This document shows positions 1 to 45,619 of a stretch of DNA of 45,619 nucleotides, one piece after another (position 1 is the first letter of the stretch; each line of letters begins with the position of its first letter). A model generated the notes under the pieces. That model was not told where the DNA came from, searched no databases, and saw nothing but the letters and a program-made list of their open reading frames with translations. The position numbers and the translations under genes were made by a program. The DNA is taken from assembly GCA_015523465.1 (NCBI GenBank), contig WAKF01000030.1, forward strand, positions 1 to 45,619, written 5' to 3'. Source of the stretch: Aeropyrum sp. (GTDB lineage Archaea > Thermoproteota > Thermoprotei_A > Sulfolobales > Acidilobaceae).

Positions 1-221
1 ACGCAACAGCGAATACCGTGAGAAGCGTGGCTGGAACGCCGTCACCCTACATTGGAGGCCTGATCTACGACGCAGTATCCCCTATAGCAACCTTCACGCT
101 CTCAGCTATGATACTGGCAGGGGCTGGAACCTATGCATGGCTAATGCTAGCTAAATATGAGAAGCCTCCAGAGAAGGGGACAAAATCGGAGATTAAAGAG
201 GTTATAGGTCCTACCCGCTAG
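1..221 (+). CDS. MFS-type transporter, C-terminal fragment (5' end outside window)
   Basis: The frame is open to the left edge, so this is the 3' end of a longer gene. The visible part reads through a loop with RSVAGTPSP and YIGGLIYD, then one hydrophobic membrane segment (roughly FTLSAMILAGAGTYAWLMLA) and a short charged cytoplasmic tail ending at TAG. A Pro/Gly-rich loop followed by GG-x-L/I-x-D and a last helix is typical of the end of major facilitator superfamily carriers. Substrate cannot be inferred. An apparent GTG at 18 is only an internal valine codon. The 270 bases that follow hold no convincing gene. Confidence 0.6.
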   Translation, partial: ATANTVRSVAGTPSPYIGGLIYDAVSPIATFTLSAMILAGAGTYAWLMLAKYEKPPEKGTKSEIKEVIGPTR

Positions 222-491
222 CGGCGAGTTACGTTTAAGTCGGTAGCCATTAGCTCCTAGTAGTGTTATCTAGCAGAAGGGGGTAATTATTAAGGTGTTC
301 TGTAGCCTAGTTTCATGGACCAACGAGTATGTCTTCGTTAGTGGCATGAGTTAGTGAAGCGAGGTCTTATCTCTCTTAACATGTTATAATGGTTATGCTC
401 TAGAGGCCCCATTATTGATCCTCCGTATTAGATACCTGTCCTTGGAAACTCTTAGAGGAGGATTGAGGCTCTTCTATAGGGGGCTTCTGTC

Positions 492-1502
492 TTGGTTAGA
501 GCGTTTAAGGTCGTGTCTATGAGTCCTCTTCCAGCCTCTTTTGTTGAAGCTCTTCTGGCTCCTTATAGGGATGAGGTTGGGGGCGATATTAGGGTTGTCT
601 CCGTTCATGGAAAGCCTCGCGAGGAGGTCTTGAGGGAGCTTGAGGATGCAGATGTTGTTATAGGCGATTACACCTTGAACTTTAGGATTGACGAGGAGAT
701 GTGCAAGGCTATGAAGAAAGTTAGGTTGATCCAGCAGCCCAGCACGGGTTACGACCATATTGATGTGGAGGCTTGCGCTCGCTACGGTGTTCCCGTGGCT
801 AATGCTGGCGGGGCTAATGCTGTTTCGGTTGCGGAGTATACTATAATGGCTGCTCTAGCCCTCTTAAAGAGGCTCTTACTAGCCCACGAAGAGACCCTTA
901 AGGGGGGTTGGCCTCAGTGGAAGCTTATGGACATGGGTACTTTCGACCTCTACGGCAAAACCTGGGGTATCGTGGGGCTTGGGAGGATTGGGAGGGAGGT
1001 TGCTAGGAGGCTCAAGGCTTTCGGGGTAAAGACTATCTACTATGATAAGGTTAGGCCTTCCAGGGAGGTTGAGGAAGACCTTGGGGTAGAGTATAGGACC
1101 TTGCCTAGGCTTCTTAGGGAGAGCGATATCATCTCGATACACGTACCTCTCACCGAGGAAACTAGGGGTATGATAGGCGAGGCCGAGCTCAGGTCTATGA
1201 AGCCTTCAGCGATCCTCATAAATCCCTCTAGGGGAGAGATCGTCGATGAAGAGGCCCTCGCGAGGGCTCTTCGAGAGAAGTGGATTGCGGGAGCGGCTGT
1301 TGACGTCTACAGCGTTGAACCTCCGCCCCCGGATCACCCGATATTGAAGGTGGCGAGGGAGGGAGCTAATGTTATAGTGACCCCCCACATAGCTGGAGCT
1401 AACACTGATGCTAGGACGAGGATCATAGAGTTCTCCATAAGGAACATAGTCAGGGCTTTGAAGGGTGAGAAGCCGGAGGCTGTTGTCAACATGCAGCTAT
1501 AG
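492..1502 (+). CDS. D-2-hydroxyacid dehydrogenase, NAD-dependent (glyoxylate/hydroxypyruvate reductase-like)
   Basis: A 336-residue D-isomer-specific 2-hydroxyacid dehydrogenase, expected to interconvert a 2-oxoacid and a D-2-hydroxyacid in the cytoplasm. The Rossmann motif GLGRIG lies at residues 162-167. The acidic residue closing the second strand (YYD, D185) favours NAD over NADP. The catalytic triad Arg247 (NPSRGE), Glu276 (YSVEP) and His299 (TPHIAG) is intact. The substrate-side motif QQPSTGYDHID (from residue 81) is also family-typical. The start is TTG at 492, about eight bases after a GGGGG run; an internal ATG at 519 is an alternative. Only 17 bases separate it from the following ThDP enzyme, so they are probably co-transcribed. 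The exact substrate is not determined. Confidence 0.88.
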   Translation: MVRAFKVVSMSPLPASFVEALLAPYRDEVGGDIRVVSVHGKPREEVLRELEDADVVIGDYTLNFRIDEEMCKAMKKVRLIQQPSTGYDHIDVEACARYGVPVANAGGANAVSVAEYTIMAALALLKRLLLAHEETLKGGWPQWKLMDMGTFDLYGKTWGIVGLGRIGREVARRLKAFGVKTIYYDKVRPSREVEEDLGVEYRTLPRLLRESDIISIHVPLTEETRGMIGEAELRSMKPSAILINPSRGEIVDEEALARALREKWIAGAAVDVYSVEPPPPDHPILKVAREGANVIVTPHIAGANTDARTRIIEFSIRNIVRALKGEKPEAVVNMQL

Positions 1503-1519
1503 GCGGGGTGCCTTAGAGC

Positions 1520-3199
1520 TTGGTAACTGTGGCTCAGATGATAGCTGAGGCTTTCCTGAAGGTTGGTGTTGAGAGAGTCTATGGTATAATAGGTACTAGC
1601 ATACTAGACTTAGTGGACGTTATGTATGACTATAAGGATAGGATAGATTTTGTCACTACAAGGCACGAACAAGTAGCTGTTTCGGCTGCTGACGCTGAAT
1701 TCAGAGTTAAAGGTAAGCTGGCAGCGGCAGCCGTACATGCAGGCCCCGGCTTCCTGAATACTGCGATATCGCTTGGAATAGCGCTCAGAGATAGAGTGCC
1801 GTTGATAATGGTTACAGGTGGTGTTAGGAGGAGACTCAAAGGCACCGAGGCGTGGCTTGAGGTAGATCAAGGATCAATAGCTAGGGCCCTAGCTAAATAT
1901 TATGGGAGGGTTGATGTGCCGAGTGACATTACCTCTGTGCTGGAAGAAGCTCTCAAGTCGGCCTTAACACCGCCATTTGGACCTGCAGTAGTTGAGGTCC
2001 CCGAGGACCTATGGGGCTCTGAGGCTGGGGACTTGAGCGCTCTAGAAGATCTTCCTCGAGGCCCTGCTAGCCTGGAAGGCCTAGGTAGTGAGGCTAGGAC
2101 TTTAGCATCCATGCTCCTCGAAGCGCGGAAACCCGTGATACTGGCGTGTGGAGAGCTAACACTACATCCGGGCTTCAAGCAGGAAGATCTGTTAGCCCTT
2201 GCAGAGGTTTCGGGAGCCTATATAGTAACCTCTGGTAACGGTAGGGGGGCATGCCCGGAGGATCATCCCAGGTGTCTGGGTAGGATAGGTTTCGGGGGTG
2301 GTAGCGTTGCTGCTGATAAGGCCTTCGAATCCAGCGACTTCGTCCTAGTACTTGGAGGGGAGCTGGATGACATAACAACCTACGCCTATACAATGCTCCC
2401 GCAAGGAGAAGCTATAGTAGTTAGCGTGGACCCGGCTGTTAAGAAGAGACCTAGGCTCTACGAGGTATACGAGGCTCAACCCCACAAGGCTTTGAAGGAG
2501 ATCCTAGACGAGTTTAGAAAGATTTCCGGGGGTACGGTTAGGAAGGATGAATGGGATAGGGAGGTAGCAGGCTATGTTAACATGTGGAATAGCATGTTAG
2601 AGTCAGCGGCCTCCAAAGAGTCGGAAAGGGCTAATCCAAATAGGTTCTTCAAGATGTTAGACTCCTTCATGCCCCGTGAGAGAATAGTGAGCGGGGGGCA
2701 AGGAACTCATATATTATACGCTTACGACTATATAAGAGTTTACAAGCCGGGTTCCTGGCTTGCAGCTACAAACCTAGGTGCAATGGGCTACGCCCTGCCA
2801 GCCGTTATAGGAGCTGCCAAGGCTTCACCATACTCCTACATAATTACAGTTATAGGCGATGGAGACCTTATGATGACTGCTCAAGATCTAGAGACTATAG
2901 TCAGGGAAAGGCTAGACGTCAAGATACTTCTGGTAAACGATGACTCATACAGGGTTCTATATCTTAGGCAGGTCCTGCAGAAGAGGGGTAGGATCTATGA
3001 GACCCTCCTAGGAAACCCTGATTTCAGGATGCTTGCAGAGTCCTTCGGGTTTAAGTATGTGAGGGTTGAAAGGAAGGACGACGAGAAGAAAGGATTAGAA
3101 GCATTGGCGAGTAAGGGGCCCATATTAGTGGAGTTAAAGGTTGATAGAGACGATGTACCTCCACTCAATCTTGAATACACTCTTAGAATGTCTATGTGA
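1520..3199 (+). CDS. Thiamine diphosphate-dependent enzyme, acetolactate synthase-like family
   Basis: A 559-residue ThDP enzyme with the usual PYR, central and PP domains. The cofactor-activating glutamate is present (RHEQ, E50). The metal/diphosphate motif GDG starts near residue 446 and is closed by LLVNDDSY about 25 residues later. The family covers acetolactate synthase, 2-oxoacid decarboxylases, oxalyl-CoA decarboxylase and related lyases. The retained E50 argues against glyoxylate carboligase, which lacks it. There is no adjacent small regulatory subunit (ilvN) and no other ilv gene, so a branched-chain biosynthetic role is not supported. The TTG start at 1520 follows GGCGGGGTG at 1502-1510. 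The 3' end overlaps the converging L14e gene by eight bases. The reaction may involve the substrate of the preceding dehydrogenase; that is inference. Confidence 0.8.
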
Positions 3200-3497
3200 C
3201 GAGAGTATAAGGTGTGATCTTGGGTATCCTAACTTTTTCTCTCATAAAGTCCACTAGCCCAGCCTCCTCGAGCGCCTTTACGACTTCCTCGTCGCTAGCC
3301 CCCTTAGCTATTTCGATCTTCTTGTCTAGGACCTCTATATGGTCTATGTTAACCCTTCTTCTTCTAACCCCGGTGAGCTGTTTGGGACCAGTTATGAGTA
3401 CGAAGTTCTCGTCTATAATGTCGACGATGACACACTTTCTCCCAGCCTCTCTACCTCGAGTCTTCACGCAGATCCTACCTACCTCTATAACCTTCAA
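3192..3497 (-). CDS. rpl14e: 50S ribosomal protein L14e
   Basis: A KOW/SH3-like large-subunit ribosomal protein found in archaea and eukaryotes. The N-terminal core ([20 protein letters not shown], then [15 protein letters not shown]) is highly characteristic, followed by the basic [10 protein letters not shown] segment and a helical tail. A GTG at 3509 would add four residues. The TTG at 3497 is preferred because GGGGGTGG (3513-3506) lies eight bases upstream of it and because the protein then starts directly at the conserved KVIEVGR. It is transcribed alone on the minus strand, tail to tail with the ThDP gene and head to head with the beta-CASP nuclease gene. Confidence 0.93.
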
Positions 3498-3618
3498 CCC
3501 TATATCCACCCCCGCAGGACTCTACCCCTATTTGCACCTTTTAATGTTTCCGTGTATGGCTCCATAGCAGCTTATCAACCCTGGAGTCCGTAGATTGGGC
3601 TTGAGGGGATTGAAAGGA

Positions 3619-4881
3619 TTGGCTAGGATTAAAGTGTTGGGTAGCGGCAAGGAGGTTGGTAGGGCTGCAATACTAGTTGAGCATGGAGGTAGAGGTCTCC
3701 TTCTAGACTATGGAGTTAACTTTGACGAAAACGATAGGCCAATATTCCCGGGCGATGTGAGGCCCAGGGATCTTGACGGAGTTGTTTTGACTCATAGTCA
3801 CTTAGACCATGTTGGGGCAGCTCCCTACCTCTATTCTAGTATAACACCGAAGCTTTACGCAACTAAGGTCACGCTAGAGGTTACGAGGCTCCTACTCTTA
3901 GACATGATCAAGCTAAACGGTAACTATTTACCCTACGACGAGAAGAGTGTTGACGATATGTTAGCTACGGCTGAGGAAACCGAGTATAACGTGGAGGTTG
4001 AGGCTGGCAGTTTTACCTTCAAACTGCTCTACTCAGGACATATACCTGGTAGTGCTAGTGTATTAGTCGAGGTTAACGGCCGCAGAATCTTATATACTAG
4101 CGATGTGAACGTCATAGATACTAAGCTGGTGGCGCCAGCAAAACTCAATGGCGTAAAGGCCGACGTAGTGATAGTTGAGTCAACTTACGGTGCCACTAAC
4201 CACCCTCCTCGGAGGGAAGTGGAGGAACGGTTCTATAAGAGCGTTAGAGAGGTCGTTGAGTCCGGAGGTACCGTGTTGGTGCCAGCGTTTAGCGTAGCCC
4301 GAGGGCAAGAAATAGCTTCTATACTGGCTGAGAGAGATTTTGAGTATCCCGTCTGGATTGACGGCATGATCAGGCAGGTAGCCGAGGTGTATGCATCCCA
4401 CATAAGCTATCTCAACATGCCAGGGCTGCTACTAAAAGCTCTGAGTAATTTCAACGTTGTCAGGGGATGGCAGGATAGGAAGAAGGCTTTGAAGAGGCCG
4501 GGAGTTATAATAGCTAGCGCCGGCATGCTCAAGGGAGGTCCTAGCCTTTATTACTTGAGGAAGATGGCTGCCGATAAACGAAATGCAGTATTTATGGTAA
4601 GCTATCAAGCTGCAGGGACCCCGGGCAGGATGATATTAGAGGAGGGTGTCTTTGGCGAGGAAAGGCTCCCTGTAGTTGCTAGGGTCGAATGGTTCGACTT
4701 CTCAAGCCACATAGACCAAAGAGGCATACTAAAATTGTTAAGGGGGATTAATGGGATAGAGAAAGTGGTACTAGTTCACGGAAACCCTGATACCCAGAAG
4801 GTCCTAGCCGAGAAGATAAGGGAAGACCTTGGTATAGAGGAGGTAGAGATACCGGCTAACGGGGATACTATAGAAGTGTAG
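3619..4881 (+). CDS. Beta-CASP metallo-beta-lactamase-fold ribonuclease (archaeal CPSF2-like, no KH domain)
   Basis: A zinc-dependent RNA nuclease of the archaeal mRNA 3'-end processing/5'-exonuclease group. The signature THSHLDH lies about 58-64 residues from the chosen start. SGHIPGS and TSD carry further metal ligands, the beta-CASP region has ASAGM and GT-rich motifs, and the C-terminal FSSHIDQRG and LVHGN supply the last histidines. At about 420 residues it matches aCPSF2 rather than the longer KH-containing aCPSF1. Several TTG codons lie in frame (3595, 3601, 3610, 3619). The one at 3619 begins ARIKVLGSGKEVGR, the usual family start, and follows GAGGGG at 3603-3608; 3595 remains possible. 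It lies between ribosomal protein genes L14e and L38e, fitting a housekeeping RNA role. Confidence 0.87.
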   Translation: MARIKVLGSGKEVGRAAILVEHGGRGLLLDYGVNFDENDRPIFPGDVRPRDLDGVVLTHSHLDHVGAAPYLYSSITPKLYATKVTLEVTRLLLLDMIKLNGNYLPYDEKSVDDMLATAEETEYNVEVEAGSFTFKLLYSGHIPGSASVLVEVNGRRILYTSDVNVIDTKLVAPAKLNGVKADVVIVESTYGATNHPPRREVEERFYKSVREVVESGGTVLVPAFSVARGQEIASILAERDFEYPVWIDGMIRQVAEVYASHISYLNMPGLLLKALSNFNVVRGWQDRKKALKRPGVIIASAGMLKGGPSLYYLRKMAADKRNAVFMVSYQAAGTPGRMILEEGVFGEERLPVVARVEWFDFSSHIDQRGILKLLRGINGIEKVVLVHGNPDTQKVLAEKIREDLGIEEVEIPANGDTIEV

Positions 4882-4892
4882 GAAGCGCTTCC

Positions 4893-5123
4893 CTACCCTT
4901 TCACTTCCTTAACTTCACCCTTATCGACGTCAACTATCTTACTACACTTAACCTTAGAGAGGACCTCTTCCAGCTTGGACTCTTCGGTTTTATATGTGTA
5001 TAGGTAGCGTTTGGTCCTCGCCTTAATCTTAACAACTCCGCCTCTCGCCCTCTTAATTCTACACTCAATAGCCCTCTCAGCAACCCTTACAAAGTCTTCG
5101 AGGCTCTTTAACTCCACAGGCAT
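4893..5123 (-). CDS. rpl38e: 50S ribosomal protein L38e
   Basis: A small (76-residue) basic ribosomal protein. The pattern of an N-terminal acidic helix (SLEDFVRVAERA), a basic strand pair (CRIKRARGGVVKIKARTKRYLYTY) and a C-terminal acidic helix/strand fits the crenarchaeal L38e family, which is absent from many other archaea. The ATG at 5123 has a strong AGGAGGGG ribosome binding site about nine bases upstream. It ends 11 bases from the converging beta-CASP nuclease gene. A 42-codon gene (5173-5301) lies just upstream on the same strand and may share a transcript, although the AT-rich stretch ATCCTTAAA at about 5162-5170 could be a separate promoter. Confidence 0.88.
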   Translation of the reverse strand: MPVELKSLEDFVRVAERAIECRIKRARGGVVKIKARTKRYLYTYKTEESKLEEVLSKVKCSKIVDVDKGEVKEVKG

Positions 5124-5172
5124 TCCTTTCAGCCCCTCCTAACAACCCTATTGCCAGAGGGTTTAAGGATTT

Positions 5173-5301
5173 TCAGCACGTAACCCTGTAAACTTCCTCT
5201 TCGTCTTCATTCTCAACGATGCCGCAGGGATGGTCATGAAGGTTATCAAGGCTATCCTTAAGCCTTAAACTGCGACTCTTACCTTCTTCACGGCATCTCA
5301 T
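5173..5301 (-). CDS. Uncharacterised 42-residue protein with three cysteines
   Basis: Reading the minus strand from ATG at 5301 gives a 42-codon frame ending TGA at 5175-5173. The sequence has a basic N-terminal third (MRCREEGKSRSLRLK), a middle DNLHDHPCG and an acidic tail (VENEDEEEVYRVTC). Cysteines fall at positions 3, 26 and 42, the last residue. The start is supported by GGGAGGTGG placed four bases before the ATG; another in-frame ATG at 5316 overlaps that site and is unlikely. TATA-like CTTATACC lies just upstream (5322-5329). The charge pattern, strong ribosome binding site and position 49 bases before L38e suggest a real gene. I do not recognise the family; metal binding or redox use of the cysteines is speculation. 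Confidence 0.6.
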   Translation of the reverse strand: MRCREEGKSRSLRLKDSLDNLHDHPCGIVENEDEEEVYRVTC

Positions 5302-5383
5302 AAGCCCACCTCCCATGCCAGGTATAAGGTTAGCGTAAAATGTCTATTATCCCTTTAGATTAGAGTAGTGGAGGCGCCGCGCG

Positions 5384-8300
5384 TTGAGGATTATTTGGAG
5401 CCTGATAGTACTTCTTATTATAGCTGCTACGTCTATTCAGCCTGTTAACAGTTATGCAGAGGCTTTTACCGTGAAGGCGGAGACTCCTTCAATAGCACCT
5501 GGGAGGTTCATAGCAGTTTATATAGGGGATGACTCGAATCGCCGCGAGCCTGAAATTGCGAGCAGGATAGTGGATGCTGAGAACCTAGTCGAAGTCCTAG
5601 GAGGAAGGGTTGTTAAGAGGTTCTTCTTGATAAATGGATTCGCCTTCGAAGGCGATTATAAGGCTATGAAAGCGTTGGAAGCGTTAGGATTCAAGGTTTA
5701 TCCTGATAGAGTCTTCACCCTCCAGGTTACACCATTTACTTGGGACTCTAAACCTAGGCTGGGCGAGAATGTGGAGCTGAGGACCTCGGTACCGACTATA
5801 GGGGCTAATATTCTTCACTCTCAAGGAATTACTGGTGAGGGCGTGATAGTAGCCGTCGTAGATACGGGGATCCAGAACGATCATCCCCAGTTAAGGAGAG
5901 CTGACGGAACTAGCGTGGTGATCGCCGAGTACGACGCCACAGGTACTGGAGTCACAGACTATTGTGGCAAAGGAAGCGACCTAGTCTACTTTGGAGGATT
6001 TCATGGTACCGCTGTAGCAGGGGTAATAGCTAGCCAGTCTCAAAATCTAAGGGGCGTGGCGCCCGACGCCTCAATATACGATGTTATAGTATTCTCTCCC
6101 TCCCTAGGCTGCTCTGGAGCCCTAGAGTCCGACATAATATCGGGTATTGAATGGGCCGTACTAGGACCTGACGGAATTCCTGGCACGGGTGACGAGGCTG
6201 ACGTGATAAATCTTAGCCTGGGGGCTCTGGCTGCTCCCTGGGCTCTGGAGAAGTGGTATGAGGGAGTCGAGGCTCCCCCAATATTGTTGGCTCTGAGAAA
6301 GGCGGTCGAAAATGGTATTATTGTAACGATATCAGCAGGCAACTTTGGCGGGGGATGGGGGCTACATAACATTAACTATCTGTGTGCTGTCGAGGGAGTG
6401 CTTTGCGTCGGAGCTTCTGACGACAATGACACTCAATATCCCATCGATGATGTAGTTGCTCTCTTCAGCTCTAGAGGCCCCCTAGGCCTCTCAAAGCCTT
6501 CCCCCCACATCGTAGCCCCTGGAGTGAACGTTGAAACGTTAATACCTACAGAGACAGGATTTACCTCATATCCCTTAAGCGGTACAAGCTTCTCGGCACC
6601 CCACGTAGCTGGAGCAGCAGCACTGCTACTCTCCCTAGGAATGGAGCCGGATACCGTGAGGCTTCTCCTAGCCGAAGCGACAACGCCCATAAAGGGAGGA
6701 TTGATTGAGGGTGTAAGCGTCGTCGAGCAGGGCTCAGGGCTACTTAGGGTTGACTATGCGGCGGGAAGCTTCATCGTGGCTTGGGGGCCTGGAGGTCGTC
6801 CTTACGTTGAGGCCTATGTGGGAGCAGGAAGTAGGGCTTCGGTGCCTCTCTCCGTAAGAAACTTGAGTAACATAGGTCTTACTATAGAAGCGTCTATAAG
6901 AGACGGTGTGAAAAGCGTCTACCTAGATAGCTACTCTACTCCCCCTGTAGTCACGCTCACACCCTCCATTGTAAGTCTATTAGACGCTGGAGCTACGGCA
7001 CAGATTAACGTTGAGATAGACGCCTCTAACGCAGATCCTGGAGTCTATGAGGGAGTTATAGAGCTTAGGGCGTCATCGACGACGCTTAGAGTACCGCTCA
7101 TGATTGTGGTGGCAGGGGTAGTTGACGCTTCCCTCGGCCTAGTAAGGGCGAGCCTCGAACTTCAACCGCCAACAGGGTGGCCTGGCTGGAGCGGCGGTGC
7201 ATTCCGGGTAATTGGAGTACCAAATCCCTTGACAGCAGGGCTTATAGCGAGTTCTGAGGCTCCCATCTATACAACCATTCTCTCGCCGGCGGGCGACGCC
7301 TACCAGGGCTACATGTTTTTAATGTCATCAGACGGCTTCTACAAAGTCTTCCTTACACCAATAGCCAGCGAATTAGCTTTAGATACGGGAGGTAGTGTTA
7401 ATCTAGAGATTTCAGGGCCATTGACAGTAGATCTAACAGAAGTCCTAGCTAGGATCGATAGTCTTGAGGCAGACCTTAATGCCGTCAAAGCTAGAATTTC
7501 CAATCTAGAGGACGAGCTAGTCCTACTTAACGCAGACTTATCCGAGCTAGGATCTAAGCTCGCATCGTTAGAATCTAGTGTTGAAGAGCTAGACGGTAGA
7601 GTTTCAGCGCTCGAAGGCACTATAGCAAGTCTTGAAGCCGGACTGGAAAACGCTTTGGAAGCGATAAATGTCCTACAAGTTGACGTCGAAGAAATTAAAG
7701 AGGACCTAGTCTCACTAAATTCTAAGCTAGGAGACCTTGAAAATTCTATAACGACTCTCGAGACTAGAGTTTCAGAGCTTAAGGCAAGACTAGACGCTGC
7801 AGAGACTAGGCTATCGCTTTTAGAAGATAGGGTCACAGGATTGGAGGAGGCTACAAGCGCTTTGGAAGCTCAAGTAGGATCCTTGAAAAACGACCTATCG
7901 GTCCTATCAGAGGACTTAGAGAACCTGAAAGCTACTCTAGACGATGCTCTTAACGCGATAAACGATCTACGCAGTGAACTAGAAACCGCTAGGTCCGAGA
8001 TTGAATCACTACAAGCTAGCTTAGACGCGACATCAAGGGAACTAAAAAACGAAATAAACATTATCAAGACTAATGTCAACGCTTTGGAAGCTGTGGTAAA
8101 CGAACTATTGGTAAGAGTATCAAGTCTCGAGTCTAAGGCTCTAACGCTTGAGGATCTAGATCCGATATTGGACTCTGTATCATCGCTTGAAGAGGGGCTA
8201 AGCAGACTTGAAGTTAGACTGAGCAATATAATGAATACTGTGTCAATGGTCACAGAGAGAATAGAAACGTTTGAGAAGGCCGTGAAGGTGCTTGAAGAAC

Positions 8301-8557
8301 GCACGTCAACTTCAGAGAGTTCTATCGTAGGACTTGAAGAGAGGGTCAATGTAATAGAGTCAAAGCTAAGTGACTTGGAAAAGAAAGTGTCTAGCGTTGA
8401 AAGGGAAGTTGACATCCTAAGGGATAAAGAGGCTATGAGAGGGGGATTGAATGCTGAGAAGATAGCAGCAGGCGTAGCTCTATCAGCTTCAATGGCAGCC
8501 TTGATAGCATCTATTGCGGCTTTAGTGCTTGCTAGGAGAGGCTTTTCATCAGCGTAA
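5384..8557 (+). CDS. Secreted subtilisin-like (S8) protease on a long coiled-coil stalk with C-terminal membrane anchor
   Basis: A 1057-residue surface protease. Order of parts: signal peptide (about 1-25); propeptide-like region (about 35-125); S8 catalytic domain with Asp160 (VVDTG), His207 (GFHGTA), oxyanion Asn320 (SAGN) and Ser402 (SGTSFSAPH); beta-rich domains (about 430-680); roughly 330 residues of unbroken heptad pattern rich in Leu, Ser and Glu (about 685-1015); then one membrane helix (about 1028-1050) and the tail RRGFSSA. The stalk could be near 50 nm if fully extended, by the usual rise per residue. The arrangement recalls the S-layer-associated STABLE protease/tetrabrachion assembly of Staphylothermus, but as one polypeptide. 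TTG start at 5384 follows GTGGAGGCG. The next gene begins within about 40 bases. Confidence 0.9.
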   Translation: MRIIWSLIVLLIIAATSIQPVNSYAEAFTVKAETPSIAPGRFIAVYIGDDSNRREPEIASRIVDAENLVEVLGGRVVKRFFLINGFAFEGDYKAMKALEALGFKVYPDRVFTLQVTPFTWDSKPRLGENVELRTSVPTIGANILHSQGITGEGVIVAVVDTGIQNDHPQLRRADGTSVVIAEYDATGTGVTDYCGKGSDLVYFGGFHGTAVAGVIASQSQNLRGVAPDASIYDVIVFSPSLGCSGALESDIISGIEWAVLGPDGIPGTGDEADVINLSLGALAAPWALEKWYEGVEAPPILLALRKAVENGIIVTISAGNFGGGWGLHNINYLCAVEGVLCVGASDDNDTQYPIDDVVALFSSRGPLGLSKPSPHIVAPGVNVETLIPTETGFTSYPLSGTSFSAPHVAGAAALLLSLGMEPDTVRLLLAEATTPIKGGLIEGVSVVEQGSGLLRVDYAAGSFIVAWGPGGRPYVEAYVGAGSRASVPLSVRNLSNIGLTIEASIRDGVKSVYLDSYSTPPVVTLTPSIVSLLDAGATAQINVEIDASNADPGVYEGVIELRASSTTLRVPLMIVVAGVVDASLGLVRASLELQPPTGWPGWSGGAFRVIGVPNPLTAGLIASSEAPIYTTILSPAGDAYQGYMFLMSSDGFYKVFLTPIASELALDTGGSVNLEISGPLTVDLTEVLARIDSLEADLNAVKARISNLEDELVLLNADLSELGSKLASLESSVEELDGRVSALEGTIASLEAGLENALEAINVLQVDVEEIKEDLVSLNSKLGDLENSITTLETRVSELKARLDAAETRLSLLEDRVTGLEEATSALEAQVGSLKNDLSVLSEDLENLKATLDDALNAINDLRSELETARSEIESLQASLDATSRELKNEINIIKTNVNALEAVVNELLVRVSSLESKALTLEDLDPILDSVSSLEEGLSRLEVRLSNIMNTVSMVTERIETFEKAVKVLEERTSTSESSIVGLEERVNVIESKLSDLEKKVSSVEREVDILRDKEAMRGGLNAEKIAAGVALSASMAALIASIAALVLARRGFSSA

Positions 8558-8599
8558 TCTTTGAAGGGTTATGAGTCTAGAGTATCGCTAGGGGTGGGG

Positions 8600-9178
8600 T
8601 TGAGAAAACTGATCATAGCAGTCACGGGCTTACCTGGCAGTGGTAAAAGTGTTGTAGCTGAAGCGATTGCTAGCGAACTGGGAGCACCCATCTACGTCAT
8701 GGGCGATTTAGTGAGGAAGGAGGTCCTAAGGAGGGGGCTAGAGCTGAGTTACGAGAATATTGAGAGAGTGGCTAGCGAGCTTAGAAGGGAAATGGGGGAG
8801 GCTGCTGTAGCTGAGCTGCTCTCCAAGGAGTTAGAGGGCGTTGACGGGCCTGTCGTGGTAGACGGCCTTAGGAGCCTGAAGGAGGCTGAGCTGCTTAGGT
8901 CTAGAGGATGGAATGTTGTTGTTGTCGCGGTATTCTCTCCAAGGAGGCTTAGAGCAGAGAGGCTCCAGAGTAGAGGTAGAGTGGGAGAGTCTGGCGATGT
9001 GATAAGGCTAATCGAGGTTAGGGATAAGGCTAACATAGCGTTTGGAGTGGCAGAAGCTATGGCTCTGGCGGATTACATGATAGTTAACACCTCCACGCTA
9101 GAAGACTTGGAGACGGAAGCAAGGAAGACGGCCCGGGTGATTTATTGTGAGTGGAGTAAAAGTGACAGTAGAAGTTGA
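8600..9178 (+). CDS. UPF0200 family P-loop nucleotide kinase-like protein
   Basis: A small P-loop NTPase of the archaeal UPF0200 group, resembling adenylate and dephospho-CoA kinases. It starts with strand-loop VTGLPGSGKSVVAEAIA (Walker A). MGDLVRKEV follows as in nucleoside-kinase folds, then VVVDGLRS as a Walker B-like strand and the lid-type segment RAERLQSRGR. The C-terminal strand DYMIVNTSTLEDLE is typical of the dephospho-CoA-kinase-like group. The phosphate acceptor is unknown. The start is unclear: TTG at 8561 gives 13 more residues but has no ribosome binding site, whereas TTG at 8600 follows GGGGTG and puts the first strand at the N-terminus. The 3' end overlaps the next gene by 32 bases, implying coupled translation. 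Confidence 0.75.
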   Translation: MRKLIIAVTGLPGSGKSVVAEAIASELGAPIYVMGDLVRKEVLRRGLELSYENIERVASELRREMGEAAVAELLSKELEGVDGPVVVDGLRSLKEAELLRSRGWNVVVVAVFSPRRLRAERLQSRGRVGESGDVIRLIEVRDKANIAFGVAEAMALADYMIVNTSTLEDLETEARKTARVIYCEWSKSDSRS

Positions 9179-9587
9179 GGTGAGACCTACGGAGTCTAGA
9201 GAGAAGGTTTTGAAGGCTGTAAGGACCTTCTTTGACCCCCAGCGGGTAAGAGTCGAAAAGCTAGGGGAGAGTGAGGTGGTAATAGCAGAATCCACGACCC
9301 TAGCAAGCTTAATGAAACTCCACTACGCATTAAGAGTTGAAAGAATACTTGACGCTGCCAGGAACGCTCTAAAGAGGGGAATCCAGTCTAAAAACAGACT
9401 AGTATTCTACCTTCACAAGCAAGCAGCTTATCAGGGTAAAGTGAGTTTCGTAAGTGGAGATCATGAAAGCCCTATGGGGGCAATAAAGGTTACAATAGAA
9501 CACCCAGACGTTAAAGCGGTAATAGACTGGCTAGCACCCTATACTGTAAGAGGGAGGCCCGTCTTCGAGAGAGATATGCCTGAATAA
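9147..9587 (+). CDS. UPF0201 family protein, predicted RNA-binding (dsRBD-like fold)
   Basis: A 146-residue cytoplasmic protein matching the archaeal UPF0201 (COG1931) pattern. It opens with VTVEVEVRPTES and AVRTFFDP, continues with ALRVERILDAARNAL, then NRLVFYLHKQAAYQGKVSFV and a conserved ESPMGAIKVTIEHPD near the end. The family has been proposed to bind RNA from its fold; no biochemical role is established. GTG start at 9147 follows GGGTGA with about six bases of spacing, inside the UPF0200 gene. The overlap of these two families suggests a functional link, which is inference. Confidence 0.78.
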   Translation: MSGVKVTVEVEVRPTESREKVLKAVRTFFDPQRVRVEKLGESEVVIAESTTLASLMKLHYALRVERILDAARNALKRGIQSKNRLVFYLHKQAAYQGKVSFVSGDHESPMGAIKVTIEHPDVKAVIDWLAPYTVRGRPVFERDMPE

Positions 9588-9606
9588 GTAGAGTTAGGTG
9601 TTGACA

Positions 9607-10377
9607 TCAGGGAGCTATTATAGGGACGGGCACCCTTACACCTCCCACCTCTACTACTTCAACCCTAACTCCATAAATCCTTTCGAGCAGGCTCTCTCGA
9701 AGGACATCCTCGGGCCTGCCTATAGCGATCACAGAGCCCCCGTCTAGGAGGATCACAATATCAGCTATGACAGTATGTAGTGGATTATGTGCTGTATAGA
9801 TGATGGTAGAGGTTCTTTTCATGGAGGCTAATATCGAGGCTATGAGCTTCTGGTTTGCAAGGTCTAGGTTTGAGAAGGGCTCGTCAGCTAGTATAAGTCC
9901 TGAAGCCCTCGAGAGCGCCCCAGCTAGAAGTGTAAGCCTTCTCTCGCCACCGCTCATCCAACCCCACCTTGCATCAATTAGCCTCTCAGCTCTAAGGGCA
10001 CCGAATGCCTTCCTCGCATTCTCTAGGTCCTTAGAGCCCCAAAGTAGCGAGGCTTCACTTAAGCCATACCTATGTAGTAAGGCTACGTCGATCCCAGTAA
10101 GCCTCGGATCAACCTCCGGATGTGAAGGTATGTAAGTTACCCTCTTCTTAATGTATGGGCTCTGGGGGTCTCCGTTACAGACTCTAACAACACCTTCACT
10201 AGGTCTTATAATACCTGCTAGGACCCTGAGCAAGGTAGTCTTGCCAGCTCCGTTAGGGCCTATAACGCATACTAGGGACCCTGGCTCGACGTGAAGGTTA
10301 ATCCTTTTCAGGACCTCCACTCCACCGAGCTTAACCTTTACTTCTTCAACATTAACGCTACAGGCCCCCGTCACCAC
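9607..10377 (-). CDS. ABC transporter ATP-binding protein, iron-chelate/cobalamin importer type
   Basis: ATPase of a BtuCDF/FecBCDE-type importer. Walker A is GPNGAGKTT, near residue 45. The signature is MSGGE instead of LSGGQ, Walker B is ILADEPFSNLD and the switch histidine is TAHN. The Q-loop region (ITYIPSHPEVDP-like) is present but carries Ser where Gln is usual. The C-terminal YGVRVEVVEVGG extension is common in this subgroup. The GTG at 10389 lies inside the ribosome binding site AGGAGGTG, so GTG at 10377 (nine-base spacing) is preferred; this removes the overlap with the permease stop. It is the last gene of the binding protein-permease-ATPase operon. Confidence 0.88.
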   Translation of the reverse strand: MVTGACSVNVEEVKVKLGGVEVLKRINLHVEPGSLVCVIGPNGAGKTTLLRVLAGIIRPSEGVVRVCNGDPQSPYIKKRVTYIPSHPEVDPRLTGIDVALLHRYGLSEASLLWGSKDLENARKAFGALRAERLIDARWGWMSGGERRLTLLAGALSRASGLILADEPFSNLDLANQKLIASILASMKRTSTIIYTAHNPLHTVIADIVILLDGGSVIAIGRPEDVLRESLLERIYGVRVEVVEVGGVRVPVPIIAP

Positions 10378-10379
10378 GA

Positions 10380-11336
10380 CTATCTCCACCTCCTAGTGGT
10401 TGAGAGATAGACTAGGAGAGGAGCTCCGATCATGCTAGTTACCACAGTTAGAGGAAGTTCGCGGGGAGCAACTATCAGCCTCGCGGCAACGTCAGCAGCA
10501 AGTGTAATTGAGATGCCGTATAAAATTGCGCCTAGTAGCACCTGCTGGAACCTGCTGGCTCCAACCATTCTAGCGGCCCAAGGAGCTGTAAGGCCTATAA
10601 AGCCTATAGGACCTGCCAGAGCCACCATTGGGGCTACTGAAATAGTAGTGGCTATGGCAGCCAGGGCCCTAACTCTGGAGACCCTTACTCCAAGACCTTC
10701 GGCGTACTCGTCGCCAAGACTCAGAACCTCCAAGCTCCTAGAAGCCAGAGCCATAGCTGTGATGCCTGCTATAGCTAGAGGGAGCGAGGTGAATAGTAGC
10801 TGCCTTTCAACATAGGCGGCAGAGCCTAATAGCCATAGGAACACAGATGGTATCTTATCTGGGAATAAAACCATGATGAGAATCGATAAACCGCTCATAA
10901 TGTATGAGTAGGCAACCCCGACGACGATAAGAGAGTATCCTGTAAGCCCTGAAAGTGCTGACGTGGCTATTACAAGGCTAAAGCCAATTAATCCCCCTGC
11001 AAAGGCTGCAAAGTGAAGTATTATGGGGTGTGAAAGCCCTACAGCCAAGGTAGTGACTACTCCTAGCGAGGCTCCCGATGACAAGCCTACTATATAAGGG
11101 TCTACAAGCGGGTTCCTGAGGGCCTGCTGCATAGTGGCTCCAGAAGCCCCCAGGGAGGCGCCTATAGCTATGAGGGCTAGAGTCCTAACGAGCCTATACT
11201 CTAGTATACCCCTAGTCGCCAAGTCATAATCTGTGAGCAGGTCAAGGGGGTTTATGGTGCCTGCAGGACCTACAGAAACGCTTATAATACTAAAAAATGC
11301 TATGAGAATAAAAGCGGTTACAATACCGCGCTTCAA
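10380..11336 (-). CDS. ABC transporter permease, FecCD/BtuC family
   Basis: A 318-residue polytopic membrane protein of the FecCD family, which normally forms a homodimer of ten-helix subunits importing ferric chelates, heme or cobalamin. Family landmarks include GASLGASGATMQQALRNPL (the conserved Gly-rich segment before QxxxRNPLA), DPYIVGLSSGASLG, the cytoplasmic coupling stretch LGDEYAEGLGVRV and GPIGFIGLTAPWAAR near the end. The TTG start overlaps the binding-protein stop as TTGA, indicating translational coupling. Confidence 0.92.
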   Translation of the reverse strand: MKRGIVTAFILIAFFSIISVSVGPAGTINPLDLLTDYDLATRGILEYRLVRTLALIAIGASLGASGATMQQALRNPLVDPYIVGLSSGASLGVVTTLAVGLSHPIILHFAAFAGGLIGFSLVIATSALSGLTGYSLIVVGVAYSYIMSGLSILIMVLFPDKIPSVFLWLLGSAAYVERQLLFTSLPLAIAGITAMALASRSLEVLSLGDEYAEGLGVRVSRVRALAAIATTISVAPMVALAGPIGFIGLTAPWAARMVGASRFQQVLLGAILYGISITLAADVAARLIVAPRELPLTVVTSMIGAPLLVYLSTTRRWR

Positions 11337-12793
11337 CTTAGGGCTTCACCCAGGAACTCATACACTTTTTCAGGGACTCTCTCCTTAAGGAGGTCTATAA
11401 CATTTAGTGTTGAAGGGTTGACATTCGACGGTACATCGTTAACACCCAGTCCTAGAGACTGGGGAGAGAGTATTGCTAATAAAACATAGACTGCCAAGGC
11501 GGTTCTTGGCGAGGGCCTAGCAAACACATCGGCATAGGCGCCCTGAATTACATATACCCTACCCTCCTTAACTGCAGGTATCTCGTAAGCAGCATCTCCC
11601 AACTGGCTCTCAAGCCAGCTTATAACGTCCTCGGCAGTGATACCCTGATGCCCGGTGACTATCAGTACTTCGGGAGCCCTTTCTAGAAGGCTTTCAACAC
11701 TAACCATAGGCCATCCCATAAGCTTCTCGTCGCTCTCATCACCGTACACGTTGACAGCTCCGAGGGACTCTATTATATCGTGCTCCCAGTTACCCCATCC
11801 CACCACGAATAGAGGTTCTAGCCACACGGCTACAGCTACCTTAACGCCTTCAGCGCCTCCCAGCAAGGCCCTTGCAGCGGAGACAGACGCTTCAAACGAT
11901 ATTAGAGCTTCGTAAGCCTCTACAACGTTCCCTGTCGCCTTTCCAACGATTATCAATGACTTTTTTACGTCGTCTAGACTCTCATTAGGGAGGAGTATGA
12001 CGGGTATGCCATAAGCTTCGAGGAGCTGCTTTACCTGTCTATGTGGAGGCGCCGACGCAACTCCAATAACTAAATCGGGGTTTAAAGAGAGTATCGCTTC
12101 TACACTAGGATTCCAGAAGCCTCCAATGCTGGCAATCTCACCTTTCTCCCTAGCCTCAGCTACACTAGCAGGCCAATCACTATAATCATCGACCCCTACA
12201 AGCTTGTCGAGGGCCCCCACATAGTATAGCGTCTCGGTCACGCTAGGAGCCATACTGACTATTCTCTCAGGCCTAGCAGGAACTATGACGACATCGCCCG
12301 TTCCATCAACGATCTCTGCAGGGAATAGAATTGACTCTGAGACTTTGCTAAGCTCCCGTTTAACCTCTTCGAGAGACGCCCTAAGTTCTTCCACAGTTTT
12401 AATAGCTTCCTCCGATGTCCTACCCGCTTCCTCAATTCTAGTAGATAGTACTTCGAGCTGGGAAGAGAGTTCTGCAACTTTAGCAGCAAGACTCTCTAGG
12501 TCCTTAACAGTAGCAGCACTATTCCTTAAAGCATCTAACTGGCTAGATAGCGCTTCTATTTCGCTCTTTAAACCTTCTAAGCTCTCCTTAGTTACAGCTT
12601 CGTTCCTCAGTGATGCAACCTCGGCTCTTAGAGCGTCAACACTCTCGCCAACACTATTTACCTTCTCCGACGTTTTCTCCAAACCCCTATTAACTTTACT
12701 AATCTCCATGTAAAGGAATCCATAGCCTACGATGCTTAATACTATAAGTATTGCTATAAATCCTATAAGGAGCCTTTGAGCACCAAAAGCCAA
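11333..12793 (-). CDS. Membrane-anchored ABC substrate-binding protein (BtuF/FepB type) with coiled-coil stalk
   Basis: A 486-residue binding protein. It begins with one membrane helix (about 8-28), followed by a coiled coil of about 120 residues (about 31-155). The helical-backbone metal-receptor domain starts near 175 with PERIVSMAPSVTETLYYVGA, VGVDDYSDWP and IGGFWNPSVEAILSLNPDLVI. VGVDDYSDWP is close to the cobalamin-binding BtuF pattern; a ferric chelate remains possible. The stalk is not part of the normal family, where a short signal or lipobox leads straight into the domain; here it would hold the domain away from the membrane. TTG start at 12793, five bases after GGAGGGGGTG. First gene of the three-gene importer operon. 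Confidence 0.88.
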   Translation of the reverse strand: MAFGAQRLLIGFIAILIVLSIVGYGFLYMEISKVNRGLEKTSEKVNSVGESVDALRAEVASLRNEAVTKESLEGLKSEIEALSSQLDALRNSAATVKDLESLAAKVAELSSQLEVLSTRIEEAGRTSEEAIKTVEELRASLEEVKRELSKVSESILFPAEIVDGTGDVVIVPARPERIVSMAPSVTETLYYVGALDKLVGVDDYSDWPASVAEAREKGEIASIGGFWNPSVEAILSLNPDLVIGVASAPPHRQVKQLLEAYGIPVILLPNESLDDVKKSLIIVGKATGNVVEAYEALISFEASVSAARALLGGAEGVKVAVAVWLEPLFVVGWGNWEHDIIESLGAVNVYGDESDEKLMGWPMVSVESLLERAPEVLIVTGHQGITAEDVISWLESQLGDAAYEIPAVKEGRVYVIQGAYADVFARPSPRTALAVYVLLAILSPQSLGLGVNDVPSNVNPSTLNVIDLLKERVPEKVYEFLGEALS

Positions 12794-12919
12794 CTGGACA
12801 CCCCCTCCAGTTTCGGGTTTTGCTAGAAGCTATTAAGTTTAGCCTAGAAACGGCTCTCTTCCTCCGGCATTCCTCTCATAACCCCCGTCGGGGGAAAGAT
12901 GGGAGGGTGAAAGGGTTCT

Positions 12920-14038
12920 TTGAGAGTAGCCCTAGGCTTGCTGATAGCGTCTGCTACTGCGGCTCTAGGTATAGTTGAATCTAGTCTTGCATCGCAGCTT
13001 AGAGAGGTTGTTGAGATGGCAGGACTTGGAGCTAACGGAGAAGTTGTCGTTAAGGGTGCCATAGCATCTGCTGCAGCCATAATGTCTCTTTGGGGTATAG
13101 CTTTAGGAGCCCGAAGGTTTAGAGGGGCTAGGGCGCGGAGAGTAGCCATAATACTATCCTCGGTAGGAGTCTCTACAGCCATGATATCACTGTTATGGCT
13201 GGGCTTAAACCCAGTAACCCTCATGATAGTGTTCCCGGCTTTAGGCGTATTCCTAGGGCTAGCAGCCTTCGCTGCAAGCAATACTATATATGACGATGTA
13301 GACTACACGCTATGGCGTAACGCTCTAGCAGGCTATTACATAGTTTCTTCTCTAGGCTCCTCACTACTCCTACTAGCCCACATCGAAGGCATAGCCCTCT
13401 ACATAATACCGCTAACAGCCCTAGTCTCAGGTGCTATGGCTGCAGCCTTAGCGGGATCCTCTCCCATACCCTACACGTCCTTAAAGGTGTTAGAGAACTT
13501 CGCCACAGCAGCGGCTTTAGGCCCAAGGTTTAGGGGGAGAGGCTTCAAGCTGTATGAGATAGCTAGGATAGCCTCAGCGCTCGGGGCTCTATCAGCGGTG
13601 AAGCTGACGTTGATGGTGGAAGCACAGGGCATCCTAGGACCTACAGCCCCTCTAGTGTATAGTGCCTCCTATAGTATAGGTGTTGGGCTTGCAGCACTAG
13701 AGCCTAGCTTAACCCTTGCATCGTTAATAGCCATTACATCGCTAGCCTTTACCACATATATTGACAACTCCGTAATATCATTAGCGGCAGTCAGCGTCGC
13801 GCTAGGCTACTCAACTCTCACACTAGTATACTATGTACTTGATACAGCCCCCCGGAGGCTCAGAGTAGCAAGTGTCATGACATTCATGTGGACTGCTGCA
13901 GCCAGCGCTGCAGTAGCTCTCCTAGCTCCCATGCTTGAGGTAGCCCCCTCGGCACCAGCTCTAGCTATAGCGCTCATAGGGTTCGCTGTAGCAGAAAAAC
14001 TGAGGCCTAGAGGGATAGAATGGGGGGCTACCCAATAG
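12920..14038 (+). CDS. Polytopic membrane protein of unknown function
   Basis: A 372-residue, very hydrophobic protein rich in Ala, Leu, Ile and Ser, with about ten to twelve possible membrane helices and short basic loops (GARRFRGARARR, GPRFRGRGFKLYEIARI, DTAPRRLRVAS). Helix number and loop charges would fit a transporter such as an MFS relative, but no family motif is visible and I do not assign one. TTG start at 12920 follows GGGAGGGTGA at about 12901-12910. A small hairpin CCCCC-GTC-GGGGG (12882-12894) lies just before that site. The 3' end overlaps the converging GNAT gene by 11 bases. The gene diverges from the stalked binding-protein gene. Confidence 0.6.
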   Translation: MRVALGLLIASATAALGIVESSLASQLREVVEMAGLGANGEVVVKGAIASAAAIMSLWGIALGARRFRGARARRVAIILSSVGVSTAMISLLWLGLNPVTLMIVFPALGVFLGLAAFAASNTIYDDVDYTLWRNALAGYYIVSSLGSSLLLLAHIEGIALYIIPLTALVSGAMAAALAGSSPIPYTSLKVLENFATAAALGPRFRGRGFKLYEIARIASALGALSAVKLTLMVEAQGILGPTAPLVYSASYSIGVGLAALEPSLTLASLIAITSLAFTTYIDNSVISLAAVSVALGYSTLTLVYYVLDTAPRRLRVASVMTFMWTAAASAAVALLAPMLEVAPSAPALAIALIGFAVAEKLRPRGIEWGATQ

Positions 14039-14516
14039 GCTTAAATAGCTCTAGCTGTAGCGGTTTAAACCCCAGGTTCTGATAAAAGCTCTTCGCTATA
14101 ACATTGCCCTCAGGGAAAACGGCTGATATAATCCCCGCACCCCTCTTCCTAGCCTCTTCTATAGCGGACTCGAGTAATAGCTTGCCTACGCCCCTCCTCC
14201 TATACTCGGGCTTCACATAAAGGTCCGTTATCAACGCTTTAATCCTAGGCTCGTAGAAAACCCTATCTACTAGCTCAACACGTATGAACCCCACAGTCTC
14301 ACCTCCAACATCAGCTACAAGTAATATAACACTGCTAGAATTAATGCTAGTCCTAACATATTGCCTAGCAGCGTCAAGGAGGTCCTCTCTAACCCTAAAG
14401 CTGGGATCCAACTCTTCATTGAGAGTCTTCAGCCTGGCTACCATAACTGCTATGCTATCAACGTCGTCCTCTGAAGCCTCTCTCACTGCAGGCCTTAACC
14501 CTTTGGTTGGAATCAC
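14028..14516 (-). CDS. GNAT-family N-acetyltransferase (tandem copy 2)
   Basis: A 162-residue GNAT fold protein expected to move an acetyl group from acetyl-CoA to an unknown amine. The acetyl-CoA motif appears as YVKPEYRRRGVGKLLLESAIEEA, preceded by the beta-strand LITDL and followed by NVIAKSFYQNLGFKPLQLELF. It aligns along its whole length with the gene just upstream (14521-15006), sharing LNEELDPSFR / FNEEFDPAW, the strand before the CoA loop and the FYxxLGF end. The two copies therefore arose by local duplication. Only four bases separate them, so they are co-transcribed. Confidence 0.87.
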   Translation of the reverse strand: MIPTKGLRPAVREASEDDVDSIAVMVARLKTLNEELDPSFRVREDLLDAARQYVRTSINSSSVILLVADVGGETVGFIRVELVDRVFYEPRIKALITDLYVKPEYRRRGVGKLLLESAIEEARKRGAGIISAVFPEGNVIAKSFYQNLGFKPLQLELFKPIG

Positions 14517-14520
14517 GCTC

Positions 14521-15006
14521 CTACACCTCCCTGATAAACGTTGTCATGAACTTCCTGAAGCCCAACTTACTGTAAAACCTCTCTGCAACAACGTTGCTTG
14601 AAGGGATCTCGGCTGCAATCCTAGAAGCGCCCCTCCTTCTAGCTTCTTCAGCAAATCTCTCTATAAGCAACGCTCCAATCTTCTTACCCCGAAACCTTGG
14701 ATGAACGTAAAGCTCTGTTATGACGCCTACGATACTCTCTTTAAGCATCGGTAAGGCCCTCAGATACCCTCTTATATAGCCTACAATGCTTCCCTCGAAC
14801 TCTGCTATGAACGCTATGTCTGCGGTCTCGCCAGAAGCTAGTTTTGAAGCTTCCTCTCTAGCCTTTATGTCAGCGTTCTCACCTAAAACCCACGCAGGAT
14901 CAAATTCCTCGTTGAACGCGTAGAACCTATACATTAGCTCAGCTAATTTCTCAGCGTCCTCAGGCCTCGGAGGTCTCACGGTAAAACCTGCCTCGTACAT
15001 GGCCAC
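14521..15006 (-). CDS. GNAT-family N-acetyltransferase (tandem copy 1)
   Basis: A 161-residue acetyltransferase with the GNAT core VITELYVHPRFRGKKIGALLIERF and the terminal NVVAERFYSKLGFRKF. The CoA pyrophosphate loop reads RGKKIG, slightly divergent from the common R/Q-x-x-G-x-G/A (RRRGVG in its neighbour). The start is ATG at 15006, and an internal ATG three residues later is possible. It begins 10 bases after malic enzyme ends, in the same direction, so transcription is probably shared. The acceptor substrate is not predictable. Confidence 0.87.
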   Translation of the reverse strand: MAMYEAGFTVRPPRPEDAEKLAELMYRFYAFNEEFDPAWVLGENADIKAREEASKLASGETADIAFIAEFEGSIVGYIRGYLRALPMLKESIVGVITELYVHPRFRGKKIGALLIERFAEEARRRGASRIAAEIPSSNVVAERFYSKLGFRKFMTTFIREV

Positions 15007-15016
15007 TCCACCCCCC

Positions 15017-16303
15017 TTACTCAGAGGCCATCCTAGATAGCTTCCTAGCCCTAGATATGATTTCTAGAGCCCTCTCGTACTCTACCCTATAAGTTGTAGG
15101 CTTTCTAGCCAGCCCTTCTTCGGTGGCTTTAGAAGCTACAGCAGCAGCAACTCTAGCATGAACCTTCCAGTCCTCTAAACCCGGTAAGATCCTCTCTTCG
15201 CTTATACCATGTTCCTTTGCGTATTCAGCTAGCTCTTCGGCAGCCGCTATTACCATACCATCAGAAATGCCTTTAGCCCTTACGTCAAGGGCTCCTCTAA
15301 ATACTCCGGGGAACACTAGTGCATTGTTAACCTGGTTAGGCAAGTCACTCCTACCTGTGGCAACTACCTTAGCCCCAGCCCGCTTAGCCTCCTCGGGCCA
15401 TATCTCTGGCGTGGGGTTTGCAAGCGCGAATACTATGGGGTCCTTAGCCATTAGAGAGATCCATTCAGGCTTGATAACCCCGGGGCCGGGCCTACTAGCC
15501 GCTATAAGGGCGTCAGCCCCCTTTAGCGCTTCTTCAGGGCCCGCACCGGGCCTTAGGCCCCCTCCTCCCGTCTCGAGCGCGATCCTATACTTGTACGGGT
15601 TAGAGAAGAGGAGCCTGTCTATGTCGTCCCTGTCAGGGTGGAGCACGCCTTTCCTATCCAGCACAACTATATTGGATGCAGGGACCCCGTATCTGCGGAG
15701 TAAGTTGTAGAGCGCTATGTTAGCGGCTCCAGCGCCGAAAAGCACGAACTTAGACTCCCTAAGATTCTTCCCGACTATGTTAAAAGCGTTTATGAGGCCT
15801 GCTAGAGTTGCGGCGGCAGTACCCTGTTGGTCATCGTGCCAAACAGGTATCTCTAGCTCCCTCCTAAGTATGTCTAGAACCTCAAAACACTTAGGACTCT
15901 CTATATCCTCGATATTCACGCCCCCGAAACTAGGTTCAAGGCTCTTCACAAGGTCAACGAAGTCCGAAGTAGAAGTGTTCTTATGGATCACGGGTATAGC
16001 ATCGACCCCTCCAAGATACTTGAAGAGGAGGGCTTTACCCTCCATTACGGGATATGCAGCTTCAGGTTTCAGCCTGCCTAGTCCTAAAACTCTCGTAGCA
16101 TCACTCACCACAGCCACTATATTCCACCTGCTAGTCAACTCGAAGCTCAAGTCCGGATTCTTCTCTATAGCTAAGCTAACCTCTGCAACGCCAGGGGTAT
16201 ACCAGACTGAGAAATCGTCGAGTGATGCTAAAGGGACCTTGGGAACCACCTCTATCTTGCCTCCGTAGACCCTATGAAGTTGCACAGGATCTCTACGCCC
16301 CAA
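15017..16303 (-). CDS. Malic enzyme, NAD(P)-dependent (oxaloacetate-decarboxylating)
   Basis: Oxidative decarboxylation of malate to pyruvate and CO2. Family sequence runs through the whole protein: GKIEVVPKVPLASLDDFSVWYTPGVAE at the N-terminus (YTPGVA), VMEGKALLFKYLGGVDAIPV, the metal-binding VNIEDIESPKCFEV, VWHDDQQGTA, the Rossmann motif FGAGAANIA, FALANPTPEIWPEEA and the end motif GRSDLPNQVNNALVFPGVFRGALD. The apparent GTG at 16318 lies within the ribosome-binding stretch GTGGGTGG; TTG at 16303, six bases further on, is the likelier start. It is the short archaeal/bacterial form, without a phosphotransacetylase domain. The tandem GNAT genes follow directly. Confidence 0.93.
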   Translation of the reverse strand: MGRRDPVQLHRVYGGKIEVVPKVPLASLDDFSVWYTPGVAEVSLAIEKNPDLSFELTSRWNIVAVVSDATRVLGLGRLKPEAAYPVMEGKALLFKYLGGVDAIPVIHKNTSTSDFVDLVKSLEPSFGGVNIEDIESPKCFEVLDILRRELEIPVWHDDQQGTAAATLAGLINAFNIVGKNLRESKFVLFGAGAANIALYNLLRRYGVPASNIVVLDRKGVLHPDRDDIDRLLFSNPYKYRIALETGGGGLRPGAGPEEALKGADALIAASRPGPGVIKPEWISLMAKDPIVFALANPTPEIWPEEAKRAGAKVVATGRSDLPNQVNNALVFPGVFRGALDVRAKGISDGMVIAAAEELAEYAKEHGISEERILPGLEDWKVHARVAAAVASKATEEGLARKPTTYRVEYERALEIISRARKLSRMASE

Positions 16304-16378
16304 AGAAAAGCCACCCACAAAATTCTATTATTGCTTGGAGCCTCTATATCGCCTTAAGCGCTATTAGACTCCGTGATG

Positions 16379-16816
16379 CTAACAGCCCTCGCTTAACACA
16401 GCTTCTAAGAGGCGATCTGCAGCAGCCCTGTAATCCTCGGGGTAGAATCTAACCCTGAGCATAGGATAGCCTGGAAGCGAGTTGTCAACCTCGTACTCGA
16501 CCTTCAAGCCCCTTGCTGCTTTAAGTGTTATCAATAGAGCCCTACTTATACTATCCAGAGCCTCCTTTAATTCATCAACGCGAAACGGTGACTCGTCGAG
16601 CAAAGGTATTTGAGTCTCTATCATAGCCCCCCTACCAGGCTCGTCCTTAAGCTCTATCACAGCATCTCCCACATGAAGCCTCACCATGTCACCCTCGGCT
16701 TCAAACCTGCAACCTAGATTCTTAAGGCTCTTCTGGAGCTCGGCCGCTATGCCTTTCCCAGCATGGCCTGGAATTCCTACCTCTTCCTCATGACCGTTAC
16801 TCTCCACCTTCAACAC
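16379..16816 (-). CDS. Conserved-looking protein of unknown function
   Basis: A 145-residue soluble protein without signal peptide or membrane helix. Alternating hydrophobic residues (MVRLHVGDAVIELKDEPG), a central helix (VDELKEALDSISRALLITLKAARG) and a final strand-helix unit (PMLRVRFYPEDYRAAADRLLEAVL) suggest an alpha/beta fold. I do not recognise a family or an active site. Its start lies within the last codons of UMP kinase, a 20-base overlap, so translation is probably coupled. Candidate starts are GTG 16816, TTG 16813 and GTG 16807, the last following GGTG poorly. Cysteines at about 36 and 145 are isolated. Confidence 0.6.
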   Translation of the reverse strand: MLKVESNGHEEEVGIPGHAGKGIAAELQKSLKNLGCRFEAEGDMVRLHVGDAVIELKDEPGRGAMIETQIPLLDESPFRVDELKEALDSISRALLITLKAARGLKVEYEVDNSLPGYPMLRVRFYPEDYRAAADRLLEAVLSEGC

Positions 16817-17549
16817 CCAATATGCTACCCTTAATACCCATTAAAGCCTCAATAAAGTTTCTTGGATTGGATCCATCAAAGAATACGACTTTTATATTAC
16901 TTCTCCTAACAATATCAAGCGCTACCCGGTCCCAAAGGGTATAGGTGCCAGCTTTCCTCTCAAAACCCTCTATAATCCTCTCCATGTCGTCGTAAGAGAG
17001 CTTCCTCAAGATCCTACCTCCAGGCTCATCCTCGTAAACCCCCTCTACACCCCGTAAAGCATTAAGCACAACGCTACCCCCTCCGGCCTCTGCAAGGCTA
17101 GCTGCAACAGCATTAGTACTTTGACCCGGCTGCAAGCCCCCCATAACAGGTATAAGGCCTATTTGCACTACCCTGAGAGCCTCCTCTATAGAAGTTATGG
17201 GAACGGGAGGAGAACGCGGATATAATGCTTTTGATAGCATGGAAGCATTTAGCCTCGAAGCCTCTATACCCATGAGGTCTAGCAGGCCCTCATTAAGGCC
17301 AAGCCTTCTTAGAGCTTCAATGTAACTCCTAGCAAGCTCACCTCCCCCCACTACAAAGCCTACCTTAAAACCCATACCCTCAATCTCGGAGACAACCCTT
17401 GTAATGCCGGCAATGTAATCTGCGCTAGGAGGATAGAGAAGACGTCCACTAAGCTTGACAACGATAAGGCTTCCTATGGGGGCTAGGGGCTCGCCACGCT
17501 CGTGCACGGCCATCCCCTCTATGGGTGAGCCATTTAACCCTCCGCTCAC
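16797..17549 (-). CDS. pyrH: UMP kinase, archaeal type
   Basis: Phosphorylates UMP to UDP in pyrimidine biosynthesis. Archaeal PyrH features visible include VVKLSGRLL at the first strand, VGFVVGGGELARSYIEALRRLG (GGG phosphate loop), LDLMGIEASRLNASMLSKAL (UMP-binding helix), VMGGLQPGQSTNAVAASLAE and the late KAGTYTLWDRVALDIVRRSNIKV. The protein has an extra N-terminal stretch of about 25 residues. ATG at 17513 may be the true start rather than GTG at 17549, and neither has an ideal ribosome binding site. An AT-rich element (AATATTATTTAG on the minus strand, about 17560-17572) could be the promoter. It leads the run pyrH-unknown-malic enzyme-GNAT-GNAT. Confidence 0.88.
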   Translation of the reverse strand: MSGGLNGSPIEGMAVHERGEPLAPIGSLIVVKLSGRLLYPPSADYIAGITRVVSEIEGMGFKVGFVVGGGELARSYIEALRRLGLNEGLLDLMGIEASRLNASMLSKALYPRSPPVPITSIEEALRVVQIGLIPVMGGLQPGQSTNAVAASLAEAGGGSVVLNALRGVEGVYEDEPGGRILRKLSYDDMERIIEGFERKAGTYTLWDRVALDIVRRSNIKVVFFDGSNPRNFIEALMGIKGSILGVEGGE

Positions 17550-17732
17550 AGCCCACTAAATAATATTGTAACTTGCCTCTCCTAAGAGTTTAGTCAGATG
17601 TCCTGGCCCTCTTCATAGGCTAGATAGCCTCCGTGCTTTTAACCTTCATCATCCAGACTCGTATTAATAGAGTCCTACTCTCCACACACTCTTATCAAAG
17701 AACCAGGCCTTATTATAGTGCGGTGAGGGTCT

Positions 17733-17981
17733 ATGGCGCTAAGTGACCTCTGGAAGGCTATAGAAGCGATTAGAGATGCATTCACCCTAACGGGCGTTGA
17801 CATCAGCTACTACTTAGTGTTGGGAGGGCTAGTGCTAATGCTGTTTACAGTGACATCGATAATCGGGCTCGTCGTCTACAAGTTCGTCAATAATGCGGTC
17901 AATGCAGATGCACTAGGGTTCGTGAAGTCAGTGGTCGTCGTGGCTCTAGCTATACTAGCGTTAGGCCTAATACTACCCTAG
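17733..17981 (+). CDS. Small two-helix membrane protein of unknown function
   Basis: An 82-residue protein with a short amphipathic start ([15 protein letters not shown]), a first membrane helix (about 27-52), a polar hinge ([10 protein letters not shown]) and a second helix (about 57-82) running to the C-terminus. There is no acidic residue within the second helix, so this is not the rotor (K/c) subunit of the nearby ATP synthase despite its size. ATG start with GGTGAGG four to five bases upstream gives good support for translation. The stop overlaps the converging atpD stop by four bases. Function unknown. Confidence 0.65.
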
Positions 17982-18616
17982 CCTCCAGCCTTCTTTTCAA
18001 GCTTTCTTTTAATAAGCTTCAATCTAATGAATTCTTCTCTCTGCCTATCCTCGAGCACTAGCTTAATGTACTTAATAGCATCCCTATAACTCGGAAGTAT
18101 AACATAGTCTAAAGCGTTTATTAATCTTTGTGTCTCCCTAAGCTCTTCTAATAGCCTATTGATGGTCTCTTCATATTCAGCCAGCTTAAGAAGCTTGGGA
18201 AGGAGCCTTCTTATCCCCTCGAAGGACTCATAGAGCTTGGGGTCTACTCCCGGAGGTAATGTAATAGGGGGTATAGTCTCTTCTGCCACATTGAAGGTGG
18301 GGATCCTTACTGCGAAGAGAACCCTCATACCCACATTAATCCTCAGCGTTTCTGGCACTGATTCAGCATAGACCTTAACGCGCTCGAATCCCTCACTAGC
18401 AGCGCCTACATAATAGCTACTATATATCCTCTCAAGTTCCTCTAGAACTTCCTCCCTATACCTAGCGTACTCAGAGGCAATGCTCGTGAGGTAATGGAGT
18501 ATAACTTCCCTCTTCTCCTCAATAACTCTTCTAATTCTAGTCATCATGGTATACTCTCTCCTAAGCCTGATTAGGTTAAGCTTAGTAGGTAGCACCTTCC
18601 TAGGGTCAATAGCCAA
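17978..18616 (-). CDS. atpD: A-type ATP synthase subunit D (central stalk)
   Basis: Rotor-shaft subunit joining the A3B3 head to the membrane ring. The family opening [18 protein letters not shown] is present. The long helical hairpin continues to the C-terminal [43 protein letters not shown], the best-conserved part of the family. TTG start at 18616 after a G7 run. Unlike the usual A-B-D order it does not follow atpB directly: three signalling genes lie between, and a clear TATA-like element (minus strand GGTATATAGG, 18651-18660) precedes it, so atpD probably has its own promoter. Confidence 0.93.
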
Positions 18617-18652
18617 CGCTTAACCCCCCCAACAGAGGGTTTGATAAGAACC

Positions 18653-18658
18653 TATATA
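18653..18658 (-). promoter_or_regulatory. TATA box for atpD
   Basis: TATATA on the minus strand in the 76-base gap between the kinase stop and the atpD start. The usual archaeal spacing puts the transcript start near 18630. That leaves a leader of about 14 bases, which still contains the G-rich ribosome binding site. This supports independent transcription of atpD. Confidence 0.55.
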
Positions 18659-18692
18659 CCTGGATACTTGGATGATGGGAGGGAGAACTTGG

Positions 18693-20213
18693 TTAAAGTA
18701 GGCCTAGCTCCATCATAGCCTCTATCATATTCTTAGGCCTTAAAGCCCTTTCCAAGCTTAAGGCCTTAGAGAGAAAACCTGAAATGTCGATGGGACTCGT
18801 TGACGTAGCTTCTTCGATCTCCTTTAGAATGCATTTCTCATACTCGGAGACTACGTTAGCTATAAAAGTTGTGAAGGAGGGGTTAGAAGAGAGCATTTTA
18901 TTAATAGTTCTGGCAAGGTCCCTTGCATAATAGGACCTACTTAGCACGTCTATAACTCTTATTCTGCGTGTAATCAGGCTCATAAGAGCAGTATTAACTA
19001 TGGCGAGACACTCAGAATTCCTGCCTAAAAGGAGTCTTAGGGTGAAAGAAGCAAAATTAAACACGTCACTATCGAGCGAAACGTTAAGACCCTTATTGGC
19101 TAAGAGTAGCGGGTCAACGTATTCTATAGTGAACCTATCGACGGTTATACCTCTCATGGTAACATTGTAGCCTACAAAGTCGGAAATCTTGAATACTAAC
19201 TCACCACCCCTTCTTTTAAACAGTACGTTATTAGGTTTTACGTCAAAATGGCCTATGCCCATAGCATGTGCTACAGCTAAAGCGCCTCCGACGCTCTGTA
19301 TAATAATTACAAGGTTCCTCTTCAAATCACCTTCTTTGAGCTTAGTGATATCCCCTTCCATTAACTCGAGGGACGCTAGGGGCGGCGCTTTAATATAGTC
19401 CTCTAAACCGTCGTACCAGCCTTTCGGCGCTATTACAGCGTATACCTTTACTATGTTGCTGCGATACTTGAGTATAGAATCAGCATCAACGTCCCTGTAG
19501 TCCTGGGCGTTAAGCATCCTTATAAGCGTGCCCCTGTCTACGCTAGCTAGCCTTGCTTGCGCTGCATGTTCACCAATGAACTTGCTCACTTCTCTCTCAC
19601 TAGGCACTCCTCCTTCCTCACCTTTTAATACTTTAAGGGCTACTCTTACGCCCAGAGGGTCTAGGGCCTCTAGAATATAGCTAAAAGCTCCTTCCTTCCC
19701 CTCAGAGAGTATCGATGTCACCTTATACATGCCATAGAGTATAGACCCTACCCAAGCGTGGGGAGGCTTCTTCCTTTCTTCCTCTACGGCCGCGATAACT
19801 TCCGTCTTCAGTTCTTGATTATCAATACTCTCGATCGCAACTGAATACAGTATGGCATCGCAGTCTCCTTTAACTCTAGACAGGGACCTTAAAGCTTCCG
19901 ACCCTTGAATAGACTTCCCGCCTTCTACAAAATGCGCTGCTACTAAGACGTCTTTATATATGAGTAGCTCTGCGCTAAATTTTTCTCTGGAACCCTCAAG
20001 CACAACGAAGATCACTTTATTACTGCTCACACTCTCAGGAATAGCTTCTACAATATTATCTAGATTACACTCGCTAAAGCGTCTTCTAGCCTCTAACGAC
20101 GCAGAAAGGACTATGGACGCTTTCACGATAGGATCAGCAAATATAGAGCTAATTTTATCTATTTTCTTAGAAATCCTCACCCTCTTAGTGCCAGCCCCTC
20201 CCTCCCTCATCAT
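18693..20213 (-). CDS. Ser/Thr protein kinase (Hanks type) with an extra N-terminal domain
   Basis: A 506-residue soluble kinase. Residues 1-150 form an uncharacterised alpha/beta region. The kinase domain starts near 160, with a glycine-loop-like LSEGKEGAFSYILEA, VALK (Lys194), the catalytic loop HFDVKPNNVLF (Asp324, Lys326, Asn329), the metal motif ISDFVG (Asp345; Val in place of the DFG glycine), an APE-like EYVDP and SDVFNFASFTLRLLLG. All main catalytic residues are present, so activity is likely. ATG start at 20213 with GGAGGAT upstream. It is third in the VWA-FHA-kinase set; phosphorylated VWA protein recognised by the FHA protein, as for ArnA/ArnB in Sulfolobus, is the expected logic (inference). 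Confidence 0.87.
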   Translation of the reverse strand: MMREGGAGTKRVRISKKIDKISSIFADPIVKASIVLSASLEARRRFSECNLDNIVEAIPESVSSNKVIFVVLEGSREKFSAELLIYKDVLVAAHFVEGGKSIQGSEALRSLSRVKGDCDAILYSVAIESIDNQELKTEVIAAVEEERKKPPHAWVGSILYGMYKVTSILSEGKEGAFSYILEALDPLGVRVALKVLKGEEGGVPSEREVSKFIGEHAAQARLASVDRGTLIRMLNAQDYRDVDADSILKYRSNIVKVYAVIAPKGWYDGLEDYIKAPPLASLELMEGDITKLKEGDLKRNLVIIIQSVGGALAVAHAMGIGHFDVKPNNVLFKRRGGELVFKISDFVGYNVTMRGITVDRFTIEYVDPLLLANKGLNVSLDSDVFNFASFTLRLLLGRNSECLAIVNTALMSLITRRIRVIDVLSRSYYARDLARTINKMLSSNPSFTTFIANVVSEYEKCILKEIEEATSTSPIDISGFLSKALSLERALRPKNMIEAMMELGLL

Positions 20214-20263
20214 CTATATTATCCTCCGCAGTATAGAGGGTTCCCCATAGTGGTGCTAAGCCC

Positions 20264-20584
20264 CTACTCTCCCTCTCCCTCCACATTAACCTTAATTATG
20301 GTTGATCCAACTATAATCTCATCTCCATTACCGAGTTTAACAGGCCCTTTACCCTTTATGTCGGTTCCATTAACTATGGTTCCATTAGAGCTATCCAAGT
20401 CCTCTATATACCATGAACCGTCTCTGTAAAAGATCCTTGCATGCCTTCTAGAAACGTATTTATCCGTTACTGGTATGTGAACCCTGATATCACGTCCTAG
20501 TATGTATGTGCCCGGGTCTAAGACGACTCTAGTCCACGGTATTTCAAATAGGCTTCGTACAACCTCTAATACTAGTCTTGACAC
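20264..20584 (-). CDS. FHA-domain phosphothreonine-binding protein (ArnA-like, without zinc finger)
   Basis: About 106 residues, essentially one forkhead-associated domain that binds phosphothreonine peptides. Landmarks are YILGRD (Gly-Arg), VSRRHARIFYRDG, EDLDSSNGTIVNG and LGNGDEIIVG, so the phosphate-contacting Arg, Ser-Arg-Arg-His and Ser-Asn-Gly residues are intact. No zinc-finger extension is present, unlike Sulfolobus ArnA. GTG at 20593 is possible, but GTG at 20584 has GGGGTGA five bases upstream and is preferred. It begins within about 15 bases of the VWA stop, so the two are translated from one transcript. Confidence 0.88.
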   Translation of the reverse strand: MSRLVLEVVRSLFEIPWTRVVLDPGTYILGRDIRVHIPVTDKYVSRRHARIFYRDGSWYIEDLDSSNGTIVNGTDIKGKGPVKLGNGDEIIVGSTIIKVNVEGEGE

Positions 20585-20598
20585 CAAAGTCACCCCAG

Positions 20599-21813
20599 CT
20601 ACTCTTCCCTCTCTCTAAGGGCTTCCGAGGCTAGAGAGAAAAGCCTCTTACTCGCCTCGCCTAGCATGCCCTTCTCGAGCAGGCTAGCTATATCAACGGT
20701 CCTTTCGTGTAGAGATGTGTCTCCTAGGGTGAGTGTAGTTTCGGCTGCGCTAGCTATAAGCTGCAGGGCCTTTCTGTAATCTCTCTTCTCTAGGGCTCTC
20801 TTAATATCCTCAAACGACTTAAACAGTTTAACCTTGTACATCACGAAGTCGTTAATGCTTGTAGGCTCGCCTACAGGTAATGATATAACTAAGGGGCCTC
20901 TCCACGAGGTTCTCTGAGTTAACGGGTCCGTATATGAAACCCTAACTTCAAGGTCTAACGCCGATATAGTATCCTCTACGAAGACTTCGCCTGGAAGCTC
21001 TACAACCTCGCTAGCGGCAACAGAGCCAACGTTAACTATAATCTTGTCATCATCTTCCTCATAATCCCATCCATACACTCTAACCCTAGTCCCCAGAGAG
21101 GACTTAATTATGACTTGTACGTTTGCTGCAACGATCTTAGAAGCCCTTAGAATCTCCCTTGTAACGGGCTTATCCATTTCAGCTACGTCTGAAACGTGCT
21201 CTAGCACGCCTCCTTTTACCTTAGCTATCTCTGCCAATAGTTTCTCATTGTAATCGCTACCCACTCCGATAGCAGTAACTGTTATAGGGGCTCCTCCCAC
21301 ATACTTTTTCAATAAATCCTTAAGTTTCTGAGGGTCTTTTTCGCCGTAGTTAGGCTCTCCATCAGTTATTAAGACTATAACTCCTACGCCACCATAACTG
21401 GATATCATGTTCTTAGCTACCACTATGGCATCTATTAGGGCCGCTTCAATGTTAGTGCCGGGGCACGTCCTTATTCTAGCTATGCTTCTAATAGCGTTTC
21501 TTTTGGTTTCTTCGCCTTCAAGCTTAGCCGGACCAAATACTATCTCGCTAGTCCTACAAAACCTTATTATCGCAATACCGTCTCCTATATCTAAAAGGTC
21601 CAAGGATTTTATGGCGGCGTGTTTAGCGAAGAATAGCCTCTCACCATCCATAGACTTGCTAGCATCTATAACGTAGACTACATTGGCTCGGCCTCGTGAA
21701 GATGAAGAGCCTGTTACTCTTAAAAGGAACTCGACTTTATCGCTATCAACAGCGTTTTTTGAGGTTACTAAGGACACACTCAAAGGATCCCTTTCAATAG
21801 CCTTAAATGACAT
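20599..21813 (-). CDS. VWA-domain protein (ArnB-like: VWA, beta-sandwich and helical tail)
   Basis: A 404-residue cytoplasmic protein. The von Willebrand A domain has a complete metal site: DASKS (Asp50, Ser52, Ser54), Thr120 in PGTNIEA and Asp151 in ITDGEP. A beta-rich part follows (about 230-320), then a helical end (about 325-404) with DFVMYKVKLFKSFEDIKRALEKRDY. This three-part layout matches crenarchaeal ArnB-type proteins, which are kinase targets and FHA partners in archaellum control. Here no archaellum gene is near, and the gene follows atpB after 107 AT-rich bases. ATG start with GGGTGG upstream. The helical tail contains several Thr/Ser that could be phosphorylated. Confidence 0.87.
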   Translation of the reverse strand: MSFKAIERDPLSVSLVTSKNAVDSDKVEFLLRVTGSSSSRGRANVVYVIDASKSMDGERLFFAKHAAIKSLDLLDIGDGIAIIRFCRTSEIVFGPAKLEGEETKRNAIRSIARIRTCPGTNIEAALIDAIVVAKNMISSYGGVGVIVLITDGEPNYGEKDPQKLKDLLKKYVGGAPITVTAIGVGSDYNEKLLAEIAKVKGGVLEHVSDVAEMDKPVTREILRASKIVAANVQVIIKSSLGTRVRVYGWDYEEDDDKIIVNVGSVAASEVVELPGEVFVEDTISALDLEVRVSYTDPLTQRTSWRGPLVISLPVGEPTSINDFVMYKVKLFKSFEDIKRALEKRDYRKALQLIASAAETTLTLGDTSLHERTVDIASLLEKGMLGEASKRLFSLASEALREREE

Positions 21814-21862
21814 AGCGCTTCCACCCTAACCCTCCACAGTTTAAGACGTATAGGTGGATTTC

Positions 21863-21901
21863 AAAAATTTTAGGTAAAAAGCTTAACGTAGCGGAAGAAA
21901 A
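21863..21901 (-). terminator. Oligo-T tract downstream of atpB (possible terminator)
   Basis: Just after the atpB stop, the minus strand carries three T runs (about T4 at 21901-21898, T5 at 21880-21876, T5 at 21867-21863), the kind of signal used for archaeal transcription termination. Beyond it an AT-rich element at about 21841-21847 could start the VWA-FHA-kinase transcript. Confidence 0.45.
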
Positions 21902-21920
21902 CCGTATTACCAATACAATT

Positions 21921-23324
21921 TTAGGCGGAGTGTTTATACTTGGGATGATATTTCCTTATAGTCTCCTCCTTAATGTTAGTCAATTCCTCCTCAGGGAGTA
22001 CGGAAAGCACCTCCCATGCAAGGTCTAGAGTCTCCTCTATACTCCTATTTTCCCTCTCACCCTGGCTCAAGAACCTTCTCTCGAAGAGATCGGCAAACCT
22101 CAGATACCTCCTATCTACTTCGCTCAAGCTCTCTTCCCCTACTATAGCCGCTAGGCTCCTTAGCTCAACTCCCCTACTATAGCTGGCATAGAGCTGATTA
22201 CTCACCTCTGCATGATCTTCTCTAGTCTTACCCGGCCCTATACCCTCTTTCATTAGCCTTGAAAGGCTCATGAGAACATTTATCGGCGGGTAGATCCCTC
22301 TGTTGTGGAGTTCTCTGCTCAAGACTATCTGCCCCTCTGTTATATAGCCTGTTAGGTCTGGTATAGGGTGGGTTATGTCGTCGTTAGGCATTGTTAGTAT
22401 GGGCATCTGCGTTATACTACCCTTCTTGCCTTTAACCCTGCCAGCCCTTTCGTAAATGCTAGCTAGGTCGCTATAGAGGTATCCTGGGTATCCCTGCCTT
22501 CCGGGCACCTCTTCTCTCGCACTACTAATCTCTCTTAAAGCCTCGGCGTAGTTAGTCATATCTGTAAGTATAACAAGGACGTGCATGTCCCTCTCGTAAG
22601 CTAGATATTCTGCAAGGGTCAAGGCTGCTCTAGGAGTTATAAGCCTGATCATTGCGGGCTCGTCAGCCAAGTTAACGAACATCGCAACCCTACCTAGAGC
22701 CCCGGTCTCCTCAAAGAACTTCCTGAAGAACAGGAAGTCGTCATACTTTATGCCTATTGCAGCGAAGACTACTGCAAACTCCTCTTCCTCGCCTCTAACT
22801 GTAGCCTGCCTTGCAATCTGGGCTGCAAGCCTATTATGAGGTAAGCCGCTACCACTAAAGATTGGGAGCTTTTGACCCCTCACCAGCGTGTTCATCCCGT
22901 CAATAGCGCTTACACCGGTTTGAATGAAATCTTCGGGATAAGCTCTCTCAGCCGGATTCAAGGGGGCCCCATTGACGTCACGCCTCTCTTCAGCTATAAT
23001 AGGGGGCCCACCGTCTATAGGCTCGCCCAGCCCGTTAAAGATCCTACCCAACATGTCCTCGCTTACAGGTATCTCTAGAGGCTTGCCTAGAAACCTTATA
23101 GTAGTGCCCATAGGGCTAATGCCCGTCGTGCCCTCGAAGACTTGTACTATGGCATAGCCCATACCAACTTCTAAAACCCTACCTCTCCTCTTCTCCCCGC
23201 TTGGCAGCTCTACCTCAACTATCTCGTCATAAGCGACTCTAGAAACTCCCTCAACAACGACTAGAGGCCCCTTAATCTCTCCTACCCTGGTATACTCTCT
23301 TACCCCCAAAGACACGACATTCAC
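21921..23324 (-). CDS. atpB: A-type ATP synthase subunit B (regulatory, non-catalytic)
   Basis: A 467-residue head subunit alternating with subunit A. It contains [16 protein letters not shown] near the N-terminus, [33 protein letters not shown] (degenerate P-loop typical of B subunits), [20 protein letters not shown] and the C-terminal [23 protein letters not shown]. No P-loop lysine is present, as expected. The ATG/TTG-region start at 23324 is followed by [17 protein letters not shown], the family start. It begins three bases after atpA ends; downstream the expected atpD is displaced by the VWA-FHA-kinase genes. Confidence 0.96.
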
Positions 23325-23327
23325 CCC

Positions 23328-25136
23328 CTACCCTGCCTCTAGACCCTCTAGGGCTTTGAGCGCCTTCTTCCTAATAGCCTCTATCTCCTCCAGCTTATCG
23401 TTTGGAACTGTGAACTTAGCCTTAACGATGTCTATGTATAGCCTGCCTAAAGCCTCTCTAACTTCCTTTACAGTCTTGCCCTTCTCAACTAATTCCTCAG
23501 CCTTTCTATGTATATCTATTATCGTTTTGAGTAGAGAGAACTGTTTCTGAGGTGTGCTGAAGGCGTCTATAGGATCGAACGCATTTTGCTTCAGGAACCC
23601 GTCTTTTAACATTCTCGCAGTCTCTAGGACTAGCTTATCCTTCTCACTTAGCCCTTCAGTACCCACTAGCCTAACTATTTCCTGGAGTTCGCTCTCCCTC
23701 AATAGTATATTCATGGCCTCATCTCTATACTCTCTCCAACTCCTATCTACGTTTTCATGCCACCAAGGAGTCACTAAGTCCACGTACGCACTGTAACTCA
23801 AGATCCAGTTAATTGCAGGGTAGTGACGGCTATATGCTAGCTTAGTGTCGAGAGCCCAGAAGACTCTTATGAAGCGTGTAGTGTGGCTAGTCACAGGCTC
23901 GCTGAAATCGCCTCCAGGGGGGCTAACAGCACCTACTATCGTGACACTACCAGTTCTAGAAGGCCTACCCAGTGTTTCAACCCTTCCAGCTCTCTCATAG
24001 AACTCTGCTAGCCTGCTAGCTAGGTAGCTTGGATAACCCTCTTCAGCAGGCATCTCTTCAAGCCTTCCAGCTATCTCTCTAAGGGCCTCAGCCCACCTGC
24101 TAGTACTGTCAGCTACCAGAAGGACGTCATAGCCCATGTCCCTATAGTACTCAGCGAGGGTGACTCCAACGTATATGCTAGCCTCCCTAGCAGCCACTGG
24201 CATGTTACTAGTATTGGCTATAAGTATAGTCCTATCCATCAAGGGCTTGCCAGTCCACGGATCCTTACTCTTAGGGAACCTCTCCAGCACCTCTGTCATC
24301 TCGTTACCTCTCTCGCCACAGCCTATATAGATGACGACCCTAGCCTCACTCCATTGAGCCAGGCTGTGGAGGGTTACTGTCTTTCCAGTCCCAAAGCCTC
24401 CGGGTATGGCGCCTGTGCCTCCTTTAGCCATAGGGAAGAAGGTGTCTATTATCCTCATGCCTGTTATGAGTGGTAGTACGGGATCTAGCTTTATCTTGTA
24501 AGGTCTTGGTACCCTGACGGGCCACTTATGGTACATCTTAACCTCATACTCAGTTCCATCCCTCTCTACAATGGCTATCGTGTCTTCAACGGTATAGTCG
24601 CCTTCGGGGGCTAGCCACTTGAGAACTCCTCTAACTCCCGGAGGCACCATTATCTTATGCTCGATAAGGCTCGTTTCTTGAACTATACCCAGAACGTCGC
24701 CGTCCTCAACCTTATCTCCAACCTTTAACTCGCTCTTTGCAGGGACAAAATGGAACTTTGTGTCTCTGGGGAGCGATGTTACTCTAACTCCTCTCTCTAC
24801 GAACATTCTCCTCTTAGGGTTAACTTTAGCTATGCTCTCTGCAATGAGGGGTAGGGGCCTTTGGACTCCATCGTATATATTACCTATGAGGCCAGGGCCG
24901 AGTTCAACGCTCAGAGGGCCCCCGGTACCTTCAACAGGCTCTCCAGGTCTAAGACCGCTGGTCGACTCATATACTTGTATATACGCTTTGTCCCCGACGA
25001 TCCTCGTTATCTCTCCTATGAGTTTAGACTCGCCCACTAATACCATTTCATACATTTGAGCGCCACTCATTCCCTCAGCTACAACGAGAGGGCCTGACAC
25101 CCTAATTATGCGACCTTTCACAGCCACCTTAACCAC
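23328..25136 (-). CDS. atpA: A-type ATP synthase subunit A (catalytic)
   Basis: A 602-residue catalytic subunit. The N-terminal barrel has [15 protein letters not shown]. The A-specific non-homologous insert carries [17 protein letters not shown]. The P-loop is GGFGTGKTV, near residue 245, followed by [16 protein letters not shown] and [15 protein letters not shown], then the C-terminal helical domain [18 protein letters not shown]. No intein interrupts the P-loop region. It lies five bases downstream of atpE and three bases upstream of atpB, so F-E-A-B form one operon. Confidence 0.97.
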
Positions 25137-25141
25137 CCCCT

Positions 25142-25759
25142 TTACTCGCCAAAAAGCGCTCTAAGTGCTACCCTTCTAAGCCTCGCGTCCTCAGTCCTTA
25201 AAATGTTGTCTAGAGTATAGTCAAGCCTGAATCCCTCTTCCTTGACTTCGGCTATAAAGCCTCCTATAAGACTCTTAAACGGCTTAACCTCAATAATACT
25301 AGAGACTCCTAATTCTCGTGCGATTGATAATATAAGGTTTACATCGTCCTCCGAAGCCTCTATAACTATCTTTTTTCCACCAGTTTCCTCGACGACCTCC
25401 TTTAGAGCTTTCTTGAGATAATTAATATAGCTCTCCGAACTGCCCTTTTTCAACTTAAACTCTTCTATAGCCCTCCTAATGGCTTCCTCAGCATATCTAT
25501 TCTTCTCCGACGCTACCCTAGTCCTAACCTCAAGCTCGACCTTAGCTCGTATACCCTCGATCCTCTCTCTTACGCTTTCAGCTCTGCTTTTTATCTTTGA
25601 CTGGGCTTCCTTTGTGGCGTTGCTAGCTGCTTCTTCCACGAGTTTTTCAGCAGCTCTCATGGCATCATTGAGAAGACTCATTGCTTCTCTCCTATAAGGG
25701 TCTAGAGCTTTTAGAGCAAGCTCTTCAGGGTTGCCGCGTACACCTCGTCTAGCGCTCAT
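25142..25759 (-). CDS. atpE: A-type ATP synthase subunit E (peripheral stalk)
   Basis: A 205-residue peripheral-stalk subunit. The N-terminal two thirds form a charged helix ([20 protein letters not shown], then [26 protein letters not shown]) that pairs with subunit H in this enzyme. The C-terminal third is an alpha/beta head with [19 protein letters not shown] and [22 protein letters not shown], both family-typical. It is short by 10-20 residues at the N-terminus compared with some relatives, but complete. Gene order F-E-A-B is normal. Confidence 0.92.
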
Positions 25760-25770
25760 GCCAGTTGCAC

Positions 25771-26085
25771 CTAGCCCAGGCCTAATGCTCTCGCTATAAG
25801 CTTATTAATGTCTATGGGCTCTGCAGGGGACCACCTGGAAGGTAATATAAGAAGCGTTATTCCGAGCCTTCTAGCCTCTCTTTTAATCCTGTCTTCATCC
25901 TCTACTATATGTTTAAGAACTATAGCCAAGGCTATCCCATCCTCTGCAGCTTTTCTAAGCGTCTTTATAATTTCCTCGTCATTATCAACAACCTTCGTGA
26001 TAGCACCCATGCTCCTAAAAAGTGGTACTGTGTCCTCGTCACCCATAACAATTAGCTTCGTGAGCCCTCTGCTAGAAGCCTCCAA
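25771..26085 (-). CDS. atpF: A-type ATP synthase subunit F
   Basis: A 104-residue Rossmann-like central-stalk subunit. LIVMGDEDTVPLFRSMGAI matches the family N-terminal strand and loop (G-D-x-D-x-x-x-x-F-x-x-x-G), and AIVLKHIVEDEDRIKREARRLGITLLILPSRW carries the second half. The assigned TTG start at 26085 follows AGGGCGGG. The gene opens the minus-strand ATP synthase operon and diverges from atpI across about 130 bases. Confidence 0.88.
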   Translation of the reverse strand: MEASSRGLTKLIVMGDEDTVPLFRSMGAITKVVDNDEEIIKTLRKAAEDGIALAIVLKHIVEDEDRIKREARRLGITLLILPSRWSPAEPIDINKLIARALGLG

Positions 26086-26217
26086 GGTCCCGCCCTGGAG
26101 GTCTTGGAGTCCGTGAAGGGTGATAACTAAACTTGGAGATTACAGCGATGCCTTGGAGATGGGAGGAGCGGTTAATAACTGTGCTAAGACACAGCCTTTA
26201 GACTCGGGTTCGGTGAA
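26086..26217. promoter_or_regulatory. Divergent promoter region between atpF and atpI
   Basis: This 132-base gap separates the two oppositely transcribed halves of the ATP synthase locus. The minus strand has TTTAGTTAT at about 26124-26132, well placed to drive atpF. TTAATAA at 26172-26178 reads TTATTAA on the other strand and could serve atpI, with a start near 26200. Shared sequence could co-regulate stalk/head and membrane subunits. Assignments rest on composition and spacing only. Confidence 0.4.
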
Positions 26218-28260
26218 TTGCTGGTTCCACGTAAACTTGAGGAGGTTGTGATCGCAGTACCATTGCAACTATATGATAGAGTTGTAGCTGCCCTAGCTAG
26301 CGAAGGCATATTTCATGTTGACGAGCCTCCAAATAAGCTGCCTGGAAGTTTAGAGCGCAAGTATAGGGTAGCTTACAGTCAAGCTTCAGAGAAGCTAAGT
26401 AGAATTCGCCAGTATTTCGCCCTAGCAGGGATAGAACCTTATACTGTTAAAGGATTAGAACTGCAAGTGGGGTCGTGGATAGGCTCTTTCGAAGAACATG
26501 TTAAAGCTAACTCGGATCTAGAGGAGTTTTATGACAACCTATTTAAAAAATACACAGAGATAGAGACTGAGATAAGGGTATTAAGCGAAGCGAAAAAACT
26601 GATAGAACCCTTTTATAAGATAGAAGGCGACATTGCATCAGCCTACAAGGTGGAAGTACTAGATTTCATCGTAGGTTTTACTGACGAGCTAGAGGTCATA
26701 GAAGTTATTGAGAAGGAAACTCTAAAACAAGGAGGCGTGATAGCAGTTGAAGAAGGAGTGAGTGGTGTATTGCTATTTGCTATAGCAGTGCCAAAAGGTA
26801 AAGGCAGGGCCCTTACTTCCCTTGCTTCCAGACTAGGAGCTACTATTTACATACCGCCTGAGGACCTGCCAGGGTCTCCGAGCGAGGCCTTGAAGGAGAT
26901 AGATGCTAGGATTAAAAGTTTAGAGGATCAGTTAGAGTCCATAAGGGAAAGAGCTTCGTCTAGGATTTCAGAGCTAGCTCGATATTATACAGTACTTAAT
27001 GCCTTCGCCTCAGTATTTAAGCTTCTATCATTAACATTGAGAACCGACACTCTAGCCATAATCAGGGGGTTTGTAGACGTTAAGGACTCTAGAAAGTTAA
27101 TTACTATAGTTGAGAGGGCCTCGTTAGGAGCATACACTGTATTGAGCTTAGGTATTAAGAGAGGAGAGGAGAGAATACCGTCTAAAGTAGACCTGCCAGG
27201 TTTTCTAAAGCCCTTCCACAGGATAGTAGAGATCTATGGTCATCCGCAGCCCGATGAGATCGTGCCTACAGTCTTCTTGGCAGTAACCATGCCATTAACG
27301 TTCGCCCTCATGTTCCCCGATGCAGGTCACGGCCTTCTAGTAGTACTCTTTGCTTTGCTATACGTATCAAAGATAAGTAGGGATTGGGCTTATGTAATAG
27401 GAGTCATGGGGGCTGCAAGCGTTATAAGCGGCCTTCTAGCGGGGGAAGTCTTTGGTCCTATAGTCTCAGAGCTTCTGGGCATATCAAAGTTATGGAAGGA
27501 GCTGGGATGGGAAGTCCCCCCCTATGCATTGCCAACGTATGCAGTAACTCATGGCGAGGAGGAATTAGGCCCAGCGCTTTCAATGAGGGTTATAAACGTG
27601 AGTGTCATTATAGGAGCGTTTATGCTCAGCTTTGGCACGTTACTGGGCGTGGTTAATTCTCTTATCAAAAAGGACTGGGAGGACCTTATTGAAAGGTCCC
27701 TTCCACGATTCCTCATATTCGCCTCGGTAGCAGCGCCATTCCTAGTATATCTTGACGCCAGGGAGGGTGGTAGAATCTTGGGTAAAGCCATACTAGAGGC
27801 TGGTGGTGGAGACCCATTTGCAACAGTAGTCATAGGAGGGTTTGTCTTAGGTGTAGTATGGATGGCGGCTGCAGGCCCAATAATAGCGTTGAAGGAAGGG
27901 CATAGCCCCCTCTCAGCATTATTTAACTCACTATTAGAGTTGTATGAGAGTATATTGATGGTTATAGGCAACCTTCCAAGCTTCTTCAGGATCATGGCGT
28001 TGGCAATGGTTCACTCTAGCTTGACCCTAGCTGTAGCTATCATCTCAGAGATAATCGCAGAAGCTGTCTTGGGGGGTGTGCTGCTGGCAATCATAATCTA
28101 CGTGTTAGGCAACCTAGCTATAGCCGGGCTTGAGGGTCTACTAGCCTTTGCCCACGCTACCAGGCTCCACTTCTACGAATGGTTTAGCAAATTCTATACT
28201 GGAGGTGGCATACCTTACACTCCTTTGAGGCTTGAGGGGGTCACAATACGAGTTCCATAG
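26218..28260 (+). CDS. atpI: A-type ATP synthase subunit I (membrane stator, a-subunit equivalent)
   Basis: A 680-residue stator subunit. The cytoplasmic N-terminal half (about 1-340) contains long helices that hold the peripheral stalks. The C-terminal half has about eight membrane helices and starts near FLAVTMPLTFALMFPDAGHGLLVVLFALLY, the family's M-F-x-D-x-G-H-G motif. The proton-path arginine is visible in LPSFFRIMALAMVHSSL. TTG start at 26218; the nearest upstream purine-rich stretch (GGTGA) is too close to be ideal. The next gene (an aminotransferase) follows at once and probably shares the transcript. No rotor-ring K gene or subunit C gene lies in this window. Confidence 0.93.
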   Translation: MLVPRKLEEVVIAVPLQLYDRVVAALASEGIFHVDEPPNKLPGSLERKYRVAYSQASEKLSRIRQYFALAGIEPYTVKGLELQVGSWIGSFEEHVKANSDLEEFYDNLFKKYTEIETEIRVLSEAKKLIEPFYKIEGDIASAYKVEVLDFIVGFTDELEVIEVIEKETLKQGGVIAVEEGVSGVLLFAIAVPKGKGRALTSLASRLGATIYIPPEDLPGSPSEALKEIDARIKSLEDQLESIRERASSRISELARYYTVLNAFASVFKLLSLTLRTDTLAIIRGFVDVKDSRKLITIVERASLGAYTVLSLGIKRGEERIPSKVDLPGFLKPFHRIVEIYGHPQPDEIVPTVFLAVTMPLTFALMFPDAGHGLLVVLFALLYVSKISRDWAYVIGVMGAASVISGLLAGEVFGPIVSELLGISKLWKELGWEVPPYALPTYAVTHGEEELGPALSMRVINVSVIIGAFMLSFGTLLGVVNSLIKKDWEDLIERSLPRFLIFASVAAPFLVYLDAREGGRILGKAILEAGGGDPFATVVIGGFVLGVVWMAAAGPIIALKEGHSPLSALFNSLLELYESILMVIGNLPSFFRIMALAMVHSSLTLAVAIISEIIAEAVLGGVLLAIIIYVLGNLAIAGLEGLLAFAHATRLHFYEWFSKFYTGGGIPYTPLRLEGVTIRVP

Positions 28261-28272
28261 GAGGTGGGTGGA

Positions 28273-29475
28273 GTGCCGGGTTATAATAGGAGGGTTGACT
28301 TGATAACTGGTAGCCCGACGCGGAGGATTGACATGCTGAGAGAAAAACTTTCAAGGGAAGGTAAGGACGTCATATTACTGTCTACAGGTCAACCGGGCTT
28401 CTTGCCTCCTAGGAAGCTTAGGGAGAAACTAGCTTCCATGCTATTAGACGATAAAGACTTGAAACTCTACTCATACACACCAACGCCAGGCTTCTACGAA
28501 GTGAGGGAGGCTGTAGCCGAGGATGTAAGAGGACTTGGAGGTCCTAACCTAGACCCCGAGCAGGTTGTGCTGACTGCTGGGGGCCAAGAAGCCATGTTTG
28601 CCGCCTTGTCAACAATCTTAGATCCAGGCGATAGGGTGGTACTATTTGACCCTACATATTTTGGTTACAAGCCTATAGTAGAATACCTTGGAGGCAAGGT
28701 CCTATGGGTGAAAGCTCCAGTAGAGAATGGCTATCAGCCCGACGAGGAAGAGTTAAAACGGGCTATGGATAATAAAGTTAAGGCTGTAGTAGTTGTTACA
28801 CCTGATAACCCCACTGGTAGGCTACTCTCACTTGAGTCAGCAAAGCTTATAGCAGATCTTGCCGTAGAGAGGGACGCTTGGGTCGTAGTAGACGAAGCTT
28901 ATAAGACGCTAGTATATGAAGGAGAGCATGTATGGCTATATAAGCTGGCGCCGGATAACACGATAGCTATAAACACCTTTAGTAAGGATCCTGGATTCCC
29001 GGGGTGGAGGCTAGGCTACGTGTATGGGCCTGAATGGATAGTATCCAAAATAAGGCTTATGTCAGAGGAACTGGTATATTGTCCTCCCAGTATAGCTCAA
29101 AGGGCTATCCTAGCGTATTTCAGGGATAGAGAGTTGAGAATGAAGCACCTGGAGGAGGCTAAGAGATTTATGGTCGAAAGGAGGGACGCCATGCTTGCAG
29201 GTCTATCGGAAGTAGCTGGGGCTCGTTATGTCAGGCCTGGAGGGTCAATGTTCGTTATGGTTGACTTGGAGAAGCCTTTAGCTAGGGTCGGCATAGATTC
29301 TGAGGTCCTAGCAAGGAGGCTTCTTGAGGAAGAGAGCGTTGCTGTGATCCCGGGCAAGTACTTCGGTCCATCCTCGAATTATAGGCTACGGCTTAGCTTC
29401 GCTACTGAATCTCCAGAGAGGATTAGGGAGGGTGTTAGGAGGATTGCAAGACTTATATCAAAAATAGCTAGTTAA
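28273..29475 (+). CDS. Pyridoxal phosphate-dependent aminotransferase, class I/II
   Basis: A 400-residue fold-type I aminotransferase acting on an amino acid/2-oxoacid pair. Features are STGQPGF near the N-terminus, LTAGGQEAMFAALSTI, VVVTPDNPTGRLL (Asn of the cofactor ring), VVVDEAYKTLVYE (Asp and Tyr) and the Schiff-base lysine in NTFSKDPGFPGWRLGY (K238 from this start), with the substrate arginine in YRLRLSFA. The motif has DPG instead of the common TFA/YAM after the lysine. GTG at 28264 lies within the ribosome binding site GGAGGTG (28260-28266); GTG at 28273, six bases later, is the better start. The substrate is not determined. Confidence 0.9.
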   Translation: MPGYNRRVDLITGSPTRRIDMLREKLSREGKDVILLSTGQPGFLPPRKLREKLASMLLDDKDLKLYSYTPTPGFYEVREAVAEDVRGLGGPNLDPEQVVLTAGGQEAMFAALSTILDPGDRVVLFDPTYFGYKPIVEYLGGKVLWVKAPVENGYQPDEEELKRAMDNKVKAVVVVTPDNPTGRLLSLESAKLIADLAVERDAWVVVDEAYKTLVYEGEHVWLYKLAPDNTIAINTFSKDPGFPGWRLGYVYGPEWIVSKIRLMSEELVYCPPSIAQRAILAYFRDRELRMKHLEEAKRFMVERRDAMLAGLSEVAGARYVRPGGSMFVMVDLEKPLARVGIDSEVLARRLLEEESVAVIPGKYFGPSSNYRLRLSFATESPERIREGVRRIARLISKIAS

Positions 29476-29505
29476 AGTTATTCGTAAGTCAAATTAGCTC
29501 ATTTG

Positions 29506-29847
29506 CTAACATACTCTGGCTCCCGGCTTTACTTCTTCCTCTACGGTTAGTAAAACCGGCTTTCCCTCTTTCTCGTCGCATGGAGCCGCTAGTATCATAC
29601 CCTGGCTTACGAGCCCTGCCATCCTCTTAGGCTTCAAGTTGGCAACTACTATCACGGTTTTACCCTCTAAGTCTTCAGGCTTATACCATTTAGCTAGGCC
29701 TGCCAGGACCTGCCGCTGCTCCCCGCCTATATCTACTATCAGCTTTAACAGTTTCTTGCTGTGAGGCACTCTCTCGGCCTTGACGACACGCCCCACCCTC
29801 AAATCTATCTTAGCAAAGTCTCCAATATCTATTAGACCCTCTGCCAT
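29506..29847 (-). CDS. tRNA-binding OB-fold protein (methionyl-tRNA synthetase beta-subunit type)
   Basis: About 113 residues forming one tRNA-binding OB fold, as found at the C-terminus of MetRS, in Arc1p and in stand-alone MetRS beta proteins. The conserved path is IDIGDFAKIDLRVGRVVKAERVPHSKKLLKLIVDIG, RQVLAGLAKWY, GKTVIVVANLKPKRMAGLVSQGMILAA and the final VKPGARV. In archaea this piece is often separate from the catalytic synthetase and is thought to improve tRNA binding. GTG at 29862 adds five residues; ATG at 29847 with GGTGG six bases upstream is preferred. Confidence 0.92.
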   Translation of the reverse strand: MAEGLIDIGDFAKIDLRVGRVVKAERVPHSKKLLKLIVDIGGEQRQVLAGLAKWYKPEDLEGKTVIVVANLKPKRMAGLVSQGMILAAPCDEKEGKPVLLTVEEEVKPGARVC

Positions 29848-29974
29848 AACAGGCCACCACACTATCCTCGGGGAACTCGAGTGTTAAAAGCGTAGGATAA
29901 AGGAACTATACTACGGCGGGGGGTTGAGGAGCCCAGGCGTCACCGAGCAGCGCCGTGAGGAATTCAGCCTTGCC

Positions 29975-31435
29975 TTACCCCCGCTTTCTTAAAGCGAATG
30001 CGGCAGCACCTAGAACTACCGCCACTACTATTATCGCAGCAGCCACTGCAAGAATAGACGGGACGCCGCCTTCCTCTTCTGCGCCTTCAATAACCGCAGC
30101 GGGAGTACCGGCTTGCTCTTCCTCTTCTCCATACCAGTTAGGGGCCGGGTATTGGATGTTCCCTGTCTCTAGCTTACCCTCCCTTATTTGAGCGTAAGTT
30201 GGGCTCCCACCGGTATGTACCGCTCTTTCTATATTAACAGGGCCATAGAACGTTAAATGAGAGTGTTTAACTATGTTTTCAGCTATTTCTTGAGGCTCTA
30301 TGGAGCCGGAATCTATAGTAGCCTTAACTATGTGAAGTATCGACGCTGCCGCCCTCGCAGCCATGCTAGTGGGCTCTAGAGCAGGACAATTCTCTTCCAT
30401 ATACCTTTGGAAGACCTCGAGTGTAGGCCCCCACCATTCCTTTTTGAGAGCTGAAGCCCTTTCAGGGGTGTATACGGGAAGTGGAAGCCAATCACTCACT
30501 ATTATAATGCCTTCAGCGACTATTGGAGTGAGTTCACCATAGAGCGATGGATCATAGCCCTCGCTCACTACTATCACGGCTTTGACGCTTATACTACCGT
30601 AAATTGATTTGAGAAGGTTCACTATGAAACTCCGTTCTCCAACGACAATTAGAATGTCGGGTTCGCGCTCTTTTATATCAGATATTAGCGATGTTATGTA
30701 TGATTTAACATTCTCGGGTGCTACTCTGAAAGAGCCTGTTAAATCTACACCAGAGGCCTTAGCGGCTCTTTCAAGCAGGCTTGGAGGAGCAGATGCGTTC
30801 CAAACGCTCGAGGAACTCACTACTACGTATACCTTAGCACCGCTTTGTAGGACCTCTGCCACCCTAAAGGCCTCAGTTACAAGTGCTTCGTTAGGCGTAA
30901 CAGGCATCATAACGTTGACGCCGTCCTCAACATAACGCCTAATAGTGCTGGAGTTAATATAGGAGTAAACCATTAAGAGTACCTTATCACTATATTCTCC
31001 GAGGCGGCCCTTAGGGGAGAAAAGTTCTAGTAATTCTATGGAAGAATCGCTCTCTGGAGGCGCCAGTATCACGCTAGCACCCTCGTCTATAAGTTTAGTC
31101 GCGAAGTAGTCTAGTGTCCTAGGGGTGCCGCCATAGGAATAGGTGATGTCGTAGTAGACCAATTGTACGTAGTATCTTACCCCTTTTACGAACACGCCTC
31201 CTCGAGAGTTGATCCAGTCCACCGCCGCTTTAGCCCCACAGAGAGCCTCTATAGAGGCTCTGGAACCGCCACTTAGGTCAAATAAGGCACCAATATATAG
31301 CGCCTTGCCTTTAACATTCTCAGGGTACTTTTCAGCTAAAGCGTCAACAGGCGCTAAGACGGTCGCTGCCATTATAATCGATATTATGGTTAGAACCATG
31401 AACTTGTGAAGGCTAAACCCTCTATAACGCGTCAT
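29975..31435 (-). CDS. Leucine/amide-type periplasmic binding protein with C-terminal membrane anchor
   Basis: A 486-residue surface protein. An N-terminal signal peptide (about 12-33) is followed by a type I periplasmic-binding fold that begins LYIGALFDLSGG and contains AKAAVDWINSRGG, DYFATKLIDEGASVILAPPESD, and TPNEALVTEAFRVAEV. The domain ends near 430, followed by a Glu/Pro/Ala-rich linker (EEEEQAGTPAAVIEGAEEEGG), one membrane helix and a basic RKRG tail. Both the fold and the tethering by a C-terminal helix are common for archaeal solute receptors. No permease or ATPase gene is adjacent, so it is an orphan receptor or serves a distant importer. Its ligand could be an amino acid, amide or another small molecule. 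Confidence 0.83.
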   Translation of the reverse strand: MTRYRGFSLHKFMVLTIISIIMAATVLAPVDALAEKYPENVKGKALYIGALFDLSGGSRASIEALCGAKAAVDWINSRGGVFVKGVRYYVQLVYYDITYSYGGTPRTLDYFATKLIDEGASVILAPPESDSSIELLELFSPKGRLGEYSDKVLLMVYSYINSSTIRRYVEDGVNVMMPVTPNEALVTEAFRVAEVLQSGAKVYVVVSSSSVWNASAPPSLLERAAKASGVDLTGSFRVAPENVKSYITSLISDIKEREPDILIVVGERSFIVNLLKSIYGSISVKAVIVVSEGYDPSLYGELTPIVAEGIIIVSDWLPLPVYTPERASALKKEWWGPTLEVFQRYMEENCPALEPTSMAARAAASILHIVKATIDSGSIEPQEIAENIVKHSHLTFYGPVNIERAVHTGGSPTYAQIREGKLETGNIQYPAPNWYGEEEEQAGTPAAVIEGAEEEGGVPSILAVAAAIIVVAVVLGAAAFALRKRG

Positions 31436-31583
31436 ATCTATTCCCCCTAAACGGGCTTCTCCCTCACCATACTAATTGCATTGCTCAAGGATAAAAGCTG
31501 TGGGTACCTAATGCATTGAGGAGTTAAAGTTTAAAGTTGATACCCCACTTGTAATATGTAAGCTCTAGAAAGTTAGGTATAAG

Positions 31584-31590
31584 ATATAAA
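31584..31590 (+). promoter_or_regulatory. TATA-like element upstream of the MATE gene
   Basis: ATATAAA at 31584-31590 followed by a purine-rich stretch. The expected transcript start near 31612 would leave a leader of about 45 bases, with the GGGGGTG ribosome binding site at 31643-31649. The rest of the 31436-31658 gap shows no gene. Confidence 0.45.
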
Positions 31591-31658
31591 GGGGACGTCT
31601 TCACTGAGAGGCCTACGGTTTAGGGCCATATAGCAATGCGAAGGGGGTGCATTGAGTC

Positions 31659-33089
31659 CTGGATGGAGTAAAGAGTAATGCTAGAGAAAGCGGGAGAGTC
31701 GAGGAGCTGAGAAAGCGAGTAATTGAGGGAAGCGTGTTTTCTACGATGATCTGGTTAGCGGCCCCTATAATAGCTAGTAGGGTATTAAGCACTATTCAGG
31801 AAAGCGTTGACACGATCTTCCTAGGAAGGCTCGGTGAAGCTCAGCTTGCGGCTCCAGTAGCAGTATGGCCTCTTTTAATGTTGTTTGCAGGGGTGAATTT
31901 CTCTGTAGGAGCGGCTACTAGTGCAATGATTTCTCAGCTAGTGGGAGCTAGGAAGTTCTCCGATGCTTCTAAAGTAGCCGGCGAGTTATGGGGTACTGTT
32001 ATTTTGCTGGGCGTTGCAGCAGCTATAGCAGTATCCGTAATGGCACCGCTAGTTTTCAAGGTGATCAGTCTCCCCCCTCAAGTGTACCCTCTAAGCCTAG
32101 CATATCTTTGGGTCGAAGCGGTCTCAGTTCCATTCATGTTCACACTATTCTTCTTCACAGGGCTCTCCAGTAGTGTCGGTGACACGAGAAAGGCTTTTCG
32201 CGCCTCAGCATCGTCCTCGATAATAAACCTGGTGTTAGACCCGATACTCATCTTCGGCCTCTTCGGCCTGCCTAGGATGGAGGTTATAGGAGCGGCTCTC
32301 GCTACCTCCATATCCCGCATATTAGCTGGGGGGTATGTCGCTATACTTTTAGTGAAGGGCTCGTTAGGTTTCCAAGTACTACCCAAGCCGCCTTCAGCGA
32401 CCACGCTGTCGCTAGCTTTTAGGATAGGAATGCCAGTGGCTATTCAACAGGTACTAACTAGCTCGGGCTTCCTAGTTATGACTGGCATAGTAGCAGGGCT
32501 TGGAGCTACAGTTATGGCTGCATACAACGTGGGGATCGCGATTATCCACATAATTCAATCGGTCACTATGGGATTCTCTATCGCGATGGCTACTATGGTC
32601 GGCCAGAGCTTAGGAGCGGGTCTGAAGGGAAGAGCCTTAGAGGTAGCGTTAAGAGGGCAATCGCTAGTCTTTATCACTCTCTCGCTGGGAGCAGCGTTTA
32701 TAGTAGCTGGCAGAGGCATTCTAGCTAGGATATTTACAAGCGACCCTGAAGTTGCAGGGGAAGCTGTAAGAATGATAGAAATCTTCGCGCCAAGCATACC
32801 TTTCCTCGGCCTGATGTTCACGTCTAATGGAGTGGGAAGAGGGAGTGGTTCTACTCTTCCGCCTTCAATCATAAACGTTGCAAGGCTCTGGGCGCTTCGA
32901 ATTCCGTTATCCTATACTCTAGCTTATTTAGCAGGCTTAGGCTCCGATGGTGTATGGCTGGGTATGTCTTACAGTAACATTATCTCGGGCTTAGTAGCAT
33001 TCTTGTGGGTAGCTAAGGGGGGATGGGCTCGCTCTACCGTTATAAAACGACTCGTAAAGAGAAAGCGGGAGAAGCTAGCATTACGTTGA
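31659..33089 (+). CDS. MATE-family efflux transporter
   Basis: A 12-helix exporter of the multidrug and toxic compound extrusion family, driven by Na+ or H+. The opening of helix 1 reads FSTMIWLAAPIIASRVLSTIQESVDTIFLGRLG, the family pattern (P, then D-x-x-F/W-L-G). Two homologous six-helix halves follow, the second with GMPVAIQQVLTSSGFLVMTG. GTG at 31734 would cut into the normally conserved helix before it (RVEELRKRVIEGS). The open frame continues upstream to a TGA at 31653 without ATG, GTG or TTG. A CTG at 31659 lies nine bases after GGGGGTG, so I propose CTG as the start and mark this as uncertain. Confidence 0.85.
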   Translation: MDGVKSNARESGRVEELRKRVIEGSVFSTMIWLAAPIIASRVLSTIQESVDTIFLGRLGEAQLAAPVAVWPLLMLFAGVNFSVGAATSAMISQLVGARKFSDASKVAGELWGTVILLGVAAAIAVSVMAPLVFKVISLPPQVYPLSLAYLWVEAVSVPFMFTLFFFTGLSSSVGDTRKAFRASASSSIINLVLDPILIFGLFGLPRMEVIGAALATSISRILAGGYVAILLVKGSLGFQVLPKPPSATTLSLAFRIGMPVAIQQVLTSSGFLVMTGIVAGLGATVMAAYNVGIAIIHIIQSVTMGFSIAMATMVGQSLGAGLKGRALEVALRGQSLVFITLSLGAAFIVAGRGILARIFTSDPEVAGEAVRMIEIFAPSIPFLGLMFTSNGVGRGSGSTLPPSIINVARLWALRIPLSYTLAYLAGLGSDGVWLGMSYSNIISGLVAFLWVAKGGWARSTVIKRLVKRKREKLALR

Positions 33090-33212
33090 CGGCAACTTTG
33101 ATCTTATCACGGGCGGTTATTGAGAACGACACGCTTTAATGCGTGTTTGGAATTTATAGGTGAGGGATGTATTTCTCTTAAACGTGTGGGTATTACTGGG
33201 GAGGGGGAGGGT

Positions 33213-34901
33213 GTGGGTAAAGTTACAAGCGTTCTAATAGTTGATGGGTATAACGATGAGCCTGGAGGCTTGGGGGTGCCACCGTATATTGATGTTTATC
33301 CACGTTACATAGCAGGGGCTCTATGGAGCGCGGATAAGTCGATTAGAATAGACTACGTCGACGTGGACTCCTTTAGGAGTCGTATTAGTGCTTGGCTGCG
33401 AAGGGCTAAGGGTTATCAGGTGGTGGTTTTCATAGCTGGTGTAGTCGTCCCGGGGCGTTATATTGGAGCGAAGCCTGCGGAGCCTGAAGAACTCGTTGAA
33501 TGGGCTAGGCGAATCGAGGGTCCTTCGAAGGTACTTGTAGGACCTGCGGCTAAGTGGGGTCTAGGCGTTAAGGGAGGTGCAATAGCTTATCCTCCGTGGT
33601 ACTTTAAGAGGGAGGGGTTTGACGTTCTAGTTACCGGAGACGTTGAGGAATACTTCTACGACATGGCTTTGCATGGGCCTGAAAAGGCTGATCCTGGGAG
33701 GGTAAGAGAGGATTACAAGCTAGTAGATAAAATAGCGCCTAAGGGCGCCAGGATAGTTAAAATGCATCCAAGTTACGGTAGGAACCTTATAGCTGAGATA
33801 GAGACCTATCGTGGTTGCGCTAGGTGGGTCACGGGTGGTTGTAGTTTTTGTGTGGAACCTTTACGAGGGAGACCTGTTGGGAGGAGCCCTGAGGCGATTA
33901 TGAGGGAGGTAGAAGCTCTCTACAAGGCTGGAGTCAGGCACTTCAGGCTGGGTAGGCAGGCCGATATACTTGTGTATGGCGCTAAGAGGCTGGGAGATGA
34001 AGAGTGGCCTCGCCCGTCGCCCGAAGACCTGAGGCGGCTATTTCACGGTATAAGGAGCGTTGCACCCAGTTTACAGGTCCTTCACATCGACAATGTGAAT
34101 CCAGGCACTATAGCTAGACACCCTAAGGCTAGCCTTGAAGCGCTGAAGGTGATCGTAGAGTACCATACCCCTGGAGACGTAGCCGCAATGGGGTTAGAAA
34201 CTGCAGATCCCCGAGTAGCTAGGATAAACAACCTCAACACTTACCCAGAGGAAGTCCTAGAGGCGATAAGAATAGTCAATAAGGTAGGCGCTATCAGGGG
34301 GTGGAACGGGCTCCCCCACCTACTGCCAGGCATAAACTTTATATTAGGCCTACCTGGGGAGACTAGGGAAACCTACGAGCTCAACAGAGAGTTCCTCGAG
34401 AAGGTCTTGGAAGAGGGCTTAATGGTTAGGAGGGTTAATATTAGGAGGATCCTCATAATACCGGTTACGAGAGCTGCTCGCATGGGAGCTGGAGTAAAGA
34501 GGAAGTATGAGCATCTAGCTTCCTCCTTTACTAGGTGGGTTAGAAGGAGGTTTGACCAGGAAATGCTGAGAAGAATAGTTCCTAAAGGCACAGTAATGCG
34601 AGGCTTGTGGGTGGAGGAGTGCTCGGGGGGCATATGCTACGCTAGGCAGCCAGGAAGCTATCCATTAGTCGTAGCTATCCCCTGCAGGCTACCCCGAGGG
34701 ACTTATATCGACAAGGTCTATGTGACTGGGGTTCATAGTGGTAGGAGCCTTCTAGGCGTGCCTGTGCCTCTCTCACCCTCGAGTAGCATAAAGTCTCTAT
34801 CCACCCTCACGGGGTCTATGGAGTCTGCAGCCGAGGTTAAGAAAGGCGCCTCAGTACACCCGTTCGTCTCGAGGCCTGGATGGGTCTGTAGGGAGTTCTA
34901 G
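33213..34901 (+). CDS. Radical SAM protein of the archaeal COG1031 family
   Basis: A 562-residue iron-sulfur enzyme. The N-terminal domain starts [26 protein letters not shown]. The cluster motif is in [19 protein letters not shown] (CX7CX2C, the spacing usual for this family rather than CX3CX2C). [16 protein letters not shown] follows, then the TIM-barrel end with [24 protein letters not shown] and VRRVNIRRI. The C-terminal part holds a helix-hairpin-helix-like segment ([23 protein letters not shown]). No reaction is established for the family. TTG at 33120 is possible, but GTG at 33213 follows GGGGAGGGGG with five bases of spacing and matches the family N-terminus. The gene stands between MATE and carA. 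Confidence 0.85.
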
Positions 34902-34955
34902 ACCATGAATACGGGTTGCATAAGTAACTTATAGGTTACATTTGTAGCGTTGCGG

Positions 34956-34961
34956 TTTAAA
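34956..34961 (+). promoter_or_regulatory. carA: TATA box for carA (predicted leaderless transcript)
   Basis: TTTAAA preceded by GCGG, in a GC-balanced gap. The usual distance puts transcription start at about 34983-34986, right at the TTG start codon (34985). No ribosome binding site precedes that codon, so carA is probably translated from a leaderless message, unlike most genes in this window. Confidence 0.5.
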
Positions 34962-34984
34962 GGAGCGTTACTCAGCCAATTAAA

Positions 34985-36175
34985 TTGTCTGGGTTACGTG
35001 TGAATAGGCCGCTAAGGATCTACAAGCTACCAGTACTCAACTGCAGGACGGGCCTTAAGGCAAGGATACTAGCTGGCGACTTTGCAATCGAAGCATGCGG
35101 CTTCGGGGCGGAAGCCCTAAGGGTTGGCGAGCTAGTCTTCTCAACATCTATGACGGGGTACCCTGAAAGCCTCACAGACCCAAGTTATAAAGGTCAAATC
35201 CTTGTCTATACTCATCCTATGATAGGCAACTACGGCGTTCCAAGGGTAGGAGTTATAGGGGATGGAGTATCGGAGGAAATGGAGTCTACACTAATACAGG
35301 TAGAGGGATTCATAGTAGCCGAGGTGACAAGGCACAGTCATGGAAGGGCTTTCTGGAGTCTTGATGAGTGGCTTAGGCTCCAAGGGGTTCCTGGCGCTTA
35401 TAGAGTTGATACGCGGTGGCTAGTGAAGACTATTCGGGATGGTGGGGCGAGAGAGGCTGTCATAGCCGTTTACCCTGAATGGATGAGAGGTCCTAGCTGG
35501 AAGGAGCTCTATGAAGCCCTCAAGGAGTGGGGGAGCTATTCTGCTAAGAACTATGTAATGCTAGTGTCTCCGGAGAGGCCTGAAGCTATCAGGGTCGTTG
35601 ATAAGCCTAGAGCTAGAGTGTCCTTGCTTGACTGTGGTGTTAAGCATGGCATAGTTAGAGAGCTCGTGATGAGAGGCTTAGAGGTTGTTAGGATGCCCTG
35701 CAGCGCTAAGGCTTCTGAAATGCTCGAGGGTTTTGATGGTGTAGTGATCGGTAGCGGGCCGGGTAACCCTGCAGTCCTACGGTCAGCCTCTCTCAGCGCA
35801 GCCGAGGCAGCTCTCTCAGGCAAGCCTACATTGGGTGTTTGCCTGGGTATGCAGCTAATTGCTTTGGGCGTGGGGGGTAGGACCTACAAGCTGAAGTATG
35901 GACATAGAGGTGTTAACAAGCCTGTAATAGACCTAGAGAATGGGAGAGGGTATATAACGACTCATAATCACGGCTTTGCAGTCGACCCTAACAGTATAGT
36001 GGAGGCTGGATTCAAACCCTGGTTTGTAAGCCCTGATGACGGGGTCCTTGAGGGGATGAAGCATAAAACCCTTCCAGCACTAGCAGTTCAATTCCACCCT
36101 GAGGGGGGCCCAGGACCTACTGATGCATCCTGGATTTTCGATTATTACGTCAAACTTTTAGAGCGAAGGTCCTAG
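34985..36175 (+). CDS. carA: Carbamoyl-phosphate synthase, small (glutaminase) subunit
   Basis: Releases ammonia from glutamine and passes it to CarB for carbamoyl phosphate, the precursor of arginine and pyrimidines. The N-terminal domain has GELVFSTSMTGYPESLTDPSYKGQILVYTHPMIGNYG. The class I glutaminase domain has LGVCLGMQLIALGVGG (nucleophile Cys) and VQFHPEGGPGP (His, Glu). GHRGVNKPV and ITTHNHGFAVD are typical of CarA. TTG at 34985 is taken as start; later GTG (35000) is possible. It is nine bases from the next frame, and 21 bases from the carB ATG, so carAB form an operon. Confidence 0.95.
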   Translation: MSGLRVNRPLRIYKLPVLNCRTGLKARILAGDFAIEACGFGAEALRVGELVFSTSMTGYPESLTDPSYKGQILVYTHPMIGNYGVPRVGVIGDGVSEEMESTLIQVEGFIVAEVTRHSHGRAFWSLDEWLRLQGVPGAYRVDTRWLVKTIRDGGAREAVIAVYPEWMRGPSWKELYEALKEWGSYSAKNYVMLVSPERPEAIRVVDKPRARVSLLDCGVKHGIVRELVMRGLEVVRMPCSAKASEMLEGFDGVVIGSGPGNPAVLRSASLSAAEAALSGKPTLGVCLGMQLIALGVGGRTYKLKYGHRGVNKPVIDLENGRGYITTHNHGFAVDPNSIVEAGFKPWFVSPDDGVLEGMKHKTLPALAVQFHPEGGPGPTDASWIFDYYVKLLERRS

Positions 36176-36196
36176 CTTCGGGAGGTGAATCAGGTA

Positions 36197-39100
36197 ATGC
36201 CTGAAACTCCTAGGAGAGTCCTGGTTCTGGGTAGCGGGCCTATAATGATAGCGGAAGCCGCCGAGTTCGACTATAGCGGTAGCCAGGCCCTCAAAGCTTT
36301 AAGGGAGGAGGGCATCTATTCGATCCTAGTAAACTCTAACGTCGCGACTATACAGACCTCGGCTAGGATGGCTGACAGGGTCTATATGGGGCCGATGAAG
36401 GCCTGGTACGTGGAGAAAGTTATTGAGAGGGAGAGGCCCGACGGGATAATGCTCGGTTTCGGGGGTCAAACCGCGCTAAGCCTAGGAGTAGAGTTGTGGG
36501 ATAAAGGTGTTTTAGCCAAGTATGGAGTTAAGGTCCTAGGCACGCCGGTAGAGGGGATAAGGAAGGCTCTCAGTAGGAGCCTCTTCAGGCATGCTATGGA
36601 GAAAGCTGGAGTCCCCATGCCTCCAAGCAAAGCCACAAGGACTCCCGGGGAGGCGCTTGAAGCTGCCGAGGAGATAGGCTACCCTGTGATAGCCAGGGTT
36701 AGCTTTAACCTGGGGGGTGGCGGTAGCTTCATAGCATGGAGCAGAAGGGAGCTTAGGGCGTGGATTGAAAGGGCTTTCGCTCAGAGCGAAGTCCGGGAGG
36801 TGCTTGTAGAAAGGTACCTACACCACTGGAAGGAGATCGAGTTCGAAGTTGTCAGGGATCATAGGGGTAACGTTGCCGCCATAGCTTGCATGGAAAACAT
36901 TGACCCAATGGGAGTCCATACCGGGGATAGCGTGGTAGTGGCTCCATGCCAAACCCTTGATAACAGGGAGTACTACTCTACAAGACACGCATCCTTCAGA
37001 GTAGCTGAGGAGATAGGGCTTGTAGGAGAGGCTAATGTGCAACTGGCTTTAGACCCCTCAGGCTCCGGGAAGTACTATGTTATAGAGACTAACCCGAGGA
37101 TGAGTAGGAGCAGCGCCTTGGCGAGCAAGGCTACGGGCTACCCGCTAGCCTATATAGCGGCTAAGCTAGCCCTAGGCTACACTCTCTGCGAGCTAGTCAA
37201 TAAGGTCACGGGGGTTACTACAGCTTGTTTTGAGCCCAGCCTAGACTACGTCGTCGTCAAGGTCCCCAGGTGGGATTTGGAGAAGTTTGAGGGTGCTATA
37301 GACAGGCTTGATAGCGAGATGAAGAGCGTAGGCGAGGTCATGGCTGTGGGTAGGAGCTTCATAGAGGCTCTGCAGAAGGCTATGAGGATGGTGGGGGTAG
37401 TCGATGGTGGCATGTTCGGAAGGTACTATCTCGAAGAGGAGCCTATAGGCGCTGTGATAGAGAGGCTAAAGTCTAGGAGACCTTACTGGCCCCTCCACGC
37501 CGCCAAGGCTCTCAGGCTAGGCGTGACCCCAGAGGAGATAAGCAGGGTTACGGGCATAGACAAGTACTTCATCTACCAGATAGAGGATGCAGTTAAGTTG
37601 GCTGAGTCTATAAGGAGGGAGGGTCTGTCGCCCGAAACTCTCTGGGAGGCCAAGCTTATGGGGTTTAGTGACGAGCAGTTGGCTCTCCTCACGGAAAGAA
37701 GCGAGCGGGAGGTTAGGGCTGAGAGGGTTAAGAGGGGGTTCCAGGCCAAGACGAGGAGGATAGATACGCTGGCGGGCGAGTGGGAGGCTAGGACGAATTA
37801 CCTCTATTTGACCTACGCTAGCTACGAAGACGAGTTCGAAGCCTCAGGAAAGCCTAAGGTGCTCATATTAGGTGCGGGGGGGTTTAGGATAGGGGTTTCG
37901 GTGGAGTTTGACTGGAGCGTAGTAGAGTACCTTGAGGAAGCCAAGACGCTCGGCTACGAGCCTATAATACTAAACTTCAACCCGGAGACTGTGAGTACCG
38001 ATTGGGATGTAGCTGGCAACCTATACTTCGAAGAGGTGAGTGTAGAGACCGTGTTAGAGGTATTGAGGATAACGGGTGCTAAGGGAGTAGTGGCTTTCCT
38101 TGCAGGGCAACTGGGTAATAGCATTGCTAAGAGGCTTGAAGAGGAGGGTGTGCCCCTGGTAGGACCTAGGGGTGATAGTGTAGATGCTGCTGAGTCTAAA
38201 TCAAGGCTATTCAGGATGCTAGAAGACATCGGCGTCTACAGCCCTCCCTGGGCTGAAGCCTCGACTCCACAGGAAGCCTTAAAGGCCTCAGAGAAGCTGG
38301 GCCTCCCCGTTATAGTAAGGTCGCCCTACATCATTGGAGGTTCTAGAGTTAGGATAGCTTATAGTCCCGTAGAGGTCCTGGAGGCTGCTAGGGAGGCTCT
38401 TAGGAGTTCTACTATGGGGAGGATAGTAGTGTCTAAGTATATTGAGGGCGTTGAGGTTGACGTTGACTCTGTAACCGACGGTAAGGGGCTTGCTGTAGCT
38501 GTGATGGAGCACGTAGAGGAGGCGGGGGTTCATAGCGGAGACTCTACCATGACTATACCCCCAAGGTCCCTCGAGCCCAGGGTTATCGATAAGCTCGTGG
38601 AGGCTGCGTGGGCTGTAGCCGAGGTTACAGGGTCTAAGGGCCTCTTCAACTTCCAGGCTGTAGTATCGCCCCAGGGCATCTACTTGATAGAGGTTAACCT
38701 GAGGGCTAGTAGGAGCATGCCCTTCGCCAGCAAGGCTACAGGGTTTAACATGGCTAGAGCAGCGGCTAAAGCCACGCTTGGAGGCGGGCTTGGGTTCAAA
38801 GAGGCAATCGTGTTGAGCCCCCCTGATGGGTTCTGGGCGGTGAAGAGCCCCCAGTTTTCCTGGTCTAGGATTAAGGGTGCCTACCCCGGCCTGGGGCCGG
38901 AGATGAGGAGTACTGGTGAGTCTGCGGCGCTGGGTAGGACCTTCCATGAAGCCCTACTCCTTAGCTGGCTTGGGGTAAAGGGTAACAACTTACCGCCCCG
39001 AGGCTCCAAGGTCCTCGTATACACCCCCCTCGGTGTAGGTGAGAAGACGTTGGTTGAGACTGCCAGAATCCTCCATGAGGCGGGCTACGAGCCCATAACC

Positions 39101-39349
39101 CTAGCCTCCAACCCTCTCCCAGACCTGGAGGCTGTGGGGGCTGAGGAGGCTGTCGGCATGATGAAGGGGGGTGAGCTGGGCCTCGTAGTCACTACGGGCT
39201 ACGCGCCCCAAAGGGACTTTAAGGTGAGGAGGGCCGCTGCGGACTATAGCGTGCCTTTAATATTGAATCATAGGCTCGCGAGGGAGCTAGCAGTCGCTAT
39301 CAAGCGTGTCAGGCTTGAAACTATAGAGCCCCTAGCCTTGACTAGCTAG
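36197..39349 (+). CDS. carB: Carbamoyl-phosphate synthase, large subunit
   Basis: About 1050 residues with two homologous ATP-grasp halves. The first opens with VLVLGSGPIMIAEAAEFDYSG and includes MGVHTGDSVVVAPCQTL and ETNPRMSRSSALASKATGYP. The second opens with VLILGAGGFRIGVSVEFDWS and includes AGVHSGDSTMTIPPRSL and EVNLRASRSMPFASKATGF. A C-terminal MGS-like domain (VLVYTPLGVGEKTLVETARILHEAGYEPI) is present. The second-half phosphate loop lacks the proline and the glutamine of the usual GPxRIGQG. GTG at 36185 lies inside GGGAGGTGA; ATG at 36197, eight bases on, is the proper start. Confidence 0.96.
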   Translation: MPETPRRVLVLGSGPIMIAEAAEFDYSGSQALKALREEGIYSILVNSNVATIQTSARMADRVYMGPMKAWYVEKVIERERPDGIMLGFGGQTALSLGVELWDKGVLAKYGVKVLGTPVEGIRKALSRSLFRHAMEKAGVPMPPSKATRTPGEALEAAEEIGYPVIARVSFNLGGGGSFIAWSRRELRAWIERAFAQSEVREVLVERYLHHWKEIEFEVVRDHRGNVAAIACMENIDPMGVHTGDSVVVAPCQTLDNREYYSTRHASFRVAEEIGLVGEANVQLALDPSGSGKYYVIETNPRMSRSSALASKATGYPLAYIAAKLALGYTLCELVNKVTGVTTACFEPSLDYVVVKVPRWDLEKFEGAIDRLDSEMKSVGEVMAVGRSFIEALQKAMRMVGVVDGGMFGRYYLEEEPIGAVIERLKSRRPYWPLHAAKALRLGVTPEEISRVTGIDKYFIYQIEDAVKLAESIRREGLSPETLWEAKLMGFSDEQLALLTERSEREVRAERVKRGFQAKTRRIDTLAGEWEARTNYLYLTYASYEDEFEASGKPKVLILGAGGFRIGVSVEFDWSVVEYLEEAKTLGYEPIILNFNPETVSTDWDVAGNLYFEEVSVETVLEVLRITGAKGVVAFLAGQLGNSIAKRLEEEGVPLVGPRGDSVDAAESKSRLFRMLEDIGVYSPPWAEASTPQEALKASEKLGLPVIVRSPYIIGGSRVRIAYSPVEVLEAAREALRSSTMGRIVVSKYIEGVEVDVDSVTDGKGLAVAVMEHVEEAGVHSGDSTMTIPPRSLEPRVIDKLVEAAWAVAEVTGSKGLFNFQAVVSPQGIYLIEVNLRASRSMPFASKATGFNMARAAAKATLGGGLGFKEAIVLSPPDGFWAVKSPQFSWSRIKGAYPGLGPEMRSTGESAALGRTFHEALLLSWLGVKGNNLPPRGSKVLVYTPLGVGEKTLVETARILHEAGYEPITLASNPLPDLEAVGAEEAVGMMKGGELGLVVTTGYAPQRDFKVRRAAADYSVPLILNHRLARELAVAIKRVRLETIEPLALTS

Positions 39350-39412
39350 TAGTTTAAGCCCTTAGAACCCCGGGTAGGACCTTAGGCGCCGCGCTGTAAG
39401 TATTTAACACAG

Positions 39413-39420
39413 TTTAATAT
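39413..39420 (+). promoter_or_regulatory. TATA-like element for the FeoB-like gene
   Basis: TTTAATAT in an AT-rich island of the 39350-39460 gap. It predicts transcription from about 39442, just ahead of GGAGGG (39446-39451) and the GTG start at 39461. Confidence 0.45.
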
Positions 39421-39460
39421 TGTTGCATCTTCACATGCAGATCATGGAGGGCCGGACTCC

Positions 39461-41071
39461 GTGGAGGGCGGCTGCCGGGAGAGGGTTCTAGTTGTTGCAA
39501 CGCCAGGAGCTTCGCCTGGCGAGAGGCCTTGCGCGGAAGTCTACATACTCCGCCTTGGAGGAGTAGAGGGGCTCAGGCAAGCCCTCTCCCGGAGCCGCCC
39601 CCATAAGGTTGTAGTCGTCGTGGACTCTAGCCGCCCTGAGGCGGCTGCCTACGCCGCAGCAGTAGTTAAGGCTCTAGGCTACCGGGAGGTGGTGGTTGAG
39701 GCTCCTAACGGCCTGGATAGAATGGTTCTGGACGTTGCCGAGAAGGCCCTTTCAAGGCTTGGAGGCAGGCTTAGCGAGGAGGAGCTGATTGAGGCTGTCG
39801 CAGAGGTTTTTGAAGAGTTGGAGGGCCGGTGGAGGGCTATAGTGGAGGCTCTCTACAGCGGCCCGCTAGCGCCTCTAGCCAGTATGGCTACGCTCGTGGC
39901 AACCCTCTTCCTTGTATTCAGCGTCTCCACGGGCTTCCCCCTAGACCTTATACTCGCCAGCCTCGGCCTTCATGGGGCATCGAGCCTCGTAGGGGAACTG
40001 GCGCCCTCAAACCTAATATCAAGCCTCTTTGAAGGGGCGAGCCTGGCAGTGGAATCGTCTATCCCGGGAGCCGTGGGTAGCCTCTTCTCGGCAATACTGA
40101 ATGGTGTCGGCGTTGTAGCTAGCCTAGCGCCGGTAGTAGGGCTTACTGTGCTCGCTGTGGCGGCCCTTGAGGACTCGGGCTTGATGGCTAGGGTTGCAAT
40201 CGGCCTTAGACCCATCACAGCCCCCCTAGGCATGCCGTCTCAAGCCTTATACCCCCTACTCATAGCGACGGGCTGTAACGTGCCGGCAGTAGTCACTGCA
40301 GGAAGGCTGGGAGATGCGAGGCTACTTAAAGCCCTATCCCTCGCCGCCCCTTTAGTGCCATGTAGCGCGAGGCTCGCGGTCATAGCAGCCTTCAGCTTCG
40401 CCCTCTTCAAAAACCCTCTAATGCAGGCCGTCGCCGCGGCCAGCGTCTATGTAGCTTCCATAGTGCTAGCAACTATTGTAGTAGGAGTTGCATATAGGCT
40501 GCAGGGCGGTGGCGACCTCCCTAGGATCTCCCTAGACCTCCCGCCCCTCAAGAAGCCCAGTACCCCTGTGATCCTGGAGGCTACATTCGAGGCTGTAAGG
40601 GAGTTCTCGGTAAAGATAGCAGGGCCCGTGGCGGTGGTTGCAGCCCTCATATGGTCTGTGACCTCGCCGGACTCCCCTGAGGCGGCGAGGCTCTTAGGGG
40701 ACCTGCTCGCCAGCGTGATCTCCCCCCTATTCGCCCTAGCAGACATCCAAGGCCACGCCGCCGACGCTCTGGCGTTCGCTGCCGTGGCCGGAGCTGTAGC
40801 TAAGGAGATGGTGCTAGAAGCTTTAGCGGTCCAGGCAGGAACCCCCAACCCCTGGGATGCGGTAGAGGCTCTAGGCTTGACGCCCGCCCAGGCCTATGCA
40901 ACGCTACTCTTCTACACTCTATACACTCCATGCATAGCCACAGCAGCGGCCATAATAGCGGCTACAAGGAGCTTGAAGGTCCTAGCCGCAAGCTACCTAA
41001 TAAGCCTGGCTTCAGCCCTCACGTCAATGACACTCATATACACGCTCTTCGAGGTGATGCGCCTCGCCTAG
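39461..41071 (+). CDS. FeoB-like membrane transporter lacking a functional GTPase domain
   Basis: A 536-residue protein whose membrane part (about 130-536) follows ferrous iron transporter FeoB: ALEDSGLMARVA (about 235-246), the first gate motif ATGCNVPAV (Cys272), PLVPCSARLAVIAAF (Cys301), GAVAKEMVLEAL and the last YTPCIATAAAI. The first 100 residues resemble a collapsed G domain (VVVVVDSSRPEAAAYAAAVVKALGY takes the place of the strand after switch II). There is no P-loop GxxxxGK[ST], no DxxG and no NKxD, so GTP control is lost. Substrate is probably Fe2+ or another metal. GTG start follows GGAGGG. A cysteine-cluster frame continues past its stop in another phase. It neighbours cytochrome c assembly genes. 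Confidence 0.82.
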   Translation: MEGGCRERVLVVATPGASPGERPCAEVYILRLGGVEGLRQALSRSRPHKVVVVVDSSRPEAAAYAAAVVKALGYREVVVEAPNGLDRMVLDVAEKALSRLGGRLSEEELIEAVAEVFEELEGRWRAIVEALYSGPLAPLASMATLVATLFLVFSVSTGFPLDLILASLGLHGASSLVGELAPSNLISSLFEGASLAVESSIPGAVGSLFSAILNGVGVVASLAPVVGLTVLAVAALEDSGLMARVAIGLRPITAPLGMPSQALYPLLIATGCNVPAVVTAGRLGDARLLKALSLAAPLVPCSARLAVIAAFSFALFKNPLMQAVAAASVYVASIVLATIVVGVAYRLQGGGDLPRISLDLPPLKKPSTPVILEATFEAVREFSVKIAGPVAVVAALIWSVTSPDSPEAARLLGDLLASVISPLFALADIQGHAADALAFAAVAGAVAKEMVLEALAVQAGTPNPWDAVEALGLTPAQAYATLLFYTLYTPCIATAAAIIAATRSLKVLAASYLISLASALTSMTLIYTLFEVMRLA

Positions 41072-41261
41072 GAAGCACGCCGGGAAAGGGAAGAGGACTA
41101 GGAGGCTCCGCGAAGCGCTACAAACGGAGGAGGTATTTGAGGCTAAATGCGGTTTAGAATGCACGCTATGCCCCCTAAAACCTGTATGCACCCTTCCTAG
41201 GATTCCTAGAAGGGAGATACGACTCAGGATCTTGAGGTGGGAGGGAGCAGAGAAGAGATAA
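41058..41261 (+). pseudogene. FeoC-like CX3CX2CX5C cysteine-cluster frame overlapping the FeoB-like stop; no start codon found
   Basis: A 67-codon frame, one base out of phase with the FeoB-like gene, open from 41058 to TAA at 41259. Its translation is basic (PRKHAGKGKRTRRLREALQ), then EEVFEAKCGLECTLCPLKPVC (cysteine codons at 41148, 41160, 41169, 41187), then PRIPRREIRLRILRWEG. The CX3CX2CX5C spacing is close to the CX4CX2CX5C cluster of FeoC, and FeoC genes commonly follow feoB. No ATG, GTG or TTG precedes the first cysteine in frame. It may be a C-terminal extension of the transporter reached by a +1 shift near 41060-41071, a real frameshift mutation, a sequencing error or a non-standard start. 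Labelled pseudogene for want of a better class. Confidence 0.45.
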
Positions 41262-41421
41262 TTAAGGAGACCTAGTCCTCCATGTTAAAGGAAGGGCTTA
41301 AGGCTCAGGTTAAGCGAGTACATATAAGTAGGGTTCTAACGAATAATGGTTGGTAGAGCGTAGCCCTCAAGTTTACCCTATAGCTAGACTCTCGCTAGAC
41401 TCTCGCGGCTTGAGGCCTCTA
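41262..41421. other. Gene-free stretch with orphan TATA element and short tandem repeat
   Basis: Completes the gap between the FeoB-like gene and ccmE. No supported open frame was found. A TATA-like CATATAAG on the plus strand (41321-41328) points toward the ccmE 3' end, and an 11-base unit GCTAGACTCTC occurs twice in tandem (41383-41393, 41394-41404). A short antisense or non-coding transcript is possible but not shown. Confidence 0.4.
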
Positions 41422-41946
41422 TCACCCCGTTATGGAGGCTTGCCTCTGCTGATAGCTGGAGTGGCACCCCTTAAGTATGGCGTCCACTTTGAGTAGAGGG
41501 GCTTCGTAGAGTGGTTTCACCCCATCAGGGCTTGGAAGCCCTATTACTACTGTCTCCCCTGGCATATAGATCCCTTGAACTATAACCTTTTCTTCGAAGA
41601 GGGGGCTTCCACCATACTTCGAAACGAACTCGGAGGCAGGGTACAACGCTACTACCATGAAGCCGTTGCCCCCTTTAAGGAGGAAGACCGCATACTCCCC
41701 CTCAGGGCCTTGCGCGATAGCGTAGACTCCACGCGCCTCCAAGGTGTAAGTCCCACCTTTATAGTTCATGAGTAGGATGCCATCGCCGAGGTCTACAAGG
41801 TCTCCCGTCACAGTGACCCTTGTAGGCGCACTTAGCTCTTTAAGGCTACCAACGTCGTTGTAGCTAGACTCTCTAATGCTAACGTATCCTAGGATCACTA
41901 TAGACGCTGCTAGCACGAGCACAGCGAGGAGGGCCTTAATCTTCAA
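41422..41946 (-). CDS. ccmE: Cytochrome c maturation heme chaperone CcmE, CXXXY variant
   Basis: A 174-residue protein with an N-terminal membrane helix (about 5-22) and an extracytoplasmic OB-like beta domain (VTVTGDLVDLGDGILLMNYKGG; VIVQGIYMPGETVVIG). The end reads APLLKVDAILKGCHSSY, aligning with the classical VLAKHDENY that carries the heme-binding histidine. Cys161 replaces that histidine and Tyr165 is kept, giving CXXXY. This is the CcmE variant described for archaea and some anaerobic bacteria, which goes with a System I lacking CcmH. TTG start after GGTGGG, overlapping the ccmC end by 11 bases, which supports co-translation and the assignment. Overall similarity to CcmE is otherwise low. 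Confidence 0.78.
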   Translation of the reverse strand: MKIKALLAVLVLAASIVILGYVSIRESSYNDVGSLKELSAPTRVTVTGDLVDLGDGILLMNYKGGTYTLEARGVYAIAQGPEGEYAVFLLKGGNGFMVVALYPASEFVSKYGGSPLFEEKVIVQGIYMPGETVVIGLPSPDGVKPLYEAPLLKVDAILKGCHSSYQQRQASITG

Positions 41947-42946
41947 CCCTGCCCACCCCCCTCCATGCGAGGGCTAGAGATAAACTAATCGCGGTGACGT
42001 GGATTACTAGGTTTAATGGAGTGCTCCAGTGTAATGACACTAGTATCCTGCCGTCATCAACTCTGACTATGTGGTTAATGAGGGTGCTAACTCCATCCTC
42101 TGTAAGCGGCGGATCTATCGGATTCATTACTGGGGGGTTAAAGGTGTAGGTCCTTCCCGTAGAGACTATCATCGAGGAGATCATGCCGTCCTCGCTCGTT
42201 ACAACCTCAAGCACCCTGTCACCCCCGCATAATGTGAGTGCGTAGGCTGCGACGGCGAGGCCGGCGATAGCATAGATGGCGGCTATCCTCCAGTCAGCGC
42301 TCTCCCCCCTTCCAGCAGTTAATGCAAGCGTTAGGGCTAAGAGAGGTATTATGGCTACGCGGGTTAATAGTAGAAGACCTCCTATACCCCCTGCAGAGAA
42401 CTCGGATACAGCTTCTCCGGTAGGATGAAGGCTTTGAAAGAGGTTAGAAGCCGCATAGCTCATAGGCACCATAGTGAACGCTGCAAGGGCGTAAGCTGCA
42501 GCTATCCTTCCTCTCCTCTCGGGATCCGCTATACTCGTCTTCAAGGGATGGTAGGCGGCGTAGGCTATGGCTAGAAGTAGGACGGCAGTCTCCTTGGGGT
42601 CCCAGTTCCAGGGGGCACCCCAGGACTCGCTCGCCCATAGGATCCCTGAAAGGAGAGTCGCTACGGCAAAGAAGAGTCCTACGGTGATGAAAGCGTCTAG
42701 ATACCTCAGCACGCTACTACCACCCTTTATCATGTAGAGGAGGCCTGTCAAGGCGGCGCCGGCGAATAGTAAGTATGTTGAGACTGCTATTGGCACGTGC
42801 AGGTAAATATTCCTGTAGGCTATGGGCGTCCCGAGGGGGACCGTCACGGGGAAGGGCCCCTTGAATATAGCGTAGACCGCGGTTACCATGTCCGCGGCTA
42901 AGAGGACTGTTATAAAGATGATCGTTATGCGGGAGAACTTGTCCAT
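41936..42946 (-). CDS. ccmC: Cytochrome c maturation protein CcmC (heme handling)
   Basis: A 336-residue membrane protein that presents heme to CcmE. The tryptophan-rich WWD motif is WGAPWNWDPKET, facing the outside. Flanking histidines appear in YLHVPIAVSTYLL and LFQSLHPTG, the expected axial ligands. Classical CcmC has six helices and about 245 residues. This protein has additional C-terminal sequence (about 240-310) with an outside segment rich in Val/Asp/Ser (GDRVLEVVTSEDG, MNPIDPPLTEDGVS) and a final helix. ATG start at 42946 with GGTGAGGAG upstream. It is first in a ccmC-ccmE operon and diverges from the thioredoxin-CcdA gene. Confidence 0.9.
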   Translation of the reverse strand: MDKFSRITIIFITVLLAADMVTAVYAIFKGPFPVTVPLGTPIAYRNIYLHVPIAVSTYLLFAGAALTGLLYMIKGGSSVLRYLDAFITVGLFFAVATLLSGILWASESWGAPWNWDPKETAVLLLAIAYAAYHPLKTSIADPERRGRIAAAYALAAFTMVPMSYAASNLFQSLHPTGEAVSEFSAGGIGGLLLLTRVAIIPLLALTLALTAGRGESADWRIAAIYAIAGLAVAAYALTLCGGDRVLEVVTSEDGMISSMIVSTGRTYTFNPPVMNPIDPPLTEDGVSTLINHIVRVDDGRILVSLHWSTPLNLVIHVTAISLSLALAWRGVGRVED

Positions 42947-43092
42947 TTCGACCAGCTCCTCACCATTACTAATTTAAACCGTGCTTGAAGGTTAGGTTTG
43001 CACACTTACACCCCTCGTTGGGCCCCCTAACATGTAAGGGCGCTCCTTATCACCCTCTACTACATCTGATATAATCGTGGAGGGCAGGGTCT

Positions 43093-44415
43093 TTGAGACT
43101 AGCTACTCCTAAAAGCTACACGGGATTAAGTGAGGCCTCCATATTGACCCTCGGAGTCCTTCTAGGATCTCTCGTAGCGTTCTACCTCCTCATGGCAGGC
43201 CCTTCTAGCGGGGCAGAGGAATTTTATCTGGGTTCCCTCGAGTTAAAGAGCGAGTCTAGCTTCAAGGCGGCGCTTAGGTCCTACGATAAGCTAGCGGCCA
43301 TGTTTAGTAGTGATACCTGCCCCGTATGCAGGAGTCTTGAGCCCGTGTGGAGGGATTTGGCTTCAGACATGGAAGGTTATAGGCTTGTCATAGTGAAGCT
43401 GACGCCCCTTACTGCCCGCCTCTTCGCCGAGGAGGGGGTCGTTGAGACGCCAACCTTTATAGTCTATGTAGGCGGGGATGAGGTGGCTAGGCTCGTGGGT
43501 GGGGTGAGGAAGGAGTATGCTGCAGAGTTCTTTAGAGCGTGGCTGAAGTCTGCATTGGAGGGCAGGGCTGGGGCGGAGGAGGTCCTAGAGAGAGCCTGCG
43601 GCGACTGCCATGCACTCGAGGAGGTTGTGAGGGCTCTTAGCGGGGCCAGGGGCATCCCCGAGTCCATCGACTTGATCTCTAAAGCCCACGACGGCGGGGA
43701 GGTCGGGGTAGAGGAGGCTCTAAAGGCTGTGGCTGCCGTAGCAACTCTAACCTGGGGTACTGGTCATGCAGAGGAGGCTACGAGGCTAGAAGTAGGTCTT
43801 CCGGATTCTCTGCCCCAAGTCTCGGTGGTTCTGGCGGCGCTTGTTGCGGGGGTAGCAGCAGGACTGTCGCCCTGCGTATTACCTATACTCGCGGCCTACA
43901 GCATGGCGTCAGCCGCCACGGGGGCGTCCAGGATCTTGTGGTCGCTGGAGGTTCTAGCTCTTTCAGCTCTAGGAGCGGCGGCGGCTGCAGGCCTGTTCGT
44001 GGCAGCCGGCAGCGCATTTACTACGCTCCAGGCCATAGCTCCTGCGGCCGCGGGAGCCACCCTAACAGTAGCAGGCCTCCTAGAGTACGCTGGCGTGGCG
44101 AGCTACATCTACGCTCCATGGGCTGGGAGGGGTAGGAGGCTTGGCTACGTGATCTACGGGCTTCTCGCCGTGCAATGTAGCCTCCCCATAGTGGCGGGGG
44201 CTATGCTCGCAGCGGCCTCGGGCTCACTTATAGGGCTAGCCTCTCTGACGGCTTTCTCGCTAGGCATAGCCCTGCCAGCGGCGGCATCTACGCTCTCAGC
44301 CAACCTAGCCGTCAAACTGTCAAGGCTCGGTAGCAGCGAGGCTAGGAGGGTCCTCGGCGCCATCATCGCTGCCGCAGGCCTCATACTCCTAGCTTCAAGC
44401 CTTGGCTTAGTATAG
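43093..44415 (+). CDS. Thioredoxin-CXXCH-CcdA fusion, thiol-disulfide reductant carrier
   Basis: A 440-residue protein. It has a signal anchor (about 15-35), a thioredoxin-like domain with active site CPVC (76-79) and cis-proline region VETPTFIVYVGGDE (about 117-130), a linker of about 90 residues containing CGDCH (169-173), and a C-terminal CcdA domain of about six helices with paired cysteines in LSPCVLPI (Cys261) and VQCSLPI (Cys362). CcdA passes electrons from cytoplasmic thioredoxin to the outside. Here the receiving domain is fused in front, the reverse of DsbD, whose thioredoxin is at the end. The role is presumably to keep apocytochrome c thiols reduced. TTG start after GGAGGGCAGG. 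CXXCH is also a heme c site; see findings. Confidence 0.82.
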   Translation: MRLATPKSYTGLSEASILTLGVLLGSLVAFYLLMAGPSSGAEEFYLGSLELKSESSFKAALRSYDKLAAMFSSDTCPVCRSLEPVWRDLASDMEGYRLVIVKLTPLTARLFAEEGVVETPTFIVYVGGDEVARLVGGVRKEYAAEFFRAWLKSALEGRAGAEEVLERACGDCHALEEVVRALSGARGIPESIDLISKAHDGGEVGVEEALKAVAAVATLTWGTGHAEEATRLEVGLPDSLPQVSVVLAALVAGVAAGLSPCVLPILAAYSMASAATGASRILWSLEVLALSALGAAAAAGLFVAAGSAFTTLQAIAPAAAGATLTVAGLLEYAGVASYIYAPWAGRGRRLGYVIYGLLAVQCSLPIVAGAMLAAASGSLIGLASLTAFSLGIALPAAASTLSANLAVKLSRLGSSEARRVLGAIIAAAGLILLASSLGLV

Positions 44416-44428
44416 GGGGGTTCACGGT

Positions 44429-45619
44429 TTGCCTGTGGGCCTCCACTACGCCACGATACTCCCTCTAGCCTCACTAGCCACAGCCTTCATAGCCCTCCTA
44501 GCGTTCCCCGTGGATAGGAGGCTTCACGAGAAGCTGGCCAGGCTGTCTTGGGCTTTAGCGGTAGCGGGCTGGCCCATCTACGTTCTAGCATTCATAAACT
44601 TAGACTATAGGCTCGCGGAGGTCGCGGGTAACGCCTCGGAGGACCTAAGCCTCGCTCTAAGGCTTGGGGCCTCGTGGTCTGGAAGCGGGTCCAGCCTATA
44701 CCTATTCTCTGCTGCCCTTGCAACTGCAAGTCTTGCAATAGCCAGGACGCTAGGCGCCGCATTCACGCTCCCTTCGCTAGCGGTGTTCATAGCGTCAATG
44801 GTAGCAGCCACCCTCAATGGGGCTTTCGCGGTCACCGAGGCTAGGGGAGGGCTCGGCCTCAACCCCCTCCTAAAGAGCTACTGGGTGGTACCGCACCCGT
44901 TAACAACCTTCACAGGCTATGCTCTAGCCCTAGTAGCGTCACTTGCTGTAGCCGCCGGCGCCCCCGCCAGGCTATGGAGGCCTCTGGCAGTGGCTTCGTG
45001 GGCCTTTGTATCTGCTGGCATAGCTTTGGGGGCCTACTGGAGCTACGAGACCTTCGGCTGGGGAGGCTATTGGGCTTGGGATCCCGTTGAGGTGTCTGAG
45101 CTGATGGTGTGGCTGGGCGTTACAGCTCTACTCCACTCCACGGGCTCCCTAGAACCCTTTACAAGGCCCCTTGCAGCCCTTACAGTCAGCAGCGTAATGC
45201 TAGCTCTCTACGTAACTAGAAGCGGCCTCAGCCCCCTCCATAGCTTTGCAGGGCCGGGGCTAGGGAACGTAGTGCTCCTGTCCGGCTCTATAGCGGCGTT
45301 GGCTTCGGCCTTAGCGCTCTCATACGCTCTAATGGCTCGGAGGGAGTTTATAGGCTTGAGGAAGGTCCTAGAGAGCCCAGGCTCTACAGCCTTAGCCGTC
45401 GCAGCCCTAACCCTCTCAGCATCCTTCATCTTCACCTACTCCACCCTCCTAGCGCCGGCGGCTCTCACAGTGCTGGGGAGGGGGGCTACCATACCGACGA
45501 TGGAGGCTGGAGCCCGCTTCTACGCCCCCCCGCTAATAGCCGCGGCAATAACAGCCAGCATGGCTATGGTGATTAACCTGGCAGGGCTGACTTGGAGGGC
45601 CACCATAGCGTATAGATAA
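44429..45619 (+). CDS. ccmF: CcmF/CcsA-type heme lyase subunit, short form
   Basis: A 396-residue membrane protein of the heme-handling family. The WWD motif is FGWGGYWAWDPVEVSEL (near 205-220). Family histidines are seen in WVVPHPLTTFTGYAL and SGLSPLHSFAGPGLG. It covers only the first 60% or so of a typical CcmF (about 650 residues); the stop TAA falls on the last base of the window. The remaining part may be a separate downstream gene, or this may be a reduced archaeal form. TTG start, eight bases after a G7 run, 13 bases behind the thioredoxin-CcdA gene, so it belongs to the same operon. It would attach heme from CcmE to apocytochrome c. Confidence 0.85.
   Translation: MPVGLHYATILPLASLATAFIALLAFPVDRRLHEKLARLSWALAVAGWPIYVLAFINLDYRLAEVAGNASEDLSLALRLGASWSGSGSSLYLFSAALATASLAIARTLGAAFTLPSLAVFIASMVAATLNGAFAVTEARGGLGLNPLLKSYWVVPHPLTTFTGYALALVASLAVAAGAPARLWRPLAVASWAFVSAGIALGAYWSYETFGWGGYWAWDPVEVSELMVWLGVTALLHSTGSLEPFTRPLAALTVSSVMLALYVTRSGLSPLHSFAGPGLGNVVLLSGSIAALASALALSYALMARREFIGLRKVLESPGSTALAVAALTLSASFIFTYSTLLAPAALTVLGRGATIPTMEAGARFYAPPLIAAAITASMAMVINLAGLTWRATIAYR

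Follow-up and report, generated by a model that had tools for sequence, protein, structure and literature searches.

A VWA-FHA-kinase gene trio between atpB and atpD of an Aeropyrum genome as a probable phosphothreonine-signalling operon related to Sulfolobus ArnA-ArnB

Does a set of Ser/Thr kinase, FHA and VWA genes lying between two ATP-synthase subunit genes serve the ATP synthase, or is it a unit of its own that came to stand there? The question is raised by a contig of an Aeropyrum genome, of which the whole stretch analysed (the window) measures 45,619 nucleotides. The open reading frames and their Pfam domains match an earlier description of three co-oriented genes between atpB and atpD. 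On the reverse strand, the upstream flank atpB (21921..23324; Pfam ATP-synt_ab, 1.8e-81) is followed, after 107 bp, by the gene of a 404-residue protein with a MIDAS-containing VWA domain, a beta-sandwich and a C-terminal helix bundle (20599..21813; Pfam VWA, 7e-15), 5 bp further on by that of a 109-residue protein made of a lone FHA domain (20264..20593; Pfam FHA, 1.2e-21) and, after another 50 bp, by that of a Hanks-type Ser/Thr kinase of 506 residues (18693..20213; Pfam Pkinase, 8.5e-10), with 76 bp separating the latter from the downstream flank atpD (17978..18616; Pfam ATP-synt_D, 1e-44).

Convergent to atpD, on the forward strand, lies an open reading frame of 82 codons (17733-17981) with two predicted membrane stretches, which stays beside atpD in many family members, even where atpD has left atpB. 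Its product gave no Pfam or NCBIfam match; the second membrane stretch is without an acidic residue, and a c-subunit (atpK) label is unsupported. A UMP kinase gene (16797-17549) also adjoins atpD in the window.

Gene order at the insertion site

The comparison within the genus comprised six genomes, namely the window genome (G000), G149, G027, G075, G087 and G148. In the last four, atpB is directly followed by atpD at a distance of 37 to 132 bp, the trio is absent and the surrounding gene order is otherwise unchanged. In G149, the trio is found at the identical site, and its VWA protein is 77% identical to that of the window genome. There, the locus is carried by two contigs, one reading atpD-kinase-FHA-VWA and the other VWA-atpB-atpA-atpE-atpF-atpI, which share an overlap of 399 bp (97.7% identity). 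G149 is also the closest congener (atpD 84% identical versus 64-68% for the others), and the simplest reading of this distribution is that the trio was inserted once, in the common ancestor of G000 and G149. The GC content of the trio is 0.42-0.45 in G000 and 0.52-0.55 in G149; most simply, enough time has elapsed since the insertion for its base composition to follow that of each host genome. The dN values between the two genomes are 0.15 for the VWA gene, 0.14 for the FHA gene and 0.34 for the kinase gene, with dS saturated for most genes. The low amino-acid divergence, combined with saturated synonymous sites, thus indicates purifying selection on the trio.

The window genome is a draft in 92 contigs, and an artefact of assembly could in principle create such an arrangement, but the expected syntenic atp genes flank the trio on either side and both junctions are also present in the two overlapping contigs of G149, so that the probability of an artefact is negligible; an assembly chimera is ruled out by G149. 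The adjacency of atpB and atpD, which the earlier note had taken as the normal state, was observed in the four congeners and in six other inspected genomes of the family, but does not extend to ten others, in which atpD is detached.

The trio across the order and its relation to the atp genes

The searches, made with atpD, the FHA protein and the VWA protein, covered the order with 147 genomes, the family with 48, and also named GTDB contigs. Besides the two congeners, about 25-30 genomes of the order carry the VWA, FHA and kinase genes in this fixed order and on one strand, and the arrangement is kept in genomes of five families. Relatives of the FHA protein are 103-130 residues long. No ATP-synthase subunit gene is present in the fetched flanks of any other trio locus (several of these are short contigs), and on four single-contig chromosomes the distance between the trio and atpD amounts to 390, 565, 599 and 881 kb. 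The neighbours vary by family and include CTP synthase, a WD40 protein with PRPP synthetase, PhoU, inositol phosphatase, isocitrate/isopropylmalate dehydrogenase, class II aldolase and others, with no recurring neighbour family travelling with the trio except among close relatives. Because the neighbours vary, and atpD itself is detached in ten family members, position alone is poor evidence for function, as is an insertion that is absent from most relatives.

Several loci deserve mention in their own right. At L078, L077 and L176, at L079, L117, L119 and L124, and at L083 the trio lies near nucleotide-synthesis genes (PRPP synthetase, CTP synthase and, 7 kb off in L083, UMP kinase), which may be due to chance. 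L073 (G013:C6) encodes an additional VWA protein that belongs to the trio clade and has no adjoining FHA or kinase gene, probably a duplicate, and in L156, L206 and L210, from other Thermoproteota, a longer VWA protein is encoded with an FHA gene on each side. An archaeal phage-type integrase gene (L093:6066-7334; Pfam, 3e-24) adjoins one trio and offers a possible route of relocation. A description of the three-gene operon was not found in the open-access literature, and an earlier mention is possible; ArnA and ArnB, for their part, often share a predicted operon, which is never located within archaellum or pilus loci (PMC4858521).

The spacers between atpB and the VWA gene of G000 and G149 are otherwise unlike, and their longest common word is AAATTTTTGAAA (21859..21870, reverse strand, in the window), which lies 45 nt (G000) and 55 nt (G149) before the start codon. 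A common word of this length was obtained in 8 of 2000 shuffles. The element is promoter-like and would fit a promoter of the trio. In the kinase-atpD spacer no element before atpD is shared by the same two genomes (longest common word, 6). Of the T-runs after atpB and the TATA box before atpD that had been noted earlier, the T-runs and a TATATA are present in the window, but they are not conserved in G149.

Taking these data into account, a regulatory role of the trio at the A-type ATP synthase, with the kinase phosphorylating an Atp subunit and the VWA and FHA proteins acting as scaffold and reader, is very unlikely. Phosphorylation of an archaeal A subunit does occur in vivo, at T332 of the ATP synthase A subunit SiRe_1441 of Sulfolobus islandicus (PMC7744417), and two species do hold the trio between atpB and atpD, but four congeners have the same atp genes and no trio, the trio lies away from the atp genes in all other carriers examined, the atpB-atpD linkage is broken in ten family members with no trio there, and AAATTTTTGAAA suggests a separate promoter. 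The gene-order comparison that the earlier note had proposed does not support the tie to the ATP synthase or to energy state that it had drawn: linkage of trio and atp genes is confined to two congeneric genomes, the trio is not linked to them elsewhere, and the atpB-atpD adjacency is otherwise broken in the family. The same note had regarded its proposal as refuted if the insertion occurred in this genome only, the module lay elsewhere in relatives and ATP-synthase subunits were neither bound nor phosphorylated; the module does lie elsewhere in relatives, but the insertion is shared by G149. ATP-synthase regulation deduced from gene context was thus rejected over the whole set of order and family genomes and named contigs.

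That the position serves co-expression only, the trio behind atpB being transcribed along with the atp operon and thereby in step with growth, whatever its target, is also quite unlikely: the promoter-like element ahead of the VWA gene and the wide spacers (107 and 133 bp) argue against it, even if the trio is on the same strand as atpB and atpD, the position is retained in two species and the T-runs are not conserved in G149. The trio is better regarded as an independent cassette than as a recognizable ATP-synthase regulator, since it was never found near atpD in other carriers.

An ArnB-like VWA protein, a single FHA domain and a non-RD kinase

The AlphaFold2 model of the VWA protein (pLDDT, 91.7) found as its best Foldseek match in the PDB the ArnB of the ArnAB complex (8s05; E, 1.9e-29; TM, 0.76/0.80), with ArnE/vWA2 (5a8j) in fourth place, so that the structure-based comparison with ArnB suggested in the earlier note did return the ArnB fold. 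A sequence profile gave the same structures (8s05, 1.8e-40; 5a8j, 4e-33) with a match spanning 28-389 of 411 positions. Thus, on the basis of model and profile, the protein belongs to the ArnB-like fold family, with a MIDAS VWA domain, a beta-sandwich and a C-terminal four-helix bundle; the Pfam model of the ArnB C-terminal domain gave no match in it. The MIDAS residues D50, S52, S54, T120 and D151 are all present and, in the alignment, invariant among the 24 trio VWA proteins, in agreement with their description as MIDAS-competent.

From the secondary structure of the model, the C-terminal helix bundle comprises residues 322-398 (20620..20850, reverse strand) and harbours T360 (20734-20736, reverse strand) and T372 (20698-20700, reverse strand). 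Position 360 is Thr in 23 of the 24 trio proteins and Ser in the remaining one, with Ala or Pro in the alignable relatives. At position +3 of both residues, Ile, Leu or Val is found in nearly all members, a preference of some FHA domains, but one that a buried helix face would produce as well. T372 is Thr in all 24, is in register with T344 of the LIETT motif of ArnB, and is Thr in many relatives too. Its conservation may therefore be structural, since it extends to the ArnB/ArnE-type relatives, including ArnE, which does not bind ArnA (PMC12852372). The shared Thr weakens T372 as a trio-specific phosphosite.

In a maximum-likelihood tree, rooted at midpoint only, all trio VWA proteins group together (94/96) and separately from the ArnB/ArnE-type proteins of the Sulfolobaceae and other families, and the ten from the window's family form one clade of their own (100/99), with G000 and G149 inside. 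As far as can be judged from sequences, the VWA protein is a sister-type relative rather than an ArnB orthologue. This topology is consistent with an inheritance that was vertical for the most part and accompanied by numerous losses, by relocation and by at least one interfamily transfer (G118 among f3).

The FHA protein conforms to the single FHA domain initially described, being a lone domain of approximately 110 residues with an intact pocket: R34, S48 and N70 complete the phosphothreonine site and, with the remaining pocket, are invariant in 21 relatives. Its profile matches the ArnA structures 5a8i and 8s05_C, as well as GarA/OdhI (about 2e-12). The N-terminal zinc ribbon and the long linker of ArnA (about 210-230 aa) are absent from the 109 residues. 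On another contig of the window genome (G000:C24:5781-5951, L072), a further FHA domain, with a weaker match (36.5 bits), was observed in an open frame of 277 codons.

In the kinase, K194, D324, N329 (HFDVKPNN) and D345 are kept in nearly all relatives and provide the Hanks-type set of catalytic Lys, catalytic Asp, Asn and Mg-binding Asp. However, the Arg of HRD and the Gly of DFG are lost, with HFD and DFV in their place (a non-RD kinase), so that the term intact, as applied to it earlier, holds for the catalytic residues but not beyond them. The structure model contains the kinase core, which is preceded by an N-terminal region of approximately 150 residues; no Pfam match was obtained for this region, and Foldseek with the whole chain gave kinase matches only. 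The PADLOC matches of the kinase concern kinase domains in general and give no reason to regard it as a defence gene.

A putative phosphorylation circuit and its known relatives

Most of what is known about Ser/Thr signalling in archaea comes from Sulfolobus, in which the genes of ArnA/ArnB stand apart from those of the kinases, and the latter had to be identified by screening. In the archaellum network, ArnC phosphorylates the helix bundle of ArnB, and the FHA domain of ArnA then binds there (PMC12852372; PMC6509490). By analogy, the kinase of the trio would phosphorylate the helix bundle of the ArnB-like VWA protein, the FHA protein would dock on the phosphorylated bundle, and formation or release of the complex would alter binding by the MIDAS face or by the FHA protein; a metabolic or stress target may be guessed as output. 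Such a writer-substrate-reader relation of kinase, VWA and FHA proteins, which takes up the phosphorylation circuit with VWA substrate or scaffold and FHA reader proposed in the earlier note, is the best model and is well supported by analogy, given the ArnB fold, the intact reader residues and the kinase in a conserved operon. An ArnAB-like complex would differ in detail because the ArnA zinc finger, which contacts ArnB, is absent.

The similarity to ArnA-ArnB might also suggest that the trio regulates motility or surface structures, given that the VWA protein folds like ArnB and the profile of the FHA protein matches ArnA. However, this is unlikely, as the FHA protein is without a zinc ribbon and the window genome (rated 96.6% complete) gave no archaellin match, while control genomes did. 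Over the order, archaellin is present in 6 of 19 trio genomes versus 63 of 128 others (p, 0.22), that is, with no association, and in the draw of family genomes the two are mutually exclusive (archaellin in none of four trio genomes versus 11 of 17 others; p, 0.035 with relatedness ignored). The missing ArnA zinc ribbon and the lack of archaellin in the genome make archaellum control an improbable output, and the distribution of archaellin led to its rejection as a general role of the trio.

Thus, the trio is probably a self-contained archaeal phosphothreonine-signalling operon, sister of Sulfolobus ArnA-ArnB and equipped with its own kinase, in which signals would pass from kinase to helix bundle to FHA protein, and, taken together with this reading, the cassette was probably inherited for the most part within the family and reached its place between the two atp genes before G000 and G149 diverged. 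That this portable cassette, with its ArnB-like VWA protein of the Sec23/24 fold, is an old archaeal signalling unit, of which the ArnA-ArnB motility switch is a specialized relative, and that in two Aeropyrum-like species it was in addition placed among the ATP-synthase genes to tie its dose to energy metabolism, is a possible but rather doubtful extension.

Among known systems, GarA/OdhI, the single-FHA proteins of Actinobacteria, resemble the trio in that a small FHA protein works with a Hanks-type kinase, but to our knowledge they have no VWA partner, and their N-terminal phospho-switch would find little room in the trio FHA protein because the FHA domain starts near the N-terminus. ArnE (vWA2), the paralogue of ArnB, has the fold and domain order of the trio VWA protein (5a8j; profile E, 4e-33), but is without an equivalent of T360. 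ArnA-ArnB with ArnC/ArnD share with the trio the VWA fold, the MIDAS and the C-terminal helix bundle, along with an adjacent FHA gene and a Hanks-type kinase as the presumed writer. They differ from it in that the trio has its kinase in the operon, the order VWA-FHA-kinase, an FHA protein with neither zinc ribbon nor linker, and a VWA protein of a separate clade in which T360 takes the position of an Ala in ArnB. By bundling the likely writer, substrate and reader, the operon offers a minimal circuit that is open to experiment, as well as a setting in which to consider how ArnAB arose.

Follow-up and report, generated by a model that had tools for sequence, protein, structure and literature searches.

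In cytochrome c maturation, thiol reduction and haem attachment are regarded as distinct steps with the apocytochrome as their only meeting point. The core function of the transmembrane thiol reductases in this process can be read from what is known of the CcdA and thioredoxin families and from the gene neighbours: electrons are passed outward to keep the cysteines of apocytochromes reduced. In DsbD, the thioredoxin module lies behind the membrane domain, and we know of no CcdA/DsbD member in which a cytochrome c domain lies between thioredoxin and CcdA. In Pyrodictium delaneyi Hulk, the CcdA-superfamily gene Pdsh_09020 lies beside ccmF, ccmC and ccmB; the excerpt of that report cited here predicts that its product is functionally homologous to CcmH, and the five haem-binding proteins that it lists do not include this product (PMC5556600).

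Here, we present an analysis of a thioredoxin-CcdA (Trx-CcdA) gene of Aeropyrum sp. The window, i.e. the whole stretch of DNA analysed (45,619 nucleotides), is one entire contig out of the 92 that make up a 1.80-Mb archaeal genome. Based on the protein architecture, the position of a CXXCH motif, the fold predicted for the relatives and the ligands that they conserve, the absence of the domain in congeners, and the linkage to ccm genes, we conclude that the protein is probably a System I thiol reductase from a family whose relatives carry an inserted, predicted cytochrome c domain, and that the window copy has probably been cut down and appears to be on its way to losing this domain. Going by the gene order in the excerpt available, Pdsh_09020 is presumably the orthologue of the window gene, and the P. 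delaneyi locus L069 carries the triple Trx-cytochrome c-CcdA protein.

Table 1. Features of the Trx-CcdA gene and of the neighbouring maturation genes in the window
Feature	Coordinates	Strand	Basis
Trx-(reduced cytochrome c segment)-CcdA protein, 440 aa	43093..44415	+	Open frame, homologues
N-terminal membrane anchor, residues 10-34	43120..43194	+	Helix in model; hydropathy peak 17-35
Thioredoxin domain, residues 49-156	43237..43560	+	Pfam PF00085; structural match 3hhv
CPVC active site, residues 76-79	43318..43329	+	Sequence, alignment
Middle segment, residues 157-239, shortened counterpart of relatives' cytochrome c domain	43561..43809	+	Alignment position
CGDCH, residues 169-173, haem c attachment motif	43597..43611	+	Aligned with homologues' invariant CXXCH
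CcdA-type membrane domain, residues 240-440, with Cys261 and Cys362	43810..44412	+	Invariant columns; low-scoring DsbD_TM match in a relative
CcmF-like haem ligase gene, cut off by the contig end	44429..45619	+	PF01578; TIGR00353; order conserved in relatives
CcmC-like gene	41936..42946	-	PF01578; TIGR01191
CcmE-like gene, C-x-x-x-Y (CHSSY) near C terminus	41422..41946	-	Motif, size, neighbours, similarly placed homologues

The gene starts with a TTG codon. Because basic residues precede the membrane anchor, the N terminus is likely inside, which would place the thioredoxin domain outside the membrane. This domain scores 39.2 bits against PF00085 (cut-off 23.5) and matches the archaeal thioredoxin 3hhv with a Z score of 16.5 and an rmsd of 1.4 over 101 residues. 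For the CcdA half, the Pfam scan gave no PF02683 (DsbD_TM) match up to an E value of 1; in the relative L066, which can be aligned to this half, the same model scores 17.8 bits, which is below the cut-off of 27.1. S259, P260, C261, P264, Q361, C362 and P365 (SPC261xxP and QC362xxP) are identical in all 17 rows of the alignment, and the model of the protein (mean pLDDT 76) has seven or more helices after residue 240, where a CcdA/DsbD membrane domain would be expected to have six transmembrane helices. The entire protein contains six cysteines, namely the CPVC pair, the CGDCH pair and the CcdA pair. The initial annotation, which placed a CXXCH between a CPVC thioredoxin and a CcdA domain, is borne out by this architecture in an open frame; its remark that the order is the reverse of that in DsbD is also correct, but this order is the rule in the archaeal Trx-CcdA family.

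A CXXCH appeared anywhere in the protein in 54 of 100000 shuffles, and the corresponding DNA motif is not enriched genome-wide (59 matches versus 99 for a reversed control). Because of this lack of enrichment, the case for CGDCH rests on its position rather than on its occurrence. The motif lies 93 residues after the thioredoxin CXXC, compared with 94 to 110 residues in 20 homologues, and a chance origin was rejected on this position despite the genome-wide count.

The gene lies among genes for cytochrome c maturation. The CcmF-like gene is located directly 3', and the CcmC-like and CcmE-like genes are divergent from the Trx-CcdA gene. The CcmF-like and CcmC-like proteins score 61.5 and 87.8 bits, respectively, against PF01578, as well as 91.7 bits against TIGR00353 and 68.3 bits against TIGR01191, the latter two values both being below cut-off. 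The CcmE-like protein has no Pfam or NCBIfam match; its C-x-x-x-Y motif and its place suggest an archaeal CcmE, in which, according to the part of the literature cited here, a cysteine replaces the usual histidine (PMC3601427). CcmF lies directly downstream in 11 of the 13 named loci whose homologue is of full length (L063-L075), the exceptions being L064 and L074. The CcmF neighbours in L063 (6259-9237), L066 (6237-9248) and other loci are ~1000 residues each; in the one protein scanned, that of L066, Pfam spans only residues 94-532, and ~470 C-terminal residues have no assignment. The window also encodes, at 39461-41071 on the forward strand, a membrane protein of 536 aa that has two stretches matching Gate (nucleoside recognition) and no match to a GTPase domain, which we take to resemble the membrane part of FeoB. 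Elsewhere in the host genome there is at least one other probable cytochrome c (L229; G000:C77, 2353-2991), a 213-aa protein with a CTACH motif and a membrane helix at both ends, encoded ~3 kb from a second Trx-CcdA paralogue.

A profile of the fusion was searched in 214 genomes of the order and gave matches in 45. In the following, counts of 21 refer to the full-length rows (L034-L054) that span this profile, all of which are from outside the genus. CXXCH is present in 21 of 21 of these homologues, confirming conservation at the positions of C169, C172 and H173, for which the initial annotation had proposed a check. It is also present in the three fragments that reach the site (G053, G121 and the second copy in G171); the fragments in G033 and G181 begin downstream of it. 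In the alignment of the domain, C21, C24, H25, W39, M80 and L96 are invariant, and all 21 rows have both the CXXCH and the Met that is the expected sixth ligand. Pfam cytochrome models match the domain weakly, with Cytochrome_CBB3 found at E ≤ 1 in 20 of the 21 rows (best E value 2.3e-5) and Cytochrom_C in 15. A model built from 13 rows has a pLDDT of 91.5 and a pTM of 0.82. With this domain, all 50 matches listed by a VIA structural search are c-type cytochromes or proteins holding such a domain, at Z scores of 4.0 to 5.0; the best match among those listed has a modest Z score of 5.0 and an rmsd of 3.4 to 3.8 over 75 residues. Foldseek gave no matches for the domain model at E ≤ 0.001, a result that leaves room for a family absent from its databases. 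Because Foldseek alone is not significant, the assignment of a cytochrome c fold leans jointly on VIA, Pfam and the invariant residues. When the domain profile was run by sequence alone against solved structures (best E value 0.0016, mostly over the CXXCH stretch), the outcome was kept solely as a hint, since a TetR row and designed TPR rows were in the first ten.

Judged by alignment and predicted structure, the extra residues of the relatives are a putative class-I cytochrome c domain between Trx and CcdA, and we favour the prediction that this domain carries covalent haem. The initial annotation had raised covalent haem as one option and a second redox disulfide, as a built-in mimic of the apocytochrome, as another. 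At the level of the family, the first is favoured by the histidine conserved in 21 of 21 rows, the invariant Trp and Met, and the cytochrome fold, and the same features make the second unnecessary. For the window protein itself, the case for haem is weaker than for the family because its congeners lack the domain and the protein lacks the Met and the Trp.

The domain profile (E ≤ 1e-6) matched 25 places in 24 of 229 genomes of the class, all of them fusions that were already known, and no stand-alone relative of the domain was seen in these genomes at this threshold. Among 398 genomes drawn from the phylum, the sole match outside the order was in G324 and is without such a domain; this Trx-CcdA protein (L242), which belongs to a different family within the phylum, carries a cysteine pair (CEAGSC) in the linker between its two halves. 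One homologue (L055; G053:C1:447782-449316), whose genome is in two contigs, is encoded in two overlapping frames, with the break immediately ahead of the CXXCH; this is a frameshift or an assembly error. Two genomes encode two Trx-CcdA proteins each, of which only one has the cytochrome domain (L143 and L148 in G072; L144 and L043 in G170). The domain-free proteins of these pairs are encoded within ~7 kb of a multihaem (PF13435) gene, and in G072 each of the two adjoins its own CcmF; possibly, such pairs represent two maturation lines with different clients.

Our searches of the open-access literature did not turn up any account of a Trx-cytochrome c-CcdA architecture. A survey of archaeal cytochromes counts membrane-helix thioredoxin-family proteins with CXXCH among the frequent false positives; the fusion goes unmentioned in the sections of that survey available, and the Ignicoccus protein may be in its supplementary tables (PMC4429474). 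The cytochrome c domain of the family has apparently been overlooked so far. The family would add an overlooked monohaem cytochrome to the Pyrodictium, Ignicoccus-like and Acidilobaceae archaea.

Among five other Aeropyrum genomes, four encode an orthologue (G001, G002, G004 and G005), and all four orthologues are without the domain and both cysteines; no orthologue was found in the fifth (G003). The loss of both cysteines in close relatives, which the initial annotation had named in advance as speaking against its reading, is thus observed within the genus, where the whole domain is gone. We detected no remnants of the cytochrome domain above noise in eight domain-free homologues. In a tree based on the thioredoxin and CcdA columns (32 rows; the domain-bearing L044 and L054 and the fragment L150 were left out), the window protein is sister to three domain-free proteins of the same genus (90/92, not a starred branch) and its branch is long, with 1.6 changes per site. 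These four proteins belong to a starred group whose members include six domain-bearing proteins. The tree has four changes in domain presence, of which at least two are forced by firm branches. The simplest account is that the domain was lost stepwise in Aeropyrum and again in genus g28 of family f7, with the order of loss being one that we infer; the low-branching domain-free rows from G014 and G169 may never have had it. Because proteins of the same genus do without it, the cytochrome domain is not needed for the core function. A COX1 match with an E value below 1e-40 was found for eight of 10 domain-free and four of 19 domain-bearing rows (Fisher p 0.0045). However, we do not put forward an aerobic lifestyle as the cause of the loss, because firm branches offer only two independent pairs, which are too few for a test, and because G007, G011, G016, G033 and G121 keep the domain or a fragment and yet have strong COX1. 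A multihaem load was rejected as the cause, as PF13435 occurs in 15 of 37 genomes without a clean split.

We suggest the following model for the function of the family. Electrons would pass from the cytoplasm to the CcdA pair Cys261/Cys362 and from there to the CPVC of the outside thioredoxin, which would hold the CXXCH cysteines of apocytochromes reduced and ready for CcmF. In relatives, a putative monohaem class-I cytochrome c domain (CXXCH, Trp and Met ligand) inserted between the two halves would presumably be loaded with haem by the adjacent CcmF system; its most likely role is to trade electrons with the dithiol of the thioredoxin or to act as a redox sensor. The two kinds of electron transfer, by dithiol and by haem, would thereby converge in one polypeptide, and a thiol reductase with a cytochrome c domain would make dithiol and one-electron haem chemistry testable in a single protein. 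In the window lineage, the domain would have been cut down so far that the attachment motif is left with a few short helices, one step short of the complete loss in the other Aeropyrum genomes. The reduced copy in the window and the domain-free congeners constitute a natural deletion series for the purpose of the domain.

The window copy has lost roughly one third of the domain, along with the Trp and the Met. The distance from CXXCH to the SPC motif of CcdA is 90 residues, compared with 117 to 161 in the 20 relatives measured; the CXXCH is present, but there is no Met between residues 174 and 239 and hence no Met sixth ligand at the conserved place. A profile built without the window protein aligns only with its CXXCH stretch. 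Past the CXXCH, similarity to the homologues is no better than in shuffles, of which 383 in 1000 match the best score, and, therefore, homology of this part rests on position and motif. Neither the rest of the domain in another frame nor a frameshift was found within 43400-44000. Altogether, the window motif looks like what is left of a domain, a point beyond the initial annotation, and the protein looks like an intermediate in domain loss.

Whether the remaining motif does anything is a separate matter. To the idea that the segment is a decaying linker, with the motif left over and without function, we give somewhat less than an even chance: the lack of the domain in the four orthologues of the genus, the disappearance of similarity after the motif and the long branch fit it; however, it is unlikely that three motif residues would be kept over such a branch under free drift, unless the deletion was recent. 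More tentatively, CGDCH may still be functional and haem-loaded as a minimal site for haem c. Both cysteines and the histidine of the motif have been retained, whereas the other three invariant residues are gone, and the only histidines of the protein (173, 199 and 225) all lie in the middle segment, which makes a His-His haem possible, with His199 and His225 as candidate sixth ligands by their place in the sequence. The segment is modelled with four short helices (161-169, 175-184, 188-197 and 206-219). Moreover, System I, as described in the excerpt cited, attaches haem to almost any exported CXXCH and tolerates minimal sites (PMC6962350), so CGDCH could still be loaded. However, model confidence in this segment is just ~63-79 (block pLDDT), extra histidines are also found in the middle domain of eight of 20 relatives, and the Trp and the Met could have been lost together in a single deletion between their columns, so that the motif may have persisted without selection. 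We consider it unlikely that a built-in cytochrome matured by the system itself couples the c-haem/quinol pool to the dithiol pathway, possibly as a supply or a feedback sensor, and that the haem on the bare CXXCH of the window protein, possibly with two histidine ligands, still does so. Least probable, and in our view quite doubtful, is a CGDCH that works as a dithiol in a CcdA-thioredoxin relay or as a mimic of the apocytochrome: the cysteines do form exactly three pairs, of which a free outside pair could exchange with the others, and a linker pair occurs in the CEAGSC protein of the phylum, but 21 of 21 relatives keep a histidine and a cytochrome pocket that a dithiol does not need, and the domain-free orthologues exist without such a pair.

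Our preferred reading, a System I thiol reductase with a cytochrome c domain in relatives and a cut-down remnant in the window copy, can be set against known proteins. Class-I monohaem cytochromes, such as cytochrome c6 and the c domain of cd1 nitrite reductase, share the CXXCH, the Met ligand and the predicted fold with the relatives' domain; by comparison, the latter is embedded in a thiol reductase, and the window copy is without the Met and probably without most of the fold. PDB entry 2l4d, a weak row in the domain-profile search of solved structures, is presumably a Sco-cytochrome c fusion of the copper chaperone family; such a fusion shares a thioredoxin-fold module and a cytochrome c domain with the relatives but is not known to have a CcdA membrane domain. 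In a Shewanella dsbD mutant, the cytochrome c NapB reduces CcmG in a rescue pathway, as described in the part of the report cited (PMC8782879). Going by this description, a c-type cytochrome gives electrons to a thioredoxin-like maturation protein, as could be the case in the relatives; however, NapB and CcmG are separate proteins, while in the archaeal relatives the two modules are fused. The closest likeness is to the CcdA/DsbD transmembrane thiol reductases, which share the paired membrane cysteines (SPC and QC), the thioredoxin module and the ccm linkage with the window protein; in contrast to DsbD, the archaeal family has the thioredoxin module in front of the membrane domain rather than behind it, and the relatives of the window protein have a putative cytochrome c domain in between.
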